A stretch of DNA of 64,000 nt, from positions 1,054,001-1,118,000 of the forward strand of contig JAGPNK010000008.1 in assembly GCA_020746835.1 (NCBI GenBank), written 5' to 3'. Source of the DNA: Stachybotrys elegans (lineage: Eukaryota; Ascomycota; Sordariomycetes; Hypocreales; Stachybotryaceae). The position numbers and the translations under genes are program-made. Positions 1 through 64,000 of this stretch are shown here, in pieces. Position 1 is the first letter of the stretch. Each line of letters starts with the position of its first letter. The notes below the pieces were generated by a model, which saw only the letters and a program-made list of their open reading frames with translations, did no database searches and was not told the DNA's origin.

Positions 1-960
1 ATAAGGAAATGAAGGGAATCAGATGGACGAACGCAGGCGACTCATTCCAGAGCACTATCAAGGCTGGAAGAGTGCTGGAAGAGTGCTGAATCCGGGTACC
101 TGGATACCTGTAGGTACAGTACCTAAAATCACGTACCTGAGCAAAACCTCCACCCCAGATAACCTACCCTGGACCCTACATTCTGTCATGGCCTGCCATT
201 GGGGTCACGGAACCTCCAGTACATCAGGCTACTCTTGGCTTACCACGAGATTCACAGTCCGGACGACAGCTTCACAATCCTAACGAACACCTATAGCCTC
301 ATCGTTCAAATCGCGCCGCGCTACGTCTCCATCAACAACTTCGCCGGTCCTCTCAGGATGTCCGCCTGATCCACCTGCAAGATTTGTAGCCAGGACAGCG
401 CAGAATGCCATTACATTTGCGACGCGGGAGATGAAGAGGCATGAGATCAAGAACGTCAATGAAATTCGTCGGCTAGCCATGCGACATCATGAGCAAAGTC
501 GCGTACAGCTGATAGCGAACGGTATGGCTGAGTGATATCGTTTTTAAGAAAGCAGTTTCGATTCTACAGAAGCGCTTTCTGCTCTTCTACTACCTATATC
601 CTTCATCAGGCTTCGCAAATGGAACCTCGCATCGAAACCAATTGCGGACCAAACCCCCTTTGGCTTTTTGTCTGATGTGCTTGCGCGCACCGCTTGGTGA
701 CGGGAGCCTGAAAACTCGTTGCGTTTTCCATGTGAGGGAGCACCGCTCTTCCTCCACTATTCCGTCTTCCGACTACATCCGCAGGGACTGTCGACCAATT
801 CTGGACAGATCTCACGACGGCCCGAACTCGTTGTCGCCTCTCCTTGGCCTATCCACCCTGGACGATGAAAAGTGCTAGAGGCCACTGGGGAGACAACTCA
901 TTGATGCCTCAGTCGCTTCTGATTAGTACTCCTACCGACCTGTCGGCAAGTCGACTGAAG
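1..960. other. Left flank without a supported gene
   Basis: Short open frames only, on both strands, with no recognisable domain and no consistent splice structure. It lies directly upstream of P450-like fragments on the + strand and may contain further unrecognisable remains of that gene (a short stretch reading IAPRYVSINN near 314-343 resembles the N-terminal part of some fungal P450s, but this is weak). Confidence 0.4.
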
Positions 961-1210
961 CAGCCCTCATTTTTGAACGTGGCGATACGAGAAACTCTGT
1001 GGCTTCACCCCACCATGCCTTCGAAGCGATAGATCAAGACTCCACTTCTTGGAGACCTGAGAGATGGCTGGAAACAACGCCATCGGGGACAGAAGCCACG
1101 CGGGGCGTGAAGAGCCACCTGCTCGTCTTTGCCGGCTGGTCGAGGATGTGCTCAAAGCTCAACGTTGCCTGGACGCGCCTAAGAGGCCTCCTGGCAGGCA
1201 GCTACGGCAC
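961..1210 (+). pseudogene. Cytochrome P450 relic
   Basis: Three P450 landmarks appear in the right order but in different reading frames. At 961-1020 is a K-helix-like segment (FLNVAIRETLWLHPTMPS) in which the Arg of ExxR has become Trp. At about 1033-1068 is the PERF-type segment WRPERWL. At about 1120-1190 is a decayed haem loop (FAGWSRMCSKLNVAW) that keeps the Cys but has lost the conserved glycines. Frame changes between the blocks and the lost ExxR Arg show it cannot encode an active enzyme. Just downstream, 1286-1320 reads CNACQRKKRRLK, like the first half of a Zn2Cys6 finger with its third Cys missing, so the strip may hold remains of more than one gene. The N-terminal half of the P450 is not recognisable. 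Confidence 0.7.
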
Positions 1211-1476
1211 TGTCCGCACAGAAAAGATGCAGGATCCCGACCTTTCTGGTGTCTCAAATAAGACGCAGACAGATGGCCAGGGAGTTGTAACGCCTGCCAA
1301 CGAAAGAAACGTCGACTGAAACTGCGTTTCACAGAGGAAAGAGTAAGCACAACGCCATCGTATGCCATAGCCTGAGCTGCTTGTGTATGCTCTCTTCGTC
1401 TAAGGAGCTTGCGACACGCCTCCTCCATATCATATATTTGCCACGCAATACAGCGCGCACCGGCTAGCAGACGGGT

Positions 1477-3183
1477 TCAGGCATCCATAATGGCCAAAAT
1501 ACCGGCTGTCGTGGTCGTCTCACCGCTCGCGCCGGGCCCGAACTTGGCCCTCCGGCGGCGCTCCGCCTCGCAGAGCCACTCGAAGCACTTCCGCACCGTC
1601 GGATCCATAATCTTGGCGCTGTAACCTTTCTTGAGGAAGCCAGATGTGGCGAGGAAACTCGTGAGGGCTTGATACTCTGGCAATTCTGTCCCGCGATCCA
1701 TTGTCCCCAGGAAGTTGAGGGCGGTGGACACGGCGAAAGTGACCAGATGACTGCCGACGATACCCGCGTGGGGTTTATAGAATGCCGGTGTCACCATGAC
1801 GAGGAACCGGATGTATCGCATCATGTCTGTGCGTTCTGGAAGGGCCTCTTCGGGAGGCGTTGACGAGCGGAGCATTGCGACAACGAGTAGTTGAGCCCCC
1901 CAGAAGAGACTCATGATATATGCCAGTCCGAGGTTGTTGCGGATCTCCTCCAAGACGGCCTCAGATGGTGGGTCGTAGCCGGACTGGAAGGGACCGTGAT
2001 CCTGGGCCCATCTTATCAGGCGAGCGTCCATGGACCAAGCCCTACTCACCACTTGCCGACGAACCCGGTCCCTGAGCTCGGGATCAGGACACAATACCCA
2101 TAACTCGGTGAGCTCCTGCATGCCGGGGATGTCGAAGATGATATCGATCAAATGATCCATGGGCAGCTTGGGAATCTTGGCCCATGGCTTCGTCTTCCAT
2201 TCGGGGCTATTCAGCGCAATAGTCTTGCACATACTGAGGGCGATGATGGCCTAGATAATCGTCAGCACGAGGCATTGCAAGTCTCCGCGCGGGTGCGTAC
2301 CAAATTCTGCCGCGTCTCCAGGAAGAACTGATGGGCGTGGCCTTCGGCAAAATCTTCTGGCTTTCGAGAGGTGATGAGGGCCAGCTCTCCCATGACCAGC
2401 CGGATCCACGTGTGTTTCTGCTCGCCTGCGCCCTTCTTGTTCTCTCCGTGCAAGATCTAGGACACGCACGGGTAAGCAAGCATCCAAACGTGATGTAAAG
2501 GCAACATACCACAAAGAGACTTATCAGACGGGCGGTGGCTATAATAGCCTCCCCCGAAGGAGCTGAAGGAGACTGGAGGGCGTGCTTCATCGAGCTCACA
2601 GAGGCAATCTGCTGCCTCAGCCCCTCCTCCATCATCCACCTCTGACTCTCAGACTTGCCCACGGTGTAGAAGGAGATGGCCATGAGTGCACTATAGAGCG
2701 ACCGGTCGGACACATAGAGCTGCTGAACCGAGTTGATCCAGTCGACCGTGCCAAGCTGCTGGGCCGGGTCCGAATGACCCCTCGGGAGAAAGGTCTGCCA
2801 GAAGTTGGCCAGGTGGCCGACTTCAAAGGCCGAACGGGAGAGATGGTTGTGCAGCACGATAGGAGGTGCCCATTTCTTGCTGTCAACCTTACTGGCGACG
2901 GTGGCTTGGTAGGCCGAGTCGGGGTTCACCTGGACAAAGACGCGGGTGCGTTCGTACCCGCCACACTCCAGCCTGGCCCGGAGACATTGGCCGCAGGCAG
3001 GGCGCTGCTGATCGCACTATACGGATGGTCACTTGTGAGCTCAAACCTGCCGACCGGGGACGCTTAATAAATCCACAGAGGACAGAAGTGACGGCGCCGA
3101 GCAAAGAAAAGGATCCGACATACCCCCTTCCTGCGCTTGCGGCACGTGCTGCATGCCTTGGATCGTCCTGGAACACCAACCAT
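1477..3183 (-). CDS. Zn2Cys6 fungal transcription factor
   Basis: Predicted nuclear DNA-binding regulator of 498 residues. Exons on the minus strand are 3183-3124, 3016-2510, 2456-2301 and 2250-1477, all joining in phase 0. The first intron splits the zinc cluster: exon 1 ends with ACSTCRKRRKG and exon 2 begins CDQQRPACGQC, giving the full C-x2-C-x6-C-x6-C-x2-C-x6-C pattern at residues 11-38. The rest fits a fungal-specific transcription factor domain (Fungal_trans_2-like), with WQTFLP near residue 75 and a helical C-terminal half. The ATG at 3183 is chosen because it starts ten residues before the first zinc Cys, as is common in this class. The target genes are unknown. It lies about 34 kb from the RiPP-like cluster, so a pathway role is not implied. 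Confidence 0.85.
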
Positions 3184-4373
3184 CTCGTTACCGATGGGCC
3201 GGGAACCGCTTTGTCATCCGAGAGGACCGGAACGCGATGCAAGCTTGGGCTCAGCCGTTCTCCCGAGTCAGATTCGTCGCCGTGTCGGCTGCGGGGAAGC
3301 GGGACAAGAGGGGGAGTTGGAGGCCCGTCTGTAGACGACGAGGACGACGACAACAAGGCCGACGACGATGCGGTTGCGGAGAGCAGAGGAGGTGCAGCAC
3401 GAAATTAAGGTTACGGAAGAGAGGGCAGTCTCTGGCCCCTGTGCACCGGAAAAAAGGGTCCCTACGTATGAACAAGGAGCAAGGCGTTAATAACGTTGAC
3501 AGGGTGGCATCCCGTTTGGCACATCACCCATTCTGGTGGGGAAAAAGGCGATTGAGAAAGCAGGCCTGAGGAGCTGCCAAGGGTGCCAGCCAAGTGCCGG
3601 ACACGTGATATTTAAATACCGAGCCTGGGATATGCAGCTGAAAGCGGGGACGGGGAGGAGCAAGGAAGAGAAAGAAGAGGAACAAGGAGGTGAAAAGATG
3701 TTGATGGCTATGATGCTGCGTGTTGGTGGAAGGGGAGGGCGGAAGGAATGTTGACGATAATGATGGGGCGATGATGAAGATGAGGAGGAGGATGATGATG
3801 ATGATGATGATGCCACCACCAGCTGGTTGCTGATGTTCGCTAATATTGCGGCTGATGCTGATCAGTCGTGTTACCAGTCAGCCTAGGGAGGAGTAAGAAG
3901 ACCGGGGGGCGAACAAGGGGGCAAAGAGGAGGATTTTGCTACTGCATGCCCAGCCCTGATTCCTTCGGTGCCTTTTACACGCCACGAAAAGTGACACAAG
4001 GATTCCAACACGCGGAGAGAGCCATTTTGGGATGCTGCGAGCCCGGGATCTTGGTGTGGATGTGGATCTTCTGGTGTCGGGAATGAGGAAAACGAGGTTG
4101 TGCGATCCATGACTCTATATCTGTTTAGGGGGAGGTTACGCACGCAGATGCTTGGCTTCCCGTAGACCGAACGGGGGCCGCCTTGGCCTTGATTTCTGGA
4201 AGAATTCTCAATGCAACGTTGATTTCGATGAGTCGAGGTCATGAGTCGCCTGAGAGCCAAGCTGGGGGCCATGGAATGCACGGCACATCAGATGTTTTGC
4301 TCGGGTGGATGGCGCGGATGACACCGACATTACTTATTAGGTAGAATATAGCACACATAGCCTTCTGGCTTCG
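3184..4373. other. Intergenic region with GAT-rich microsatellite
   Basis: No supported gene. It contains the promoter of the zinc-cluster regulator and the 3' flank of the battenin-like gene. A GAT/GAG trinucleotide tract lies at about 3769-3812. ORFs crossing the tract have only low-complexity Ser or Glu/Lys runs. Confidence 0.6.
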
Positions 4374-5679
4374 TTACTTGACCAAATGACACCATCGCTG
4401 TCCAGAACCCAACCCAAGACCGCAAAGACCAGACTCCAGCAAAGCCCCCAATACGCCGCCAAAGAGCAGCCCAGCCGTCACTCCCGCACCCACAATACCC
4501 AGGCTGAACTCGCGGTCCGTCGCCGCGCCAGACCCGGCATCTGTCATGACCGACAGAAAGACGTTGGAGTAGACGGCGCCGCACAAAAGGCCCGCAGTAA
4601 GAACCACCAAGAACATGACCACGGGAATCGACAGGAATAGGAAGACGGCCGAGAGAAGCACAAAGCCGCCGACGAGCCCCAGTCGGACGAGGAGTGGCTT
4701 CGGTTTTTGGAACCGCACGCCCAGGATGGATATGCATCCGATGAGGTTGCCGAGGTGGAAGAAGAGGCCGTAGCCTGCGTAGTAGCCAGCGTAAGCCTTG
4801 AAGAGGCTTGAGACCCCCAGGGATCGCGTGATTCCGGGGAAGATGACGGCCTGGATTGCCATGGCTGAGAAGAGTGGCGTCATGTACGGGCTGATGAGGG
4901 AGCTGGCCAGTCTCAGATTCTGCCGTATCCTCTGGTGGAGGGGCATCGGCTGTGAGACAGGGTCTTGCATGAGGAGGAGCGCAGATCCGCCGATATGCTC
5001 CTCCAGATCGTCCTTGTCAGCGTTGGGAGGAGCCGCCAAGTTTCCGGGCTGAGGCAGCAGCACGTAGTACGCCAGCAACATCAACGGGATCAAGTAATAG
5101 TTATACCCGACAGCACTGCGCAGGAAGAGCCCCCAGCGATGCGTCAGCATGTAGGGCATGACAGCGATCGCAGCTCCTCCAGCTCCCATGCCCGCGCCCC
5201 AGCCAGACAGGCCAACGGTGCCGTAGTTGCGGGCCAGCACGAGAAACGAGACTTCCGAGGCCGACTTGGCCGCCGCGACAAGCAGCGTCAGGAGGACACG
5301 CACGGGCGGGTGGACGTTGGGGGCGACGTAGTCAATGACGACGGAGGCGACGAGCCAGCCAGCGGCTATTGCGAGGGGGCGCGTCCATAGCGGGACGACG
5401 AAGAGGACGTGTGGGAGGAGGAGCTTGACGGCGAGGGCGGGGAGCGTCTCGATGAGGACGACGACGGCTCGGGGGAAGGGGATGATGAGGTATGCGGCGG
5501 CGTAGACGATGGGAGCGACGGTGGTGGTTGTGAAGCCTGAAGAATGGTTAGATTTGATGTGCACATCGAATTGAAGGGGATGGTTTGTACGCACCGAGGA
5601 CAGCAAAGGCTGTGAAGGCCCGCGTCTCCTCGTCGATGCGCCAGCCTCGAGGCGGGAGGACCAGATTGCGCAACGTCAT
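4374..5679 (-). CDS. Battenin (CLN3/Btn1)-family membrane protein
   Basis: Multi-span membrane protein of about 415 residues, related to the lysosomal/vacuolar CLN3 family. Exons are 5679-5595 and 5536-4374 (intron GTGCGT..CAG, phase 1). Family-like segments are TLPALAVKLLLP after the first membrane spans, EVSFLVLARNYG followed by LSGWGAGMGAGG, and YYAGYGLFFHLGNLIG in the C-terminal half. About ten hydrophobic helices are visible. The N-terminal region (FTAFAVLGFTTTTV) is diverged from the usual FWLFGL-NN motif, so this may be a divergent paralogue. The first in-frame ATG is at 5679. An ATG-started open frame at 6011-5793 followed by GTCAGT could be an upstream exon, but its phase does not match the available acceptors, so it is more likely 5' UTR or an unrelated frame. 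Confidence 0.7.
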
Positions 5680-6173
5680 GACTTGCCGCAAAAGGAGGAG
5701 GAAGAGAACAGCGACCGTAACTAGGTTGCGCGGTGCGATAAATCCCCAATCAATCAAGAGGAAACGAGGAGGGAAGCCTCCTGATTACTGACCATTTTCC
5801 CCATGGAAATGGGATGCGCCTTGTTGGGGTGCTCGTTTGTCGATTCGGGACGGGGGACATGCCGCGTGGCTGAATTTTGATTGTAGCGGGACTGTCCTGC
5901 GCTATCGCCCGGCGGCGGCGGCCTGGATGCTGGGCTGTTAGGGGACGGGTGGGAAGCTACCTGCACCTGGGCTGACGTAGTGGACGAATGAGCCCCTGGC
6001 ATCGTCGACATAGTTCAGGGGCGAAGCATCTTCAGCGGGGCCAAGGCGGTGCTGATCCCCAGCTCAAGCGGATGCATGGTTTCCAACGACTCGGTGACAG
6101 GCCTCCCGGGCTCTGCCCTCTGATTCTCTCTCTCTCTCGTTGATACCATCAGCCCTATCCTTATGCGCCCGCC
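5680..6173. other. Divergent promoter region
   Basis: Shared upstream region of the battenin-like gene (minus) and the glycosyltransferase-like gene (plus). It includes a CT repeat at about 6123-6138 just before the plus-strand ATG and a possible 5' UTR intron of the minus gene (GTCAGT at 5792 to CTAG at 5721). Confidence 0.5.
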
Positions 6174-8051
6174 ATGAGTATCGCCACGAGCCGTCATTTC
6201 CTGAGCGGCCTGAGCACCCGCCTCGGCTTGGGGAGCTCGGGCTACCAGACCGTCCCAGACGCAGAGAATGGCAGCGGCTCGCGCAACGACATTGGGATCC
6301 TCGCCACGATATCGGCCGTGGCTGTGCGCATCTTCAAGAGCGCGAGGTGGTCTGCTGCTATCCTGCTGTTTATACTGGGAATCGCATACATAACAAGCGT
6401 ATGCCAGAGCTTGCGTCTCCCCCTCGTCTGGCTCCTCACTAACCGCACCCAGGGCCTCGTTTCCTTAAATCCTGCCGCCGCGACCCCAGCCTGGCACCGA
6501 AACGACGAAGCCGTCACCTCCGACCAGATCCGCAAGCTCAATGTACCGACCTACAAGCCCGAGTCGGGCGGCGACCGCCGGCTTCGCATCTTCATGCCCG
6601 CCGACACGCCGCACATCAACCTCTGCAAGGCCATCATGTCCGCCGCTGCCCTCGGCTACCCCATGCCCACGCTGCTCAATTGGGACGGCGAGTTCAACCG
6701 GCCGGAGTGGCACTTTGCGGGAAGCCACATCGCCAAGCTGGAGAGCCTGCTGGCCGGCATTGAGGCGGTGCTAGATGGCGCCGAGGGGGACGACGACGTG
6801 GGCGAGGATGATATTGCGGTCCTCGTGGATGCTTACGATATTTGGTTCCAGCTTCCCCCAGCGGTGCTCATTCAGCGCTTCCTAGCGCTCAACGAACAAG
6901 CCAACGACCGTCTCCGACACGAGTGGCGCGATCTTGTCCAGAAAGATGCCCCCGATTTCCCCATCCCACCTCCGCGCCAGAACATCATCGTCACGACCGC
7001 CAAGGACTGCGAGCCCGGGCCCGAGTCCGGATCCAACCCGCACTACGACCATTGGCCACAGTCGCCCATGCCCGCCGACATGTACGGCGAGGGCACCGAC
7101 AAGATCCTCGACATCTGGGATGCGGCACGCAAGTACAAGAACATCCGCCCGCGATGCGTTAATAGCGGCATGATCATGGGCACGATGGGCGCGCTGCGTG
7201 ACAGTCTCCTGCGCGCCAAGGAGAAAATCGAGACGGTTGCCCTGAGCGGGCGGCAGCTGTGGAGCGACCAGGCCCTGTACGCCGAGGTCATCGGTGACCA
7301 GGAGCTGTGGCGCGAGTGGGTGCGCAGCATGATTCCGACCTGGAACGGTACCGGCTCGACGGTTCCTGGAAACATTAGCAGCGACGTCCGCCCCGTTGCC
7401 AGGGCTGCCCTCCAAGGGAAGAGGTTCGAGTTTGGCATTGGTCTCGACTACAACTTTACCACGATCCCCGCCACGTGCTCGGCAGAGGAGGACGGGTACT
7501 TTGTCCATCTCAACGACAAAAAGGCCGTCGAGGAGGAATCCCGCAAGGCCGGTGTGCCTGGCGACGCGAGGGTGTCGGGCATCCCCACCGAGCTGGCCAA
7601 GGGAGCGCCGCACAGCGAAGCCCTCAAGGGCGTCGACTGGGGCGCGATTCCCCTGTATACCGACTTCTTCTTTGGAGTAACGCCCGTCGGCATCCACCAC
7701 AACGCCTACGTTGGCGGCCTGAAGACATGGCGTGTGCAGAACTGGTGGAGCCTCATGTGGTTCTACCCCAAGCTGCGCGACCTCGTGACGGCCAACCTGA
7801 GGCCGCTCGGCAAGGACGAGCGCCCGAGCCCCCTCGTCGAGCTGCCCGCGCCGTACCAGGGTGGGCAGAAGCTTGCGTACTGGGAGTCCTTGGCCAGCCG
7901 ACGCACGCGCAAGGTGACCGTCTTTGAGCCCAAGACGGCGTCGACGCCCGCGCGCTTCAGGCCGATTGAGTGGGACGGGGTGTGCCAAAAGGGCAGCAAA
8001 CCGTGGTACGAGACTCTGTTTGGAGACGGCAAGGGCCCACTCGTTTTGTAG
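6174..8051 (+). CDS. Type II membrane glycosyltransferase-like protein
   Basis: Single-exon protein of 625 residues. A cytosolic N-terminus of about 55 residues is followed by one hydrophobic span (AAILLFILGIAYI, roughly 60-75), then a large luminal domain: the layout of a Golgi or ER glycosyltransferase. The domain has a GT-A-like pattern: LRIFMPADTP, then ALGYPMPTLLNWDGEF, an Asp motif in AVLVDAYDIWFQLP (DxD-like DAYD, near residue 225), CVNSGMIMGTMGALR and WSDQALYAEV. This resembles the glycosyltransferase region of lysyl hydroxylase/PLOD-type and GT25-like proteins; the substrate cannot be named from sequence. The ATG at 6174 is preceded by a CT-rich leader. The antisense frame is long only because of GC-rich codon use. 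Confidence 0.65.
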   Translation: MSIATSRHFLSGLSTRLGLGSSGYQTVPDAENGSGSRNDIGILATISAVAVRIFKSARWSAAILLFILGIAYITSVCQSLRLPLVWLLTNRTQGLVSLNPAAATPAWHRNDEAVTSDQIRKLNVPTYKPESGGDRRLRIFMPADTPHINLCKAIMSAAALGYPMPTLLNWDGEFNRPEWHFAGSHIAKLESLLAGIEAVLDGAEGDDDVGEDDIAVLVDAYDIWFQLPPAVLIQRFLALNEQANDRLRHEWRDLVQKDAPDFPIPPPRQNIIVTTAKDCEPGPESGSNPHYDHWPQSPMPADMYGEGTDKILDIWDAARKYKNIRPRCVNSGMIMGTMGALRDSLLRAKEKIETVALSGRQLWSDQALYAEVIGDQELWREWVRSMIPTWNGTGSTVPGNISSDVRPVARAALQGKRFEFGIGLDYNFTTIPATCSAEEDGYFVHLNDKKAVEEESRKAGVPGDARVSGIPTELAKGAPHSEALKGVDWGAIPLYTDFFFGVTPVGIHHNAYVGGLKTWRVQNWWSLMWFYPKLRDLVTANLRPLGKDERPSPLVELPAPYQGGQKLAYWESLASRRTRKVTVFEPKTASTPARFRPIEWDGVCQKGSKPWYETLFGDGKGPLVL

Positions 8052-9261
8052 ACGATGGGGTTTATGGTGCAATATGATGACACGGTTTGCGTGGTGTTCA
8101 GGATCGGGAACCTTTTATTAATTCTTTTTACGGGAAAAGAGTGTTGAGATGTACATTCTAGACGGGATTATAGAATCATGGGCTTCTAATGTAGTTGAAT
8201 CTTGGAGCATCCAGCGTACTAATCTAATCAGGATATCCGTGTTTCTTAGAGAAAATGACGACTCACTTACACACAATGCTGAGACCTACATACGGTTATG
8301 AAGCCTGCTCGGCGTGGATTCTGCTGCATCAAGCTGGGATGGGTTGTAACGGCTGTGAGAAGTAATGGCCCATCATTACCAAGAAGAGTGAGATTACCAG
8401 GAAGAGCGGACGGGATACTGCCGTGTGTAACAGGCATCAACCGTTATCTGAAGAATCGCATTGGGCATCTTCAGCGCTTGGCTCCCATCAGGCTAGGATA
8501 TGAATGAACGAGGTACGATGTGTGAGCCATGTCTCGAACAATCCCCCGAAACATGACCAAGACAGCCGCAAGTTGGCGTGGAAGGCCTACACACCCTCAG
8601 CCGTCCCCCCCCATCTTGTCACAATTCGACACATCATGCCAACTGGGCTTGTGTACGTGGCGCGACGTGAAGCCTGTTCATTGGGGTGATGGCGCCTGGA
8701 GGCCGACCCGATGAACATATACATACATGTATGCCATATCCAGCTTACCACATCAAGTATCGGGAACACATCCTTTTATGGGGAACCAGCGCATATCGCT
8801 GCGACTCTGCAGCCAGTCATTGGCTTGCCGAATCCCTCAGCGCCTCTCCGCTCCTAATGCAACACTCGGCGGTGGTTATCAGATGGCCGCAACGCTTCGA
8901 GCCAATCTACCGCTGCATGAACTACACGGCAGGTATGCCCAAGCCGTGCATGGTTGGTGGAGAGGCGCTTTTAACGATAGCTTTGGCTGCTGAGCTGGCA
9001 CGAATAGGAAGCCTGGCTCCAGGTCGTGGATGAAAGTGAGGCGATCCTGCAACCATTTGGCGACGAAACGGGAAGTGTATCTTTGACCAACCGCAGAAAA
9101 CATAAAAATTGGGTGTGCTGCGTATATTTCGGTTGCCTTGGCCAGTGCTAGTAGAGGCAAACCGTGACATCGAGCGATTCCCGACGGGTCTTACTTAAGT
9201 CCAGGCTTTCCCCTCCTGATTCTCAAAATATAACACCTTAAGCATAGCACTTGCAGTCACC
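8052..9261. other. Intergenic region
   Basis: No supported gene. It holds the AT-rich 3' flank of the glycosyltransferase-like gene and the promoter of the coiled-coil gene. Short frames show no domain and no splice logic. Confidence 0.6.
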
Positions 9262-10935
9262 ATGGCCCCTAAAAGCAACTCTAGCAACCACAAGCCAGCT
9301 GCGGCTCTGAATGGCTTGACGAATGGAGTCCTCAATGGACATTCCAAAGACATGACGATGTCGGAAGCTCACTTCAATGATGTCATGAAGTTCTTCACCA
9401 CCCTCTATCTCAGCAAGAGCTTTGTTGGATTGAAGGGCCTGAGTACGGAAAATGACCAACTGAAAGATACTATGAAGGCTATGAATTACTCCTCAGGTGA
9501 CACTGCGGCGCGACTCGGCAGGGCAATCAAGGAATGCGACGACATAAAAGAACGGCTGACAAAGAATGAAGAAGAGCAGAAGAAGGTGAAAGCCAAGCAC
9601 GAAGAGGAGCAGCGAATGGAGAAGGAGAAGTACGACGAGCTGAACAAGGAGTGCGAGGAATTGAAGAAGCAGCGCGAAGACGACAGGAAGGAGCTTGCTA
9701 GGCTTGGTCAGGTCAGCGATGACTATGACAAGCTGAAAGTAGAGCACGCTGAGCTCCTGAAGACCACCGAGATTCTCGACAGGACTCTCGAAGAGAAGAA
9801 GAAGTTGGAGGAGAAACTAAAGGCGCTGGAGGGCTACAGCTTCAAGTTGTCCCCGGGCAAGAATCTCGAGGCAGACCTGTGAGTTTCTCGCCCTCGCACC
9901 GCAATGGCAGGTGGCACATATACTGACTCTCCACGAAGCACCTCGAGTCTCAAGACTCTGGTCGAAACCGCTACTCAGTTTGCGCGCACCTTTCTATTTC
10001 ACGACCTGGAGCCGGAAGTCTTCTACTCCAACCAATGGCAGGGCTTGAAGAGTCACGATATCATGGGCGGGTGGGACACGCATTTGCCCGCGACCAACAG
10101 TTTACTCGCCAAGCAGATGAGGTTCGCGGCGGGCCTGAATGTGCTGGGGAGCATGCTGCACAAGTACATTTTCCAGACCATCTACCTGGACGGGAACGGG
10201 AATAACCAGGTCAACGAGTTCCTGAGTGTGCTTTGTACCGAAGACGGGGACCATGAGCAGTATGTCCGATCGGTTCTCTTCAATGCTCTGCCCGATAGGC
10301 AGGATGAGGCTGGAGTCGAGAGGGCGTACGGAGCAGCCTTGGAAGTTATGGATGCCATTAGTGTCCTTGTGCCGCTAGGAAAGCGTGAGGACTGCAGGAA
10401 GCAATTGGGAACGCTCTGCAAAGACGCTCTGCAGCGCTGGGTCCCCTTCCAGCGTCTCCAGGACCGCGTGTCTTCGAGCCTGGATTGTGAGAACGAAGAT
10501 GGAGCGCAGTGGCGCGTCCTCCAGATGCCTCCAACGATGCAGCCAAAGGAGCCCGCCAAAGGCAGCGACAACCAAAAGGGAAACGCCAAGTCCTCAGGTA
10601 AAGGCCAGCAGCAGAAGAAGTCGGCCGAGTCCTCGGCAGAGGCCAACCGCTTCACCTGCGCCGTCTGGCCCAAATTTTGCTTCGACGGTGATATGGTCCA
10701 GGCCGGGCTCGCCCTGACAGAGGACCAGATGCGAGCCGCGGAGGAGGAGGCGAAGGAGGAGATGGTCAAGCGCAGGACGAGCAGGGTGACGGAGGAGGTG
10801 CTCGCCGAGTGGCATCAGAGGAGGGCCAGGTCGTCGCGCCGGGACAGCATGGCTACGTCCAACGGCGATGTAACAAGGCAGAACGGGCACCGTTTTTTAG
10901 GGAATGGCATCCCAGTTGGGGCCGTTGGAGGGTAG
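9262..10935 (+). CDS. Conserved-looking coiled-coil protein of unknown function
   Basis: Two exons, 9262-9878 and 9939-10935, give 537 residues. The 60-bp intron starts GTGAGT, carries a good branch site (ACTGAC near 9922) and ends AAG at 9938; joining is in phase and removes the TGA that would otherwise end the first frame at 9882. Residues about 90-195 are a strong, highly charged coiled coil (Glu/Lys-rich heptads). The second half is globular (LVETATQFARTFLFHDLEPEV onward) and ends in a Ser/Lys-rich linker, then a segment with FTCAVWPKFCFDGDMV, then an Arg-rich helical tail. No catalytic motif is recognised. The same protein could be misread as two genes if the intron is missed. Confidence 0.7.
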
Positions 10936-11272
10936 GAGGAGGGCGTGGTTTGAGGTTGCATGAAAGGGTTCCGGCGGGTGCTCCGAGGCGACATTAAGTG
11001 AGACAGGATTGGTGATGAGGCTTTGGACACGACCATGGTGTTGATTGTAGGAGGGATGGAATAAATAGTTTTCATTTGTTAGCGTGCTTGGACTTGGGCG
11101 CTCAACGGAGCGAGATTGACTTCATGATATCTTGTTAGGGAGATTGACAGAATAATCGTTTATATGTCTGCCACAGAGGGAATGCTTCAACTCCGTTAAC
11201 AAGGAGAGGCCTTTGAACTCGAACAGCCATCTTAATATACAAAATAACGCCGTCCTATAGGATACCCTGCGA
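10936..11272. other. Convergent 3' intergenic region
   Basis: Short region between two convergent genes. Nothing beyond AT-rich presumed polyadenylation sequence is seen. Confidence 0.6.
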
Positions 11273-13291
11273 TTAAGCGACGACGGCAGCGTCTTCACCA
11301 AGCCTCACAATCTCGCACAAACTCCGTATCAGCGGAACATCCACCTCCTTGGCATCCACCTCGATCAGCCTGTCCTCCGTCTTCCCACCCTCAGCGCCCG
11401 ATCTCGCCGTGGCCACCAATCTCGCAATGCAGCGCATCAGCCCCATCTCCAGATCCCGGATCGCATTCTCGTAGCTCGCCGCCGTCGACGCCTGGCTGCT
11501 CGCCGCGTCGTCCCTGTGCAGCATCGAGGAGACGAGGTGGTTGCCGAAGCTCTTGACGTACCCACCGATCGAGCCCTCTGCCCCGACGGGGAGGCCAAGG
11601 ACGGACGCGGCCTTTTTGGGAATGTCTTGCTGCTGCGCGCCCGGCATGCCGCAGCTGTGTCGCCGGGGAATGGCCTTGGACACGGGTTTCGGCCGCGGGA
11701 GCAGGGAGGATATGTAGTTGTATGCGACTATGTGCGCGTACAGCGCGTCGCAAATGTAGTCTGTAGCACCACTGAAGACATTCTGGATAGATTGCCATGG
11801 CTTGAGCGCCTCGAGTGAGCTGGAGCTCGGCGAGGTAAGCGTTCCGCCCATCCCTGAAGCAGGTGAGTCCTTCATCCTGCGCTCCGGCGATATCGAACCG
11901 CGCCTATACGACACCACCTTCTTCCAGATGGATCTGCGCGAGTTGTGCGTCGTGGGCGCGATGCTCGCCGCTGTCGAACCAGGGCTCGGCTGGCGCACCT
12001 TGCGGGAATACGCTCGGATCGTCTCGATGGTAAGGCTCGAGGTGAGGAGCATCGTCTCTGGGAAGCATGCGATGGAGACGCGCAGCGTCTCGATGACATC
12101 GGGCGGCAGAGGGACTGCCTTAGCCAGCTCGTCGGTGGGGAGCTGGGATGCGTATGGCTGCGTGCTCTTACAGAGCCAGGTCTGTACGCTTGGTAGAGGG
12201 GAGGGAGGAGGGGATGGCTGGATGTAGATGGTGTCTGGTCGTGGGCGGGTGGAGGGGTTCGGTCGGAACCGGACGTGCTCTTCCTCAGAGTACGTCTCGC
12301 TGACGGGGGATGGCTCGGTGACAACGGTGAGGTTGCCGGGTCCGGTGACGGTATTCTTGGTGACGCTGGGTCGGAAGGACACATGGGAAGTGGGATCAAG
12401 CTGCGCCCCGGCGATGTGGACAGGGTGAAGCTGCAAGGGCGATAGCGGCATTGGGGATGTGATCAAGGAAGGCTCGCTGATGCTATTGTGTCGATCCACG
12501 CGCAGCGAAGAGCTCCGTGCTGCGATACTCGGGGGCTCTTCCACATGTGAACATGATCTTGATCGAGGGACGGTAGGGCCTACACAGCCTGTAGAGCATG
12601 ATTTGTGATGTGAAGGGCCTGGCTCCCGCGTCTTGGTGCAGTTTGGCTTTGGTGAAGCGCCGAAGTCTTGACGAGTAGGTGGTCGCGGCGAGAGGCAGCC
12701 CAGCTTTTCGCTGTTGGCCGGCTCCTCTCTCATGTCGTCGTCAGAGTCACCATCCATCCAGCTAGCCTCAGTTGTAGTAGGAGGGCGAGGCGAGGATCTG
12801 GGAGAATGGCGGCGACCGTCTTCTGGTAGGGAGGTAGCAGCTGCAGTAAATGAAGGCTGTCGGAACGATATTGAGGGAGTCCCCATAAGGCCTGTGTAGG
12901 GCTCTGATAGGGACTCGGCGTCTGCTTCGGGTTCTGAATACACGGCTCCCGTGTGATCAACAAACGAGACCATGGATGTACGCTCCTGGATAGCACCGAG
13001 TGACTGTATACGAGCAGAGGCCGAGTGATAGGCCATGGGCGAAGCGGCTCGGCTGTAACAAAGCGAGTTCCTCATGGCCGCCTTGTGGTCCTCGGAGGCT
13101 ATGAATGGGGCCGGGGCTCCGGCAGTCATGTTTCTAGCAGCAAATACAGCCTTGGAGAGCTCGAGGTCGCGGGCGAGGAATTCAGGAAAGCAGTCGTCTT
13201 TGGGCTGGCCCATCCTGTTGTCGGTCAACAGGCTAAGAGTTGGGGTCGAGCGAGACGAGTGCAGGGGATGGGCAGGGTGATATAGGGCCAT
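11273..13291 (-). CDS. Ser/Pro-rich fungal protein of unknown function
   Basis: Single-exon frame of 672 residues from the ATG at 13291 (the frame is open further upstream but without an ATG). The N-terminal 400 residues are low complexity, rich in Ser, Pro and Thr, with many SP/TP sites (for example RRHSPRSSPRPPTTTEASW), suggesting an unstructured, phosphorylated region. The C-terminal third is more ordered: around LAKAVPLPPDVIETLRVSI, a basic stretch (SIWKKVVSYRRGS), an aromatic helix (YICDALYAHIVAYNYISSL) and a final helical region (YENAIRDLEMGLMRCIARL). No known domain is recognised. The protein is probably cytoplasmic or nuclear, with no signal peptide or membrane span. Confidence 0.65.
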   Translation of the reverse strand: MALYHPAHPLHSSRSTPTLSLLTDNRMGQPKDDCFPEFLARDLELSKAVFAARNMTAGAPAPFIASEDHKAAMRNSLCYSRAASPMAYHSASARIQSLGAIQERTSMVSFVDHTGAVYSEPEADAESLSEPYTGLMGTPSISFRQPSFTAAATSLPEDGRRHSPRSSPRPPTTTEASWMDGDSDDDMREEPANSEKLGCLSPRPPTRQDFGASPKPNCTKTREPGPSHHKSCSTGCVGPTVPRSRSCSHVEEPPSIAARSSSLRVDRHNSISEPSLITSPMPLSPLQLHPVHIAGAQLDPTSHVSFRPSVTKNTVTGPGNLTVVTEPSPVSETYSEEEHVRFRPNPSTRPRPDTIYIQPSPPPSPLPSVQTWLCKSTQPYASQLPTDELAKAVPLPPDVIETLRVSIACFPETMLLTSSLTIETIRAYSRKVRQPSPGSTAASIAPTTHNSRRSIWKKVVSYRRGSISPERRMKDSPASGMGGTLTSPSSSSLEALKPWQSIQNVFSGATDYICDALYAHIVAYNYISSLLPRPKPVSKAIPRRHSCGMPGAQQQDIPKKAASVLGLPVGAEGSIGGYVKSFGNHLVSSMLHRDDAASSQASTAASYENAIRDLEMGLMRCIARLVATARSGAEGGKTEDRLIEVDAKEVDVPLIRSLCEIVRLGEDAAVVA

Positions 13292-15421
13292 GACTCTGGA
13301 CGGTGTATTATAGCTTGTCCGGCGGCAAGGAGGGAAAGCAATGGCTGATTCAATGCCGAGCTGTAAGCTGAAGGGATCCCGGGCAAAACAATGGTCTACG
13401 TGCGGACTGAATCGCAATGCAAGGCAGGCAAGCGCGCAGACGAGACGAGGCAGCTGGGACGAGAATCAAGAAAGCAAATCCTCCCTGCAGCAGGACAAAA
13501 GGAGGGGGGGTTATAAGAGGGAAAATCAGCGGCGGGCTACGTCGTGGCACACGAGGAACGAAAGCGAGGAGTGTCTGAGCAGACAGCGAATGAGCGAGCT
13601 GGCGTCGTGTTATGCAAAACACCCTCGATTGGCCAAAGCACAGTCGAAGAATAAGAAAAGAGAGCGAAAGAAAACAAATAATAGTAGCAGAGGGCGGATC
13701 TGACACGCGCGGGTAAGACATCAGCGGGAAGCTAAGGTACGCTGGTCCAAGAGTTGGAGGGTTGGAGGGTTGGGGGTGACTCTGGTGCATGGATGCAGGC
13801 TGGATTGCACCGATCTCGAGAGCTGCAGATACAAGGGAGACAAGAGAGAGGTCAGGTGAGACATGCTGGTCCATCACGTATTTGGCCCTTTCCCGTTCAC
13901 AGAGAGAGTGAGGTGGCGCCACATGCGATGAGCGGCTTGGCTGGGGGAGACAGCAGGGCAGCGGGCTGGCCGTGGTCGCAAGAGAGACAGAAATGCAACA
14001 GGTCGGAATCGGAGGCGGGCATGTCTCTCATGCTTTCAATATAGCTTGGACATGAAACGGCGCGTGGCGTAAAGCAAAGAGGCCCAAGCTGAACACGTCA
14101 GAGCCAGAGCCGCACCCATGGTCCGACCTGGGATCCCGAAGGGGCCAAGAAGGTGGCAAACGGTCTGATGTGCTCTGCTCAGCAGTCGCCGATTAACCAT
14201 GTGCTCCTTCGCATGAACATGGCCGCGTCAGGAAGATGCTGCGGTGGGCGACGGGCATCATTTGTGGTTCCGTTCTGAAGCAGGGCCTGGACGCGACAGT
14301 TCCTCTCTCTCTCTCTCTCTGAGGTGAAACTAGGGGAACACGGTGCAACCGCGGGAGGACCAGAGAAGAAAAAAGAAACAACAGCAGCAGCAGCAGTAGC
14401 CGGACAAAAGGGCCGGCAACTATCAGACACAAAAATGTGGCTGAAAACAACCTCGTCTGTTGGGCTGCTGCGTCAAATGCCCAGCGAGCCAATCGCGGCA
14501 GTTCAGCATGGCTGAATTTGGGGAGGGAGGGAGGGGACTCGACGGGTATCTGCATGCCAGGGGCAAGCGAGTCAGCTTCCCTCATGGCGAGGAGGGGGAG
14601 AATGGTGATGAAAAAGCAAAATCCATGCGCTGGGTGCGTTTTTCAGGACGCCCGCAAGCAAGCACCCGGACGTCCGTGACGCATTGGCTCGCGTAGCCAG
14701 AGATGGGGCTGCGAGTGTTTGTCTTTCTTGTTCCTTTCCTCCCTCTCTCTCTCCTCCTCCCCCTTTCTGTCCGTCTTCTTCTCTTTGATGGCACGTGGAC
14801 TGTTGGACGCTGTGCTTCCTTCTTGCGGAGGGTGTTGCGAGACGGAGGGTGGAAAAAGGAAGGAAAGAAAGAAAGAAGCAAAGTTTTGGTGGAGCTTGCA
14901 CAACAGGCTTGTAAATTACCTGTCGCATGCGTCCACTGCCGAGCATAGGTGGTGAGGACATGTTTTTCATTGTTTTGTCGATGCTGATGACTTGAATTTG
15001 CATTTCTAATTCCTGAACTGGACCCTGAAACTTGTCCCGCATGCAATTGAATTTTTCTTTTTTCCTTTTTTTTTAGTGGATGTGGTGAAGCTGATCAAAT
15101 TGTACCGTCGTCACAATGTTAGTGGTGAGGATTTTCACCACCAAAAACTGCCTTAGTATTTTTTTCCTCACCAATCGCTTCAGCTCAAGTTTTCGCTCAG
15201 CCACATGTAGCCCTCACAAAGCGATCTGAGCGCGCTTGATTCATCACCTCTGACCGGCCTCACCTGTCCTGGCCCTGTCTGACTCGATTGACTGGGCAGT
15301 TCGCATTCACCCCACCAGAAAAGAAGAAGAAAAAAACCTTCTCACCACATGCAAATGACATGTTTGACCACCTCGATCTGAGCATCTGATACACAGCCCA
15401 TTCGAAGACAATACAGTCGCC
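13292..15421. other. Long intergenic region, divergent promoters
   Basis: About 2.1 kb between divergently read genes (minus Ser/Pro-rich gene and plus IPI3). It contains a CT repeat at about 14303-14320, a CAG tract near 14381-14397, long polypyrimidine stretches at about 14730-14790 and a T-rich run near 15056-15075. Apparent ORFs are made of these repeats. No gene is supported. Confidence 0.6.
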
Positions 15422-16791
15422 ATGGCCCTGTCGGAGCAATTCATCTCCTCCATCTGCGGTCCGCCGCTCGCCGCCAACACGGCTGTCTCCAAGGACATTG
15501 GCATCTACACGCACACGCTGACACCCACGTACGGCATCAAGGCCTCCTTCAAGAAGAGCTCCTGCCCCTCCAACTGCCTCGCCTTCAACGATACGCACAT
15601 CTTTGCTGCGCAGGACCAAAAGGCCCATGTCCACGTCTACTCCCGCCTGCGCGGCAACCAGGAGGCTCTCGTCTCTTTCCCCGAGCGAATCCGCAGTCTT
15701 GCGCTTGTTGGGGATGTGCTCGTTCTGGGTACGGCCGAGGGCAGACTAATTCTCTGGGAGGTATGAGGACCTGGCTTAGTTTCTTTTTTCCCCCGAGGCC
15801 CCCAAAGGGTCTGAACACGCGTTACTGACACCTCTACCATGCACAGGTATGCACCGGGCGACAGGTTACAACGCCGCCCTGCCACGTCCAGCCCGTCACC
15901 TGCTTGGCTGCCACACCGTACCACGTTCTCTCAGCCTCTGAGGACTCTAATATCAGCGTCTGGTCCTTGGCCCACCTCCTCGAGCTCGACGTCCACTCTG
16001 AGCACGAGCCTGAGCGCACCCTCTCCAACCACCGCGCCGCCATCACCGGCTTGGCCGTTGGGCCCAGCACCAGCCCGGAATCGGCCCTCTGCGTGTCTTG
16101 CAGCAGGGACAAGACGGCCATCATCTGGAACTATGCTACCGGCCAGGTTCTGCGGACGCTGCTCTTCCCTTCTGCTCCCCTGTGCATCAGTCTTGATGCC
16201 AGTGCTCGGGCGCTCTTCGCCGCCACCGACGACGGGTCTGTCTACGTAATCGAGCTTTTTGGGGACAAGCCCTTGATAGGATCCCATAGCGCTGAAGCTG
16301 CATCCATCGTTGTGCAGGTCAGCGACCCGCTGGGTGTTGCTGGCGAGGACGCGGGGCCAGCTGCATGTCTCGCCCTTAGCTACGATGGCACCGCCATCCT
16401 GACTGGCCACACCAAGGGCAAGATTATCCGCTGGAGTCTCGCCGACAATGGCCACCCAAGCGACCTGGCAAATCTCAATGCCCTTGTGTCCAATGTCGCC
16501 TTTGTGCCGCTGCTGCCACATGGTCGGAGGACGCGAGCACCGAATGTGGTGAAACCAACCCAGAACATAAAAAACTATACCTTTACCTCTCAGTTCGAAC
16601 AGGACCTGGGCAAGTCGGCTACGTTTGAGAAGCTGCTCACGTCGCCTGGGTTCTCTGCAGATATCCTCGACAAAGCTGTCCAGTCACTTTGCCCCCCAGC
16701 ACCGGCCGCAGACGATGCCGACTTGGAGGAGGACGACCACCTCCGGTCGATTCTACAAGAATTGAAGGCAACTCCAGCCGTAAAGTCATGA
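15422..16791 (+). CDS. IPI3: Pre-rRNA-processing WD40 protein IPI3
   Basis: Predicted subunit of the Rix1/IPI complex that acts in nuclear maturation of the 60S ribosomal subunit (ITS2 processing). Exons 15422-15760 and 15847-16791 (intron GTATGA..CAG, phase 0) give 427 residues. The start MALSEQFISSICG and the segment TYGIKASFKKSSC are like fungal IPI3. Several WD repeats are visible: GTAEGRLILWEV, SASEDSNISVWSL, SCSRDKTAIIWNYATG and AATDDGSVYVIELF, then a C-terminal acidic helix. Length is close to the family norm. The first intron falls inside a WD repeat. Identification rests on the N-terminal pattern and repeat order. Confidence 0.82.
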
Positions 16792-17254
16792 CCACGGCCG
16801 CAGCTTCAAGATTTACGCGAAACCCCCTGCATAATACGGACCGCCGCTCCTCGCACCGCATCTAGACCCAGGTATCACAGGCCATGCATACGCTACCGGG
16901 CATTTCGTTTTGTGTATACCCACCCGGTCATACATGCATCCAATACGGAGTGCATGCGCGTCACCAAGCTGCGTGCAATGTCGGACAGAGTGGTTCAGGC
17001 ACAATGCTGCGTTGTTCCACGGGGGCGCAGGTCCCAGGGCGAGCCACGTAGGCTCCAGAAACTCCTATAGGCGAGAAGCCTTCATGGTTGCATGGGAAGC
17101 TGGGGAACGGCAGAGCGGACGGCATGCTCGGTGTGAAGTCTGCCACCGGTGTATTCGGAGATGAATTGACGGCACCAAAGGGCAAAGAATAGGCGTTGTA
17201 GATACTGGGTTGGTTGTGTAAATAACGATTATGATGAGGAAAAGAGTGTGCAGT

Positions 17255-17410
17255 GTGGGGTGTAAGCAGTAGAGAGCAAATAAACAGTAGAGGTGGTGCC
17301 TAGTGCCCCGGCAACCAATGCAGTCGTAAACAGTAGAGAGAAACAACAACGAGGCTATCGTCAGGCTGCCTGTACAGGAAAGCTGACTGGCTGAGTGGCC
17401 GAGCCATAGG
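17255..17410. repeat. Dispersed repeat family 1, copy A
   Basis: The stretch around GTGCCTAGTGCCCC, CAACGAGGCTATCGTCA and GCTGCCTGTACAGG recurs at 48165-48310 in the same order and orientation. Most differences are C to T or G to A transitions in the other copy. No TIR, LTR or coding capacity is recognised. Copy A is the more GC-rich one. Confidence 0.7.
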
Positions 17411-17805
17411 TGGCATGTGATGCGACGGGATGTCGAGATGTACACGTACGAAAGGCTGGGGTGGGGATAGATGGAAGGCTCTGACGGTGCCCGGCTGGGA
17501 AGCTTCGGTTGACTCATTGAATAAGGTTGCCGACGCTACAGAAGCCTTCCTGTGAGTAAATAATGATTATATTAATAGTCGATGTTCTAATATATTGAAT
17601 AATACATATACATCGATTGCAGATGACGATGCAACTTGTCATTGACTGGTACTCTTGCCGATCAAACCGCACTGTATACGACAGGGAAATTGCTGCAAAG
17701 TGGACAGTGCGAATTTCCAGAACCATATAGGTGGGGCCTTTTGATGCCTGCGTCGCAGCCTCCTGGCTTCTATTCCTTAGTAATACCCGAGGGCGGGACA
17801 TTGGA

Positions 17806-17838
<33 letters not shown>
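17806..17838 (+). repeat. GAC trinucleotide microsatellite
   Basis: Eleven uninterrupted GAC units, ending 31 bp before the ISD11 start codon, so it is likely transcribed as 5' UTR. Confidence 0.9.
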
Positions 17839-17869
17839 TATTGCATCCTCAACGAAACGATACTACACA

Positions 17870-18446
17870 ATGTCTGCCGTCAGCGGTCTAAAGGGCGATA
17901 TGGCTCAGCAAGCTCGATCTCTGGTCAGTCCTACCCGCTCCCGGACCCCCTCAGCACATGCGAGCTCGCGAACGAAGGCGGGCTGTTAATGACGACACCT
18001 CCCGCCCAGCTCCGACAGAACATCACAACAACCGCAACTGCATACAATTAAAGCCGGCGCTGACTTGACACAGTACCGGCAGCTATTACGACAGGGCGGG
18101 CAGTTCCCTGCCTACAATTTCCGCGACTATGCCAAGCGACGGACGAGGGATGCCTTCCGCGCGAACGCCGCGGTGCAGGACGAGCGAGACATCCAAGAGC
18201 TGTTGCAGAAGGGCCTAAAGGAGCTCCAGGCCATGAAGGTGTGCTGCCATGTCTTGGGATACTTCAATATTGTGAACTGACACAATGCAGCGGCAAACAG
18301 TCGTCGGCCAGTTCTACCAATTTGATCGATTGGTCGTGGAGGGTGGAATCTCGGTACGGCGTCCCATTGCAGGACCAGGAGCCAAGCTAACGACAACGCA
18401 GGGCAAGGATGATGGATCTATCGTACGACAAACAGACACGGGGTAG
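17870..18446 (+). CDS. ISD11: LYR-motif Fe-S biogenesis protein Isd11
   Basis: Small mitochondrial matrix protein that binds and stabilises the cysteine desulfurase Nfs1 in iron-sulphur cluster assembly. Four exons, 17870-17923, 18074-18238, 18291-18353 and 18402-18446, all phase 0, give 108 residues. The LYR motif is created across the first intron: exon 1 ends ARSL and exon 2 starts YRQLLRQG, giving SLYRQLLR near residues 17-24. The following [19 protein letters not shown] and the ending [13 protein letters not shown] are typical of Isd11/LYRM4. Length matches the family. None of the short exons stands out alone, which is why the gene is easy to miss. Confidence 0.88.
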
Positions 18447-18569
18447 GTCAGGAACCGTTTATGGCTTCGCCATTCGTATTGACAGGATATAGCCACGACT
18501 AAGAGGCCGGGCGACGATGTTACTCACGCCGAGTATTGTACAACAAACCACCACGATTATGTATACCAA

Positions 18570-18603
18570 CAGCAACAACAACAACAACAACAACAACCGC
18601 AAC
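18570..18603 (+). repeat. CAA trinucleotide microsatellite
   Basis: Run of CAA units with one interruption, downstream of ISD11. About 40 bp further on, 18640-18690 shares blocks such as AGCCTTCT and AGAGAAAGGCT with the inside of the TIR element at 20.0-20.5 kb. Confidence 0.8.
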
Positions 18604-18866
18604 ATCGAAACTTCTTCCGGCTCGTCCGTCCAGGCTTACGGTTGTCAGCCTTCTAGATAACAAGAGAAAGGCTACAAAAGGCTGCAGGCCACAGTCGGGC
18701 GATGAGGCTTTGGCGAGTGACGCAGTCAGGTCTGTCGCGAGACGGCTTGTTCCGGGGGGCTTGATCGAGACTGCGATGATGCGATATCAAGGTTTTCGAT
18801 GACTGCAAAATGGCTTCCAGTGACTGGATCTGCCGATGGCTTCGGCGGGTGACTGGATTGTCAGTA

Positions 18867-19592
18867 CTATAAATAAATCTCAAAGAATAAACATACATTA
18901 CTGTTCATGTCAACATCAGAATTGTTGCCCTTAAGCTTCTGAATATAACTGTTGAGTTTTTTGATCTGTTTTTCCATTGATGCTTGGAATTTCTGTATTT
19001 TTTCTGCAAGACCATGTACCTCAGCCTGTAAGGTACAGTGATTCTCCTGCATTATATTGCTTAGGGCTGTGAAATTCGATGCAATCAGGGCAAGCTGGGC
19101 TTGAATTGCATGTTGATGTTGCAGAAATATGATGTAGTAGGTGCGTCCAGTGTGGAAAAAAGAACAATAGTGGCCTTGCTACCCGCAGGACCAAAGAACA
19201 GTGTCAAACAATGAAGGGATCGTCAGATGATATCTCCCGTTGGCTAGAGCCAGAGAACAATGAGGGGGCTGCAGCAGCGGCAGCGGCAGCAAAAGCGTAT
19301 GCAGTCGGGGGACCTACGGTTAGCAGACTCGATGTGTGTATATACCGTTCGTCGACCTGTTCATCTAGCCCTTGCGTGTGTTCTGACGAGGCTGGCCGTG
19401 TGCTCTGACAAGGCGAAGGTGCGAGAGCGATGCCGAGGTCGGGATACCGTCTTCGCGATTCCGGCGGAAGTCCTCAGACTACGTGGGCTCACATGTGACG
19501 GCTGTGGCTGCGGATGGTGCCGTGGCCGCGTTGGGCCAGGAATGTTGCAGAAATATATCCATTGTGATGGAATTTTGGTCGTTTGAAGCCAT
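18867..19592 (-). pseudogene. Coiled-coil ORF split by an insertion
   Basis: On the minus strand an ATG at 19592 opens a frame that stops being coherent at 19542 and resumes, in the same frame, at 19115, running to a TAG at 18867. The two parts are separated by a 411-bp insertion flanked by a 15-bp direct repeat (19116-19130 and 19542-19556). With the insertion and one repeat copy left out, the remaining 300 bp are exactly 100 codons. The product is Gln/Ile/Lys-rich and coiled-coil-like (for example VHGLAEKIQKFQASMEKQIK). Its family is not recognised; a short Gag-like or other transposon-derived frame is possible. That the frame is restored is direct evidence for the insertion boundaries. Confidence 0.6.
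19131..19541 (-). mobile_element. Retroposon-like insertion, family 2 copy A
   Basis: 411-bp insertion between copies of a 15-bp target duplication (ATGTTGCAGAAATAT). Its left 140 bp match a second copy at 62479-62632, which has a different target duplication and a different right end. A shared left terminus with variable right ends and variable-length target duplications fits a non-LTR retroposon inserted on the minus strand with 5' truncation of the other copy. No coding sequence is recognised. A CAG/GCA-rich stretch lies at 19269-19292. Confidence 0.6.
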
Positions 19593-19987
19593 AGTAGGAG
19601 TGGATATAAATAGTATTGGAAATTGTGCAGTTTTGTATAGTACTGAAGAAGAAATCAAGTTGATTGAAAGATGAAAAGAAGAGAGAAAAATTAGGTAGTC
19701 GATAGATAAAAGGTAATTTAAATTCTACCTGCTCAAAAAGTTTAGTGATTGCTTCGGGAAGTTACAATGGTACGTACCTGCACGATACGCTGTTCGATCC
19801 TTTCCAGCTGGTGCGTCTGTTTTCAGGAGAACCATTTGTCGAGACGGGAACCGGTCGGACACTTGGTGTGGGATTGCCGGGCTTTCTACCCATCGCAGGA
19901 GGCTTGTGCTTCTTAGGTCTACAGATTCAGTGCCATGGGAGTTCTGTGAGTACTTTGTGGGTTTGTGAAAAGCAATAGACCAAGTAC

Positions 19988-20513
19988 GAGTACTGTAAAA
20001 TACAGAGACACTTTCACGAAATACAGAGAAAAGCTATTCCAAATCCATCATGGGGTCTGCATAGCCAATTTCGCTGGGGCCTCCTCGAAGTCACTGGTCT
20101 GTATCCCATTGGGGCACACGAACGGGAAATCCCACATTATAGTACTGACAATCCAAACAGCCTTGATCGGCCATGTTCCTATCCCCCTATAAGGCCTAGG
20201 TTAGCGAGGGCTGTGAGGCCTAGGTCAGTAAGGGCTCTGATAGCTATGTACAAGTGGGTTGATGAAGGTTGTAAGGCCTGGGTCTGCAAAGGTTAATGAG
20301 GGTTGTGAGGGCTGCAAGGGAAAATAGGGGTCAATTACTGACCTAGGCCTTGTAGGGGCTTGTGATTGTTAGCCTTCTGGATATGTACATAACAAAGAGA
20401 AAGGCTGCTAGGCATACCTCTGGGAACGCTACAGCGAAATTTGCTGCCTTAGCCTATGCTAAGATTTCTTTGTATTTCGTGAGAGTGTCTCTGTACATTA
20501 TTTTATAGTACTC
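19988..20513. mobile_element. TIR element (MITE-like) with 9-bp target duplication
   Basis: 526 bp bounded by inverted repeats of about 45-50 bp. The ends read GAGTACTGTAAAAT and, in reverse complement of the right end, GAGTACTATAAAAT; both continue into ACAGAGACACT(T/C)TCACG with a 5-bp gap difference. The element is flanked on both sides by ACCAAGTAC (19979-19987 and 20514-20522), a 9-bp target duplication. A 9-bp duplication with long TIRs is typical of Mutator-like elements, so this is probably a non-autonomous MULE-type MITE. The interior has degenerate short repeats around AGGCCTAGGT and no coding frame. Confidence 0.8.
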
Positions 20514-20956
20514 ACCAAGTACTGTACCTAGGCTCCAGAATTCCCTACTTGAGATGTTGGAGCTGCTCTATGGTCGCTGCCTTTGCATTGAGCTAGCACA
20601 GATCGACTGCAGGTAGAGGAAATGCGCTCTTCCCATTTCCGTATTGAGAAAATAGTCCCCATAGAGAAAATATACTTTCATCAATAGACACAAGAACTGA
20701 AGACAATTGCATTTGCTCGCTATCTTGTCTTTGGCCGCTGATTCGTTGATGTCGGATTATGTCAGCAGGATTTCTGGTCGCGAAGGAAATCCGCCAGCCT
20801 CTTCTGGATCGCGTCTCTTTGGAAGCTCGAATTGCGCCGTGATTCATCCTGATCGCCGCAAAGCATTGCTTATCACCCTCGCTTCAATGCGCGGAGCAAT
20901 ACAGTACATATAAATCACTTGATTAAAAAAGGTCGCGCTGCGCATCGGCCAGTACC

Positions 20957-23480
20957 ATGGCTCCAGGAGTAAGCGCACTTGGCCACGCATCCGTCACCAG
21001 CTAATCAATTTCGCAGACTCGACGCGCCAATCGCAGCGGTTTCGCCGAACACGACGACTTCGAAGGTACATATCCAATACCGAATCTGCAGGACGTGGAG
21101 CTAATGTTGCAGGTCTTCCCGTGCGACAATGGCGGCAGGAGGTTGTCAGCATTGCGCCTCCCGTCCAACAAGACCAGCAGCAACAGAACGATGTCTGGGG
21201 CATCGAGCTTTTCCACGGAATGCCCAAAGACGCGCATCTCCTGGCGCCTCATAGTCAGGAACTCCTCCGCGCCGCTCGATCTGGACGCCTCTATAAGCGA
21301 CCGCCTCCGGTCGAAGAGGAAGAAGTCGACGCCGAAGTCGTCCTCCCGGACAAGCCAGAGAAGAAGGAAGAGGACACGTCTGCCAAGGGATTCAGCGTGA
21401 AGTTGTGGAAGCAGACGCCTAGGAACGTGGAGGCTGCAGGACTCTCGCATCTCGCTAAACGACGGAAGGGCACCGTGACGATTGCGAGCAAGACGGTCGT
21501 GGACAAGGTTCCTGGCCCGACAGTTACCAAAGCCACAGTGAAGCGACTCGACGCGGCTGGAAACCCCTACACAGAAGATGTTACCTTGGTCGAAGGCCAG
21601 CAAGTAGATGGCGAGATCATTTCGACCAGAGTCGAGGTCGCCCCTGCAGCTCGACCCAGCGCCGTGGCACCTGTTCCGCCGCCGCCCCGAAGAAGACCGC
21701 CACCACCGAAGAGAAAGCCGCGGGCCGGACCTGGACGAGGCAAGAAGAAGCTCCGGGGTATCATTCCCGGTCCTGCTACTGGGGTTGCGATTACCCCTGG
21801 TGGCACTGCCCCCGCGCCACTGCCTCAGGGCGAGAATGGAACTGTATGTCAGAATGTTTGCACGTCGATGAGCGAATCTAACACCCTCTGCAGCCCATTA
21901 AGCCAGATAACACTGGTACTCCTAACCAGGATAGCGAGATGGCCGACGGTGACGATGATGAGGAGGACGATGACGATGGCGCCGAAGGCGAAGATGGTGA
22001 CGACGGCGACGACGGCGATGATGACCTAAAGGATTCCGAGCACAACGACGCGGCGAAGGAAAGTAACAAGGATCAGGATGAGGATATGACGGACGCGACC
22101 CCCTTGCCGGAGCTCTCGGCATCTCAGACGCCAGTTGAGCCGAAGCCAGACACGACAGAAGCCGCGCCACCACCGCTCAGTCTCGCACCAGCATTGGATT
22201 TAGCCAAGCCTGAGGGCAGTCCACTCAAGAACGTTGTCATGCAATCACCTCCGGGATTACCCAAGGCCGAGCTTCTTCCAACTATTGATGACATTCAGAT
22301 GGCAGATACAGTACCAGCAACGGAGTCTACAGTCGCGGAACCCCCATCCACCATCGTGGGAGAAGCCCCCGAAATCGCTACGGATCGGGACCTTACTTCG
22401 TTTGCTGCAGCGCAGAAGGACGCGTCCGAAGAAAACGCGCTTTTGCCGCCCCCGCCTGAACAGGTGGGCAATATCACGTCTCCCAAGGCCGAAAATGGGC
22501 CTGAAAAGGCCCACGAGTCTGAAGAAACGGGCATGGGCGATGCCCAACCAGACATGGGCCACGGACTCCAGAGACCAGCCCTTGAGCATCTCGACTCTGT
22601 CATGACGGAAGATAGCATCAAGCCCGACGATTCGGCCTCTGTGACGTTCCCTCTGGTTGAGTCTGAACTGGTCTCTGATGTTGCGCCTCCGGCTGAACCT
22701 CCTAAGGAACCTGAGCTACAGCCCGAACCAGAGGTGGAAGCACAGCCAGAGCCTCAGCCAGAGCAGGAGCCACATACCGCAGAGAGCGAGTCGGCCAAGG
22801 AGCCTGAACCCGAGGCTGCCCCATCTGTGGAGGCAGTTGTAGAGGAGCCAGAGCCAGAGCCCATGGAAGTGGAAGCACCGGCAGAGGAGAGTAACATTCT
22901 GGACGGCGCCATGGCAGAGCTTGATCGGCAGGCAAGGCTGGCTGACGAAGCTGTCGCTCCCAAAGTTGAGGAACCCCAGCCGGTGCCTGTCATTGAACCC
23001 GTGTCAGAGGCAGGGACGACGCCTCAGCCTACATCAGCACAGCCAACACCGCCAGAGCCCGAGGTCAAAGATGAGCCAACCGTGCAAGAATATACAACCG
23101 ATGCTGCACCAGAGGCTACACCAGAGGCACCACAACCGCCGCAAGCTGTTCAAGGCCATGTGCCATCCCCAGCACAAGAGGCAGCACAAGCCTCACCTGA
23201 AGTGACGACCGGGACAACACCTCTAGAGGCGACTCAAGATGTGCCAAAGGAGCCTACGCCAGTGGAAGCAGTAGAAGAGTCCACGCCCCAAGAAGAAGCG
23301 AAAGAACCCACACCACAGGAAACAGCACAAGAATCTACGCCACAAGAAGCACCAAAAGAGTCTACGCCACAGCCCGCTCAACCTGAAAACTCAACCGCCG
23401 AGGCTCCTGCTGCAGCAGAGAGCACTGAGCCAGTCAAGGAAGAACCCTCCGTGGCGCAGGATCCGCCCGCCGCGCAATAA
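20957..23480 (+). CDS. Acidic, repeat-rich protein with basic AT-hook-like segment
   Basis: Four exons, 20957-20968, 21017-21065, 21113-21843 and 21894-23480, give 792 residues. The start ATG is in a four-codon first exon, supported by GTAAGC and by phase through three introns. The N-terminal 100 residues look conserved ([46 protein letters not shown]). Around 230-255 is a Pro/Arg/Lys-rich patch ([16 protein letters not shown]) resembling AT-hooks. Exon 4 is almost wholly Asp/Glu, Pro and Thr: an acidic DDDEEDDDD block, then Glu-Pro runs, then tandem STPQE-type repeats at the end. A nuclear, chromatin-associated role is plausible but inferred. The product family is not recognised. Confidence 0.7.
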
Positions 23481-23728
23481 ACACGTTCCTCAGGCGAAGA
23501 AGTCGTGCTCTTGGAGCTCGTTTGACATGGTACTTGAGTGCAGATAGAATAGGGCAAGGAGCGACTATCGGTGGCGGGAGGTTTCGAATTGTTTGTTTTG
23601 GATACGCGAAGCACGTCGGAGAGCACAATTGTGGGAAGGAGTTGGAAACTTTGTTTGGAATATCGCTATGGCGCAGTGCCTTGGGTATCAATATACAGTC
23701 ATGCTTTCTTTCTATCCCCCCGTCCCCT

Positions 23729-24718
23729 TTATACTGTGACGCGTGTGCTCACGACACGCTTCTCGCCCTCCCGCGGCTCCATCTTAGCCGATGGCATCTT
23801 CTCCAGCCTCGCGACGCGGCCGTTCATCCGAAACCCCTTGAGGTGCGCGTTGCTCAAACCCAACAGCCCCGCGCTCACCAGCAGCAGCGCCATGAGCACG
23901 AGCGCGCCCGCCTGCGTCAGATTCCCGCTGAGAGCGGCGACGAGATAGACAATCAGCTTGGCCCCCGCCTCGAAGAAGCCCTCGACGTGCGTCTTGGTGC
24001 GCAGCCAGGCCTGCGTCGTCATGGCGCGGATGTCGGCAGGGCGGCCGCGCAGCCGCACGTGTCGGCCCTGGCCCAGGTCTACGGCGTACTCGGCGATGGT
24101 GTCCTCGCCTTCGGATCCCGGCTGCGGCTGGGGCGGCGTGGGCAGCCGAGAGCGGCGCTTGATGATGAAGATGTTGAACACGCGCGAGAGAATGAGCGCC
24201 AGCAGGCTGCCGAGCGCCCACCAGTCCTCGAGCAGCACCATGAGGGCCAAGGCGCCCGCCGTGAGCAGCGGGCTCGCCAGGTAGAGCAGGTGGCTCAGCC
24301 AATCTACGTCGGCTGGGTCGCGGGCGAAGAAGCCGCGCAGCGCAGCACCCGCCTGGTCGAGCATGACGTCGAGGGTGACGGGGTCGGCGGGGTCCTCGGC
24401 GCACACGCGGCGCAGGTAGCCCACCATGGCGGCATTGCGGACGGGGTAGCGCGAGGAGGAAGGCGGGCGGGCGGACTCGTCGACGGCCGAGGGGAGGGCG
24501 GCGTCGAGGGAGCGGTCAAGCGCGTCGGCGGCCTGCTGGTAGTGCAGGCCGGGGGCGAGGACGAGGGCGTCGAGCCAGGAGGAGCCGCCGGTGAGGACGG
24601 TGCGCTGGGCGATGGTCTGCAGGTCAGCGAGGGCGAGGAGGGCGCCGGCCGAGAGGGAGAGGTTGGGGATGGGGGTGGTTGTCCAGGAGGAGATGAGGGC
24701 GCGGGCCTGGAGAGCCAT
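23729..24718 (-). CDS. Fungal membrane protein of unknown function
   Basis: Single-exon frame of 329 residues from the ATG at 24718; a 34-codon N-terminal extension from 24820 is possible but looks like leader sequence. The N-terminal half is Ala/Leu-rich and helical (LALADLQTIAQRTVLTGGSS). Two hydrophobic hairpins are visible: LLTAGALALMVLLEDWWALG to LLALILSRVFNIFII, and LIVYLVAALSG to GALVLMALLLVSAGLLGLS near the C-terminus. Between them is a polar loop with GRHVRLRGRPADIRAMT. No transporter or enzyme motif is recognised. Codon use is very GC-rich, which creates a long false frame on the opposite strand. Confidence 0.6.
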   Translation of the reverse strand: MALQARALISSWTTTPIPNLSLSAGALLALADLQTIAQRTVLTGGSSWLDALVLAPGLHYQQAADALDRSLDAALPSAVDESARPPSSSRYPVRNAAMVGYLRRVCAEDPADPVTLDVMLDQAGAALRGFFARDPADVDWLSHLLYLASPLLTAGALALMVLLEDWWALGSLLALILSRVFNIFIIKRRSRLPTPPQPQPGSEGEDTIAEYAVDLGQGRHVRLRGRPADIRAMTTQAWLRTKTHVEGFFEAGAKLIVYLVAALSGNLTQAGALVLMALLLVSAGLLGLSNAHLKGFRMNGRVARLEKMPSAKMEPREGEKRVVSTRVTV

Positions 24719-25845
24719 GGCTTCCTTGTCAGGGAGGGTTTGTTGGGAGAGAGGGGGTTGGGTCTGGGCGCATGGTGAGATTACTCTTGGAAAGTGAGAC
24801 AGCTCCTTATCTAGATACATAAATATATATTATCAGTTTGCTTCGAGCCTGTATTACTGCTCTTTTGGGCAGGGTTGTATCGGTATGACGGCATCTCTCG
24901 GCTCCCGGTGGGGGTCATGTGATGGGTGCTCGCAATGCCGAGAGGTTACACATGTGCCGATGACTAGAGGCTCCAGGAGGGTATCACTAGACATGGGTAA
25001 AAATTCCATTTCGTAAACTTGCGTGTTGATTGTCCCGATATATGAAGGAGAAGCAGAAAATCACCAGCCTCAGCATCGTGGTGTTTATGTTGTGCACGGA
25101 GAACTCAGCCGTACGGCCTCAAAGGGGAATAGCCTCATGGAATGGAAGATGTGTTGGAGGACGCTTGCCCTGAAACCGCTTACCTTTGATGACCATGGCG
25201 AGGTTCGCTCATAGGGGCGCCATGACTGCATTGAGTAAGGGTTTGTCTACTGCCTCCTACCAGGTACATATATATATTATACTTTGAGCTTTCCTGGCTG
25301 GGGAGTGGCCCAACGGGTTGCTTCCCCCCAACCCGACTGATCCCCGGGTATGGTTCGAGTCCGATCAGATCCATGGACCCCCGCGGCGAACTGAATTGAG
25401 TTGCTTCCTCCTAGCTCTCCTTGTGATCATGACACAACGGATGTCCTATTGGGCCTAGCAGGAACTGAACTGGCTAGGAGTGCCGCTCCTAGTATTTGTA
25501 AAAACCCTCGGGTTTTTCGTAGCCAAAGGCGAGCTTTTTTGTCACTACTTCTGTCCATAAATACTTTTTGTTAAGAGGGACCTAATTCCGATACAACCTA
25601 ATGCCCATCTGGGTATCCCTTTACCTATGTATGTATCAGTTGGGTCACTTGAAGCTAGACCTTTAAGCAATAACAGGCCGTCCCTTTTTCAGGCCCTTTA
25701 CTTTAGCTATGATGCATCCCTTCGCTGCGTCTTGTCATAAATACACCCGCTGGATGGGCATTCTCTTGCCCTCCTTTCACCTTCCCATGAGTATCATCCC
25801 GTCAGTCTCCCAGCAACACATCTCGACCAATATCGCTCAGCGCCT
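24719..25845. other. Intergenic region with SINE-like repeat
   Basis: No supported gene. It contains a tRNA-like promoter pair (see 25306) and a perfect short hairpin AAAAACCC-TC-GGGTTTTT at 25500-25517. The right part, 25530-25700, is AT-rich with no features. Confidence 0.5.
25306..25570 (+). mobile_element. Possible tRNA-derived SINE
   Basis: 25306-25316 (TGGCCCAACGG) fits the Pol III A-box and 25352-25362 (GGTTCGAGTCC) fits the B-box, at the spacing seen in tRNA genes. The flanks do not form acceptor or T-arm stems, so it is not a working tRNA. The following 200 bp are non-coding and end near a perfect hairpin and a T-run (25535-25540). This is the usual head-plus-body layout of a SINE. 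No second copy is in the window, so the end points are approximate. Confidence 0.4.
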
Positions 25846-27296
25846 CTATGCCTCGAGACTCCTCTCCGCCATGGCAGCTGTAACATGCCAGTGCATCAAG
25901 TCGCGCGCCGCAATTGCGTCTTCGGTGCTGTCATGGCCCTTGCCCGCTGGCTGGATATGGCGGCCGAGTCGTTTCAGAGTCAAGCCCTTGAGCGAGAGTG
26001 GTCCGCCCTTTTTTCTTGGGCCCTTGCGCTTCGGCTCCGATGCCTGCGCCGCCTCGGGCTGCCCTGGTTCCTCTGCAAGAGCCTCCTCCTCCTCCTCCTC
26101 TGCTTCCTCTACCTGTCCCGTCAATGCCAATTCCGCCAGCCTCTCCGCCGCCCTTTCCTCCTCCGCCTCTCTCTCGGCCTCTCTCTCTGCCTCGAGAGCA
26201 TCGTCTTCCAGAGCTTTGATGACCTTCTCGATGTGGTATGTGTCGGCGACCCGGGGATGTAGCCATCGCAATGCCGCCAAGTCTCCGTTTGCAGCGTGTC
26301 CCACTACGACTGTCTGGGGGCCGACATACCTCCAAACAGCCTCCCTCGCCCTATCCCGTCCAAAAATGCACCTCCCAGCCCTCCTTGCATCCTCCATATC
26401 CCGCCTCGTGACTCCGGACCACCTCGTATTGTAGTGGGCCATCTTGCAGTTTGGGTACACCAGGCTGTCAATCAAGACCTGGCCCGAGAAATAGTCAATA
26501 AGAGACAGTCGGATGAGCTCTGACTCGCCAGAATCAGCGGTCCCCATCTCGCAGTCTATCGATACGGCCTTCAAGGGTTCGCGGTTGCTGTCGCCATGGC
26601 CATTAGGCGTGGGCATGTAGCGCCACTGCTTTTCTGCCTCCTTCAGGATAAACTCCTCGAGCGTGTGCTGGGCCTGATGAGTGCATGGTTTGGCAAAGCG
26701 CCATCTATCGTTGCAGCATGACCAGTTCTTCACCAGATGGTTAGTAGTGACCCAAAAGTACATCAGGAATACCTACTCCTCGCATGAACCTTCCAGGATG
26801 GAAATGGCAGCGCAAGGTCTCCTTGGAATTTGCTGAGTTCTCGCCATCTGCTACCTTTGCATCAGGTCCGACCTTGGTATCTCGTTTCAAATGGCCCCCA
26901 GAAGAGGCGCCTGCAGCCGAAGCACCAAATTGCCTGCTCCGATCTTTGCCCAAAGTCTTGCTAAGAACTTGGTAAAGGATAAAGCATCAGCTCTGAGAAC
27001 CCGACATGGTGATGAGCAGGAGGCTTACCTTTAAGACATAGCTTGCATCGCCTCTTGGCCAGCAATTGTTGCTCTGTCAATCCCCGCACCACATATCCCG
27101 CCGTATCCTGCTCTCGGAAGCTGAGGGCCAGGGATTGGAGTGTGCTGAGATACTCCTCACTGAATGGGATGGGGTCGCTCGCGGGCGCGGCGTTCTGCAA
27201 AGATGTCGTGCTCTGCATGCCGAATAGTATGCGATTGCCTTTAGAGACCTCGTGCCTTGTTAGGAAGAGTAGTTGGAAAGATAAAATCCTAGGCAT
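25846..27296 (-). CDS. DEDDh RNA exonuclease (REX family)
   Basis: Predicted 3'-5' RNA exonuclease. Exons 27296-27029, 26967-26777 and 26727-25846 give 446 residues. The N-terminal half has a Cys/His region assembled across two introns (CKLCLK, then CHFHPGRFMRG, then NWSCCNDRWRFAKPCTHQ), a likely zinc-binding module. The exonuclease domain carries ExoI (AVSIDCEMG), ExoII (VVVGHAANGDLAAL) and ExoIII (HDSTEDAIAARDL), so the DEDDh residues appear present. An insertion of about 60 highly charged residues (EAEREAEREAEEERAAERL, then PKRKGPRKKG) lies before ExoIII. Such proteins act on rRNA, snRNA or tRNA ends; which one cannot be told. A shorter start at 27218 is possible. Confidence 0.8.
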
Positions 27297-28326
27297 CTAA
27301 GATTCATGAAGATGGAGTGATTAAAGGAATGAAGTGTCAGCTGCAGGCGGGAGGTTGGCAGCCTCGCGCAGTCACGTGAGTGCAGGCAGAAGCAATTGAG
27401 GTTACAGGAGAGGTAGCACCTGTTCTTTCTCTCCGTTTCACAATGCGGCACACAGCCTTTGTCCTTGAAATGAGTTGTTTGACAAGACCCATCATACGTT
27501 TGGGAGCGGATCCAGTCCCTTTATCATCTCAAACAGCCTCGCGCTAGGATCTCACGGAATCTCCATCCGGCCATCTCCTTGCAATAACATGGAGCATCGT
27601 TTCCCCATCTTTGTTCACTACAAATGCGTCTGCTCAGCTGCCAGCTGAGATTACCCTGCCGTACTGTGTAACATTGCAGGGCAGATCTGTACCGTTGGTC
27701 GCGTCCCTCGAGTCTGTCCGGAGATTGCAGGCACGCAATGCCGTGTTCCCGTGGTAAACACCCTTCTGAGATGAACCTTCAACAAATTCCAAGGCGTCCG
27801 CTTCAGAAGCCCTCGTGCGCGATCAAAAGAAGCGGGTGTCATCAAAGAAGCCCTCAGAGCAGATCCAACCCCCCGAGGCTCGTGCCCTTGGACAGCACCA
27901 GCCTGCAGACGGGTACCTGTCCTATTGGCAGTGAGATGCATCATCCGCATTCAGGCGTCGCCCCGCATAAGGTTGCATCGCAGCATTGCATTATACTTAT
28001 GCCATGGTACCTATGAATCTTTGACAGCTTCTGGGCAGCGGTTTTTGCGACGGATCTAGGTATTTCCACTCGCACCATGGACATTCCCTCCTCTCCTGCC
28101 AAGGCTATATGTCCTGCAAATCCTGAACCATACTCCATTCCTACACGCTTGACCATCTCTCCGCCGGTAACCCGAGGTCGACGCCAATGCTCCGCTGCCG
28201 GTTTGGACAGCAGAAACTCGTTGCATCATCAATCTGCCGCCTCACTACTTCTTCAGCGGCTTCCTGCCATAGACAAAATACCTGCTACGCCGTTAGCGCA
28301 CGACAACAGCACCGCTCGACAAGCCC
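27297..28326. other. Intergenic region
   Basis: About 1 kb with no supported gene. It carries the promoter of the exonuclease gene and the 3' flank of the LaeA-like gene. No repeat or domain is recognised. Confidence 0.55.
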
Positions 28327-29844
28327 TCACATTGCCCAATATGCGTGGATGTTGGGATTCTTGAGCTCCTTTCTGGTCTCGGCGCAATAAAGCAGCGTGG
28401 CCTCGGCGGTCCAGCCGAGGCCACGCGTGAAGTGCGCGAGGGAGAGACCCTCGAGATTCCTACCAAAGTTTGCATAAGACCACATTCCCAGCTCCTTGAA
28501 GTTTTTGTCGCGAGGCCATGTGTTGGTGGGCCACTTGCGCCGGACTTCGACCACCTCCTCGAAGCCTGCATCTTTCATATAGTTCACATACTCGGTGACG
28601 GGGAATACAGGCCGACCGGCGTTGGCGGCTGCCTGGAGAATGTAGTTGGACCAGCTCATCAGGTAGCTGTCGGGAGCCAAGGTTTCGTCGTCGCACCGTG
28701 CCGGGATGGCGAGGTCCTGTATCTCCAGCCAGCCTCCTGGCTCAAGGTTACTGTTGCCGAGTGTTAAAGGAGTTCATGAAGGGGGGTAGAGGAGAGCATT
28801 CACTCGTAAGCCTTTTGGACGATGCGAGGGAAGTCGGCGAAGCTGCCGAGCATCATGCGGCACATGATGAAATCGAACTTGACCGACCATGTCCACTCTT
28901 CTTCCAGATCGTCAATCTCGAACCTGCAGTTTGGAGGGACACTACACACATGGTCAGCCACTGCAATGGGCCTAAGCCTTGCAATACGCGTCTGGAAGAT
29001 ATCGTACAATGATGGTTGGATGGGGCTTAGATCTACGCCGATGACCTATACACAGTTCAGTATGGTGTGTCGGGGGAGGGTAACACTGGACAGGGTATGG
29101 ACAAAGCTGACCTCGGCATCTGGGTGGCCATCGGCTGTATAGCGGTGACGTGAGCTTCCTTGCGACGAGACGGTGAGCAGGATGGCACGCACCATAGTCT
29201 ATTGCCCATGCGCCAGTGCCAGTCCCGATATCGAGGACCCGCTTGGCATTCTCGCTGCCAGGACATATCGACAATTCGCCATCCAATGTGCGAATCAAGA
29301 GCTCGTGCTGTATATCTTGGGAATGTGTTAATTCACGTCAAGCATTGAGATGGACACCATACCCAATCGCTCGATCTCTGTCTAGAGATTGCTGGAGATC
29401 AGCTATGTGGCACCTACAGCTGATTCAGGGTGGTGCAAATCTCACACTATCATTGGGCAGAGCATATTCTGGCAACGCAGGGTCAGAGAGGCGATAATCC
29501 GTGGTCGGGGAGGAACAAGCATACTGCCTTGCGCAAGAGCATGGTAGGTGCGGCCATTCTCCTCGTGATAGGCCATGATGCTGGAGGTTATTGATGCGAC
29601 AGAGGATTCTACATCCTAGGCAACTGGGTCAGACAGGCAGCCAGGCAGGCAATTGCAAGGAGAACTTACACCGAAGCCCGAGTCGAGATCATCGTCGCGA
29701 TCCTCAGGGGTCTCGGGCACCTGCAGACTCGACCAATTAGAATGGGGATAGGGCCCTTGTATTGGTAAAGTGGCAGAAGGTTATGAATATCATGGAGAAT
29801 TCACATACAATCTCGGCCGTGTTTTGTGGACGATGGCCCGTCAT
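28327..29844 (-). CDS. LaeA-like SAM-dependent methyltransferase
   Basis: 321 residues from ten exons: 29844-29809, 29720-29670, 29615-29525, 29468-29446, 29381-29363, 29315-29193, 29134-29112, 29045-29008, 28941-28804 and 28750-28327. Every join keeps phase and restores a family motif. The protein has SSVASITSSIMAYHEENGRT, KYALPNDSTE, the SAM-binding VLDIGTGTGAWAID, DAEVIGVDLSPIQPS, NCRFEIDDLEEEWTW, FDFIMCRMMLGSFAD and NLEPGGWLEIQD. This is the pattern of the many LaeA-like (Methyltransf_23) proteins that sit in or near fungal metabolite clusters. Its substrate is unknown. Nine short introns, several flanking exons of only 19-38 bp, are notable. It lies about 7 kb from the RiPP-like precursor. 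Confidence 0.88.
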
Positions 29845-30658
29845 GATGGGCGGTTGGTAGAGATGGGCTGCGACGGAATCGCGTCGTGTACGAGGCGAAA
29901 ATAGGAGAGTGAGGGGAGAGTGAGGAGAGAGACACGGACTGAAGAGGCTACTAGATGATCAATTTGGTGCTATGAACGCGAGGACGCAGAGCAGCGCAGG
30001 GCGATGGACTTGGTATGGTAGGTCCTCTGCTGGTTGGATGGAATCCATCGGGGTGGCTTACATTAGTGGAGAAGAGCCTGGACACGGCCGACGGCCAAGT
30101 GGCAGACTATTGCCTAGTAGGGAGTTCGGCAATGGAGAGACTCGCCGACGTCTGCAGTGCAGCAGGCCGAAGGTGTAGGGCATGGATGGATGCCCAAGCT
30201 GACTAGCAAGAGGCACAGCACATAAGAATGAGCTAAGTTGCATGCAACCATGATGAGGTGCTCTCGGCACCAACTGCTACCCATCAGGACATCTAGACAC
30301 ATGGACCAGCCGGAACGACAGCACCGGGAAGACAACCAACAAGGCAAGTGGGTATGGGTGTGGGCGGGACGATGCGGGCGGGAGGAGATGCGGGAAGCCC
30401 AGACGAGGAGAGGAGAGAGGGGGTGTGGATACATTGAGTGGAAGCGAGGGACAAGGCAATCAAGGAATCCATGCCCGGGAAGAGAAAACCAACCCGGAGC
30501 AGGGGATGGTGAGAATGGCCAGGGTAGACGGTAGGCGAGGGCTCGCGATGAAGAGGTCCAAGAAGCCAAGCTCCGCCCAAGCCAAGAAGAAATAATGGGA
30601 AATCATATCAAAGACCACATTGTCAATAACTACATAAAGAGGCAATGCTGGAACCAAA
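29845..30658. other. Intergenic region
   Basis: Promoter of the LaeA-like gene and 3' flank of the P450 gene. Purine-rich strings on the + strand; no gene supported. Confidence 0.55.
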
Positions 30659-32584
30659 TCAGGCCCTTGGCGTCACCCGCAGCCAAAAGTCGTTCGTCAC
30701 CCAAAAGGCCGCATCCCACAACCGCAACGGAAACGGCGGATTCACCACCGCGAAGTCGAACCGCCGAACCAACTGCAAGCAACACATGTGTTAGTGGGAT
30801 CGTTCGGCTCAGAAATCAGGCCACGGGGAGTCGCGTGGATGCACAAGACCTGCAGCCGGACATGGGCGCAGCCAACAACACAGGGGAGGGGAGGAAGGGG
30901 AAACAAGAACACACCTCAACAATGACCTTGTTCAGCTCCATGGCTGCAATCGTCTTGCCCAGGCACTGGAACTTGCCGTGCCCAAATGCCAGCTCCACCG
31001 TGGCCGCCATGTCATGAAGCTCCTCGGCGTCCTTGGTGCCATCGAGCCACCGCTCCGGCCGGAACACGTCGGCGTCGCCCCCAAACGTGTCCTTGTCGCG
31101 CATCATCCGCATGATGTTGACGCCCACCTGCGTGCCCCCGGGCAGGTCGTAGCCGCACACACGAGCGCCGCCGGGGGGCACCTCCTTGTAGTTGTGGCCC
31201 GTCGAGGGTGGGAACATGCGCAGCCCTTCCTTGATGACGGCCTGGAGGTACGGCAGCTCGTATGCCTCGCGGTCGCGGATCACGGGCGAGCTGATTCGCC
31301 CTGCGGCTTCGGCGGCGTCCACCTCGGCTCGGAGGCGCGACAGCGATGCTGGCGTGTTGAGCAGGCAGAGCAGTGTCATCCGGATGGCTGTCGCCGTTGA
31401 ATCGGAGCCCGCGATCCTGTCCTCCATCAGCAGCAAGTCCATTGATCACCTGGGTAGCCAGGGTATATGTCTCTTCACATTTCTAGGAACACTTCAGCGG
31501 CAAGCTCCTTGTGCGTGAGACCCTGTCGGATATGCGCCTGCATCATATCATCGCCCGGCTCAGCTCCAGGCGCCAGCCGCTTGTCGACGAGATTCATGGC
31601 GAAGCTGCACATCCGTCGTCAGCAATTATAACACGCTACTGGAATATGCCTAAGAAACACCCACCCCATCAGACCACCAAAGCCAGCCTCATCGCCGACC
31701 TTGGGAAGCGCCAGGCTCAGCGGCCACATGCGGAGCCAGCGGTCCAGCCAGGGCATGTTGAGCACGACAGCCAGCACGGGGAAGAAGGCATCGTTGGACT
31801 CGACGTAGTGGTGCATGTCGCTGTCGTTCTTGAGGAACCCAATGGCCTCGCCGAAGCCGAGGTAGCTGATGACGTCGAGGGCAAAGTACTGCGACTTGTG
31901 GGAGAACTCAATGGGGCGGAAGTCGCTCGGCGTGGAGAGATACTTGCGCTCTATCAAGTTGACGAGCATCTGGACGTGTTTGTCGACGCCTGGCTCGAAG
32001 CTGGCGCCCTCTCTCCCAGAGTACTGGTGCGCCGATCCATTAGAGCAGCCCGTCGATCGCTCGGCCATGTGCATGTACATACCCCCGGTGTAAGCTTGGC
32101 TCGGAGCTCCTTGCGTCCAGCTTCATCGCGCATGGAGAATAGGCTGTCCTGGTCCGGAATCATGCGCGACAGCTCGTACCACGGACCCTTTGTGAAGCTG
32201 GACCGCACGCCCGAGATGGAGCGATAGGTATCCGCATCGCCAAACATGACCTCGTTGGGACCGACCCGAACCAGCGGACCTATCCAACCCGGTCAGAACC
32301 TCGAAGAAGATGAAGGACAGACTGGCAGAAGTGAAGAATGTGTGCAGACCGTATTCCTCGCCATAGTCCTTCAGAATTGCACTCAGCCTGCCCGTCTGGG
32401 TCAGCTTGATCATGGGATACATGGAGAATGCGTGCCAGAACGGCCCGGGCACGTGGCGGAGGCGCCACCAGGACCGTATCTCCCGCAGCAGCAGCAGCAC
32501 GGCGGCCCCGACGGCTCCGGAGAGGGCCAGGGTAGCAGGGGCCGCAGTGCTCAAGATGTTGGGGTAGATTCGCAGCAAAGACAT
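30659..32584 (-). CDS. Cytochrome P450 monooxygenase
   Basis: ER-anchored haem monooxygenase of 510 residues. Exons are 32584-32350, 32279-32083, 32023-31665, 31604-31479, 31416-30915 and 30772-30659. An N-terminal membrane anchor (AVGAAVLLLL) precedes RHVPGPFWHAF. The exon 1/2 join gives YGPLVRVGPNEVMF. The exon 4/5 join gives the I-helix MIAGSDSTATAIR. The K-helix ExxR is EGLR, then FRPERWLDG and the haem loop FGHGKFQCLGK with its Cys ligand. The last exon supplies the usual C-terminal strand region (FDFAVVNPP). All key motifs are intact. It resembles pisatin demethylase-like fungal P450s; substrate unknown. It could serve the nearby cluster, but 4 kb of CorA-like gene and relics lie between. 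Confidence 0.85.
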
Positions 32585-33400
32585 GGTCAATACGGGCGAG
32601 CAAATGGCAGATCCGGCGCGTCGACAGCGGCGGCTCGGGGGTTTTTAATTATTATCAGGCTACATGGATCATGGCCCAAGAAGCAGTGCAACGGTCTGCT
32701 TGCTAGGGGCTTCACATGGGGAGAGTCCCTATCGCCCGGCAAGCGAGGAGGAATGGCCACTCACTCCAGGGACGGTGGATAGATGGCTCGCAGCTAGTGG
32801 AGACTATTCATGTGCCTGCCGGATGCTTATTTGGGTCTAGCCAGGAGCTGTTGTCGTTGTAGGCAATCAAGCCATCTTGGTCTTGTTGGTTGTTGAGCTC
32901 ATTCCTTGTCCATTCATTCTTCTCGTCCAACATTTACTACATGAACACCAGATCCGTAGGCTTAATACCTGGGAGAAGAGCACCGGGAAAGGACGGTCTG
33001 GTTGTCAAGGAGAGGCGAGATATAGACGAGGAGAGTGTAAACCGCCAAGGGACCCCTCTCCATCCCCGGGTCCGGCGGATGGTGGAGCCAGTGGAGGCCT
33101 GGCGTAATGTGTCGTATTGTCGCAATGTCGTATCCATGGTCCAGAATCCTGGGCTGTTCTGTTGAAGCCATCATATCCGACTCGACGCTCGACTTCAGAC
33201 ATTCTCGACATGTAGCGAGAGCGAGCTAATTCCCCCGTCTGTCGTTTAAGACGCTAAAATAACTCCATGTTGTCAGTATACATTATACGGATATGGCACC
33301 GCCACCAAGGATTCGCGAGGGCATCCTCCCCTCCCATCATCGACACCCAGACGCTGAACAATCACGCTGTATCCCGCCTTCTTCTATCACTTTGGTTCCC
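32585..33400. other. Intergenic region
   Basis: P450 promoter and 3' flank of the CorA-like gene. No gene or repeat supported. Confidence 0.55.
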
Positions 33401-35105
33401 TTACGACCATCTGCTTTTCAATGTCCGCACAGCCACCACAATACCTGACATCACTAATGTGATGCAAAACAGTGTCCCCAGCACGCTGGCTTGGTATCCC
33501 CAATTCCCAAACCCCTTCTTGGCAGAGCTCGGCAAGTCCCGAAACCCGAATTCGGTGGTGACGAAGAGTATCTAATCATCATCTGTCAGAGCCTTGGACA
33601 TTCTGGCTGCTGAGGGTTCCCCGTCACAGCAATTCGAGGTTGTAACTCACCCCGACAACCATGTTTCCAAGCCAGAGCCACTTGAGATGAGTGAGTGTTT
33701 CCATCCAAGCATGCTCCGCCTTCACTTCTTCAAGCGTCTCGATTGCTCTGAGCACCTTTTCCCTGTCCCTGTTGAGGTTCGCGGTATTCTGGATGAGATA
33801 CTCGCCGGTGCGCAAACTATTGGACGCCGAAATATTGTCCGCCTGTCGTCGGGAGAAAGTTTTGAGTCAGCGATCCTCCAAGAATTGTGCCGGAAAACAT
33901 GGTGTTGACCTACTGCTGAGGCGGCTCTGCCGCGGTCTACCGCAACAGCCTCTATACGGCGAAGCTGGTTGTCAAGTTCACGCACGCACGCACTTGCGCG
34001 CCGGTAGAACGGCTCAAGATCTAGGTTACCCATAGCGAGCTTCGCCCTGAAACCCTCCGAGCTCTCCAGGTCCTTGTATCGAGCGATGATGTCCTCAATG
34101 ACCTTCTTGTCCTGGCTAATGGCAACACTCACCACTTCGCAGCGATCGGCGTATCTGTAAATCCTTTGCGTCAGGCCCAGGGGCATCCTCGACAGACGGA
34201 CTGACTCGTCCATGGATGTGGAATCGTCGAGTGTCGGCGAAATTTTGTCATCAAGTTCCATTACTTGACGGGAGTTGGGCATCTGGATGTTGTTTGAGGA
34301 ACTCTGGCGCAGACGCAAGCCGGATGTTTCTGTAGAGACGACAGGGCTTGGTCTTATGAAATCCAGGAACTCTTCGGCATTTCTTTCCATCATTTCCATA
34401 TAGTCAGCCCACTTCTCGGTACACCAGTCGAAGAGGAGCAAATGGCTCTTTAAAGCCTGTGAGAATGACCCCTTGGCTGTGGTCAAGTCATATTCTTCAT
34501 GACGCCTGGAACTCTCCTGCAGGTCCTTCTGCAAGCGTTCTTGGATAGCCGCGTTGGGGCTCAGAATCACGCAGGATGCATTGCCGGACACGATATCAAA
34601 CGAAAAGTACACCGCTGTCTCGGAAGTGAGCAACTGGTTGAGCTCGTCAAACTTGGGTCTATCTTCCAGGCCGATCAGATTGAAGCAGTGCTGAATCTGC
34701 AACCCTGACCTCCCCAGCTCATCGATGCGCAGTGTTTGTGGCCCTGTCGAGAGGTAGTCCTCGTATGTAAAAGAGGCTTCCAAATACCGCAGTTCTTGTC
34801 GGAAGAAGGCGAAGACATGCCCAAGGAAATCTGGCATGGCTTGGGGGTGCGTCAATGCAAGCAAAATCTGCGCCTTGCTGATACTGAGCGGATACTTGGA
34901 TGAATTGCCATGGATGAACCTGTATAAATGTTAGTGAGACTAACTCGATGAACGGAGAAAGGCGCTCGCATCAAGATGGAGTCTAGGGTTCGAATCGGAT
35001 GTGGAGAGGCTTACAGGTATCGATACCGTGGGTCTTTGGTTTGACCGTCTTTCAAGTTGTGCAGTACTTCGTCAATATCGGACTCTTTCGTCCAGCAAAC
35101 GGACC
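33401..35105 (-). CDS. Fungal CorA-like membrane protein (5' end unresolved)
   Basis: Exons 35105-35015, 34919-33914, 33842-33651 and 33571-33401 join in phase to about 486 residues. The segments DPRYRYLFIHGNSSKYPLSI, FLGHVFAFFRQE and FNLIGLED match the fungal family annotated as CorA-like transporter-domain proteins. The C-terminal part has long helices (RDREKVLRAIETLEEVKAEH), a first hydrophobic stretch (LKWLWLGNMVVGILF) and a final membrane span (ASVLGTLFCITLVMSGIVVAV), as in the family. The true start is not found: the upstream frame (ATG at 35451) has a TGA at 35302-35304 before a possible exon ending at 35247. So the gene may be 5'-damaged, or have an exon I could not place. Function is unknown; ion transport is not proven for this family. 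Confidence 0.6.
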
Positions 35106-35959
35106 CTGCATCAAATGTCAGGGAGGACAGTGACAACGGGGATGGGCCAGCTGTTTACCCTTGGTGCTCTCCGGCTATCCCGTGGCGGGTTCAATGTTGC
35201 CCTCGACGATGTCGGTGTTTCAAATTCGTAGCAGCCTGTCGCTTACGGCGACCTCTATCTCCTAGTCGAATCTTGGTGTTATCAAAGTCTTCCTTGTCGA
35301 CTCAAATCCTCGTCCTACCACCCTGTATCTTGCGCTTCTTCTTCTGGCTCCCTGACGCTGTTGCCAAAATCCATTCAGCCCACCCCTCTTCTGGGTTGTA
35401 CAGCGCAATGTCTTGCAGGTAGCAGCTCTGAACTGGGGGAAAATTGGGCATAACAAACTGTTTGCTGCTATTGACACAGCCCTCAATGTTAAAGTCTCTG
35501 GTCTCTCCTGGAATTTCCAACTCCTCAAGGATGAGCAAGGCTGGTATGCAGATATTAAAAGGTATAGCTTGATGGCTTTTCTTATCCCATATAATGCGCC
35601 TGAGAGCTAGTATGAACACGAATATTGTTTCAAGCTGCTTGTTGTACCAGTAAAACTCTTGTCCTATCAGGTCATTTGTCATCAACTGTAAGAATCCTGG
35701 GCATTGATTCTTATTAGGATGGTACATGAAGAATATATGCTTTAAGTTTGGACGGGATCGTCAGACTCCATTGGGCATAAACCGGACTAAAGGCAAAAAT
35801 CAGGCCCAGAGCAGCAGCAGGAAAACAACTCAGACACAACACACCAACAACCCGTAGCTAAAGTCGTTGTTACATTTCAATACTGAAGACACGAGTAGAA
35901 ATATAAGACGGATGGCTTCGAAAGAAGATGCTTGTGTTGTAAATGACATTGTTAGCACG

Positions 35960-36135
35960 AGTGATCGTGGCGACAAGGACGGTGGTGATCAAAAAGCCAT
36001 ACGCAAAGACAAGGGCAGCGAGGATACACCAGTCATCCCAGCCGAAGCCCTGAGATCATCTTTGGATAAAGCGAAAAGCAACACGAAGAGTAGATACACC
36101 TGTCATTACTGAAGCTCCAATGATGAAGTCGACAT
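35960..36135 (-). pseudogene. Relic of a rhodopsin-like fungal membrane protein
   Basis: The minus strand reads VSTLRVAFRFIQR, a TGA stop at 36056-36058, then SQGFGWDDWCILAALCL. The GFGWDDW motif after a basic loop is the signature of the fungal Rhodopsin_dom integral membrane family. The stop and the loss of the rest mark it as a fragment. An intact member of the same family lies at 46593-48011, with GPDDWLML at the same place. Confidence 0.6.
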
Positions 36136-36622
36136 ATACCGGGCTGATGCAGAGCTCATGTTGATGACCTGTCGGATTAACTATGTTGATCGAGTGTGTC
36201 TATCCTTTACTTGAAAGAAAATGACAAGTCCGAGAAGGAATTCTGGTCAATTGACTTTCCTTCGTCCAAGGATAAGAAGAAAATACATCGAGGCAAGGCT
36301 CCTGCTCCTTCCAGGCTATTACCAAGTGGCCAAAAACCCCTGATCGGGGGCCGAACTCAACTAGGAATACAGGAACCAACTGCTTCAAACCGAAGTCCCT
36401 CGGTAAAAGCGGCAGTCTAAAAGGGTGGAGGCGAGGAGGCGACCTGAGTAAGCATAGGTGCCTCAGTAAGGCCTGCATTCGCTTGAGAGGGTTGCACTGC
36501 AGCCTGGGCATGCCGTCACATCCAGGAAGGGCGGTTGGTGGCATGTCCGAGAGCAACGTCCCATTGAAGAGCCGCCAAGAAAGTAAGATACAGCATCTGT
36601 GTAACTGCATAAGACTAGATGC

Positions 36623-36950
36623 ATGTTTGAAGCCAACGTCGTATTGGCCATGCACGTCGGACAGGAAGAGACCCCCCAGCATCATGGCGGGTGGCATGTC
36701 TCCGCCAGCTACGAAAATCTTGTCACGGCTCTACGTGCCGCTGGCTTTGAAGTTCACGTCCCACGCCATCCATCAACAAATAGCAGCCGCCCGCCAAATG
36801 CCGACTTGTCGACCGATTCGCTCTTCATGGCTTGAGCAAAGCTGCCAGAGCTTCCAACGGACAAACCGGTGGCATCTCCCCTCATATACATGGCCTCATT
36901 CGCCCTTCCAGAGGGAAAGAGCAGCCCTAGAGGACCGATCGTTACAAATA
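36623..36950 (+). pseudogene. Alpha/beta-hydrolase relic
   Basis: Three pieces of one fungal alpha/beta-hydrolase are visible in different frames. 36680-36830 reads GWHVSASYENLVTALRAAGF then EVHVPRHPSTNSSRPPNADL. About 36827-36883 reads HGLSKAARASNGQTGGISP. About 36882-36926 reads LIYMASFALPEGKS. The order is that of the family (strand 1 to helix A, then the region after the nucleophile elbow), but the elbow GxSxG itself is missing, so there is an internal deletion plus frameshifts. It sits 120-450 bp beyond the end of the RiPP-like precursor gene. Confidence 0.7.
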
Positions 36951-37074
36951 TTTTATAAGACTATAAAAAGTATAAAAAGCGGTGTTTAGCCACCTTATAC
37001 TCTAATACAGCTTAGCTAAGGCTTGACATTTCATCATTATGATACATGATGCTAGGTAAGCTATGGTAGCAGAT

Positions 37075-37113
37075 TTATCGATAGTCAGGGTTAATAACTC
37101 GCGCGTCCTCATC
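37075..37113 (-). other. Seventh core-like repeat beyond the stop codon
   Basis: Directly after the precursor's TAG, in the same frame, the DNA reads DEDARVINPDYR then TAA. This is one more repeat unit with Tyr to Asn in the core. It shows that the precursor once ran further or that the array is decaying at its 3' end. Confidence 0.75.
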
Positions 37114-37648
37114 CTATTGGCCACGGGTATCTTTGTCCCCACGACGGTAATCCGGGTAAATGACATTGGAATCCTCGTCACGCTGGCTATGGCTGATGGA
37201 GGCATCCCGACGATAGTCAGGGTAGATGATGTTCGTGTCCTCATCGCGCTCTGTGTGTTTACCGGAGGCATCGCGGCGGTAGTCAGGGTAAATGACTCTG
37301 GCGTCTTCATCTTCTTGACCACGAGCAGCCTTGTCCCCGCGGCGGTAGTCCGGGTAGATGACCCGCGCGTCTTCGTCTTCCGCGCGACGATAGTCGGGGT
37401 AGATGACGTTCGAGTCCTCGTCACGCCGGGCGTGGTTCACGGAGGCATCTCGACGGTAATCAGGGTAAATGACCCTCGCGTCTTCCTCGTTGGAGCCAGA
37501 GACGGCTGCTGCACGGCCTGTAAAGTGCGAATTAGCATCGAGACACACGTATCAGGTGCGTGGAACTGTTCTCACCGCTGTTGGGCGTAGACGCGGGAGC
37601 GCAGAGAGTGCAAGTCGTCAAGACTGCAAGAGGGAGAAGGAACCGCAT
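37114..37648 (-). CDS. Candidate RiPP (dikaritin-like) precursor with kexin-cut repeats
   Basis: 158 residues from exons 37648-37576 and 37517-37114 (intron GTGAGA..TTTACAG, phase 1). The intron joins a signal peptide (MRFLLPLAVLTTCTLCA) to GRAAAVSGSN and then six repeats. Each repeat is an acidic spacer, a core and an Arg-Arg: EEDARVIYPDYRR, DEDSNVIYPDYRR, DEDARVIYPDYRR twice, DEDTNIIYPDYRR, DEDSNVIYPDYRR. RR is a KEX2-type cleavage site. Signal peptide plus near-identical cores with Tyr and Ile, each before a dibasic site, is the layout of ustiloxin, phomopsin, asperipin and epichloecyclin precursors. Three UstYa-family genes start 1.2 kb away, which strongly supports the call. The product would be a small cyclic peptide around IYPDY; the modification is inferred. 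An alternative is a plain secreted repeat protein. Confidence 0.85.
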
Positions 37649-38845
37649 TGTGAACTGATGTTGGAGTAGGATGGCGAAAAGGGTCGTCAAGCTCAGGCCA
37701 GGTGGGAGAAACTGTAAAGTCGATAATCAAGCCCCCCCACCTCCTCTTTATGCTCTCCGAAACCCCCGTATCTTTGAACTAGACAGAAATACCACATATA
37801 TCGGGCGACGGTGGCGTCTCCGTAGCCATGAGAAGATGCACTCCGGTCAGCCACGGAGCTCCAGCCCACCAATAACCCCATAACTAACGAGTAGCCATCC
37901 AGTGGATGGAACAAACTGGATGAGATACCCTCAAAAGCAATGCCTCTAGTTGGATGCAACTGATTACTGTATGCTCGCCTTGGCGACCAAAGAAGGTAAG
38001 GATCCCGAAGTCGTACAGCAGTGGCTGTACAAGAACCAAACACCATGATGCAGAAGCCCAGGTGACGCAGCGTAACATCACAGCATGCAGCCTCAACATA
38101 AGAACCAACTTAAGATAAAGATACTGGCCCAGAATAAGGAGGAGAAAGAAGTGGGAACATACCCACGAGTGGTAAATGATAGCCAGCTAACATGTGCAGA
38201 GTGTCATGTAATGTAACGCAACAAACGAGGCTTTGACCGCCACCCAACTCTGGGGGCTTCTACCAGCATGAACCCCCACAGCCGACTTTCTTCTTTCATT
38301 GCTGCTTCTGGTTTTCCTCTCTAGTCTTTTTCTTTTGAAAATATTTCATCACTAGTCTTACTTAATCGAGATCAACGACCTCCTACTCACGACAGTGATG
38401 ACATCCAGGAAAAGAGGGATAAGCAGAAGACGTCGTCTTGCCGATCATCAGAGCCAACGCACATGCCAAGCTATTTGTTTGGAACTTTGGGGGTTCTGTA
38501 TGCACGTCCCACGTCCCACTTCCCACTTTTGCTGGATGTGAGATGGGGTTGTGCCCAGCCTGGCATACCGCAAGGTGCACAGCCTCGGTAGGGCTGGAGG
38601 AGGAGAGGCAAGGCAGGGGGTTGGAGGAGAGCAGGGATCATCATGATTACAGGTCTCAGGCATCAGAAAGGGCATACCAATACAAAATTCGCTTAAGTAG
38701 GCAAGAATTAGCAGTATAGCTATACTTTATTTCAGGGATTATATAGTGATCAAAGATGTATAGCTACATTGCTCTAGATTAGTATACTAATAGAAATGGC
38801 AGGTCGAAAGTGAACGTTACTCAGTACCAAGGTTGCCAAGTCCAA
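37649..38845. other. Precursor promoter and UstYa 3' flank
   Basis: About 1.2 kb between two minus-strand genes. A CATAAAG box about 110 bp upstream of the precursor ATG (near 37757-37763 on the minus strand) may be its TATA element. No gene supported. Confidence 0.5.
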
Positions 38846-39867
38846 TCAATCCGTCCCTTCACCTTTCTTCCTCGCCATTTCCACAAGATCCAAGCCCTCC
38901 CAGTAACGGGGCAGGGAATCTATATCGTTGGGCCGCTCACGGAACCAATCACCCGCATAACCAAAGTACTCCCGCATGGGTCCCAGATATGAACTGCCGC
39001 GGGGACAGTACCTGAAGCGATCAATGACAGCGCCGACGCCCTGCGTCTCGTTGATGTAGGCAAAGCACGCGGTGTTCTCATTGGCCCAGTCGGTGAGACG
39101 GTCCCAGCTGCGGCACATGCGCTCCTGTCCGAGACCGGTGGTGATGTTGGACGTTGTCGACGTGTAGAATGGCGTGTCGTCGGCCTCGCAGATGATGTTT
39201 TGCAGCAGGTGGTCCATGCAGTGAACGAGATGGGTGTAACTATCCATCTGCGGACGGTTGTAATTGTAGAGAACAATGGCACGGCGGACTTTGCGCTGTA
39301 AGAGTTGAGATTATGAGCCAGCTGTACACGAGAAGAGGCTTGAGAAAAAGAGGGGGGGAGGGGATGTTTTACCATGCAGTGAAGACTGTGGTGTCCATTC
39401 AACAGGTAGATGCGGCGGTCTTGGTCCCAAAAGAAGGGCGCCGACTCTGGTAAGCTGTGAGAGTCTGCCCAGTCTGCGTCGAGGCTGATTTCGCCCGCAC
39501 TTGAATCCAAGCTTTCCCATGCTATTGCTCGGTCTTCCTCAGTGGTGCTCCCCAAGCCAAACGGGGAGTGTGAGTTGTACTTGGTGGGCACATCCCGGGG
39601 TAAGTGAGCTGTATACGAGTTAGCAGACTGATGGGCAAGGCCGGCTCTCTGGTACATACCGTATGGCGATAAATCGTGTCGTGCATCTTTTCCTCGAAAA
39701 TTATTGACCAAAAGCCCAATATTGAGTAAAAGCGACACAGTGAGAAGAACCGAGACTATGGTTAATTTTCGTGATGACGGTTGTCTTGGCTGTAAATAAG
39801 ACGGGTCTTCGGAGTTCAGAGGCACCGCCTCTTCACACGGATATGTGTCGTTGCGTTCCTTCATCAT
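38846..39867 (-). CDS. UstYa (DUF3328)-family protein 1
   Basis: 297 residues from exons 39867-39660, 39608-39373 and 39295-38846. After a short cytosolic N-terminus there is one membrane span (LTIVSVLLTVSLLLNIGLLV), then the luminal domain. The two family HxxHC motifs are present: HHSLHC at the end of exon 2 and HLVHCMDHLL in exon 3, followed by the ICEADDTP block. UstYa proteins catalyse oxidative macrocyclisation in dikaritin pathways (established for ustiloxin and asperipin-2a). It is the UstYa gene closest to the precursor and reads in the same direction. The C-terminal part (CFAYINETQGVGAVIDRFRY onward) is longer than in the other two. Start is one of two adjacent ATGs. Confidence 0.88.
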
Positions 39868-40083
39868 CAGGCTGCCTACATGCCAGAGAGCAAGGCAACT
39901 ACTGGCGCTGCGACTGATGAAAGAATATGAGAGGGAAAAGGCTGATGAAAAAGAAGCACAATACAAAATTGCTGTCTGCCAGTATGGCCCAAGTCAGGAG
40001 ATGCGTTACAGACAATGTTCGAGCAGATTGCTGCCGGTTTACTTGATGTTGCTTGTTCATGCATGCCAAGTGCCTCTGTACAA

Positions 40084-41038
40084 TTACATGGTGGTATCTG
40101 ATCCGAGACTGGGATTGACCAAGACGGCCATGTCAGCGTCACTGATCCTCCGCGTCGATACCTTTTCCATCAAGTCATCCCAGTCCACACAGACATGCTC
40201 GGGGGATTCCAGATTAAGCATAGGCTCCTTTCTGCCTGCCGCCCAGTGGAAAGTCATCAGGGCCGTATCGGCACGGCACATCAACGCCTGCCGAAGCAAA
40301 TCCAAGCAGTGGTCTGGGCAGGATGGGGTCAGCGGAGCCCTGTGGAGGAGGGGGATCGGCGGACCACTTACCGGTGTGTAAGAGCCAGTGTGGCTCCTCA
40401 TCTGGTCCTACGCCGGGATGGTAGTATTCGCGGTAGATCCACTGGCGGAGGTATTTCTGGGGTAGCAGGTCAGAAGATGATGTGCACAAGTCCCCCCCTT
40501 TGTCTTTGGATCCTTGGGTGTGACGCTGTGGGTTGCTTACCACACAATGCAGTTGATGGCTTACGTCCATCCATGCCAACGAATCATGATCCCCCGTGGG
40601 AAGTCCCACTGATGATTGGTTCGACGACGTAAGTTCACGGTCCGAGACACGGATGTTGACGTGATGGAGCAGGTCTGCCCATGCCTGATCGATGGCTTGG
40701 CTAGGTGGCCCTGCGTATGGGCTCTCTCCAGAAAGGACGAATCGCTGCTGGCGGAGTGCAAGACGCTCCCCGCTGAAAACTGAACGGAGGACATGATCAG
40801 TAAAGGCTGAAGAATGAAGGGGATCAAGGTTGAAGAATTTACCAATTGTGTTTAAGGGTGCACTGCCCTTGTTGAATAATGGGTACGTGACGAGGACGAT
40901 AATGGTGAAGCAAACATAAAGAAGAAAGAAAGTTGCATGATAGAGTAAAGTCTTGCGATGACGGCACTTGCAGGGCCTCTTGTCGTTGTCACCATGGGGT
41001 AAGAAGTGCTCGCTCTCTTCGCCACTGCGATCCATCAT
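40084..41038 (-). CDS. UstYa (DUF3328)-family protein 2
   Basis: 249 residues from exons 41038-40843, 40779-40541, 40456-40372 and 40313-40084. A membrane span (ATFFLLYVCFTIIVLVTYPL) follows a Cys/Lys-rich cytosolic stretch. The luminal part has SPYAGPPSQAIDQAWADLL, the first motif SHQLHC and, across the last intron, the second motif HTDHCLDLLRQALMCRADT, which is the classical UstYa pattern. The first intron (40842-40780, 63 bp) is in frame and free of stops, so an unspliced form 21 residues longer is possible; splicing is preferred because it shortens the linker to family length and has a good donor, branch and acceptor. Divergent from UstYa gene 3 across a 346-bp promoter. Confidence 0.87.
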
Positions 41039-41384
41039 GCTATATTTTGCCGTTACGTTCAGGTATGTACGTCCATACACATACATACATTTGCTTGTCA
41101 ATTGTCGGCCGGAGAGTGAGCCTTTTTGAATAGCGAAAGGGAAATCCATCGAACCCTGTCTTGTTCGCCCCATGCGAGGGCCCCCCTGGCTCTTCTCCTT
41201 TTGGCACACACCTGCATATCGTTCAAGCACATCCCTCCCGCATCTTGCGATAGCAGCCTCGACCAAGGTTGGATGATTGCTCTTAAACCCGGTCTTTTGC
41301 CTTCAAGGTTTTTCGCAACATGGACACTATCAACCACAAGACAAGCTTTCCATCTGATCAAACCCCCTTGCCTTGTCGGAAAAA
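41039..41384. promoter_or_regulatory. Bidirectional promoter between two UstYa genes
   Basis: 346 bp between the start codons of UstYa genes 2 (minus) and 3 (plus). No other gene fits here. Joint control of the two oxidase genes is the natural inference; no regulator site can be named. Confidence 0.6.
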
Positions 41385-42211
41385 ATGAATCCGTCCGCTT
41401 GGTTTATGCCCCAGCGGCACGACTACAATACTTTGCCTGGCAATGAAGATAAGAAGCCCTCGACAGCACGCGCGCGGTACCATGTCCTGCTGAAGAGTGC
41501 TCTCGTAGGCCTCCTGGCAGTATTGAGCTTCTTCGCAGGACGACTGTCATCAACGAATGTGGCAAGCAGCGACAGAGATGTTATCGAACGTAAGCTTTGT
41601 GTCCAGGACACGATGCTCTAGATTGAGAATATTGACGTTTGGGCAGTTGGGACAAACAGCCACCTTTTCCAGTACAACCGCACCTTTGGGGAAGCACCAT
41701 CTCCCGATACCAACGCGGCATGGGAGTCGTTATTCCCTCATCATGGTGGCTTCTTTGTACACGCAGAACTGGCTCCGAAGCGGTCCGCCTTTTCAGTGTT
41801 CCACCAACTGCACTGCCTGGTAAGCAAGCAAGCAGCACTCCAAAAAGAACTGACCCATGTTTCGCCAAGGATGAGCTGAGACACGGATTCTACGTGCTCC
41901 ACGACCAAGTCATTGAGTACTCTGACATGCTCAATGCGGCGCCGCCGCCGGATGGTCGCCGCCGCTTGCACGAGGAGGAGCGGCGGGCGCTGCATGAGCA
42001 TTCTCTGGGTCACATACGCCACTGCATCGACCTGCTCCGGCAGAGCCTGATGTGCAACGCGGATTTGACTGTGGAGCTGAAGAATGAGGAGCTGGGCGGG
42101 GTGACTGGATTCGGCACTGAACACCGGTGTGTGGACTGGCCGGGGCTGTTGGACTGGATCAGGCCGTATGAGGAAACTGATGCACCGCCCATTCCCGACC
42201 ACATCGACTGA
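41385..42211 (+). CDS. UstYa (DUF3328)-family protein 3
   Basis: 239 residues from exons 41385-41589, 41647-41819 and 41870-42211. N-terminal cytosolic region (NTLPGNEDKK), a membrane span (LLKSALVGLLAVLSFFAGRL), then FQYNRTFGEAPSPDTNAAWE, the first motif VFHQLHCLDELRHG across intron 2, and the second motif HIRHCIDLLRQSLMCNADLT. Ends with HRCVDWPGLLDWI, as in typical UstYa proteins. Together with UstYa genes 1 and 2 it gives the cluster three oxidases. The O-methyltransferase starts 85 bp downstream on the same strand. Confidence 0.88.
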
Positions 42212-42296
42212 TGAATTCTTGATGAGAATAAGCTGTTGGAATCTACTATAGTCGTACTTTCCAAGATAGCCGTCGTTTGAAAATCATCAGAAAGAA

Positions 42297-43719
42297 ATGG
42301 CAGACTCCCGAGCACTCAATGGCGCAAACGTCCCTGACCTGGAGCAGATGGCCCAGGACATCCTGTCCAAGACGCACGAGTTCATGGCAGCCCTGCGTCG
42401 AGGCGATGGCGCCCTGCCCTCTCACGACCCTGATGCCCCCAGAAACGATGCCCTGCCGCTCGAGGCGACGGCTTTGCAAAGCGACCTGATGGAGCTCACG
42501 ACGGAGCTGCAGGCTCTTGTTCAAGGCCCACGGTTGCATGTGCACAATCAGATCCTAGCAGCAAGCAAAAACCACTTCCTCTCCCCTTTGCCAACGAGAG
42601 AGAGACACTGCTAACATGATTCCCCAAAGCACGTCAATCTGGTCAACCTGCATGCCATTTACAAGTTCAAGCTACCGAGCCTGGTACCTGCGCAGGGCAG
42701 CATCAGTTACTCGGAACTAGCCGACAAGATGGACGTGAGCGAGGACGTGGTCCGCCGCATCGCCCGATATGCCATTACCAAGCATATTTTCCGGCAGGTA
42801 GACAACGATAGTCTTGCCCACTCGGCGACGTCCAAGATGCTAGCCGAGACGCCCATGATGATGGAGTGGATCGGCATGGTCTGCGAGGAGATGTGGCCGG
42901 CAGCCACGCAGGCCATCCCAGCCATGGCAAAGTGGCCCAGATCGCAAGAGCCTCAACACTCGGTAAGACCTTCACGTCTGGCCGGCCCATGTTGCAGCCG
43001 CTATCCTGCTCACTCTTTTACAGGGCTTCGCGCTCGCTCACAGACTAGACACGCACGTCTTCGGCATGCTGGTCGACCAGCCAGAGCGAGCAGCCCGCTT
43101 CGCCAACGCCATGGTCTACTTCAACTCCAACGCAGACCTGTCGCCGCACTACCTCTGCGAAGCCTTTGACTGGGAGGCCGAGTTGGTGTCGCAGGTAGTC
43201 GACCTCGGCGGGTCAGCAGGTTCCACGGCTGTGGCGCTTGCAACGCGGCTGCCGAGCGCGAGCATCGTGATCCAGGACCAGGCCGTGCTCGAGACGCAAG
43301 CTCGCGAATCCATCCCCCCGGGACTCGCCGACCGCGTGTCGTTTATGCCGCATGACTTCTTCCAGGAGCAGCCGGTGCGCGGGGCGGATGTGTACCACTT
43401 CCGGTGGATCTTCCACGACTGGCCGGACCGGTACTGCGTGCAACTCCTGCGGGCTCTGGTCCCCGCGCTCAAGACCGGGGCGAGGGTTGTTGTGTCTGAC
43501 TACGTGGTGCCCGAGTCCGGGGCAACGTCTCGGTACAAGGAGGGTCTGGTCCGGGGGTTTGACCTGGCCATGATGGAGCTGTTCAATGCGCGTGAGAGGG
43601 AGCGTGGGGATTGGGTGCGGCTGTTTGCCGAGGCGGATGAGCGGTTCCAATTTGACGGGGTTCGGACGGTGCCGGGGGCTGATCTGGCTTTTATATCGGC
43701 CGTGTGGCAGCCGGCATAA
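42297..43719 (+). CDS. SAM-dependent O-methyltransferase
   Basis: 423 residues from exons 42297-42539, 42630-42962 and 43024-43719 (all phase 0). The N-terminal dimerisation half has LHAIYKFKLPSLVP, a winged-helix stretch (SYSELADKMDVSEDVVRRIA) and WIGMVCEEMWPA. The C-terminal half has SAM motif I VVDLGGSAGSTAVALA, IVIQDQ, and VYHFRWIFHDWPDRYCV, typical of fungal sterigmatocystin-type O-methyltransferases. The His of FHDWPD is the usual catalytic base position. It would methylate a hydroxyl, possibly a Tyr or hydroxylated side chain of the cyclic peptide (inference). The first donor, GTGCAC, is unusual but is the only one that restores the family sequence. Confidence 0.85.
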
Positions 43720-44103
43720 GGGCGACCATACTTGACCATATGTGAATATCGCAATTTTCTTGTGGCGAATTGTATCCGATCCTCCCATTCAGTCTGTGGT
43801 ACCAGCCAACTGCCTTGGAGGTACTTGTATTTAATGTTGGCCCAGACGGCCTGTGGGGAACCAAGCCCCCAAAAACTGTAACCTCCCAAGCCTCGTTTGC
43901 GCTGACCTACAGTAAGAATTCCAGTCTTTTCTGCCTCTCTTTTCAATCTTCTCCTTGCCTTTATCCGCGGACCATTCACTGCAGTACTTGCCAGCCCCTG
44001 ATCATCTCAGATCCCCAGGATAGACCCCTCCTCCCCCCTTCTTCTCTTGCTCCTTTTCCTCCTCCTCCTCTTCTTCCTCTCAATCTCCTTTGAATCCGCC
44101 GCC
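43720..44103. promoter_or_regulatory. P450 promoter with pyrimidine-rich leader
   Basis: 384 bp between the methyltransferase stop and the P450 ATG, ending in a long CT-rich stretch (about 44020-44095), which is common just before fungal start codons. Confidence 0.5.
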
Positions 44104-45743
44104 ATGACCGTCATCACAGTACTGTCACTGCTAGCCACCTCCGTCGCCAGCTTCGCCGCCTACCGACTCTACCGGGCCCACGCACTGAACCAAAAGGCCC
44201 AGCAGCATGGCTGTCAGCCTGCCGCTCGATACAGGCATGCCGATCCTGTCTTCGGCCTGGACATGTTCCTCCGGACCGGCGATGCCATGTCCAAGAACCA
44301 ATTCCTAGTCGAGCACCAGCGACGCTACGACACCTACGGCCATACCTTTGAGGCCCTCAGCTTCGGCTCGTACGCCATATACTCTGTCCATCCAGATAAT
44401 CTAAGGGCTGTTTTCTCCAAGAATGCTGCAGAATGGGGAATCCGCCCGCTACGATTACACAACATGAGTCCCTTTTGCGGCGTCGGCTTCATCACCACCG
44501 ATGGCGCTGACTGGAAGGTCTCGCATGACCTGCTCAAGCCTGGCTTCCATAGGTCCAAAATTTCGGATTTCCGTCCCATCGAGAAGCACTTATGCCTTCT
44601 CCTAGACCAGATCCCCAAGGACGGATCCAAGTTTGATCTGCAACCCTACATCCTCAAGCTTGTATGTTCCTTGACTCTGATGTACGCTCCCCCTTGTATT
44701 GACGCTTGCGCTCCAGTACTTGGACCTTAACACACTCTTCATGTTCGGGGAGCCAATTGGCATCCTTTCGGGCAATCTTCCGTCTTATGCTGAAGGATTC
44801 CTGGACGCGTTCCAGGCCGGCTTCAACGGCTGTGGAATGCGCATCGCCCTAGGGCCCCTCAACTTCCTGATGCCCAAGGGTGCCTGGCTCAAGGCATGCG
44901 CCAAAGTTCACCAATTTGCCGATTTCCACGTTGACCGCGCCATCAAGCAAGTCGAATTGGACGGGACATCGCAACATGACAAGGACAATGGTGCGCAAAA
45001 CACATTGATATCGAGCATCGCACAACAGGTCAAGGATAAGACCCTTCTCCGACACCAGGTGATTCAGGCATTCATGGCGGCCACGGAAACAACGGCTTCT
45101 CTCATTGTCCATGTTATCCGGAACTTAGCCAGCCACCCAGCCATCTATGCTCAAGTCAGACATGATATCCTGGCTCTGGGAAGTGAGCCCCTGGACTTTG
45201 ACCAGCTCCCGCACATCAAATCTCTTCAGAATGTCATTACCGAGAGTAAGACTTGCCCATGCTATATTCTTCTTTTTACTTGCAAGACCACCAACTGACC
45301 CATCTACCATAGCCTTGCGTCTATACCCTGTTTTCCCACAAAACAACCGCATCGCCTTGAAAGACACCGTCCTCCCCGTCGGAGGAGGTCCAGACGGCAA
45401 AGCCCCAGTGTTTGCGCCTGCCGGCACCCTCTTCGACACATGTTTCGCCACGCTCCACCGCGATCCCGAGATCTGGGGGCCTGATGCGCACGAGTTCCGC
45501 CCCTCGCGCTGGGAGGGCAATTTCACTCCCCAAGCCTTCACTTTCATGCCGTTTGGGGCTGGGCCTCGGCAATGCATGGCGCAACAAAAGGCGACCATGG
45601 AGACATCCTATATTGTGTCGCGGATATTGCAGCAGTTTAGTGGCATCAAGAGCGAGGACGACAAGCCGTACCAGGCACAGGTAGCTTTGACGGCCAAGAG
45701 CGCACACGGGTGCCTTGTGTCGCTTACCGCGGCAAGAAATTGA
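44104..45743 (+). CDS. Cytochrome P450, CYP52-like
   Basis: 505 residues from exons 44104-44661, 44717-45245 and 45313-45743. N-terminal anchor (VITVLSLLATSVASFAAYRL), then HPDNLRAVFSKNAAEWGIRP, GVGFITTDGADWKVSHDLLKP and YLDLNTLFMFGEPIG, as in CYP52/alkane-hydroxylase-like fungal P450s. The ExxR motif ETLRLYP is formed across intron 2. The I-helix reads AFMAATETTAS, with Ala where Gly is usual in AGxxTT. The haem loop is FMPFGAGPRQCMAQQKA: the Cys is present but the Gly two residues after it is Ala. Both changes are tolerated in some family members. Likely hydroxylates the peptide or an attached group (inference from position). Confidence 0.85.
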
Positions 45744-46592
45744 AGCTAGAATAGTACTACAGTATGCACGGGATGTTTAACAGACGGATAATGTCTGACC
45801 TTGCAAAACAATAAAACACTTGCCCCAACGCAACAGCAGCATCCGCATGTCCCCCTCATGCACGCCTTGATACACGTACAATACATAAAATCCCATATAA
45901 AAACCCCGGCAGACACTGCCTGCCCATCCCCCCTCCTCCATGATGATGCAACGCTGACCCTGCATTCAACGCCAGGAATGCAATCCTTCCCTTGCGCCTC
46001 TAGGCATCTGCCGCCCGCCCCTCGGACGGCTCCCTTACGTCTATCGATAAATAAAGATATGATCTGCAAGGCCTTCCTATTCCGGGCGTCACTGCATCCA
46101 CCGCCACTTCTAGGATCAAATGGATGCTACTGCACTGCAACAGCAGCGCTCCGCCGTGACGCCAAGCACCGCCATATCTGGATCCCACTGGAGCCAGCTT
46201 ATCTTTGTCTGACCACCAAAGTTCCCCGTTACTGATCCCAGCTGCCGCACATAGAAGGTTGTGTGGTGTGTGGAGAGCACACGGGAGGTGAGGGTCACTC
46301 GGGGAGTGGGTAAGGTGAACCTGTGTTGGTGGTCGTACGGCATATTTGCCCGTCATCCCTAGCGAATGTAATTGTGACAGTGGGTGCGTAGGTGTGAGTG
46401 ATTCCATCTTTCTTACATAGACACACCCGTGTGTCCTCTCTATGTGCGGCCATCTCGCTGGTGCAACCTGATTGATGAATTTGTCCAATTCTCCCATGCC
46501 CTCCCCTCATTTTTCTTCTGCCTCCTTCTGACATACCCATTTTCTTTGTTGTTGTTGTTGTTGTTCTTTTTTGCCAATAACCGTGACCCAGC
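45744..46592. other. Intergenic region
   Basis: No supported gene. 3' flank of the P450 and promoter of the rhodopsin-like gene, with a TTG/GTT repeat (46549-46567) in the leader. Confidence 0.55.
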
Positions 46593-48011
46593 ATGTCTTC
46601 CATGTACTCGTCGTACTCGGTGGCGGCTGCGGTATGCAGCTGCGTCTTCCCGGCGCTGGCCATCGTCACCGTAGGCTTGAGGATCCGGGCGCGTCAAATC
46701 CAACGCATGAAGTTGGGACCGGATGACTGGCTTATGCTCACTGCGCTGGTTTGTTCTCGTGCCCGACGCTTTGGTTGAGGATACCTCTAACGCATATGGC
46801 AGGCGTTTGCCATCTCCTACTGCTGTCTGGTCCTTTACGGTTCCTTTAATGCCAGTATTGGACAAGATCTCAGGTCTGTCTCGTCTCCTCCGATATGACC
46901 AGCGACCTTGGGCTTTTGCTAACAAATGGACAGTACCATCACCCCGGAGGACTATACCAACTACCAACAAGTTAGTATTAAAGGGAATGAGGAAAGTCTC
47001 AAGCTCATAGATTGCAATAGCACCTGTACTTCGGCGTCATCATCGCCCACCTATCCTACGGCTTCGTCAAACTCGCCATCCTGCAATTCTACAAGCGAAT
47101 CTTCTCCATCGAAAGCTTCATCCTATCTGCAAACATCACCATTGTCGTCGTGATCCTGTTCATGATATCCGCGACCATCGTAAGTCCATCCCGTCAATCT
47201 CCGCCGCTACTGTCCCATGCTCAACGACAAACACTACAGACCCAAATCTTCTCCGCGTGGCCCATCCCCGACTGGTGGACGCTAGGCGCAACCTACACAA
47301 TTAATTATGGCGCCTTCTTAACTGCCTTTGCGGCCATCGATCTCGCTCTCGACATCGTCATCCTGTGTCTCCCGATCCCCGTCGTTCGTAGCCTGCACGT
47401 CACCCGAAACAAGAAGTTCCTGCTGGTCGGCATCTTCTGGATGGGTTTTTTGTAAGCACAACTCGCAGCTGTTGGTCATTATGAGGAGTAAGAGAGAGAG
47501 ACTGACTATATTCCAGCTGTGTTATTGCCACCGCCGTCCGACTGTACTTTGGATACAGACTGAGCGAGGCTGGATCTGGCCGACCCGTATCCGACCAGGA
47601 GTTTTCTTGTAAGCACACGACACCCCCCAAGCAAGACGGATTGATGACGACATACACATACTAACGATGTGACCAGACGTCTCGGTCCACAACGTCATCT
47701 GGGCCGAAATCGAAAGCTGCTGCTCCATCATCGCCGGCTGCCTGCCCACATACGGTCCGCTGGCACGATCCCTATCCCTTCCTACCTTCATGACGACCAC
47801 ATTCCGATCGCTGCTCAACTCGGTGAGGAGGAAGAGCACGAACCGAGACACCGAGGATCCCGACAACAAGCACACGTGGTACCAGCTCTCGGAGGGTCGG
47901 CGCAACCACAAGGCAGATCCCGGGCCTGTGCTGGCGACAGAGGAAAGAGAGGTTTCCGAGAATTGGAGCTTTACTACTACCAGCGGGCAAAGGAACATCA
48001 CTCATAAATGA
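46593..48011 (+). CDS. Rhodopsin-like fungal integral membrane protein
   Basis: 353 residues from seven exons: 46593-46748, 46803-46873, 46934-46970, 47021-47179, 47240-47451, 47517-47608 and 47677-48011. Seven hydrophobic helices are visible, with the family motifs RIRARQIQRMKLGPDDW after helix 1, FGVIIAHLSYGFVKLAILQF in helix 3, NYGAFLTAFAAIDLALDIVI in helix 5, and a soluble C-terminal tail. This is the fungal Rhodopsin_dom/SAT20-like family, often found near metabolite clusters; its biochemical role is not established. Junctions are all in phase. It may mark the right edge of the cluster. A broken relative lies at 36.0 kb. Confidence 0.8.
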
Positions 48012-48164
48012 AGGGCAAGGTAATTTTGAATGGAAGTGATAGTAAGGCTTTTGCACTGGAAGTTGATAGAGTTAAAAGTAAATAAATCTCATCCTTTAAG
48101 GCCATAATAATAATATAACACTTTTTATTATAAAGAAAAAAAGTATGAAGTTAGAGGTATACTA

Positions 48165-48310
48165 AGCAGTATAGAGAGAATAATCCAGTAAAGGGTAGTG
48201 CCTAGTGCCCCAGCAATTAATACAGTTATAAACTGTAGTAGTGTAGCGAAAAACAACAATGAGGCTATCGTCAAGCTGCCCGTACAGGGTAGCTGACAGG
48301 CCGAGCCCAG
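48165..48310. repeat. Dispersed repeat family 1, copy B
   Basis: Same order of blocks as 17255-17410 (AGTGCCTAGTGCCCC, CAATGAGGCTATCGTCA, GCTGCCCGTACAGG). Compared with copy A it is more AT-rich; for example CAACCAATGCAGTCGT reads here as CAATTAATACAGTTAT. Nearly all are C to T or G to A changes, as expected after repeat-induced point mutation. The AT-rich strip to its left (48060-48160) may belong to the same element. Confidence 0.7.
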
Positions 48311-48333
48311 CCACAATATGTCTTAATATACTC

Positions 48334-48880
48334 TTATAGTGACCATGTATTAAACCAGCTTATAACCTGTAGGAAGGCCTGCTCCTTAGCGAAACAAATA
48401 TGTTTCTGACTGATATCTCCGCGTACCGAGGATTCATATGTAACCCCTGAGTACAGATTAATCTGTCATGGATCGGCTTTCTTAGCAAGAATCTTCTCAG
48501 ACAAGTGACGCTTCTCGGCTGGGAAAACTGTTCAAAGGCATCAGCAGTAGTTGGTAGAAAATTCAAAACAAAAGACTAGTTTGGCCATCGGACTCACTCT
48601 CGTCTATCTCAGCAGCTGCAATAGAAAGCGGGGCTTTGAACCCAGCGAGTTCATCCTCGTCCACAAAAGAAGGGTGAGCCATGAAGCCCGCGGCGATGCC
48701 GTCTTCATAGTGGCGGGCAACGTACTTGGCACCGAAGCAATAGCCCACGGCACCGAGCTTCTTGACCCCTTTCTCTTGTTTGAGCCATTGAATGCCAAGC
48801 TCAACGATGGGTTGGCGAAAATCTGGAGGTATTGTGAAGATCAGGAAAGAAAAATGCCATAGTGGAGTACATTCGAGCAG
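48334..48880 (-). pseudogene. Dienelactone hydrolase-family relic
   Basis: The minus strand reads DFRQPIVELGIQWLKQEKG, then the nucleophile elbow AVGYCFGAKYVARHYED and AGFMAHPSFVDEDELAGFKA, then after an intron-like gap (GTGAGT..CAG) FPAEKRHLSEKILAKKADP, a TGA, and QINLYSGVTYESSVRGD. The family has Trp where the TGA stands and usually a His-Gly-Phe near the second part, here altered, so the catalytic His region is damaged. The N-terminal third is missing. The break is a G to A change, in line with the decay of the adjacent repeat. Confidence 0.75.
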
Positions 48881-49147
48881 TGATATTCTTCTGGAATACC
48901 AAGTTTCATTTCTTCGCTAAATGTTGAACAGCGATATATTGGACCATGTAAGTGGAGATGAAGGCCACGCCGGCGCCACGTCGTTCATATTATGCAGGCT
49001 ATTCCGGCCATGGACTTAGCGAAAGGGCAAATGGGGACATTAAATTGCTGACCCAGTGCCTAGTGCCCAGCAGACAAGTTACACTCGCCCAGAGTAACTC
49101 AACATCGTTTTTCTCACAGTCAATCAGCCAACATAACAAGGTTCAAC

Positions 49148-49717
49148 ATGAGCTCGGTAACCATTACCATACCCCCTCTCTCAGCAGCAGACGACGAAAA
49201 TCTAGTTCTTCACGTCACGGAGCTGGTCAACAACGTCTATGGAGTGGCGGAAGGCGATATCTTCAAACCGCCCTACTCTCGAACGAACCAAGATGAGATC
49301 AGGGCCATGATCCTCAACGGACAACTTGCTCTCGCCTATCAAGAACCCGAGTCCAACGCCAACGCTGAAAAGTCTAAAGGACCCATCGGTTGCATCCAAA
49401 TCAAGATTTTTGCACCCGGGCGAGGCAGATTCGGCATGCTTGCGCTCAACGAGACATACCGTGGCGGCGGCTTAGGGAAGAAGCTGGTGGAATTCGCCGA
49501 AAAGTACTGTCTTGAAAAAGGATGTACCTTTATGCATGTGGAAGCTCTCGTTCCGACGACTTTCCAACATGCTTTCAAGCTGAGGCTGGAGGCTTGGTAC
49601 ATGCGGATGGGCTACAAGCTCACCGAGATAGGATCTTTTGCGGAAGATTTTCCTCACCTTGCGCCTCTTCTTCGTGGACCTACCGACTACAAGATGTTTG
49701 AAAAGAGGCTGGTATGA
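49148..49717 (+). CDS. GNAT-family N-acetyltransferase
   Basis: Single-exon protein of 189 residues. It transfers an acetyl group from acetyl-CoA. Visible are an N-terminal helix region (HVTELVNNVYGVAEGDIF), the core strands (IGCIQIKIF, FGMLALN), the acetyl-CoA-binding loop YRGGGLGKKLVEFAEKY (R/Q-x-x-G-x-G/A pattern) and the C-terminal LRLEAWYMRMGYKLTEIGSF. Length is normal for the family. The substrate is unknown. It lies beyond the relic region and its link to the RiPP-like cluster is uncertain. Confidence 0.85.
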   Translation: MSSVTITIPPLSAADDENLVLHVTELVNNVYGVAEGDIFKPPYSRTNQDEIRAMILNGQLALAYQEPESNANAEKSKGPIGCIQIKIFAPGRGRFGMLALNETYRGGGLGKKLVEFAEKYCLEKGCTFMHVEALVPTTFQHAFKLRLEAWYMRMGYKLTEIGSFAEDFPHLAPLLRGPTDYKMFEKRLV

Positions 49718-50395
49718 TGGGTTACGCATCTTTATTCCTAGGTACGGTTGCAGTTGTCTCACTGTTTTTGCTACACTATCATCACAACACAGAGTCGTGT
49801 TTGGCTTGTTCTCGCAGACCGCTCAATTTTCCATCAGTGTTTTCAGCCAGTGACTCACTAACTCCGCTATCGGATCTTTGACAGGAATCCTGTCATTGCC
49901 AATGTCCTTGGTGGTGGTTTCATGTTAATCCGCGGAGTGTCCGCGGATAGAGTAGTTCGGCATGTCCATGCATCGTCAAGGGCACGATACACGTCATTGG
50001 ACGGAACGGGGACTTTTGGAAATGTTCAGACATACAAAGATTCATTAAGACTACCTGTTTTACCTAATGTTGTCTGGGTAGCATGGGATGAACTATGGGT
50101 TTGGGCCTGGGGCACCCAAACGCGGAGAACTTTCGCATTCGACTTCTGATACAATACCCGACAATATATGCATACTCTATAAATAAACAATTACAATCAT
50201 TCTCACTTCTCAAATATCCACTTTCGGACCAGATAGACCTTCATCGTAAGCACTCGTGGTCGTTCACTTCTGCACCTACCCTGTACCTTAGCGGAGGATG
50301 ACTCAGCGCCCCACATCCACCTGTGTCCACCAGCTTGAGCTCTCGAAGTGGTGGCATCACGAACAAGCCCCAAGCCAAGCTCAGTATCAATCGAC
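49718..50395. other. Intergenic region
   Basis: 3' flank of the GNAT gene and promoter of EMC1. No gene supported. Confidence 0.55.
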
Positions 50396-53352
50396 ATGCG
50401 CGGCGTACTCCAACCAGCCCTGATATTGGGCTTATCGTCGCTCGTCGCGGCCGTGTTCCGCGACGAGGTCGGATACACCGACTTCCACCACACCCTCGTC
50501 GGCGTCCCCCAAGTCCAAACCACCTTCTTCCACCGGCCACGAAGGGAAGACAAGGCGAGCCTCCTCTACACCCTCAGCGACCTCGGCGTCATCGGCGCCG
50601 TGAACCCGACCAGCGGAGCCATCGTGTGGCGCCAGCAGGTTGCCGATACCATCACCAACGGCGGCGGCTTCTTGCGAGCTCCCGAATATGAGAACTGGGT
50701 GGCGGCTGCGTATGGCCAGCGGGTACAGGCATGGAACGCAATGAACGGCAGGAATCTGTGGCAGGTGGACTTTGCGGGCGAAGTCAAGGACCTCGAGATT
50801 ATGGAGTTGACCGAGAGCTCGCGCAAGGACGTCCTCGTCCTGTCGCAGGAGGGCAACGTCACGGTCCTGCGAAGGCTGCACGGCAAGTTGGGAACTGTCG
50901 TCTGGGAGTTTCGCGAGACCGGAAAGGATGTCCCTCTACAGGTGTCCACCGACTCCGTCCACATTTACCTGATTAGCCTCCATGGCTCCTCGTCCTCCTA
51001 CAACCTCAAGGTCACCTCGCTAGACACGGCAAGCGGCGAGAGGGTTTCGGACACGTCTGTTGGCACCAAGGGTGATCTCCAGAAGCCCGAAGACCTCATC
51101 TTTGTGGGCGCCAACTCTGCTGCGCCGATTCTGGCCTGGAAGAACCCATCCCAGCCCAAGGTTCACATTCACGTTCTCGGCACCAAGGGGAAGCAGGACA
51201 TTCCTCTGTCCCCTGATACTGTCTCGGTCCACATCCACGCCCCTCACCTTACCCAGTCGCAGCCGCATTTTCTGGTTCACACCAGAACAGAGACTGGGAA
51301 CAGGGCCGAGGTCTACCATACGGATATCAAGAGTGGTCAGATCACCAAGGCTTATGAACTGCCCCAGCTCAGAGGTCTCGGGGCTTTCTCTACGAGCTCA
51401 GATAATGCCAACGTCTACTTTACTCGCATTGGCGGCGATGAGGTGCTCGTTGTTTCTTCCGAATCGCCTGCTGTTCTCGCTCGCTGGGCGTACAAGCCCG
51501 AACAGGGTGATGACCTTGTGCATTCTGTGTCCGAGGTTCTAAAGAAACCCGCCGGGGAAGGCTACGCCGTTCGATCCGCTACCGTCACCGACTCAGACAA
51601 CTGGGTGATGATCCGGAACGGAGAGCAGGATTGGGTGCGACCCGAGGGCCTCAGTGCTTCCGTCGCTGCAGCCTGGGCAGAGATTCCTGAGGAGGAGAAG
51701 CTCGCCAAGGTTCTGGAGGAGGAGGCTGAGACCAATCCCGTGTCGGCCTATATTCACCGACTCACCCGCCACCTCGATGACATGAAGAACCTCCCCGACT
51801 ATCTGGCGTCTATTCCTACTAGCCTGATTAACAGCATTACCGGTGCTGACACCGCCACTTCGTCCGAAGGCGTCCACCCCGACAGCTTTGGGTTCAACAA
51901 GATTGTTGTGCTTGCTACTCGTCGTGGTCGCGTCTCTGCTCTCTACACGGGCAATAAGGGAGAGGTGATCTGGTCAAAGGACGTGTTTCCCCAGCAAGGA
52001 AAGACTCTGGATGTAAAGGGCATCGTCACCAACAGCATCGACGGAACCGTCACCATCCAGGGTGCGGCTGGCGAATCTGCCACCTTGAAGGTCCTTACAG
52101 GAGAAGTGGTCAGCGCCCAACCTGCCGGCGCCCCCATTGCCAGCACCGCCACCATTGTTGAAAGCTCTGGCGAATGGCTGCTTTCCTTTGACTCTGAGGG
52201 AAAGCCAATCGAGGCCATCAGCGCTGCTCATGCCCCCAAGGACATTGTCGTCGTCCGAACAGCCGATGACACGCTCAAGGGACTAAAGTTTGTTAGCGAG
52301 GGCGACGTGGCCACGGCTACGGAGCTGTGGCAGCTCCAGCAGTTCGCCAGCAAGAAAATTGTGGAGATTGCAACCCGCCCAGCTCACGATCCCGTAGCAT
52401 CAATCGGCCGCGTGCTTGGTGACCGCCGGGTCAACTACAAGTACCTCAACCCCAACACAATTGTGGTCGCCGTATTGGAAGAGTCTACCAAGAAGCTCTC
52501 CGTGAGCCTTGTCGACACCGTCTCCGGCCATGTTCTCCAGACTCAGAGCTACTCTGGAGTCGATGCAGGCCAACCCATCTCATGTGCCATTACCGAGAAT
52601 TGGTATACCTGCTCCTTCTTTGGAGAGTACACGCTTAGCGATGGAACAAACCGGGTTATCAAGGGATCTCAGATTGTAGTCACCGACCTTTACGAATCAC
52701 CCGAAGCAAACAACCGGGGCCCTCTAGGCGACACAGCCAACTTTTCTTCGCTCAACCCCGTAGACAGCTACGTCGGTGTTCCTCTTCCTTGGGCCGTCTC
52801 GCAAGCTTGGGTGCTGTCTCAGCCCGTCAGCAAGTTGGCGGTCACCCAAACTCGCCAAGGCGTCGCTAACCGCATGCTGCTTGCGTACCTCCCTGAGTCG
52901 TATGCTGTGACTGGTCTCCCGCGTGTCCTTCTGGACCCTCGACGACCCGTTGGTACAAACCCAACACCCGCCGATATTGAAGCCGAAGGCTTGATCAAGT
53001 ACACTCCTTCTCTCGAGGTCGATCCGACAACGGAGCTGTCGCACGAGCGCCAGGTTCTTGGCGTGGAGGGTATCATCGCCGCGCCCGCCATTGTCGAGAG
53101 CACCAGTCTCGTAGTTGCTTACGGTGTGGATATCTTTGGAACTCGAGTTGCTCCGAGCGGTGTGTTTGACATCCTGGGTAACGGGTTCGACAAGATCACG
53201 CTTATCCTGACGGTTGTCGCCCTGTTTGGCGGAGTGATTTTCCTTTCGCCAATGGTAAGTTTTCATATGTCATAGCGAGACATTGGATATTGCTGACTCG
53301 ACATCAGACCCGACGGAAGCAAATCAATCGTATCTGGGAGGCTCCATCTTAG
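50396..53352 (+). CDS. EMC1: ER membrane protein complex subunit 1
   Basis: 967 residues from exons 50396-53254 and 53308-53352. Subunit of the ER membrane insertase (EMC), with a large luminal beta-propeller and a C-terminal span. A signal peptide (MRGVLQPALILGLSSLVAAV) leads into FRDEVGYTDFHHTLVG. PQQ-like repeats follow: YTLSDLGVIGAVNPTSGAIV and ATRRGRVSALYTGNKGEVIW. The C-terminal conserved region is SLVDTVSGHVLQTQ, GPLGDTANFSSLNPVDSYVG and the final ILTVVALFGGVIFLSPM. The last exon adds TRRKQINRIWEAPS, a cytosolic tail ending as in fungal EMC1. The start is the ATG just before the signal peptide. Confidence 0.87.
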
Positions 53353-54935
53353 CGTTCTAGGCACGGAGCTACTGCGGGGGAGGCTGACAATAATTGGAGA
53401 AGGACCAGCCCCATGGGGTCACACGGCAGCCGTATCCGAGTGAAACACGAGATGGAGCCGGCAGACAACGTGACGCCAGCACATAGGGCTGAGGAAGATG
53501 GCCAGCATGCGTGTCAGAGCGCCACCAGCTCGGCGCAGCCGTATAGACGGAGGGACGCTGCGCCGACAAGCCGATCATGAGATTGCGTCGGCAAGGGCGC
53601 ATGAATGTATAGAACTAAGCAACTAATTCGGGCCGTTGCAGTACGGCCATCGAGTTGAATGAGTATTTGTGGAATGATGTCGATGATTCTCGGCAACATG
53701 CCGCCTTGGCACCAGTGACGCAGCAGCAGTTTGATCTCGGAACCTCGGATGGTCGCCAGTCGGCAGAAGGACGAAATGCCTCTCTACCATGATGGGTAGA
53801 TGAGGCACCGGCGCGTAGACGCTGTGCTGTCAGACACATCACACATTCCTCTAGCCTGATCAGGGTACCAGTTCGAGACAGCCTCTTCACGAGCACGCGC
53901 ATATTCCATAATATTGCCCCGGCTGACAGACCGCCATGCCAGACTAGAGTGAATCACGACGAGGTAACAACGATAAGTCCAATGTCTCAGGCTGGCTGAC
54001 ACCCGTTTTAGAAGCAGAGAACTGGCGGTCACAGACAAACTGCCAACCGACGCGGGCCGTCGCTCGTATTCAGCCAGACCCCATTGTCGGACCCTTGGGA
54101 CGTTGCTCAGCCCGATATTTTTAGCATCGAAAAACCTGAAAGTGCGGGGGAAGAGAGAGCCATCGTGCCCACCGCCCAATGTCTTTGGCGAGACGCGAGA
54201 CCGAGGAGGAAGCACTTTGCCATAATGGGCTAACTGGTCAGGTAGTGACGATGAGAGGCTTGAGGATGACGCCTAGTGTGGTCAACCACCACTCGGGCGC
54301 CACGCAATTCTGTCTTGGAACGTTGCGCGAGAGGTAGACGTTTAGCTAACGGGTTAGGTCGGATCGGAAAGTCGAGAGAGGGCGCAGGCCGGTCTCATCC
54401 GCCATGTGGTCGTTGGAATTTCATGGCCTAATAATGGAGTAGGAGGCTTGCGGCGACGCCGCCAGCCACGAGGCAGTGGGAGGAGAAAGAGAGTGCGAGG
54501 GCAGGAAACGGCAGCGCCGCCAGCCACGGCGTCTTGACTTGTCGTCATTCGGGCCGCTTTCGTCAGGCAACCTCTCGTCTGTAAGAGGAATAGAGCCTGC
54601 GCGTGGGAAGCGATGGCTGGGAGGCAGAGGCTGATCAGCTCGTGTAAGCCGCCGATGGCACGGCTGACGGGAAAATGGGGCTTGGCAGACTTCGTGTCCG
54701 ATGAAACGAGACAACTTCATGACGGATGAGGAGACTAGGATGCAAAGCTGGATTGATGGGATTTCCTGGGGTATATAAGGGGGCTGTCATCCGGCGTTGA
54801 GGAGGAAGTTTTGGAAGACATCAGCATCCGATTCACTCAGCTTCACTCAGCTTCACTCCAAAGCAACTTTACTCAACCACTTCTCACCAACAACAACTTC
54901 CAACACCAATTTACAAACCACCCAACACCGCAAAC
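53353..54935. other. Intergenic region upstream of secreted-protein gene
   Basis: About 1.6 kb with no supported gene. The right end is a strong-looking promoter (TATA box at 54772, repeated AGCTTCACTC units at 54838-54858 in the leader). Confidence 0.55.
54772..54779 (+). promoter_or_regulatory. TATA box of the secreted-protein gene
   Basis: TATATAAG, 157 bp upstream of the ATG at 54936. Between them is a CA/CT-rich leader with three direct CTTCACTC units (54840-54858), as in highly expressed fungal genes. Confidence 0.6.
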
Positions 54936-55260
54936 ATGCAGGTCCTCTCCATCGTCTTCTCCGCCCTCGTCGCCGTCGCCGCCGCCGCGCCCGGCGGCAG
55001 CCCTCCTGCTCAGGCCTGCAAGCCCGGCACCTATGCCTGCCAGAGCCAGACCGCCTGGGAAGTCTGCAACACGAGCGGCCAGTGGGTTGTAAGTCTCCCA
55101 TTCATCCCCCGCATCCTTTCTTCCTCTGCCTGCATCGTCTTCAGACCACTAACACGACATGATGCAACAGTACGCGGGTACTTGCCCCCCCAACACGGTC
55201 TGCAAGTTTTTCCCGGCCAACCAGAGCCCCTACTGCGTGCCCCCCAGCTACACCATCTAG
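54936..55260 (+). CDS. Small secreted cysteine-rich protein
   Basis: 80 residues from exons 54936-55088 and 55171-55260 (phase 0). A signal peptide (MQVLSIVFSALVAVAAAAP) is followed by a short Pro-rich linker and a compact domain with six Cys: ACKPGTYACQSQTAWEVC, then WVYAGTCPPNTVCKFFPA and SPYCVP. This looks like a small fungal secreted protein, possibly carbohydrate- or chitin-binding, from the spacing of Cys and aromatic residues; the family is not certain. Size, signal peptide and promoter suggest an abundant secreted protein or effector candidate. Confidence 0.8.
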
Positions 55261-56070
55261 AGCAGGGGATCAGGACCCAGCCTATCGGGAACCGATAGCG
55301 ATATACAAGAAAGCGGAGGATGGGTGGGATGGGGGAGAGTTTGGGGGCCGTCTTGGTACGGCACAGCTGTCGCTCCTTTACATAGACCGATGTTCCTCTT
55401 TTTTTTTGTGTTTCTTCTTTCCTTTTTTTCTTTCTTTTGTGCTTATGAGTCTCTACACATAGAGCCTTGACGATCCTTTAACGACAATACAATAAAACAG
55501 ATCTTCCCGGGAACCCAAAAAACCACATCGCCACAATTGTTACCATTTCCAGTGATGTAAGATGAACATGTGAAAGAATTGTGTAAGTTTATTCTTTGTA
55601 TTTATAATATCTGCCTCCCTCTTCCCTCCCCTCCTTATGCAATCAGGTATCTTGAACTCGAATCTCAAAAGGACGAATGATAAACACACACACACGCAAG
55701 AGCGACTACAGATGAAGAAAAAGAAGAGAGAGAGAGAAAGAGAAGAGAGAGAAAGACAAGAGAGAGAAAAAAAAGAAGATTTTAAAAAGCAATGCTGCGC
55801 GCCTCCCTTTCGCCGATGATGGATTATGGGTTTCCCTCCTTGGTATGCTGGCTTCCCTCCCGTCTCCCCCGTCCCCCTTTGCGTTTCGTGGGCGTATTAC
55901 ACGTGGCATGTAGCGTTTTGTCGTTGCTTTGCATCGTTGGATGTCGTAGACGGCTCGTCGTGGGTGCATCTTTGTCGTTTTTTTTTTTCCTTTGCCATAA
56001 GATTTAATGTTTCGGTCCCTTTTCTTTCCCTCTCTTACTCATTTTTAATTGGTGTTTTTTTTTCTGTCGT
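55261..56070. other. Convergent 3' intergenic region
   Basis: No supported gene. T-rich and GA-rich tracts, including an AGAGAGAAA-type run at 55724-55775 and a poly-T run at 55979-55988. Confidence 0.6.
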
Positions 56071-56862
56071 TTATTTCACAGGCCAGTTCTTGTTGAAGAC
56101 GATGCTGCTCCCGCTCGCGCCGCGGGCCACCTCGTCGTCGCTGAGGAAGAGGATGTACTTGGCGACGGTCTTGGGGACGAGGTTGGTCTCGTTGGCAATG
56201 TAGCCCGGGCACAGGCCCTGGGCGAACATGAGGGAGTCGCGGCTGTAGGGGCCCTCGAAGGCGTCGAGCCAGTTGGTGTGCTCGGTGGCGCCGGGCATGA
56301 GGGCGATGCACCAGATGCCCTTGCGGCCGTAGAAGCCGGCCGTGTTCTTGGTCAGGCCGACGAGGCCGTGCTGGGAGGCGGTGAAGGCGGCGCCGCCCAT
56401 CATGCCGTGGTGGGAGCCCGAGGAGCCGATGTTGATGATGGTGCCGCCCTTGCCGAGGGCCTCGAAGCGCTGGACGGCGTGCTTGGTGACGAGGAAAGGG
56501 CCGGTGAGGTTGACGGCCATGATGCGGTCCCAGTTGGCGCGGTCGAGGGCGGCGGCGGGCTCAAACTGGTCCATGACGCCGGCGTTGTTGACGACGACGT
56601 CGAGGCCGCCAAAGTGCGCCGTGGCGTTGGCCATGAGGCTCTTGACAGACTCCTCGTCGGTGACGTCGGCGTGGACGACGAGGGTGCGCTTGTCGCCGAA
56701 GCGGTCCGACAGCTCGTTCTGCACGTCGACGAGGCGCTCCATGTTGATGTCGCAGACGACCACGTTGGCGCCGGCCTCGAGGTACGCCTCGGCCGTGGCG
56801 CGCCCGATGCCGCCTCCCGAGCCCGTCACGATGACAACCTTGCCCTGCAGCGACGACGACAT
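56071..56862 (-). CDS. Short-chain dehydrogenase/reductase with altered active site
   Basis: Single-exon classical SDR of 263 residues. The Rossmann motif TGSGGGIG, the Asp of VVVCDINMERL (suggesting NAD), HADVTDE and NNAGV are all intact. The catalytic Ser region is IINIGSSGSHHG. At the YxxxK position the protein reads AAFTASQHGLVGLTK, so Phe replaces the catalytic Tyr and Gln replaces Lys. The fold and cofactor site seem kept while the usual chemistry should be lost or changed. The segment GLVGLTKNTAGFYGRKGIWC is family-typical, so the alignment there is secure. Either a pseudoenzyme or an enzyme with other chemistry. Confidence 0.85.
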   Translation of the reverse strand: MSSSLQGKVVIVTGSGGGIGRATAEAYLEAGANVVVCDINMERLVDVQNELSDRFGDKRTLVVHADVTDEESVKSLMANATAHFGGLDVVVNNAGVMDQFEPAAALDRANWDRIMAVNLTGPFLVTKHAVQRFEALGKGGTIINIGSSGSHHGMMGGAAFTASQHGLVGLTKNTAGFYGRKGIWCIALMPGATEHTNWLDAFEGPYSRDSLMFAQGLCPGYIANETNLVPKTVAKYILFLSDDEVARGASGSSIVFNKNWPVK

Positions 56863-58564
56863 GGCGGGCGGGCGGTTGTTTGCTGGGTTACGAGGAGGTA
56901 GTGGGTGGTGCTGGACGGGTTGAGCTGAGAGGAAGAGAAGACGATGGTGGTCTGTTCAAAGGTGGGAGGGCAGGGCAGTGCGAGGCAACGGCAGCACGGC
57001 ACCTAGGACGGGCAGGCTGTGGTAATAGCAGAGCAGAGCAGAGCAATGCAATGCACCCCAAGGGAGGAAAAGAGAATGGGGATGGCAATCTAGGACGGGG
57101 GGGGAGGGGGGTGGGAGAGCGGAACGTGCTTCGAGGAATATATATCTAGTAGTATCTACGGAGTATCTACTAATCATTTATAGCTATCAACATCAAATCA
57201 TCTGCAGTCCCTCATTTTACACACTACGGCAGCTCTTTATGCAGCACCTACTTGTCACCCACCTCTCCCTCTCTTTCTCGTCCTATCCTATCAATTATCT
57301 CCCCCCATCCTCTTCTTCTTTCTTCTTCTTCTTCTTCTCCCACCCGCCCCTCTTGTCATTTGCCTCAAGTGGCCCACGGCCCATCTTGGAAATGCCTGTC
57401 ACCCCACCCCCCTCGGCCGCTTCTCACTAGCACTGCCGGATCCCTGTCGGGTGCCGGGAGGAGAATTTCTTTGCTTTTTTTCCCTTCTTTGTGCATTTCT
57501 TTCCTCCCTCTTTTCTGACAGGCACCCCACGGAGCACGTTCTCGGCAGGAGGGGAGGGGGGAAGAGGATTCTTACGCAGCATCTGGATGCTTGGCCTGCA
57601 TTCGCGGCAGATGCTATTCTTACCGCGAGAAAAATCTCCTGGGCTCCCCCGGCCCAATGTCGTAGCTGCTGCTGCACAGGTAAAGTATGTTAAGTAGTAT
57701 TAAGACGGAGGTACGGACTACTAAGTGCTTTCAAATCAGTCAACCCCAGCCCCCTTTCCCACCCCCTCCCCCCCTTCTTTCACCGTTCGTCCCGCTTAGG
57801 GCTGTTAAAGCCAGCCCTTGCTACGCTGGGTTTAGTAGCTGGGTGAGCCGGTGCAGCCAGTCGCTTGCGCGAGCCATAGAACCATGGAACAACAACAACC
57901 ATGCCAAGGCCCGTCACGGCGGCCCTGGCATGGCCTACTTCTCGAAACGTACTAAAGCCGCCCACACGCAGTGCTGGTTGTTGGTCGTTGGGCGGTGGCT
58001 GCATGCTTCCGCCGTCGGGAGCGACATCCGAAGTCAAACCAACAGCTCCAGGCGGCGCTTATTTCCTTCCCGTTGTCAGACCGGTTCAACGCCGAACTTG
58101 GTTGTATCCAGCTAGATTCTGTCTAACATCGACTACAGCACAGTAGTGGTATATCATCCATCCCCCCTGGATCCGGCCCTCGTGACTCTGGTGCCCTGAC
58201 ATGGTCATCCCTCCTCTTGACCGACTTATGAAGCAAGCCCCTTGCCTTAATCCCGTGCGCGGCCGAAACGACGTGGAAAATAGAGAAGAAAACCCCCCCA
58301 ACCGAGAAGAAAGAGGGGCGCAAAAGCTCGAATAACGCCGGTCCCCTGCCCGCCCTGCGCTGTCCATGCGCTGTACCGCGCGCGCTGGCTGCTCCATCGT
58401 CGACTTGTCGTCGCTCGCTGTTCCTCTAGCCCATGCATCCGTCCGAAAACGATCCAATCCAAATCCGATCAAATAGCCTAGCGTCATCCGCCACCAGCAT
58501 CATGTGAACCGCCCGCTGCCATCAAGGCTCACCGCCCCAGCAAGGGTGCTGGTGCCGCAATTCG
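56863..58564. other. Intergenic region
   Basis: About 1.7 kb with no supported gene: SDR promoter, CT-rich strip (57296-57340), G-runs at 57098-57112 and 3' flank of the phosphoesterase gene. Confidence 0.55.
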
Positions 58565-60489
58565 TCAACAATCTCCATCCCAGTTGTTCTTGATCCACTC
58601 TGCCAGCTTGTAGGTCAACGTCCCCTCCATGTAGTCCTTGACGTCCGCCTCCGTGTAGTCCCCACCGCTGAACTTGAGCGCCGGCAACACCCATGGCTGC
58701 ACAAAGTCAATGAAGACCACGTCCACCGTCTCCGGCGAGCCCTCCTTGGGGAATTCAATCTCCGCCTGGATGCAGTTGGGGATCGAATGAAACTTGATGG
58801 CCTGGTGCACCGTATCGTCACCGTCGCTGCCAAGGTCGTCCTTGGTGGTGTAGCCACTGATAAGAGTGGGTTCCGACGCCTCGCCGAGTGGCTCCTGGAC
58901 ATTCCGGAGCTCTAGCCTCTGCTGCTCCTCCTCCTGCTCCTCCTCCTCCGCTGTCTCATTTCCTTGCTCTTCCTCTACGACAATGCCATGGCTGTGAGAC
59001 ATTTGCTCGGGCAGGTCCAGGAACCGGTGGTCGAGCGCCTCGCCAAAGATGCGGCTCCCGCTGTTGAGGATGGGGAGAACCTTGGAGGCGATGCTGTAGG
59101 GCACATCCGGGATGTACTTGAAGGTGCTGGTGAAGGGGCTCACAATGTAGGTGCTGTCGCGGGTAAACTTGCCCTTGAAGATGTCGAATCGGATGCCGCC
59201 GCTGTTCATAATGGCAATCCTCGACTTGCCCTTGCGCTCCTCATTGACGACCACCTGGGGAAAGACCTCATCCTGGATCCATGAGTATATGTTGTCCTTG
59301 CTGGGGAACTGGGCTCGGCTCATCCACAGAGTGCGGGGCGCGCATCCAAACGTGTAGTCGAGATCGAGAGCCTTGCGCGCACGGGTGATGGAGGCGCTGA
59401 CCTTTTGGCCGTGTTCGGTGGGGAACGTGCTCGCGTTGCGGTTAGTGTGGTGGTACATGCCGAAGAGGTTATTATCAATATATCGGCGGCTGAAGGAAAT
59501 GGAGGCCTCGGCAGACACATCGTCCGTCGACCGCTTCGACTTGCCCTTGATGCCGTCCACGGACATCCAGCCAATCGTCTCCAAGTAGCGGCCCGAGGCC
59601 ATGGCAAAGGCGCGAGAGTCGAAGCTACGGGCGTCTCGGACGTGGGCATGGCCACCAAAAAAGACAATGGGCGTGTTCCAGTCCTCGTTGCGCATGGCAT
59701 CGAAGATGGTCTCGTACTCCTTCATGCGCATGCCGACGTGGCCGATGACGATGAAGACGTCGGGCTTAAGCAGCATGGCTTCCTTGAACCAGTCCTCCTT
59801 GATTGTCTCGGCGACAGGCTGGACGACGGTGTTGTTGGCGTTGCCGGTGAAGTCGAAGATGAAGCCAAAGGCAACTACGTCAAGCCCCTGGTTCTTGGTC
59901 TTGAAGCGGCGGTATCGCTGAGCCATGGGATGGCGCTCGCCCGAGGTCGGGTCGATGTAGTCGAGGTTCGAGGCGATGTAGTTGTCCTTGTAGTGGGGAA
60001 CCGTGGTGTTATTCTCGCGGTCGGCCGAGTACCGCTGATACAGCTCGTGGTTCCCGGTGCATATGAGGTCGATGCGCTGCTCGGCAAAGATGTCGTACTG
60101 GAAGAGGCCCTTGGGGGAGGAGGCATCGTATAGGCCGTTGCCCTCGACGCGATCGCCGGTATCGATGAGTAGAAGATCGACGCCCTTGTCGTCAGCATCT
60201 TTTCGCATGTGCTCCGCAAAGGAAACATAGTCGCCCCAGTCGGCCGAGTACTGCGGTCTGGATGGCTTGTTAGTACGAGGGGGAGGTGGTGGCCATGAGG
60301 GGTCGCGAGAGCAACGCACTCGAGCAGATGGCCGCCCAGCCAGCCGTGGGTGTCGGTAGTATGTAGGAAGTTGAGTTGGCCCCAGGTCAGGTCGCGCATG
60401 GGAGCAGCGACTGGCTCTACGGCACCGGGCTGCGAGGCCTTGGCGACTATGGCCAGGGAGGCGCCCAAGAGGGTGCTTCGTGGGATCAT
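58565..60489 (-). CDS. Secreted calcineurin-like phosphoesterase / 5'-nucleotidase-like
   Basis: 620 residues from exons 60489-60320 and 60257-58565 (phase 2). A signal peptide (MIPRSTLLGASLAIVAKAS) is followed by the metallophosphatase motifs LHTTDTHGWLGG, LLLIDTGDRVEGNG, TGNHELY, VIGHVGMR and FFGGHAHVRD, which supply the two-metal site. The C-terminal half has MNSGGIRFDIFKGKFTRDS and SPFTSTFKYIPDVP, as in the 5'-nucleotidase C-terminal domain. A Glu-rich insertion (EEEQGNETAEEEEQEEEQQR) precedes the last domain. It resembles the uncharacterised yeast YHR202W type. It probably acts on phosphate esters in the vacuole or outside the cell; the substrate is unknown. Confidence 0.82.
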
Positions 60490-62468
60490 GTTGGTTGTGT
60501 GTGTCTCTCTCTCTCGTATATGCGGATGAATGCGAGGGACCAGACCCCTGGTCAGGAGCAGGAAGAGCCAAGAGGTACTGAGGATGCGGTGGAGAAGAAG
60601 ATGATACCGAGACCGGACCTGGTAGGTGAAAAGGGGGATGTCGAGTGATGATGCTGATGGTGTTGTTGTTGAGATTGAGACAGCTGTTGATAAGGTACCC
60701 AGCGTCTGCACGTCGGGTTCATGTCAGGTACCCGTGTGACTTGTGACTGTGGCGGTGACATCAGTGGATGCCTGGGGATAGTGGGTCTCCCAGGAACCAC
60801 CACAGAAGTACTCCCAGCATGCAACGTGGTACGTAGGTACGGATACTGCACACACATTCTGCAGACTATTGGTCCCTATAGCACCTATCCTCAATTTCAA
60901 TGTATCGCCTTTTCGAGAGATAGGACGGCCAGGTGCGCTTGGCCATCCAGGTCCTCATCCCTCACCAGCCACGCCACCAGCCACGGATGGTTAGCGTGCG
61001 TACGGGCAGATACTAACTAACTCAACTACTTGTACGTGCATGTCATTGGTGGATGGAAGGAGGAAGACTGCCTGTTTTGTCGCATAAAGTCGAGGAAATG
61101 AGAGATGGAATAAAACATGTCAAAAGCTTGGTTTATTCTTGGTTTCATAACCGTATGGCCCTATGTACCTGTCCATTCTGCCGCTCCTTCACTGCAGGGG
61201 CCACGCCGACAGGGGTCCGATTATGACACAGACTACATACGAACGCACTTATCCAAATTGGCACATTTTGACGTCTATTTAGGTGGCCCAACATACTAAT
61301 CATTTCGGAAGCATCATCGACCCAGCCAAATGTTCAACGTCGGCCCATCTATCGCCCCGACCCCTTTGTTAACGTGCGTACGTAGGCCAATCATTTTACA
61401 GGCCCTGTGGAGTCTATGCTTGAGCGAAGGAACGTCTATCTAGGACCAGGGATGGTGAAAACCCGGTATCGCACCTATAGGACAGCCGGATGTCTCCTCT
61501 GTGCGTCAACTGAGGTGGTTGACGGGCCTTCCGCGGGGGTCAATCTATTCTCGGTTTAGACTCCTATCATCAAAATTTCCACATCCGCATTCGTGCTATA
61601 TATACATATATACATATATATATGTATGTGTGTATGTTCCTTTCCAGCGCACTCTTATGTCTATTTGACCCTCACCCGTGTCTGCCCTACTGCCTCACCC
61701 TTATCTCGTCCCTTGTCTATCGATTAGAAAACATGGTCGCAGCATGTTGCCCAATTGGGAACTATATGCAGCCTGAGAACAGGCTAATGATAGGCGTACA
61801 CGGCATCGACTCCACCCACCTTGTCGTCCCGTCTCATTCACCAATGTCCTCTGGTATAAAAGACAACTCCTATTGTGGCAGATTGGCTCATCTAACAGAT
61901 TGTGCGCAGACACCCGAAATCAAAGAACCTCGCCCGGCGTAATTGCCGCCAAGTCCGAGGCCGAGTGTTTCGACCGGCTGCGCAAGGAACTCGGCGAGCT
62001 GGGTGATCGCGACGCCACCCAAGTCACCGCCCAGGCTTCAGAAAACAGCCCAAGCGCTTTGCAAACAAACCCGGATGGTAAGCGGATGCAGCTCCTTCTT
62101 CCCGAGTCTGGGGTCATGTTAATAGGGAAGATGCAGCGAGGCGTCCCGGACACCATTTCACATCCACCAATATCCTCATCGCCAGGACGATACGTACCGC
62201 CATGGCGGGCATACAACCTCCAACGCGGTGATGAGACGGGAAACAAGCACAGTGCTGGCACGGTAATACTGGAAGATGATATGGCGTATGAAGGGAAACA
62301 CGGGAAGGATTGGATACACATGGCTAAAATACACGATTTCATTAACAGCAGCGGCTCTTGTCGTAGAGCTTACGTTTCGGTTTTTTTTTTTTCTTCCCTT
62401 TCTCTCCCTTGGGAATATGATTGTTATACGCGGTTCATGCTGCCTTACACTACATCACCAAGACTTGT
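60490..62468. other. Intergenic region
   Basis: About 2 kb with no firm gene. An alternating AT/ATAC tract lies at 61598-61635. A GC-rich piece at about 61930-62080 reads VIAAKSEAECFDRLRKELGE and may be an isolated exon or gene fragment, but no start, splice partner or family could be found. Confidence 0.4.
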
Positions 62469-62478
62469 CTACGTAGAT

Positions 62479-62632
62479 GTTTGATGAGTAGGGTGCGTGC
62501 AGTGAGGAAAAAAGAACAGTAGTATATATAAATAGTGGCCTTGCTACCCGCAGGACCCAAGAACAGAGTCAAACAATGAAGGGATCGTCAGATGGCATCA
62601 CTCGTTGGCCGGAGCCAGAGAACAACGAGGGG
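62479..62632 (-). mobile_element. Retroposon-like element, family 2 copy B
   Basis: Matches the left 140 bp of the insertion at 19131-19541 (shared blocks GGAAAAAAGAACA, GTGGCCTTGCTACCCGCAGG and CAAACAATGAAGGGATCGTC), with a small AT-rich insertion. It is flanked by a 10-bp direct repeat CTACGTAGAT (62469-62478 and 62633-62642), a likely target duplication. Shorter than copy A at the right end, so probably 5'-truncated. Confidence 0.6.
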
Positions 62633-62642
62633 CTACGTAGAT

Positions 62643-64000
62643 TTTTAATACTGTCGAGTAGAATATAGCGATGATGGTGGCTGTCATCCAAGACGTTCCA
62701 ACCGATGTCCGGAACAGGGGTAGCGCATCCAGTTCGGCTCGGTATTTGCTTCTTCTGCCGAATGGCCGGATGGACAGAAATCATGCGCCATAACACGCGA
62801 TCAGGCAGACTTGGCCAGGTTGACGATCCTTCCCGCCGAGTCATGATGGTGAGAACGGGTACGCAATCCGAGATCATAGGAGCTAGTAACAAGGGCTATA
62901 AAGCCAACGAGGTATATTACCTCTTTGAATTAGTAATTGCTGGGCGGCTGAGACTGGGCATTCAAATTATCGGCCTTCGGGATGAGTATTAATAATTCAT
63001 TTCCAACAACCAACAATCCAGCAGGATGCAATGCCTACCAAGCCTTGTCACAAAAATCAACGAGTCTGATGGATTTTACACAGTTGGCAAATATCATAGT
63101 AAATGTGTTTCGGGAAGCCACCAATCTAGCCTCTAGCCATCTGATAGGACTTAACCAGGAAAATAAACCTATCGTAGCGCACGCACACGCCCAATATTGG
63201 CTCAGGCGACTCAGCTGCCCACCGTAGACGTGGGATGGCTACAGGGTAGGGTCAGCTACGAAGTGCGGAGACGTTCTTTGAATAATGCCCTCTGTGAGAA
63301 TCCAGCCCCATATTGACGAGAGTATCCCGGGTTACCAGTCTTATCCAATGCCGTTGACCCTGAAGGCTGAGAGGGGAGTGGTGTCTTAAAGCTGTGCTTC
63401 TCATCGGCGACGTGACGCTTGGATATGTGGCACTTCTCGCAGTTCTAAAGATAAACTTTAGCTTGGTGATCTCGTGTCGTGGGAGTCTTGCTGGCAGCTT
63501 TAGGAGTGATCCATCGGACCAGGGCGGACACGGGCCGACCTTCACCTGGAGTCCCGTCCGCGGTAGGTGCGCCTTGGTCCAGATCAGTAGTATCGCCAGC
63601 GGATGTAGTTACACCATAGATATCAAAAGCTTTGCCTGTAAGCGAGTGTAATATTTAATGTCTGAATCCTAGCTGGAAATTTCGACAGAGATTCCAAACC
63701 AATCATGAAAGGCAGCTATAGATAGTTGTATAAAAACTTCAACGATGAGAATGAAGCCAAGATGAGAAACTGTGAGCCCCTTCACAGAATCCCCTCTGCA
63801 ACTCCATCTATCGAGGAGTCGTGGTTGTTTAAGAGTACGTCCTATAGGATAGGACATGTGTAGAACGGTACGGTTGGTGTCAAGACTGCCTAAAAGGAGC
63901 CTTCTCTGATACTGAAGCAAGCCATGGAACGATCGATAGTGACAGGATTGCAGCATTCTGCGATGCGATTCAAGATTCGACCGCGATGAGAGCTTTTGCA
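62643..64000. other. Right flank without a supported gene
   Basis: Short, AT-rich frames on both strands with no domain and no convincing introns. A gene starting beyond the window cannot be excluded. Confidence 0.45.

Follow-up and report, generated by a model that had tools for sequence, protein, structure and literature searches.

The question raised by this locus is whether a small repeat-containing gene, within the 64-kb window of Stachybotrys elegans DNA that makes up the whole stretch analysed here, encodes the precursor of a peptide that its neighbours turn into a ring. We read the locus as a dikaritin-type RiPP gene cluster in which UstYa proteins would form the ring, with a probability of about 0.83. 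The encoded peptide is probably excised and then closed by the enzymes of the neighbouring genes. Clusters of this kind are already known and it is the conserved core of the peptide that is of interest.

The precursor gene and its repeats

After splicing, the precursor has 158 residues and contains six (V/I)IYPDY cores, with Arg-Arg following each of the six. The coordinates, strand, intron and hydrophobic N-terminus given by the original prediction were all reproduced when the gene was spliced again, and its six cores and six Arg-Arg pairs were found in the translation. The N-terminus begins MRFLLPLAVLTTCTLCAPA and residues 1 to about 17 are predicted to form a secretion signal on the basis of hydropathy and likeness to relatives. 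The intron is 58 nt long with GT-AG boundaries (GTGAGA...TTTACAG). Numerous GT/GC-AG pairs at this position leave the frame open, so an open frame by itself cannot fix the intron. The pair adopted was preferred by judgement, as having apparently the best donor and acceptor of the candidates, and because the resulting junction, ...NSG/RAAAVSGS, matches annotated relatives that read straight through the splice point (NSGRAATVSS in P0013, NSGRDTTVAS in P0014, NSGRDTTVSN in P0015 and NSGRAVVVSGS in P0022). The 18 additional residues found at this point in relatives P0001 and P0002 look like the homologous intron retained by the gene predictor, judging from the proteins.

The repeats follow the consensus (E/D)ED(A/S/T)(R/N)(V/I)IYPDYRR, with asparagine directly before Val-1 in three of the six. 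When the window was scanned for 5-mers repeated before KR or RR, only the precursor frame and two low-complexity arginine runs were returned. An open reading frame on the opposite strand (37060-37590, plus) was set aside as a by-product: only on the minus strand do the codon differences among the repeats make sense.

Purifying selection acts on the core peptide sequence. Across the VIYPDYRR codons of the six translated copies 7 of the 24 nucleotide columns vary; six of these are third positions and the other makes the V/I difference. Summed over pairs there are 56 synonymous and 5 non-synonymous differences (dS 1.53, dN 0.018), figures that are descriptive because the 15 pairs come from six copies and are not independent. 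For the five codons preceding the core dN is 0.22 and dS is saturated. This strong synonymous excess makes it highly improbable that the repeat is a chance or decaying one with no functional gene, as does the intact state of UstYa-1, which has the right relatives, although a decayed seventh copy does lie in frame past the stop codon and the precursor was not found as an annotated database protein in a single-sequence search (10 matches at E up to 1, the best 54% identical).

UstYa genes and other neighbours

The precursor has three intact UstYa/DUF3328 genes nearby, at distances of 1.2-4.6 kb (Table 1). UstYa-1, UstYa-2 and UstYa-3 score 72, 146 and 93 bits, respectively, against a Pfam UstYa cut-off of 25 bits, and each has one transmembrane helix, seen as a strongly hydrophobic stretch near the N-terminus. 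The paired HxxHC motifs are HSLHC and HLVHC in UstYa-1, HQLHC and HTDHC in UstYa-2, and HQLHC and HIRHC in UstYa-3. From end to end, the spliced model of UstYa-1 matches B0I35DRAFT_263446 of S. elegans with 100% identity. A protein search with UstYa-1 yielded 625 candidates, 45 of which matched at E up to 1e-10, and in the 38 of these that were aligned, short or extended rows being excluded, His146, Cys147, His173 and Cys174 are invariant and His143 and His170 are at least 90% conserved. In the predicted structure of UstYa-1 (mean pLDDT 80.9, pTM 0.70) an anchor helix is modelled at residues 32-58 and the two motifs are carried on helices 140-159 and 168-184. The modelled arrangement of these helices is like that described for the copper-dependent DUF3328 hydroxylase CctR, in which the HxxHC pair is reported to form a binuclear copper site (PMC12435403). 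A Foldseek search of the PDB with the UstYa-1 model gave 39 matches at E up to 10, of which none reached 0.001, and we therefore claim no relationship of fold to any PDB entry; UstYa-2 had no match to solved structures by sequence at E up to 1.

Table 1. Coordinates of the precursor, its repeats and the neighbouring genes within the window.
Feature	Position	Strand	Details
Precursor gene	37114..37648	minus	exons 37648-37576 and 37517-37114; intron 37575-37518
Repeat 1	37450..37488	minus	EEDARVIYPDYRR
Repeat 2	37384..37422	minus	DEDSNVIYPDYRR
Repeat 3	37339..37377	minus	DEDARVIYPDYRR
Repeat 4	37273..37311	minus	DEDARVIYPDYRR
Repeat 5	37207..37245	minus	DEDTNIIYPDYRR
Repeat 6	37141..37179	minus	DEDSNVIYPDYRR
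Decayed seventh repeat	37075..37113	minus	past the stop codon, in frame
UstYa-1 (DUF3328)	38846..39867	minus	exons 39867-39660, 39608-39373, 39295-38846; 297 aa
UstYa-2 (DUF3328)	40084..41038	minus	exons 41038-40541, 40456-40372, 40313-40084; 270 aa
UstYa-3 (DUF3328)	41385..42211	plus	exons 41385-41589, 41647-41819, 41870-42211; 239 aa
O-methyltransferase-fold protein (Pfam Methyltransf_2)	42297..43719	plus	423 aa; starts 86 bp past UstYa-3
Cytochrome P450	44104..45743	plus	505 aa; starts 385 bp past the O-methyltransferase-fold gene

The O-methyltransferase-fold protein is likely to belong to the cluster, while the membership of the cytochrome P450 that follows it is uncertain; each frame is open after two introns. 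By sequence, the nearest solved relatives include HpiI and LepI for the former and CYP3A4/CYP102 for the latter, and neither set would fix the role of its protein. HpiI and LepI are O-methyltransferase-fold enzymes that act in ring formation, and methyl transfer is accordingly not to be assumed for the protein encoded here. O-methyltransferases are said never to have been reported from dikaritin clusters (PMC12048977). On the left-hand side, the closest pieces with a biosynthetic look are a P450 (30816-32644, minus) and methyltransferase-like pieces (28327-29337, minus); they were not counted as cluster genes, both being more than 4 kb from the precursor with another long frame in between. Ten further frames of the window, which include CLN3, EMC1, an acetyltransferase, a short-chain dehydrogenase, a 5'-nucleotidase type and a WD40 protein, are not counted in the cluster.

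The wider genome (43.4 Mb in 61 contigs, the window lying on contig C60) contains at least 28 UstYa exon matches. A Kex2-repeat frame is also present at four of the five other UstYa areas examined, and none was seen within the 1.5-kb flanks of two further UstYa places (L005 and L006). Pairs of this kind are thus ordinary in S. elegans. More widely, DUF3328 genes adjoin 22% of 7878 Kex2-repeat proteins (PMC7329392), and with such neighbours this common, adjacency alone is a weak argument. What distinguishes the YPDY precursor from the other pairs in the genome is its conservation. It has no second copy there, the sole other match having an E value of 0.98 and 29% identity.

Four other repeat frames were noted in the genome. 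At L026:3237-3959 (minus; G000:C5:1208237-1208959) AYGRHTDDVSxS units with KR sites adjoin two UstYa matches, making this a precursor candidate. Repeats of the di-histidine type, RHHQGGRAKGNGRGRNNKR, adjoin a strong UstYa match at L027:1685-2374 (minus; G000:C23:471685-472374), and QYQLVVSQHG(I/V)ED...KEKR repeats adjoin another match at L029:4135-4437 (plus; G000:C34:2697135-2697437). The fourth, at L022:6208-6585 (minus; G000:C23:1885208-1885585), encodes a short protein of secreted type whose repeats read (S/E)E(E)IDVADAFKR, and it sits within a 31-kb stretch containing several UstYa matches.

Relatives of the precursor in other fungi

A profile built from the window protein and eight of the ten single-sequence matches identified 34 precursor relatives, of which 16 carry an organism name: Hypoxylon sp. 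NC1633, Trematosphaeria pertusa, Plenodomus, Sclerotinia nivalis, Bimuria, Melanomma pulvis-pyrius, Pleomassaria, Xylaria cubensis, X. castorea, Annulohypoxylon stygium, A. maeteangense, Nemania sp. FL0916, Botrytis cinerea, B. aclada, Trichothecium roseum and a Sclerophora MAG. S. elegans itself, reported as a parasite of Rhizoctonia solani (PMC4413796), is placed in the Hypocreales, and we take the fungi carrying the YPDY core to span Xylariales, Hypocreales, Pleosporales and Helotiales. As read from these relatives, the core is not peculiar to one genome and is near-identical in many distantly related fungi. Such constancy looks unusual for natural products of this type; in a census of Kex2-processed repeat proteins (KEPs) the repeats are described as highly diverse, with most types confined to a single genus (PMC7329392).

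Including those of the window, 82 exact YPDY cores were counted, leaving out P0007, a gene-model copy of P0003; as the cores were chosen by exact YPDY, the counts inform on the flanking positions and are silent on YPDY itself. Position 1 is valine in 75 cores, isoleucine in 5, alanine in 1 and phenylalanine in 1, and so is beta-branched in 80 of 82. Position 2 is isoleucine in 59, alanine in 14, valine in 8 and phenylalanine in 1. An aspartate is found five residues before Tyr-3 in 74 of 82, and lysine or arginine directly precedes Val-1 in 49 of 82. The core is followed by RR in 61 cases, KR in 2, the end of the protein in 17, CR in 1 and IP in 1. Diverged copies also occur in the relatives (YPNY, YPEY, YTDY, YSDY, CPDY, YPDS and YPES), and relative P0034 has SPDY/TPDY only. 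The dibasic pairs after 63 of the 82 cores, together with spacers that vary in sequence and length while the core is kept, speak against a secreted protein with a structural role whose repeats are never cut, and we give that explanation very little credence.

Eight of the 16 named organisms also appear among the UstYa-1 matches, and in five of these eight the precursor and UstYa-1 lie on contigs of equal length: Hypoxylon sp. NC1633 (309210 bases), Nemania sp. FL0916 (22649), Sclerotinia nivalis (2738900), Trematosphaeria pertusa (2408948) and Melanomma pulvis-pyrius (31621). From the equal sizes we infer one shared contig in each case, and hence apparent linkage; in S. nivalis the locus tags, OCU04_006956 and OCU04_006959, are three apart. 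The contigs differ in length in Bimuria (86514 versus 21433) and Xylaria cubensis (37539 versus 144459), and in Botrytis cinerea the two matches come from different assemblies. The other eight organisms are not named among the 45 UstYa-1 matches, where they may sit within 90% clusters, so this absence is not evidence against linkage.

A tree of UstYa-1 was made from 31 of the 32 organism-named matches, one of two Seiridium cardinale rows being dropped. The nine labelled rows (the window, five same-contig and three same-species) all fall on a 25-row side bounded by a branch with support of 94/91, which is not starred, and 11 of the 28 inner branches are open. Clustering of the labels was not supported when they were shuffled (4 changes versus shuffled means of 3.2-3.7). 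The UstYa-1 orthologs appear to group broadly by fungal class.

The same observations bear on whether the product might instead be a peptide that is released by Kex2 and stays linear and unmodified, resembling a pheromone or signal, in which case the UstYa genes would have some other purpose. The repeat design is common to fungal alpha-pheromone precursors (PMC6339444), and a core held constant across distant fungi would suit a signal bound by a receptor. Against this, the precursor is apparently linked to the same UstYa-1 ortholog in five of the eight named genomes that have both, nearly all pheromone-type repeat proteins are reported to be without DUF3328 neighbours (PMC7329392), and the core has two tyrosines, the residue used by several known rings. 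We therefore regard a linear product as unlikely. The dikaritin-type precursor proposed in the original prediction is supported by the secretion signal, the Kex2-type repeats, the adjoining UstYa genes and the apparent linkage in other fungi.

Proposed product and comparison with known systems

The locus combines several of the features expected of a dikaritin: a ribosomal precursor with a secretion signal, as judged by hydropathy, and Kex2-bounded repeated cores; UstYa/DUF3328 proteins with an intact HxxHC...HxxHC pair in the same cluster; and, in VIYPDY, a crosslinkable residue, namely a tyrosine with an aliphatic or tyrosine partner. As in a KEP, the secretion signal is accompanied by near-identical repeats that each have a KR/RR site. 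In the maturation that we infer, the precursor would enter the secretory pathway and a kexin, for which the genome has a single P-domain match (on C61), would cleave after Arg-Arg to give, for example, the 13-mer DEDSNVIYPDYRR; computed cuts at these sites yield fragments of 13, 15, 22, 22 and 22 residues for repeats 2-6. A carboxypeptidase would then strip the two arginines, leaving a core ending at Tyr-6. This is the likely end of the product, since the tyrosine is the natural end of the protein in 17 of the 82 cores. The lumenal, membrane-anchored, copper-type UstYa proteins would then close the core into a ring by oxidation, the likeliest bond being an ether between a tyrosine phenol and the Val-1 beta-carbon. 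The crosslink is predicted at Val-1, with Tyr-3 or Tyr-6 as partner, because position 1 is almost always beta-branched while position 2 varies; in ustiloxins a free A/V position likewise stands beside the crosslinked isoleucine (YAIG/YVIG; PMC7329392). The acidic (D/E)D-x-x before the core is probably a recognition stretch that is later trimmed. Further decoration of the ring may fall to the O-methyltransferase-fold protein and to the P450.

More tentatively, and at somewhat less than even odds, the locus may represent an old dikaritin kept nearly unchanged across several fungal classes, a cyclic hexapeptide of the form (D/E)D-x-x-[V-(I/A/V)-Y-P-D-Y] that an orthologous UstYa-1 helps to make, closed at the Val-1 beta-carbon and free to vary at position 2. 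If so, the constancy of the core would suggest a general role, as a signal or towards a conserved target, and not that of a host-specific toxin. A core that is near-constant across orders forms a natural set with which to probe the role of the product and the choice of crosslink by UstYa proteins, the way it varies from position to position gives a prediction of which residue is crosslinked, and the set of three UstYa genes offers a compact system for splitting roles among copper enzymes.

The core had been put forward as undescribed. Searches of the open-licence literature for IYPDY, YPDYRR, VIYPDY and IYPDYK returned a single, unrelated paper on signal detection, and YPDY is absent from the main text, as available, of PMC7329392, PMC7099791, PMC12048977 and PMC6339444. 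As far as the open-licence literature goes the core is thus unnamed, which does not prove it new: among the 838 types of the KEP census, G-5/P-1 and G-6 are both rich in Tyr and Asp, are found alongside DUF3328 genes and have members in Botrytis, Sclerotinia or Hypoxylon (PMC7329392), and the YPDY core may already be one of these, without a name.

Of the known systems, ustiloxin shares much of the design. Its precursor UstA also has a signal peptide, multiple cores with an acidic motif before and a dibasic pair after them, and UstYa-family genes nearby; each core is preceded by ED and followed by KR, and UstA is reported to be cut to 13-14-mers (PMC6514808). However, its core is YAIG/YVIG in place of VIYPDY, and it requires the tyrosinase homolog UstQ, whereas none of the 48 tyrosinase matches in the S. 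elegans genome is on the window's contig. Phomopsin (PhomA, with five DUF3328 genes) is similar in that its precursor has a hexapeptide core and is accompanied by several DUF3328 genes, the core being made up of Tyr, Val, Ile, Pro and Asp (PMC7329392). The order of residues is different (YVIP...), and the shared residue set carries no weight as evidence. Phomopsin-type clusters are also described with an S41 peptidase and PhomQ homologs, and the only S41 peptidase match in the genome is on C23, not on the window's contig. The YxI(G/P) core and the cluster tyrosinase and S41 peptidase of a narrow ustiloxin/phomopsin type are therefore both lacking here. Asperipin-2a (AprA, AprY) resembles the predicted product in its Tyr-ended hexapeptide core, in which tyrosine ethers to beta-carbons are formed by a UstYa homolog, but that core is FYYTGY and is accompanied by one UstYa homolog, a reductase and a transporter, compared with the three UstYa genes, O-methyltransferase-fold gene and P450 gene of this locus, which thus falls outside the asperipin type. 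The epichloecyclins (GigA) are longer, being cyclic nonapeptides, but are reported to have their crosslinked aliphatic residue N-terminal to the tyrosine, the order expected for VIYPDY (PMC9233826). In these an N-terminal isoleucine is reported to be joined to an internal tyrosine, and in victorin a C-terminal phenylalanine to an internal leucine (PMC9233826), so the polarity of the proposed crosslink, from Val-1 to a tyrosine, has precedent.
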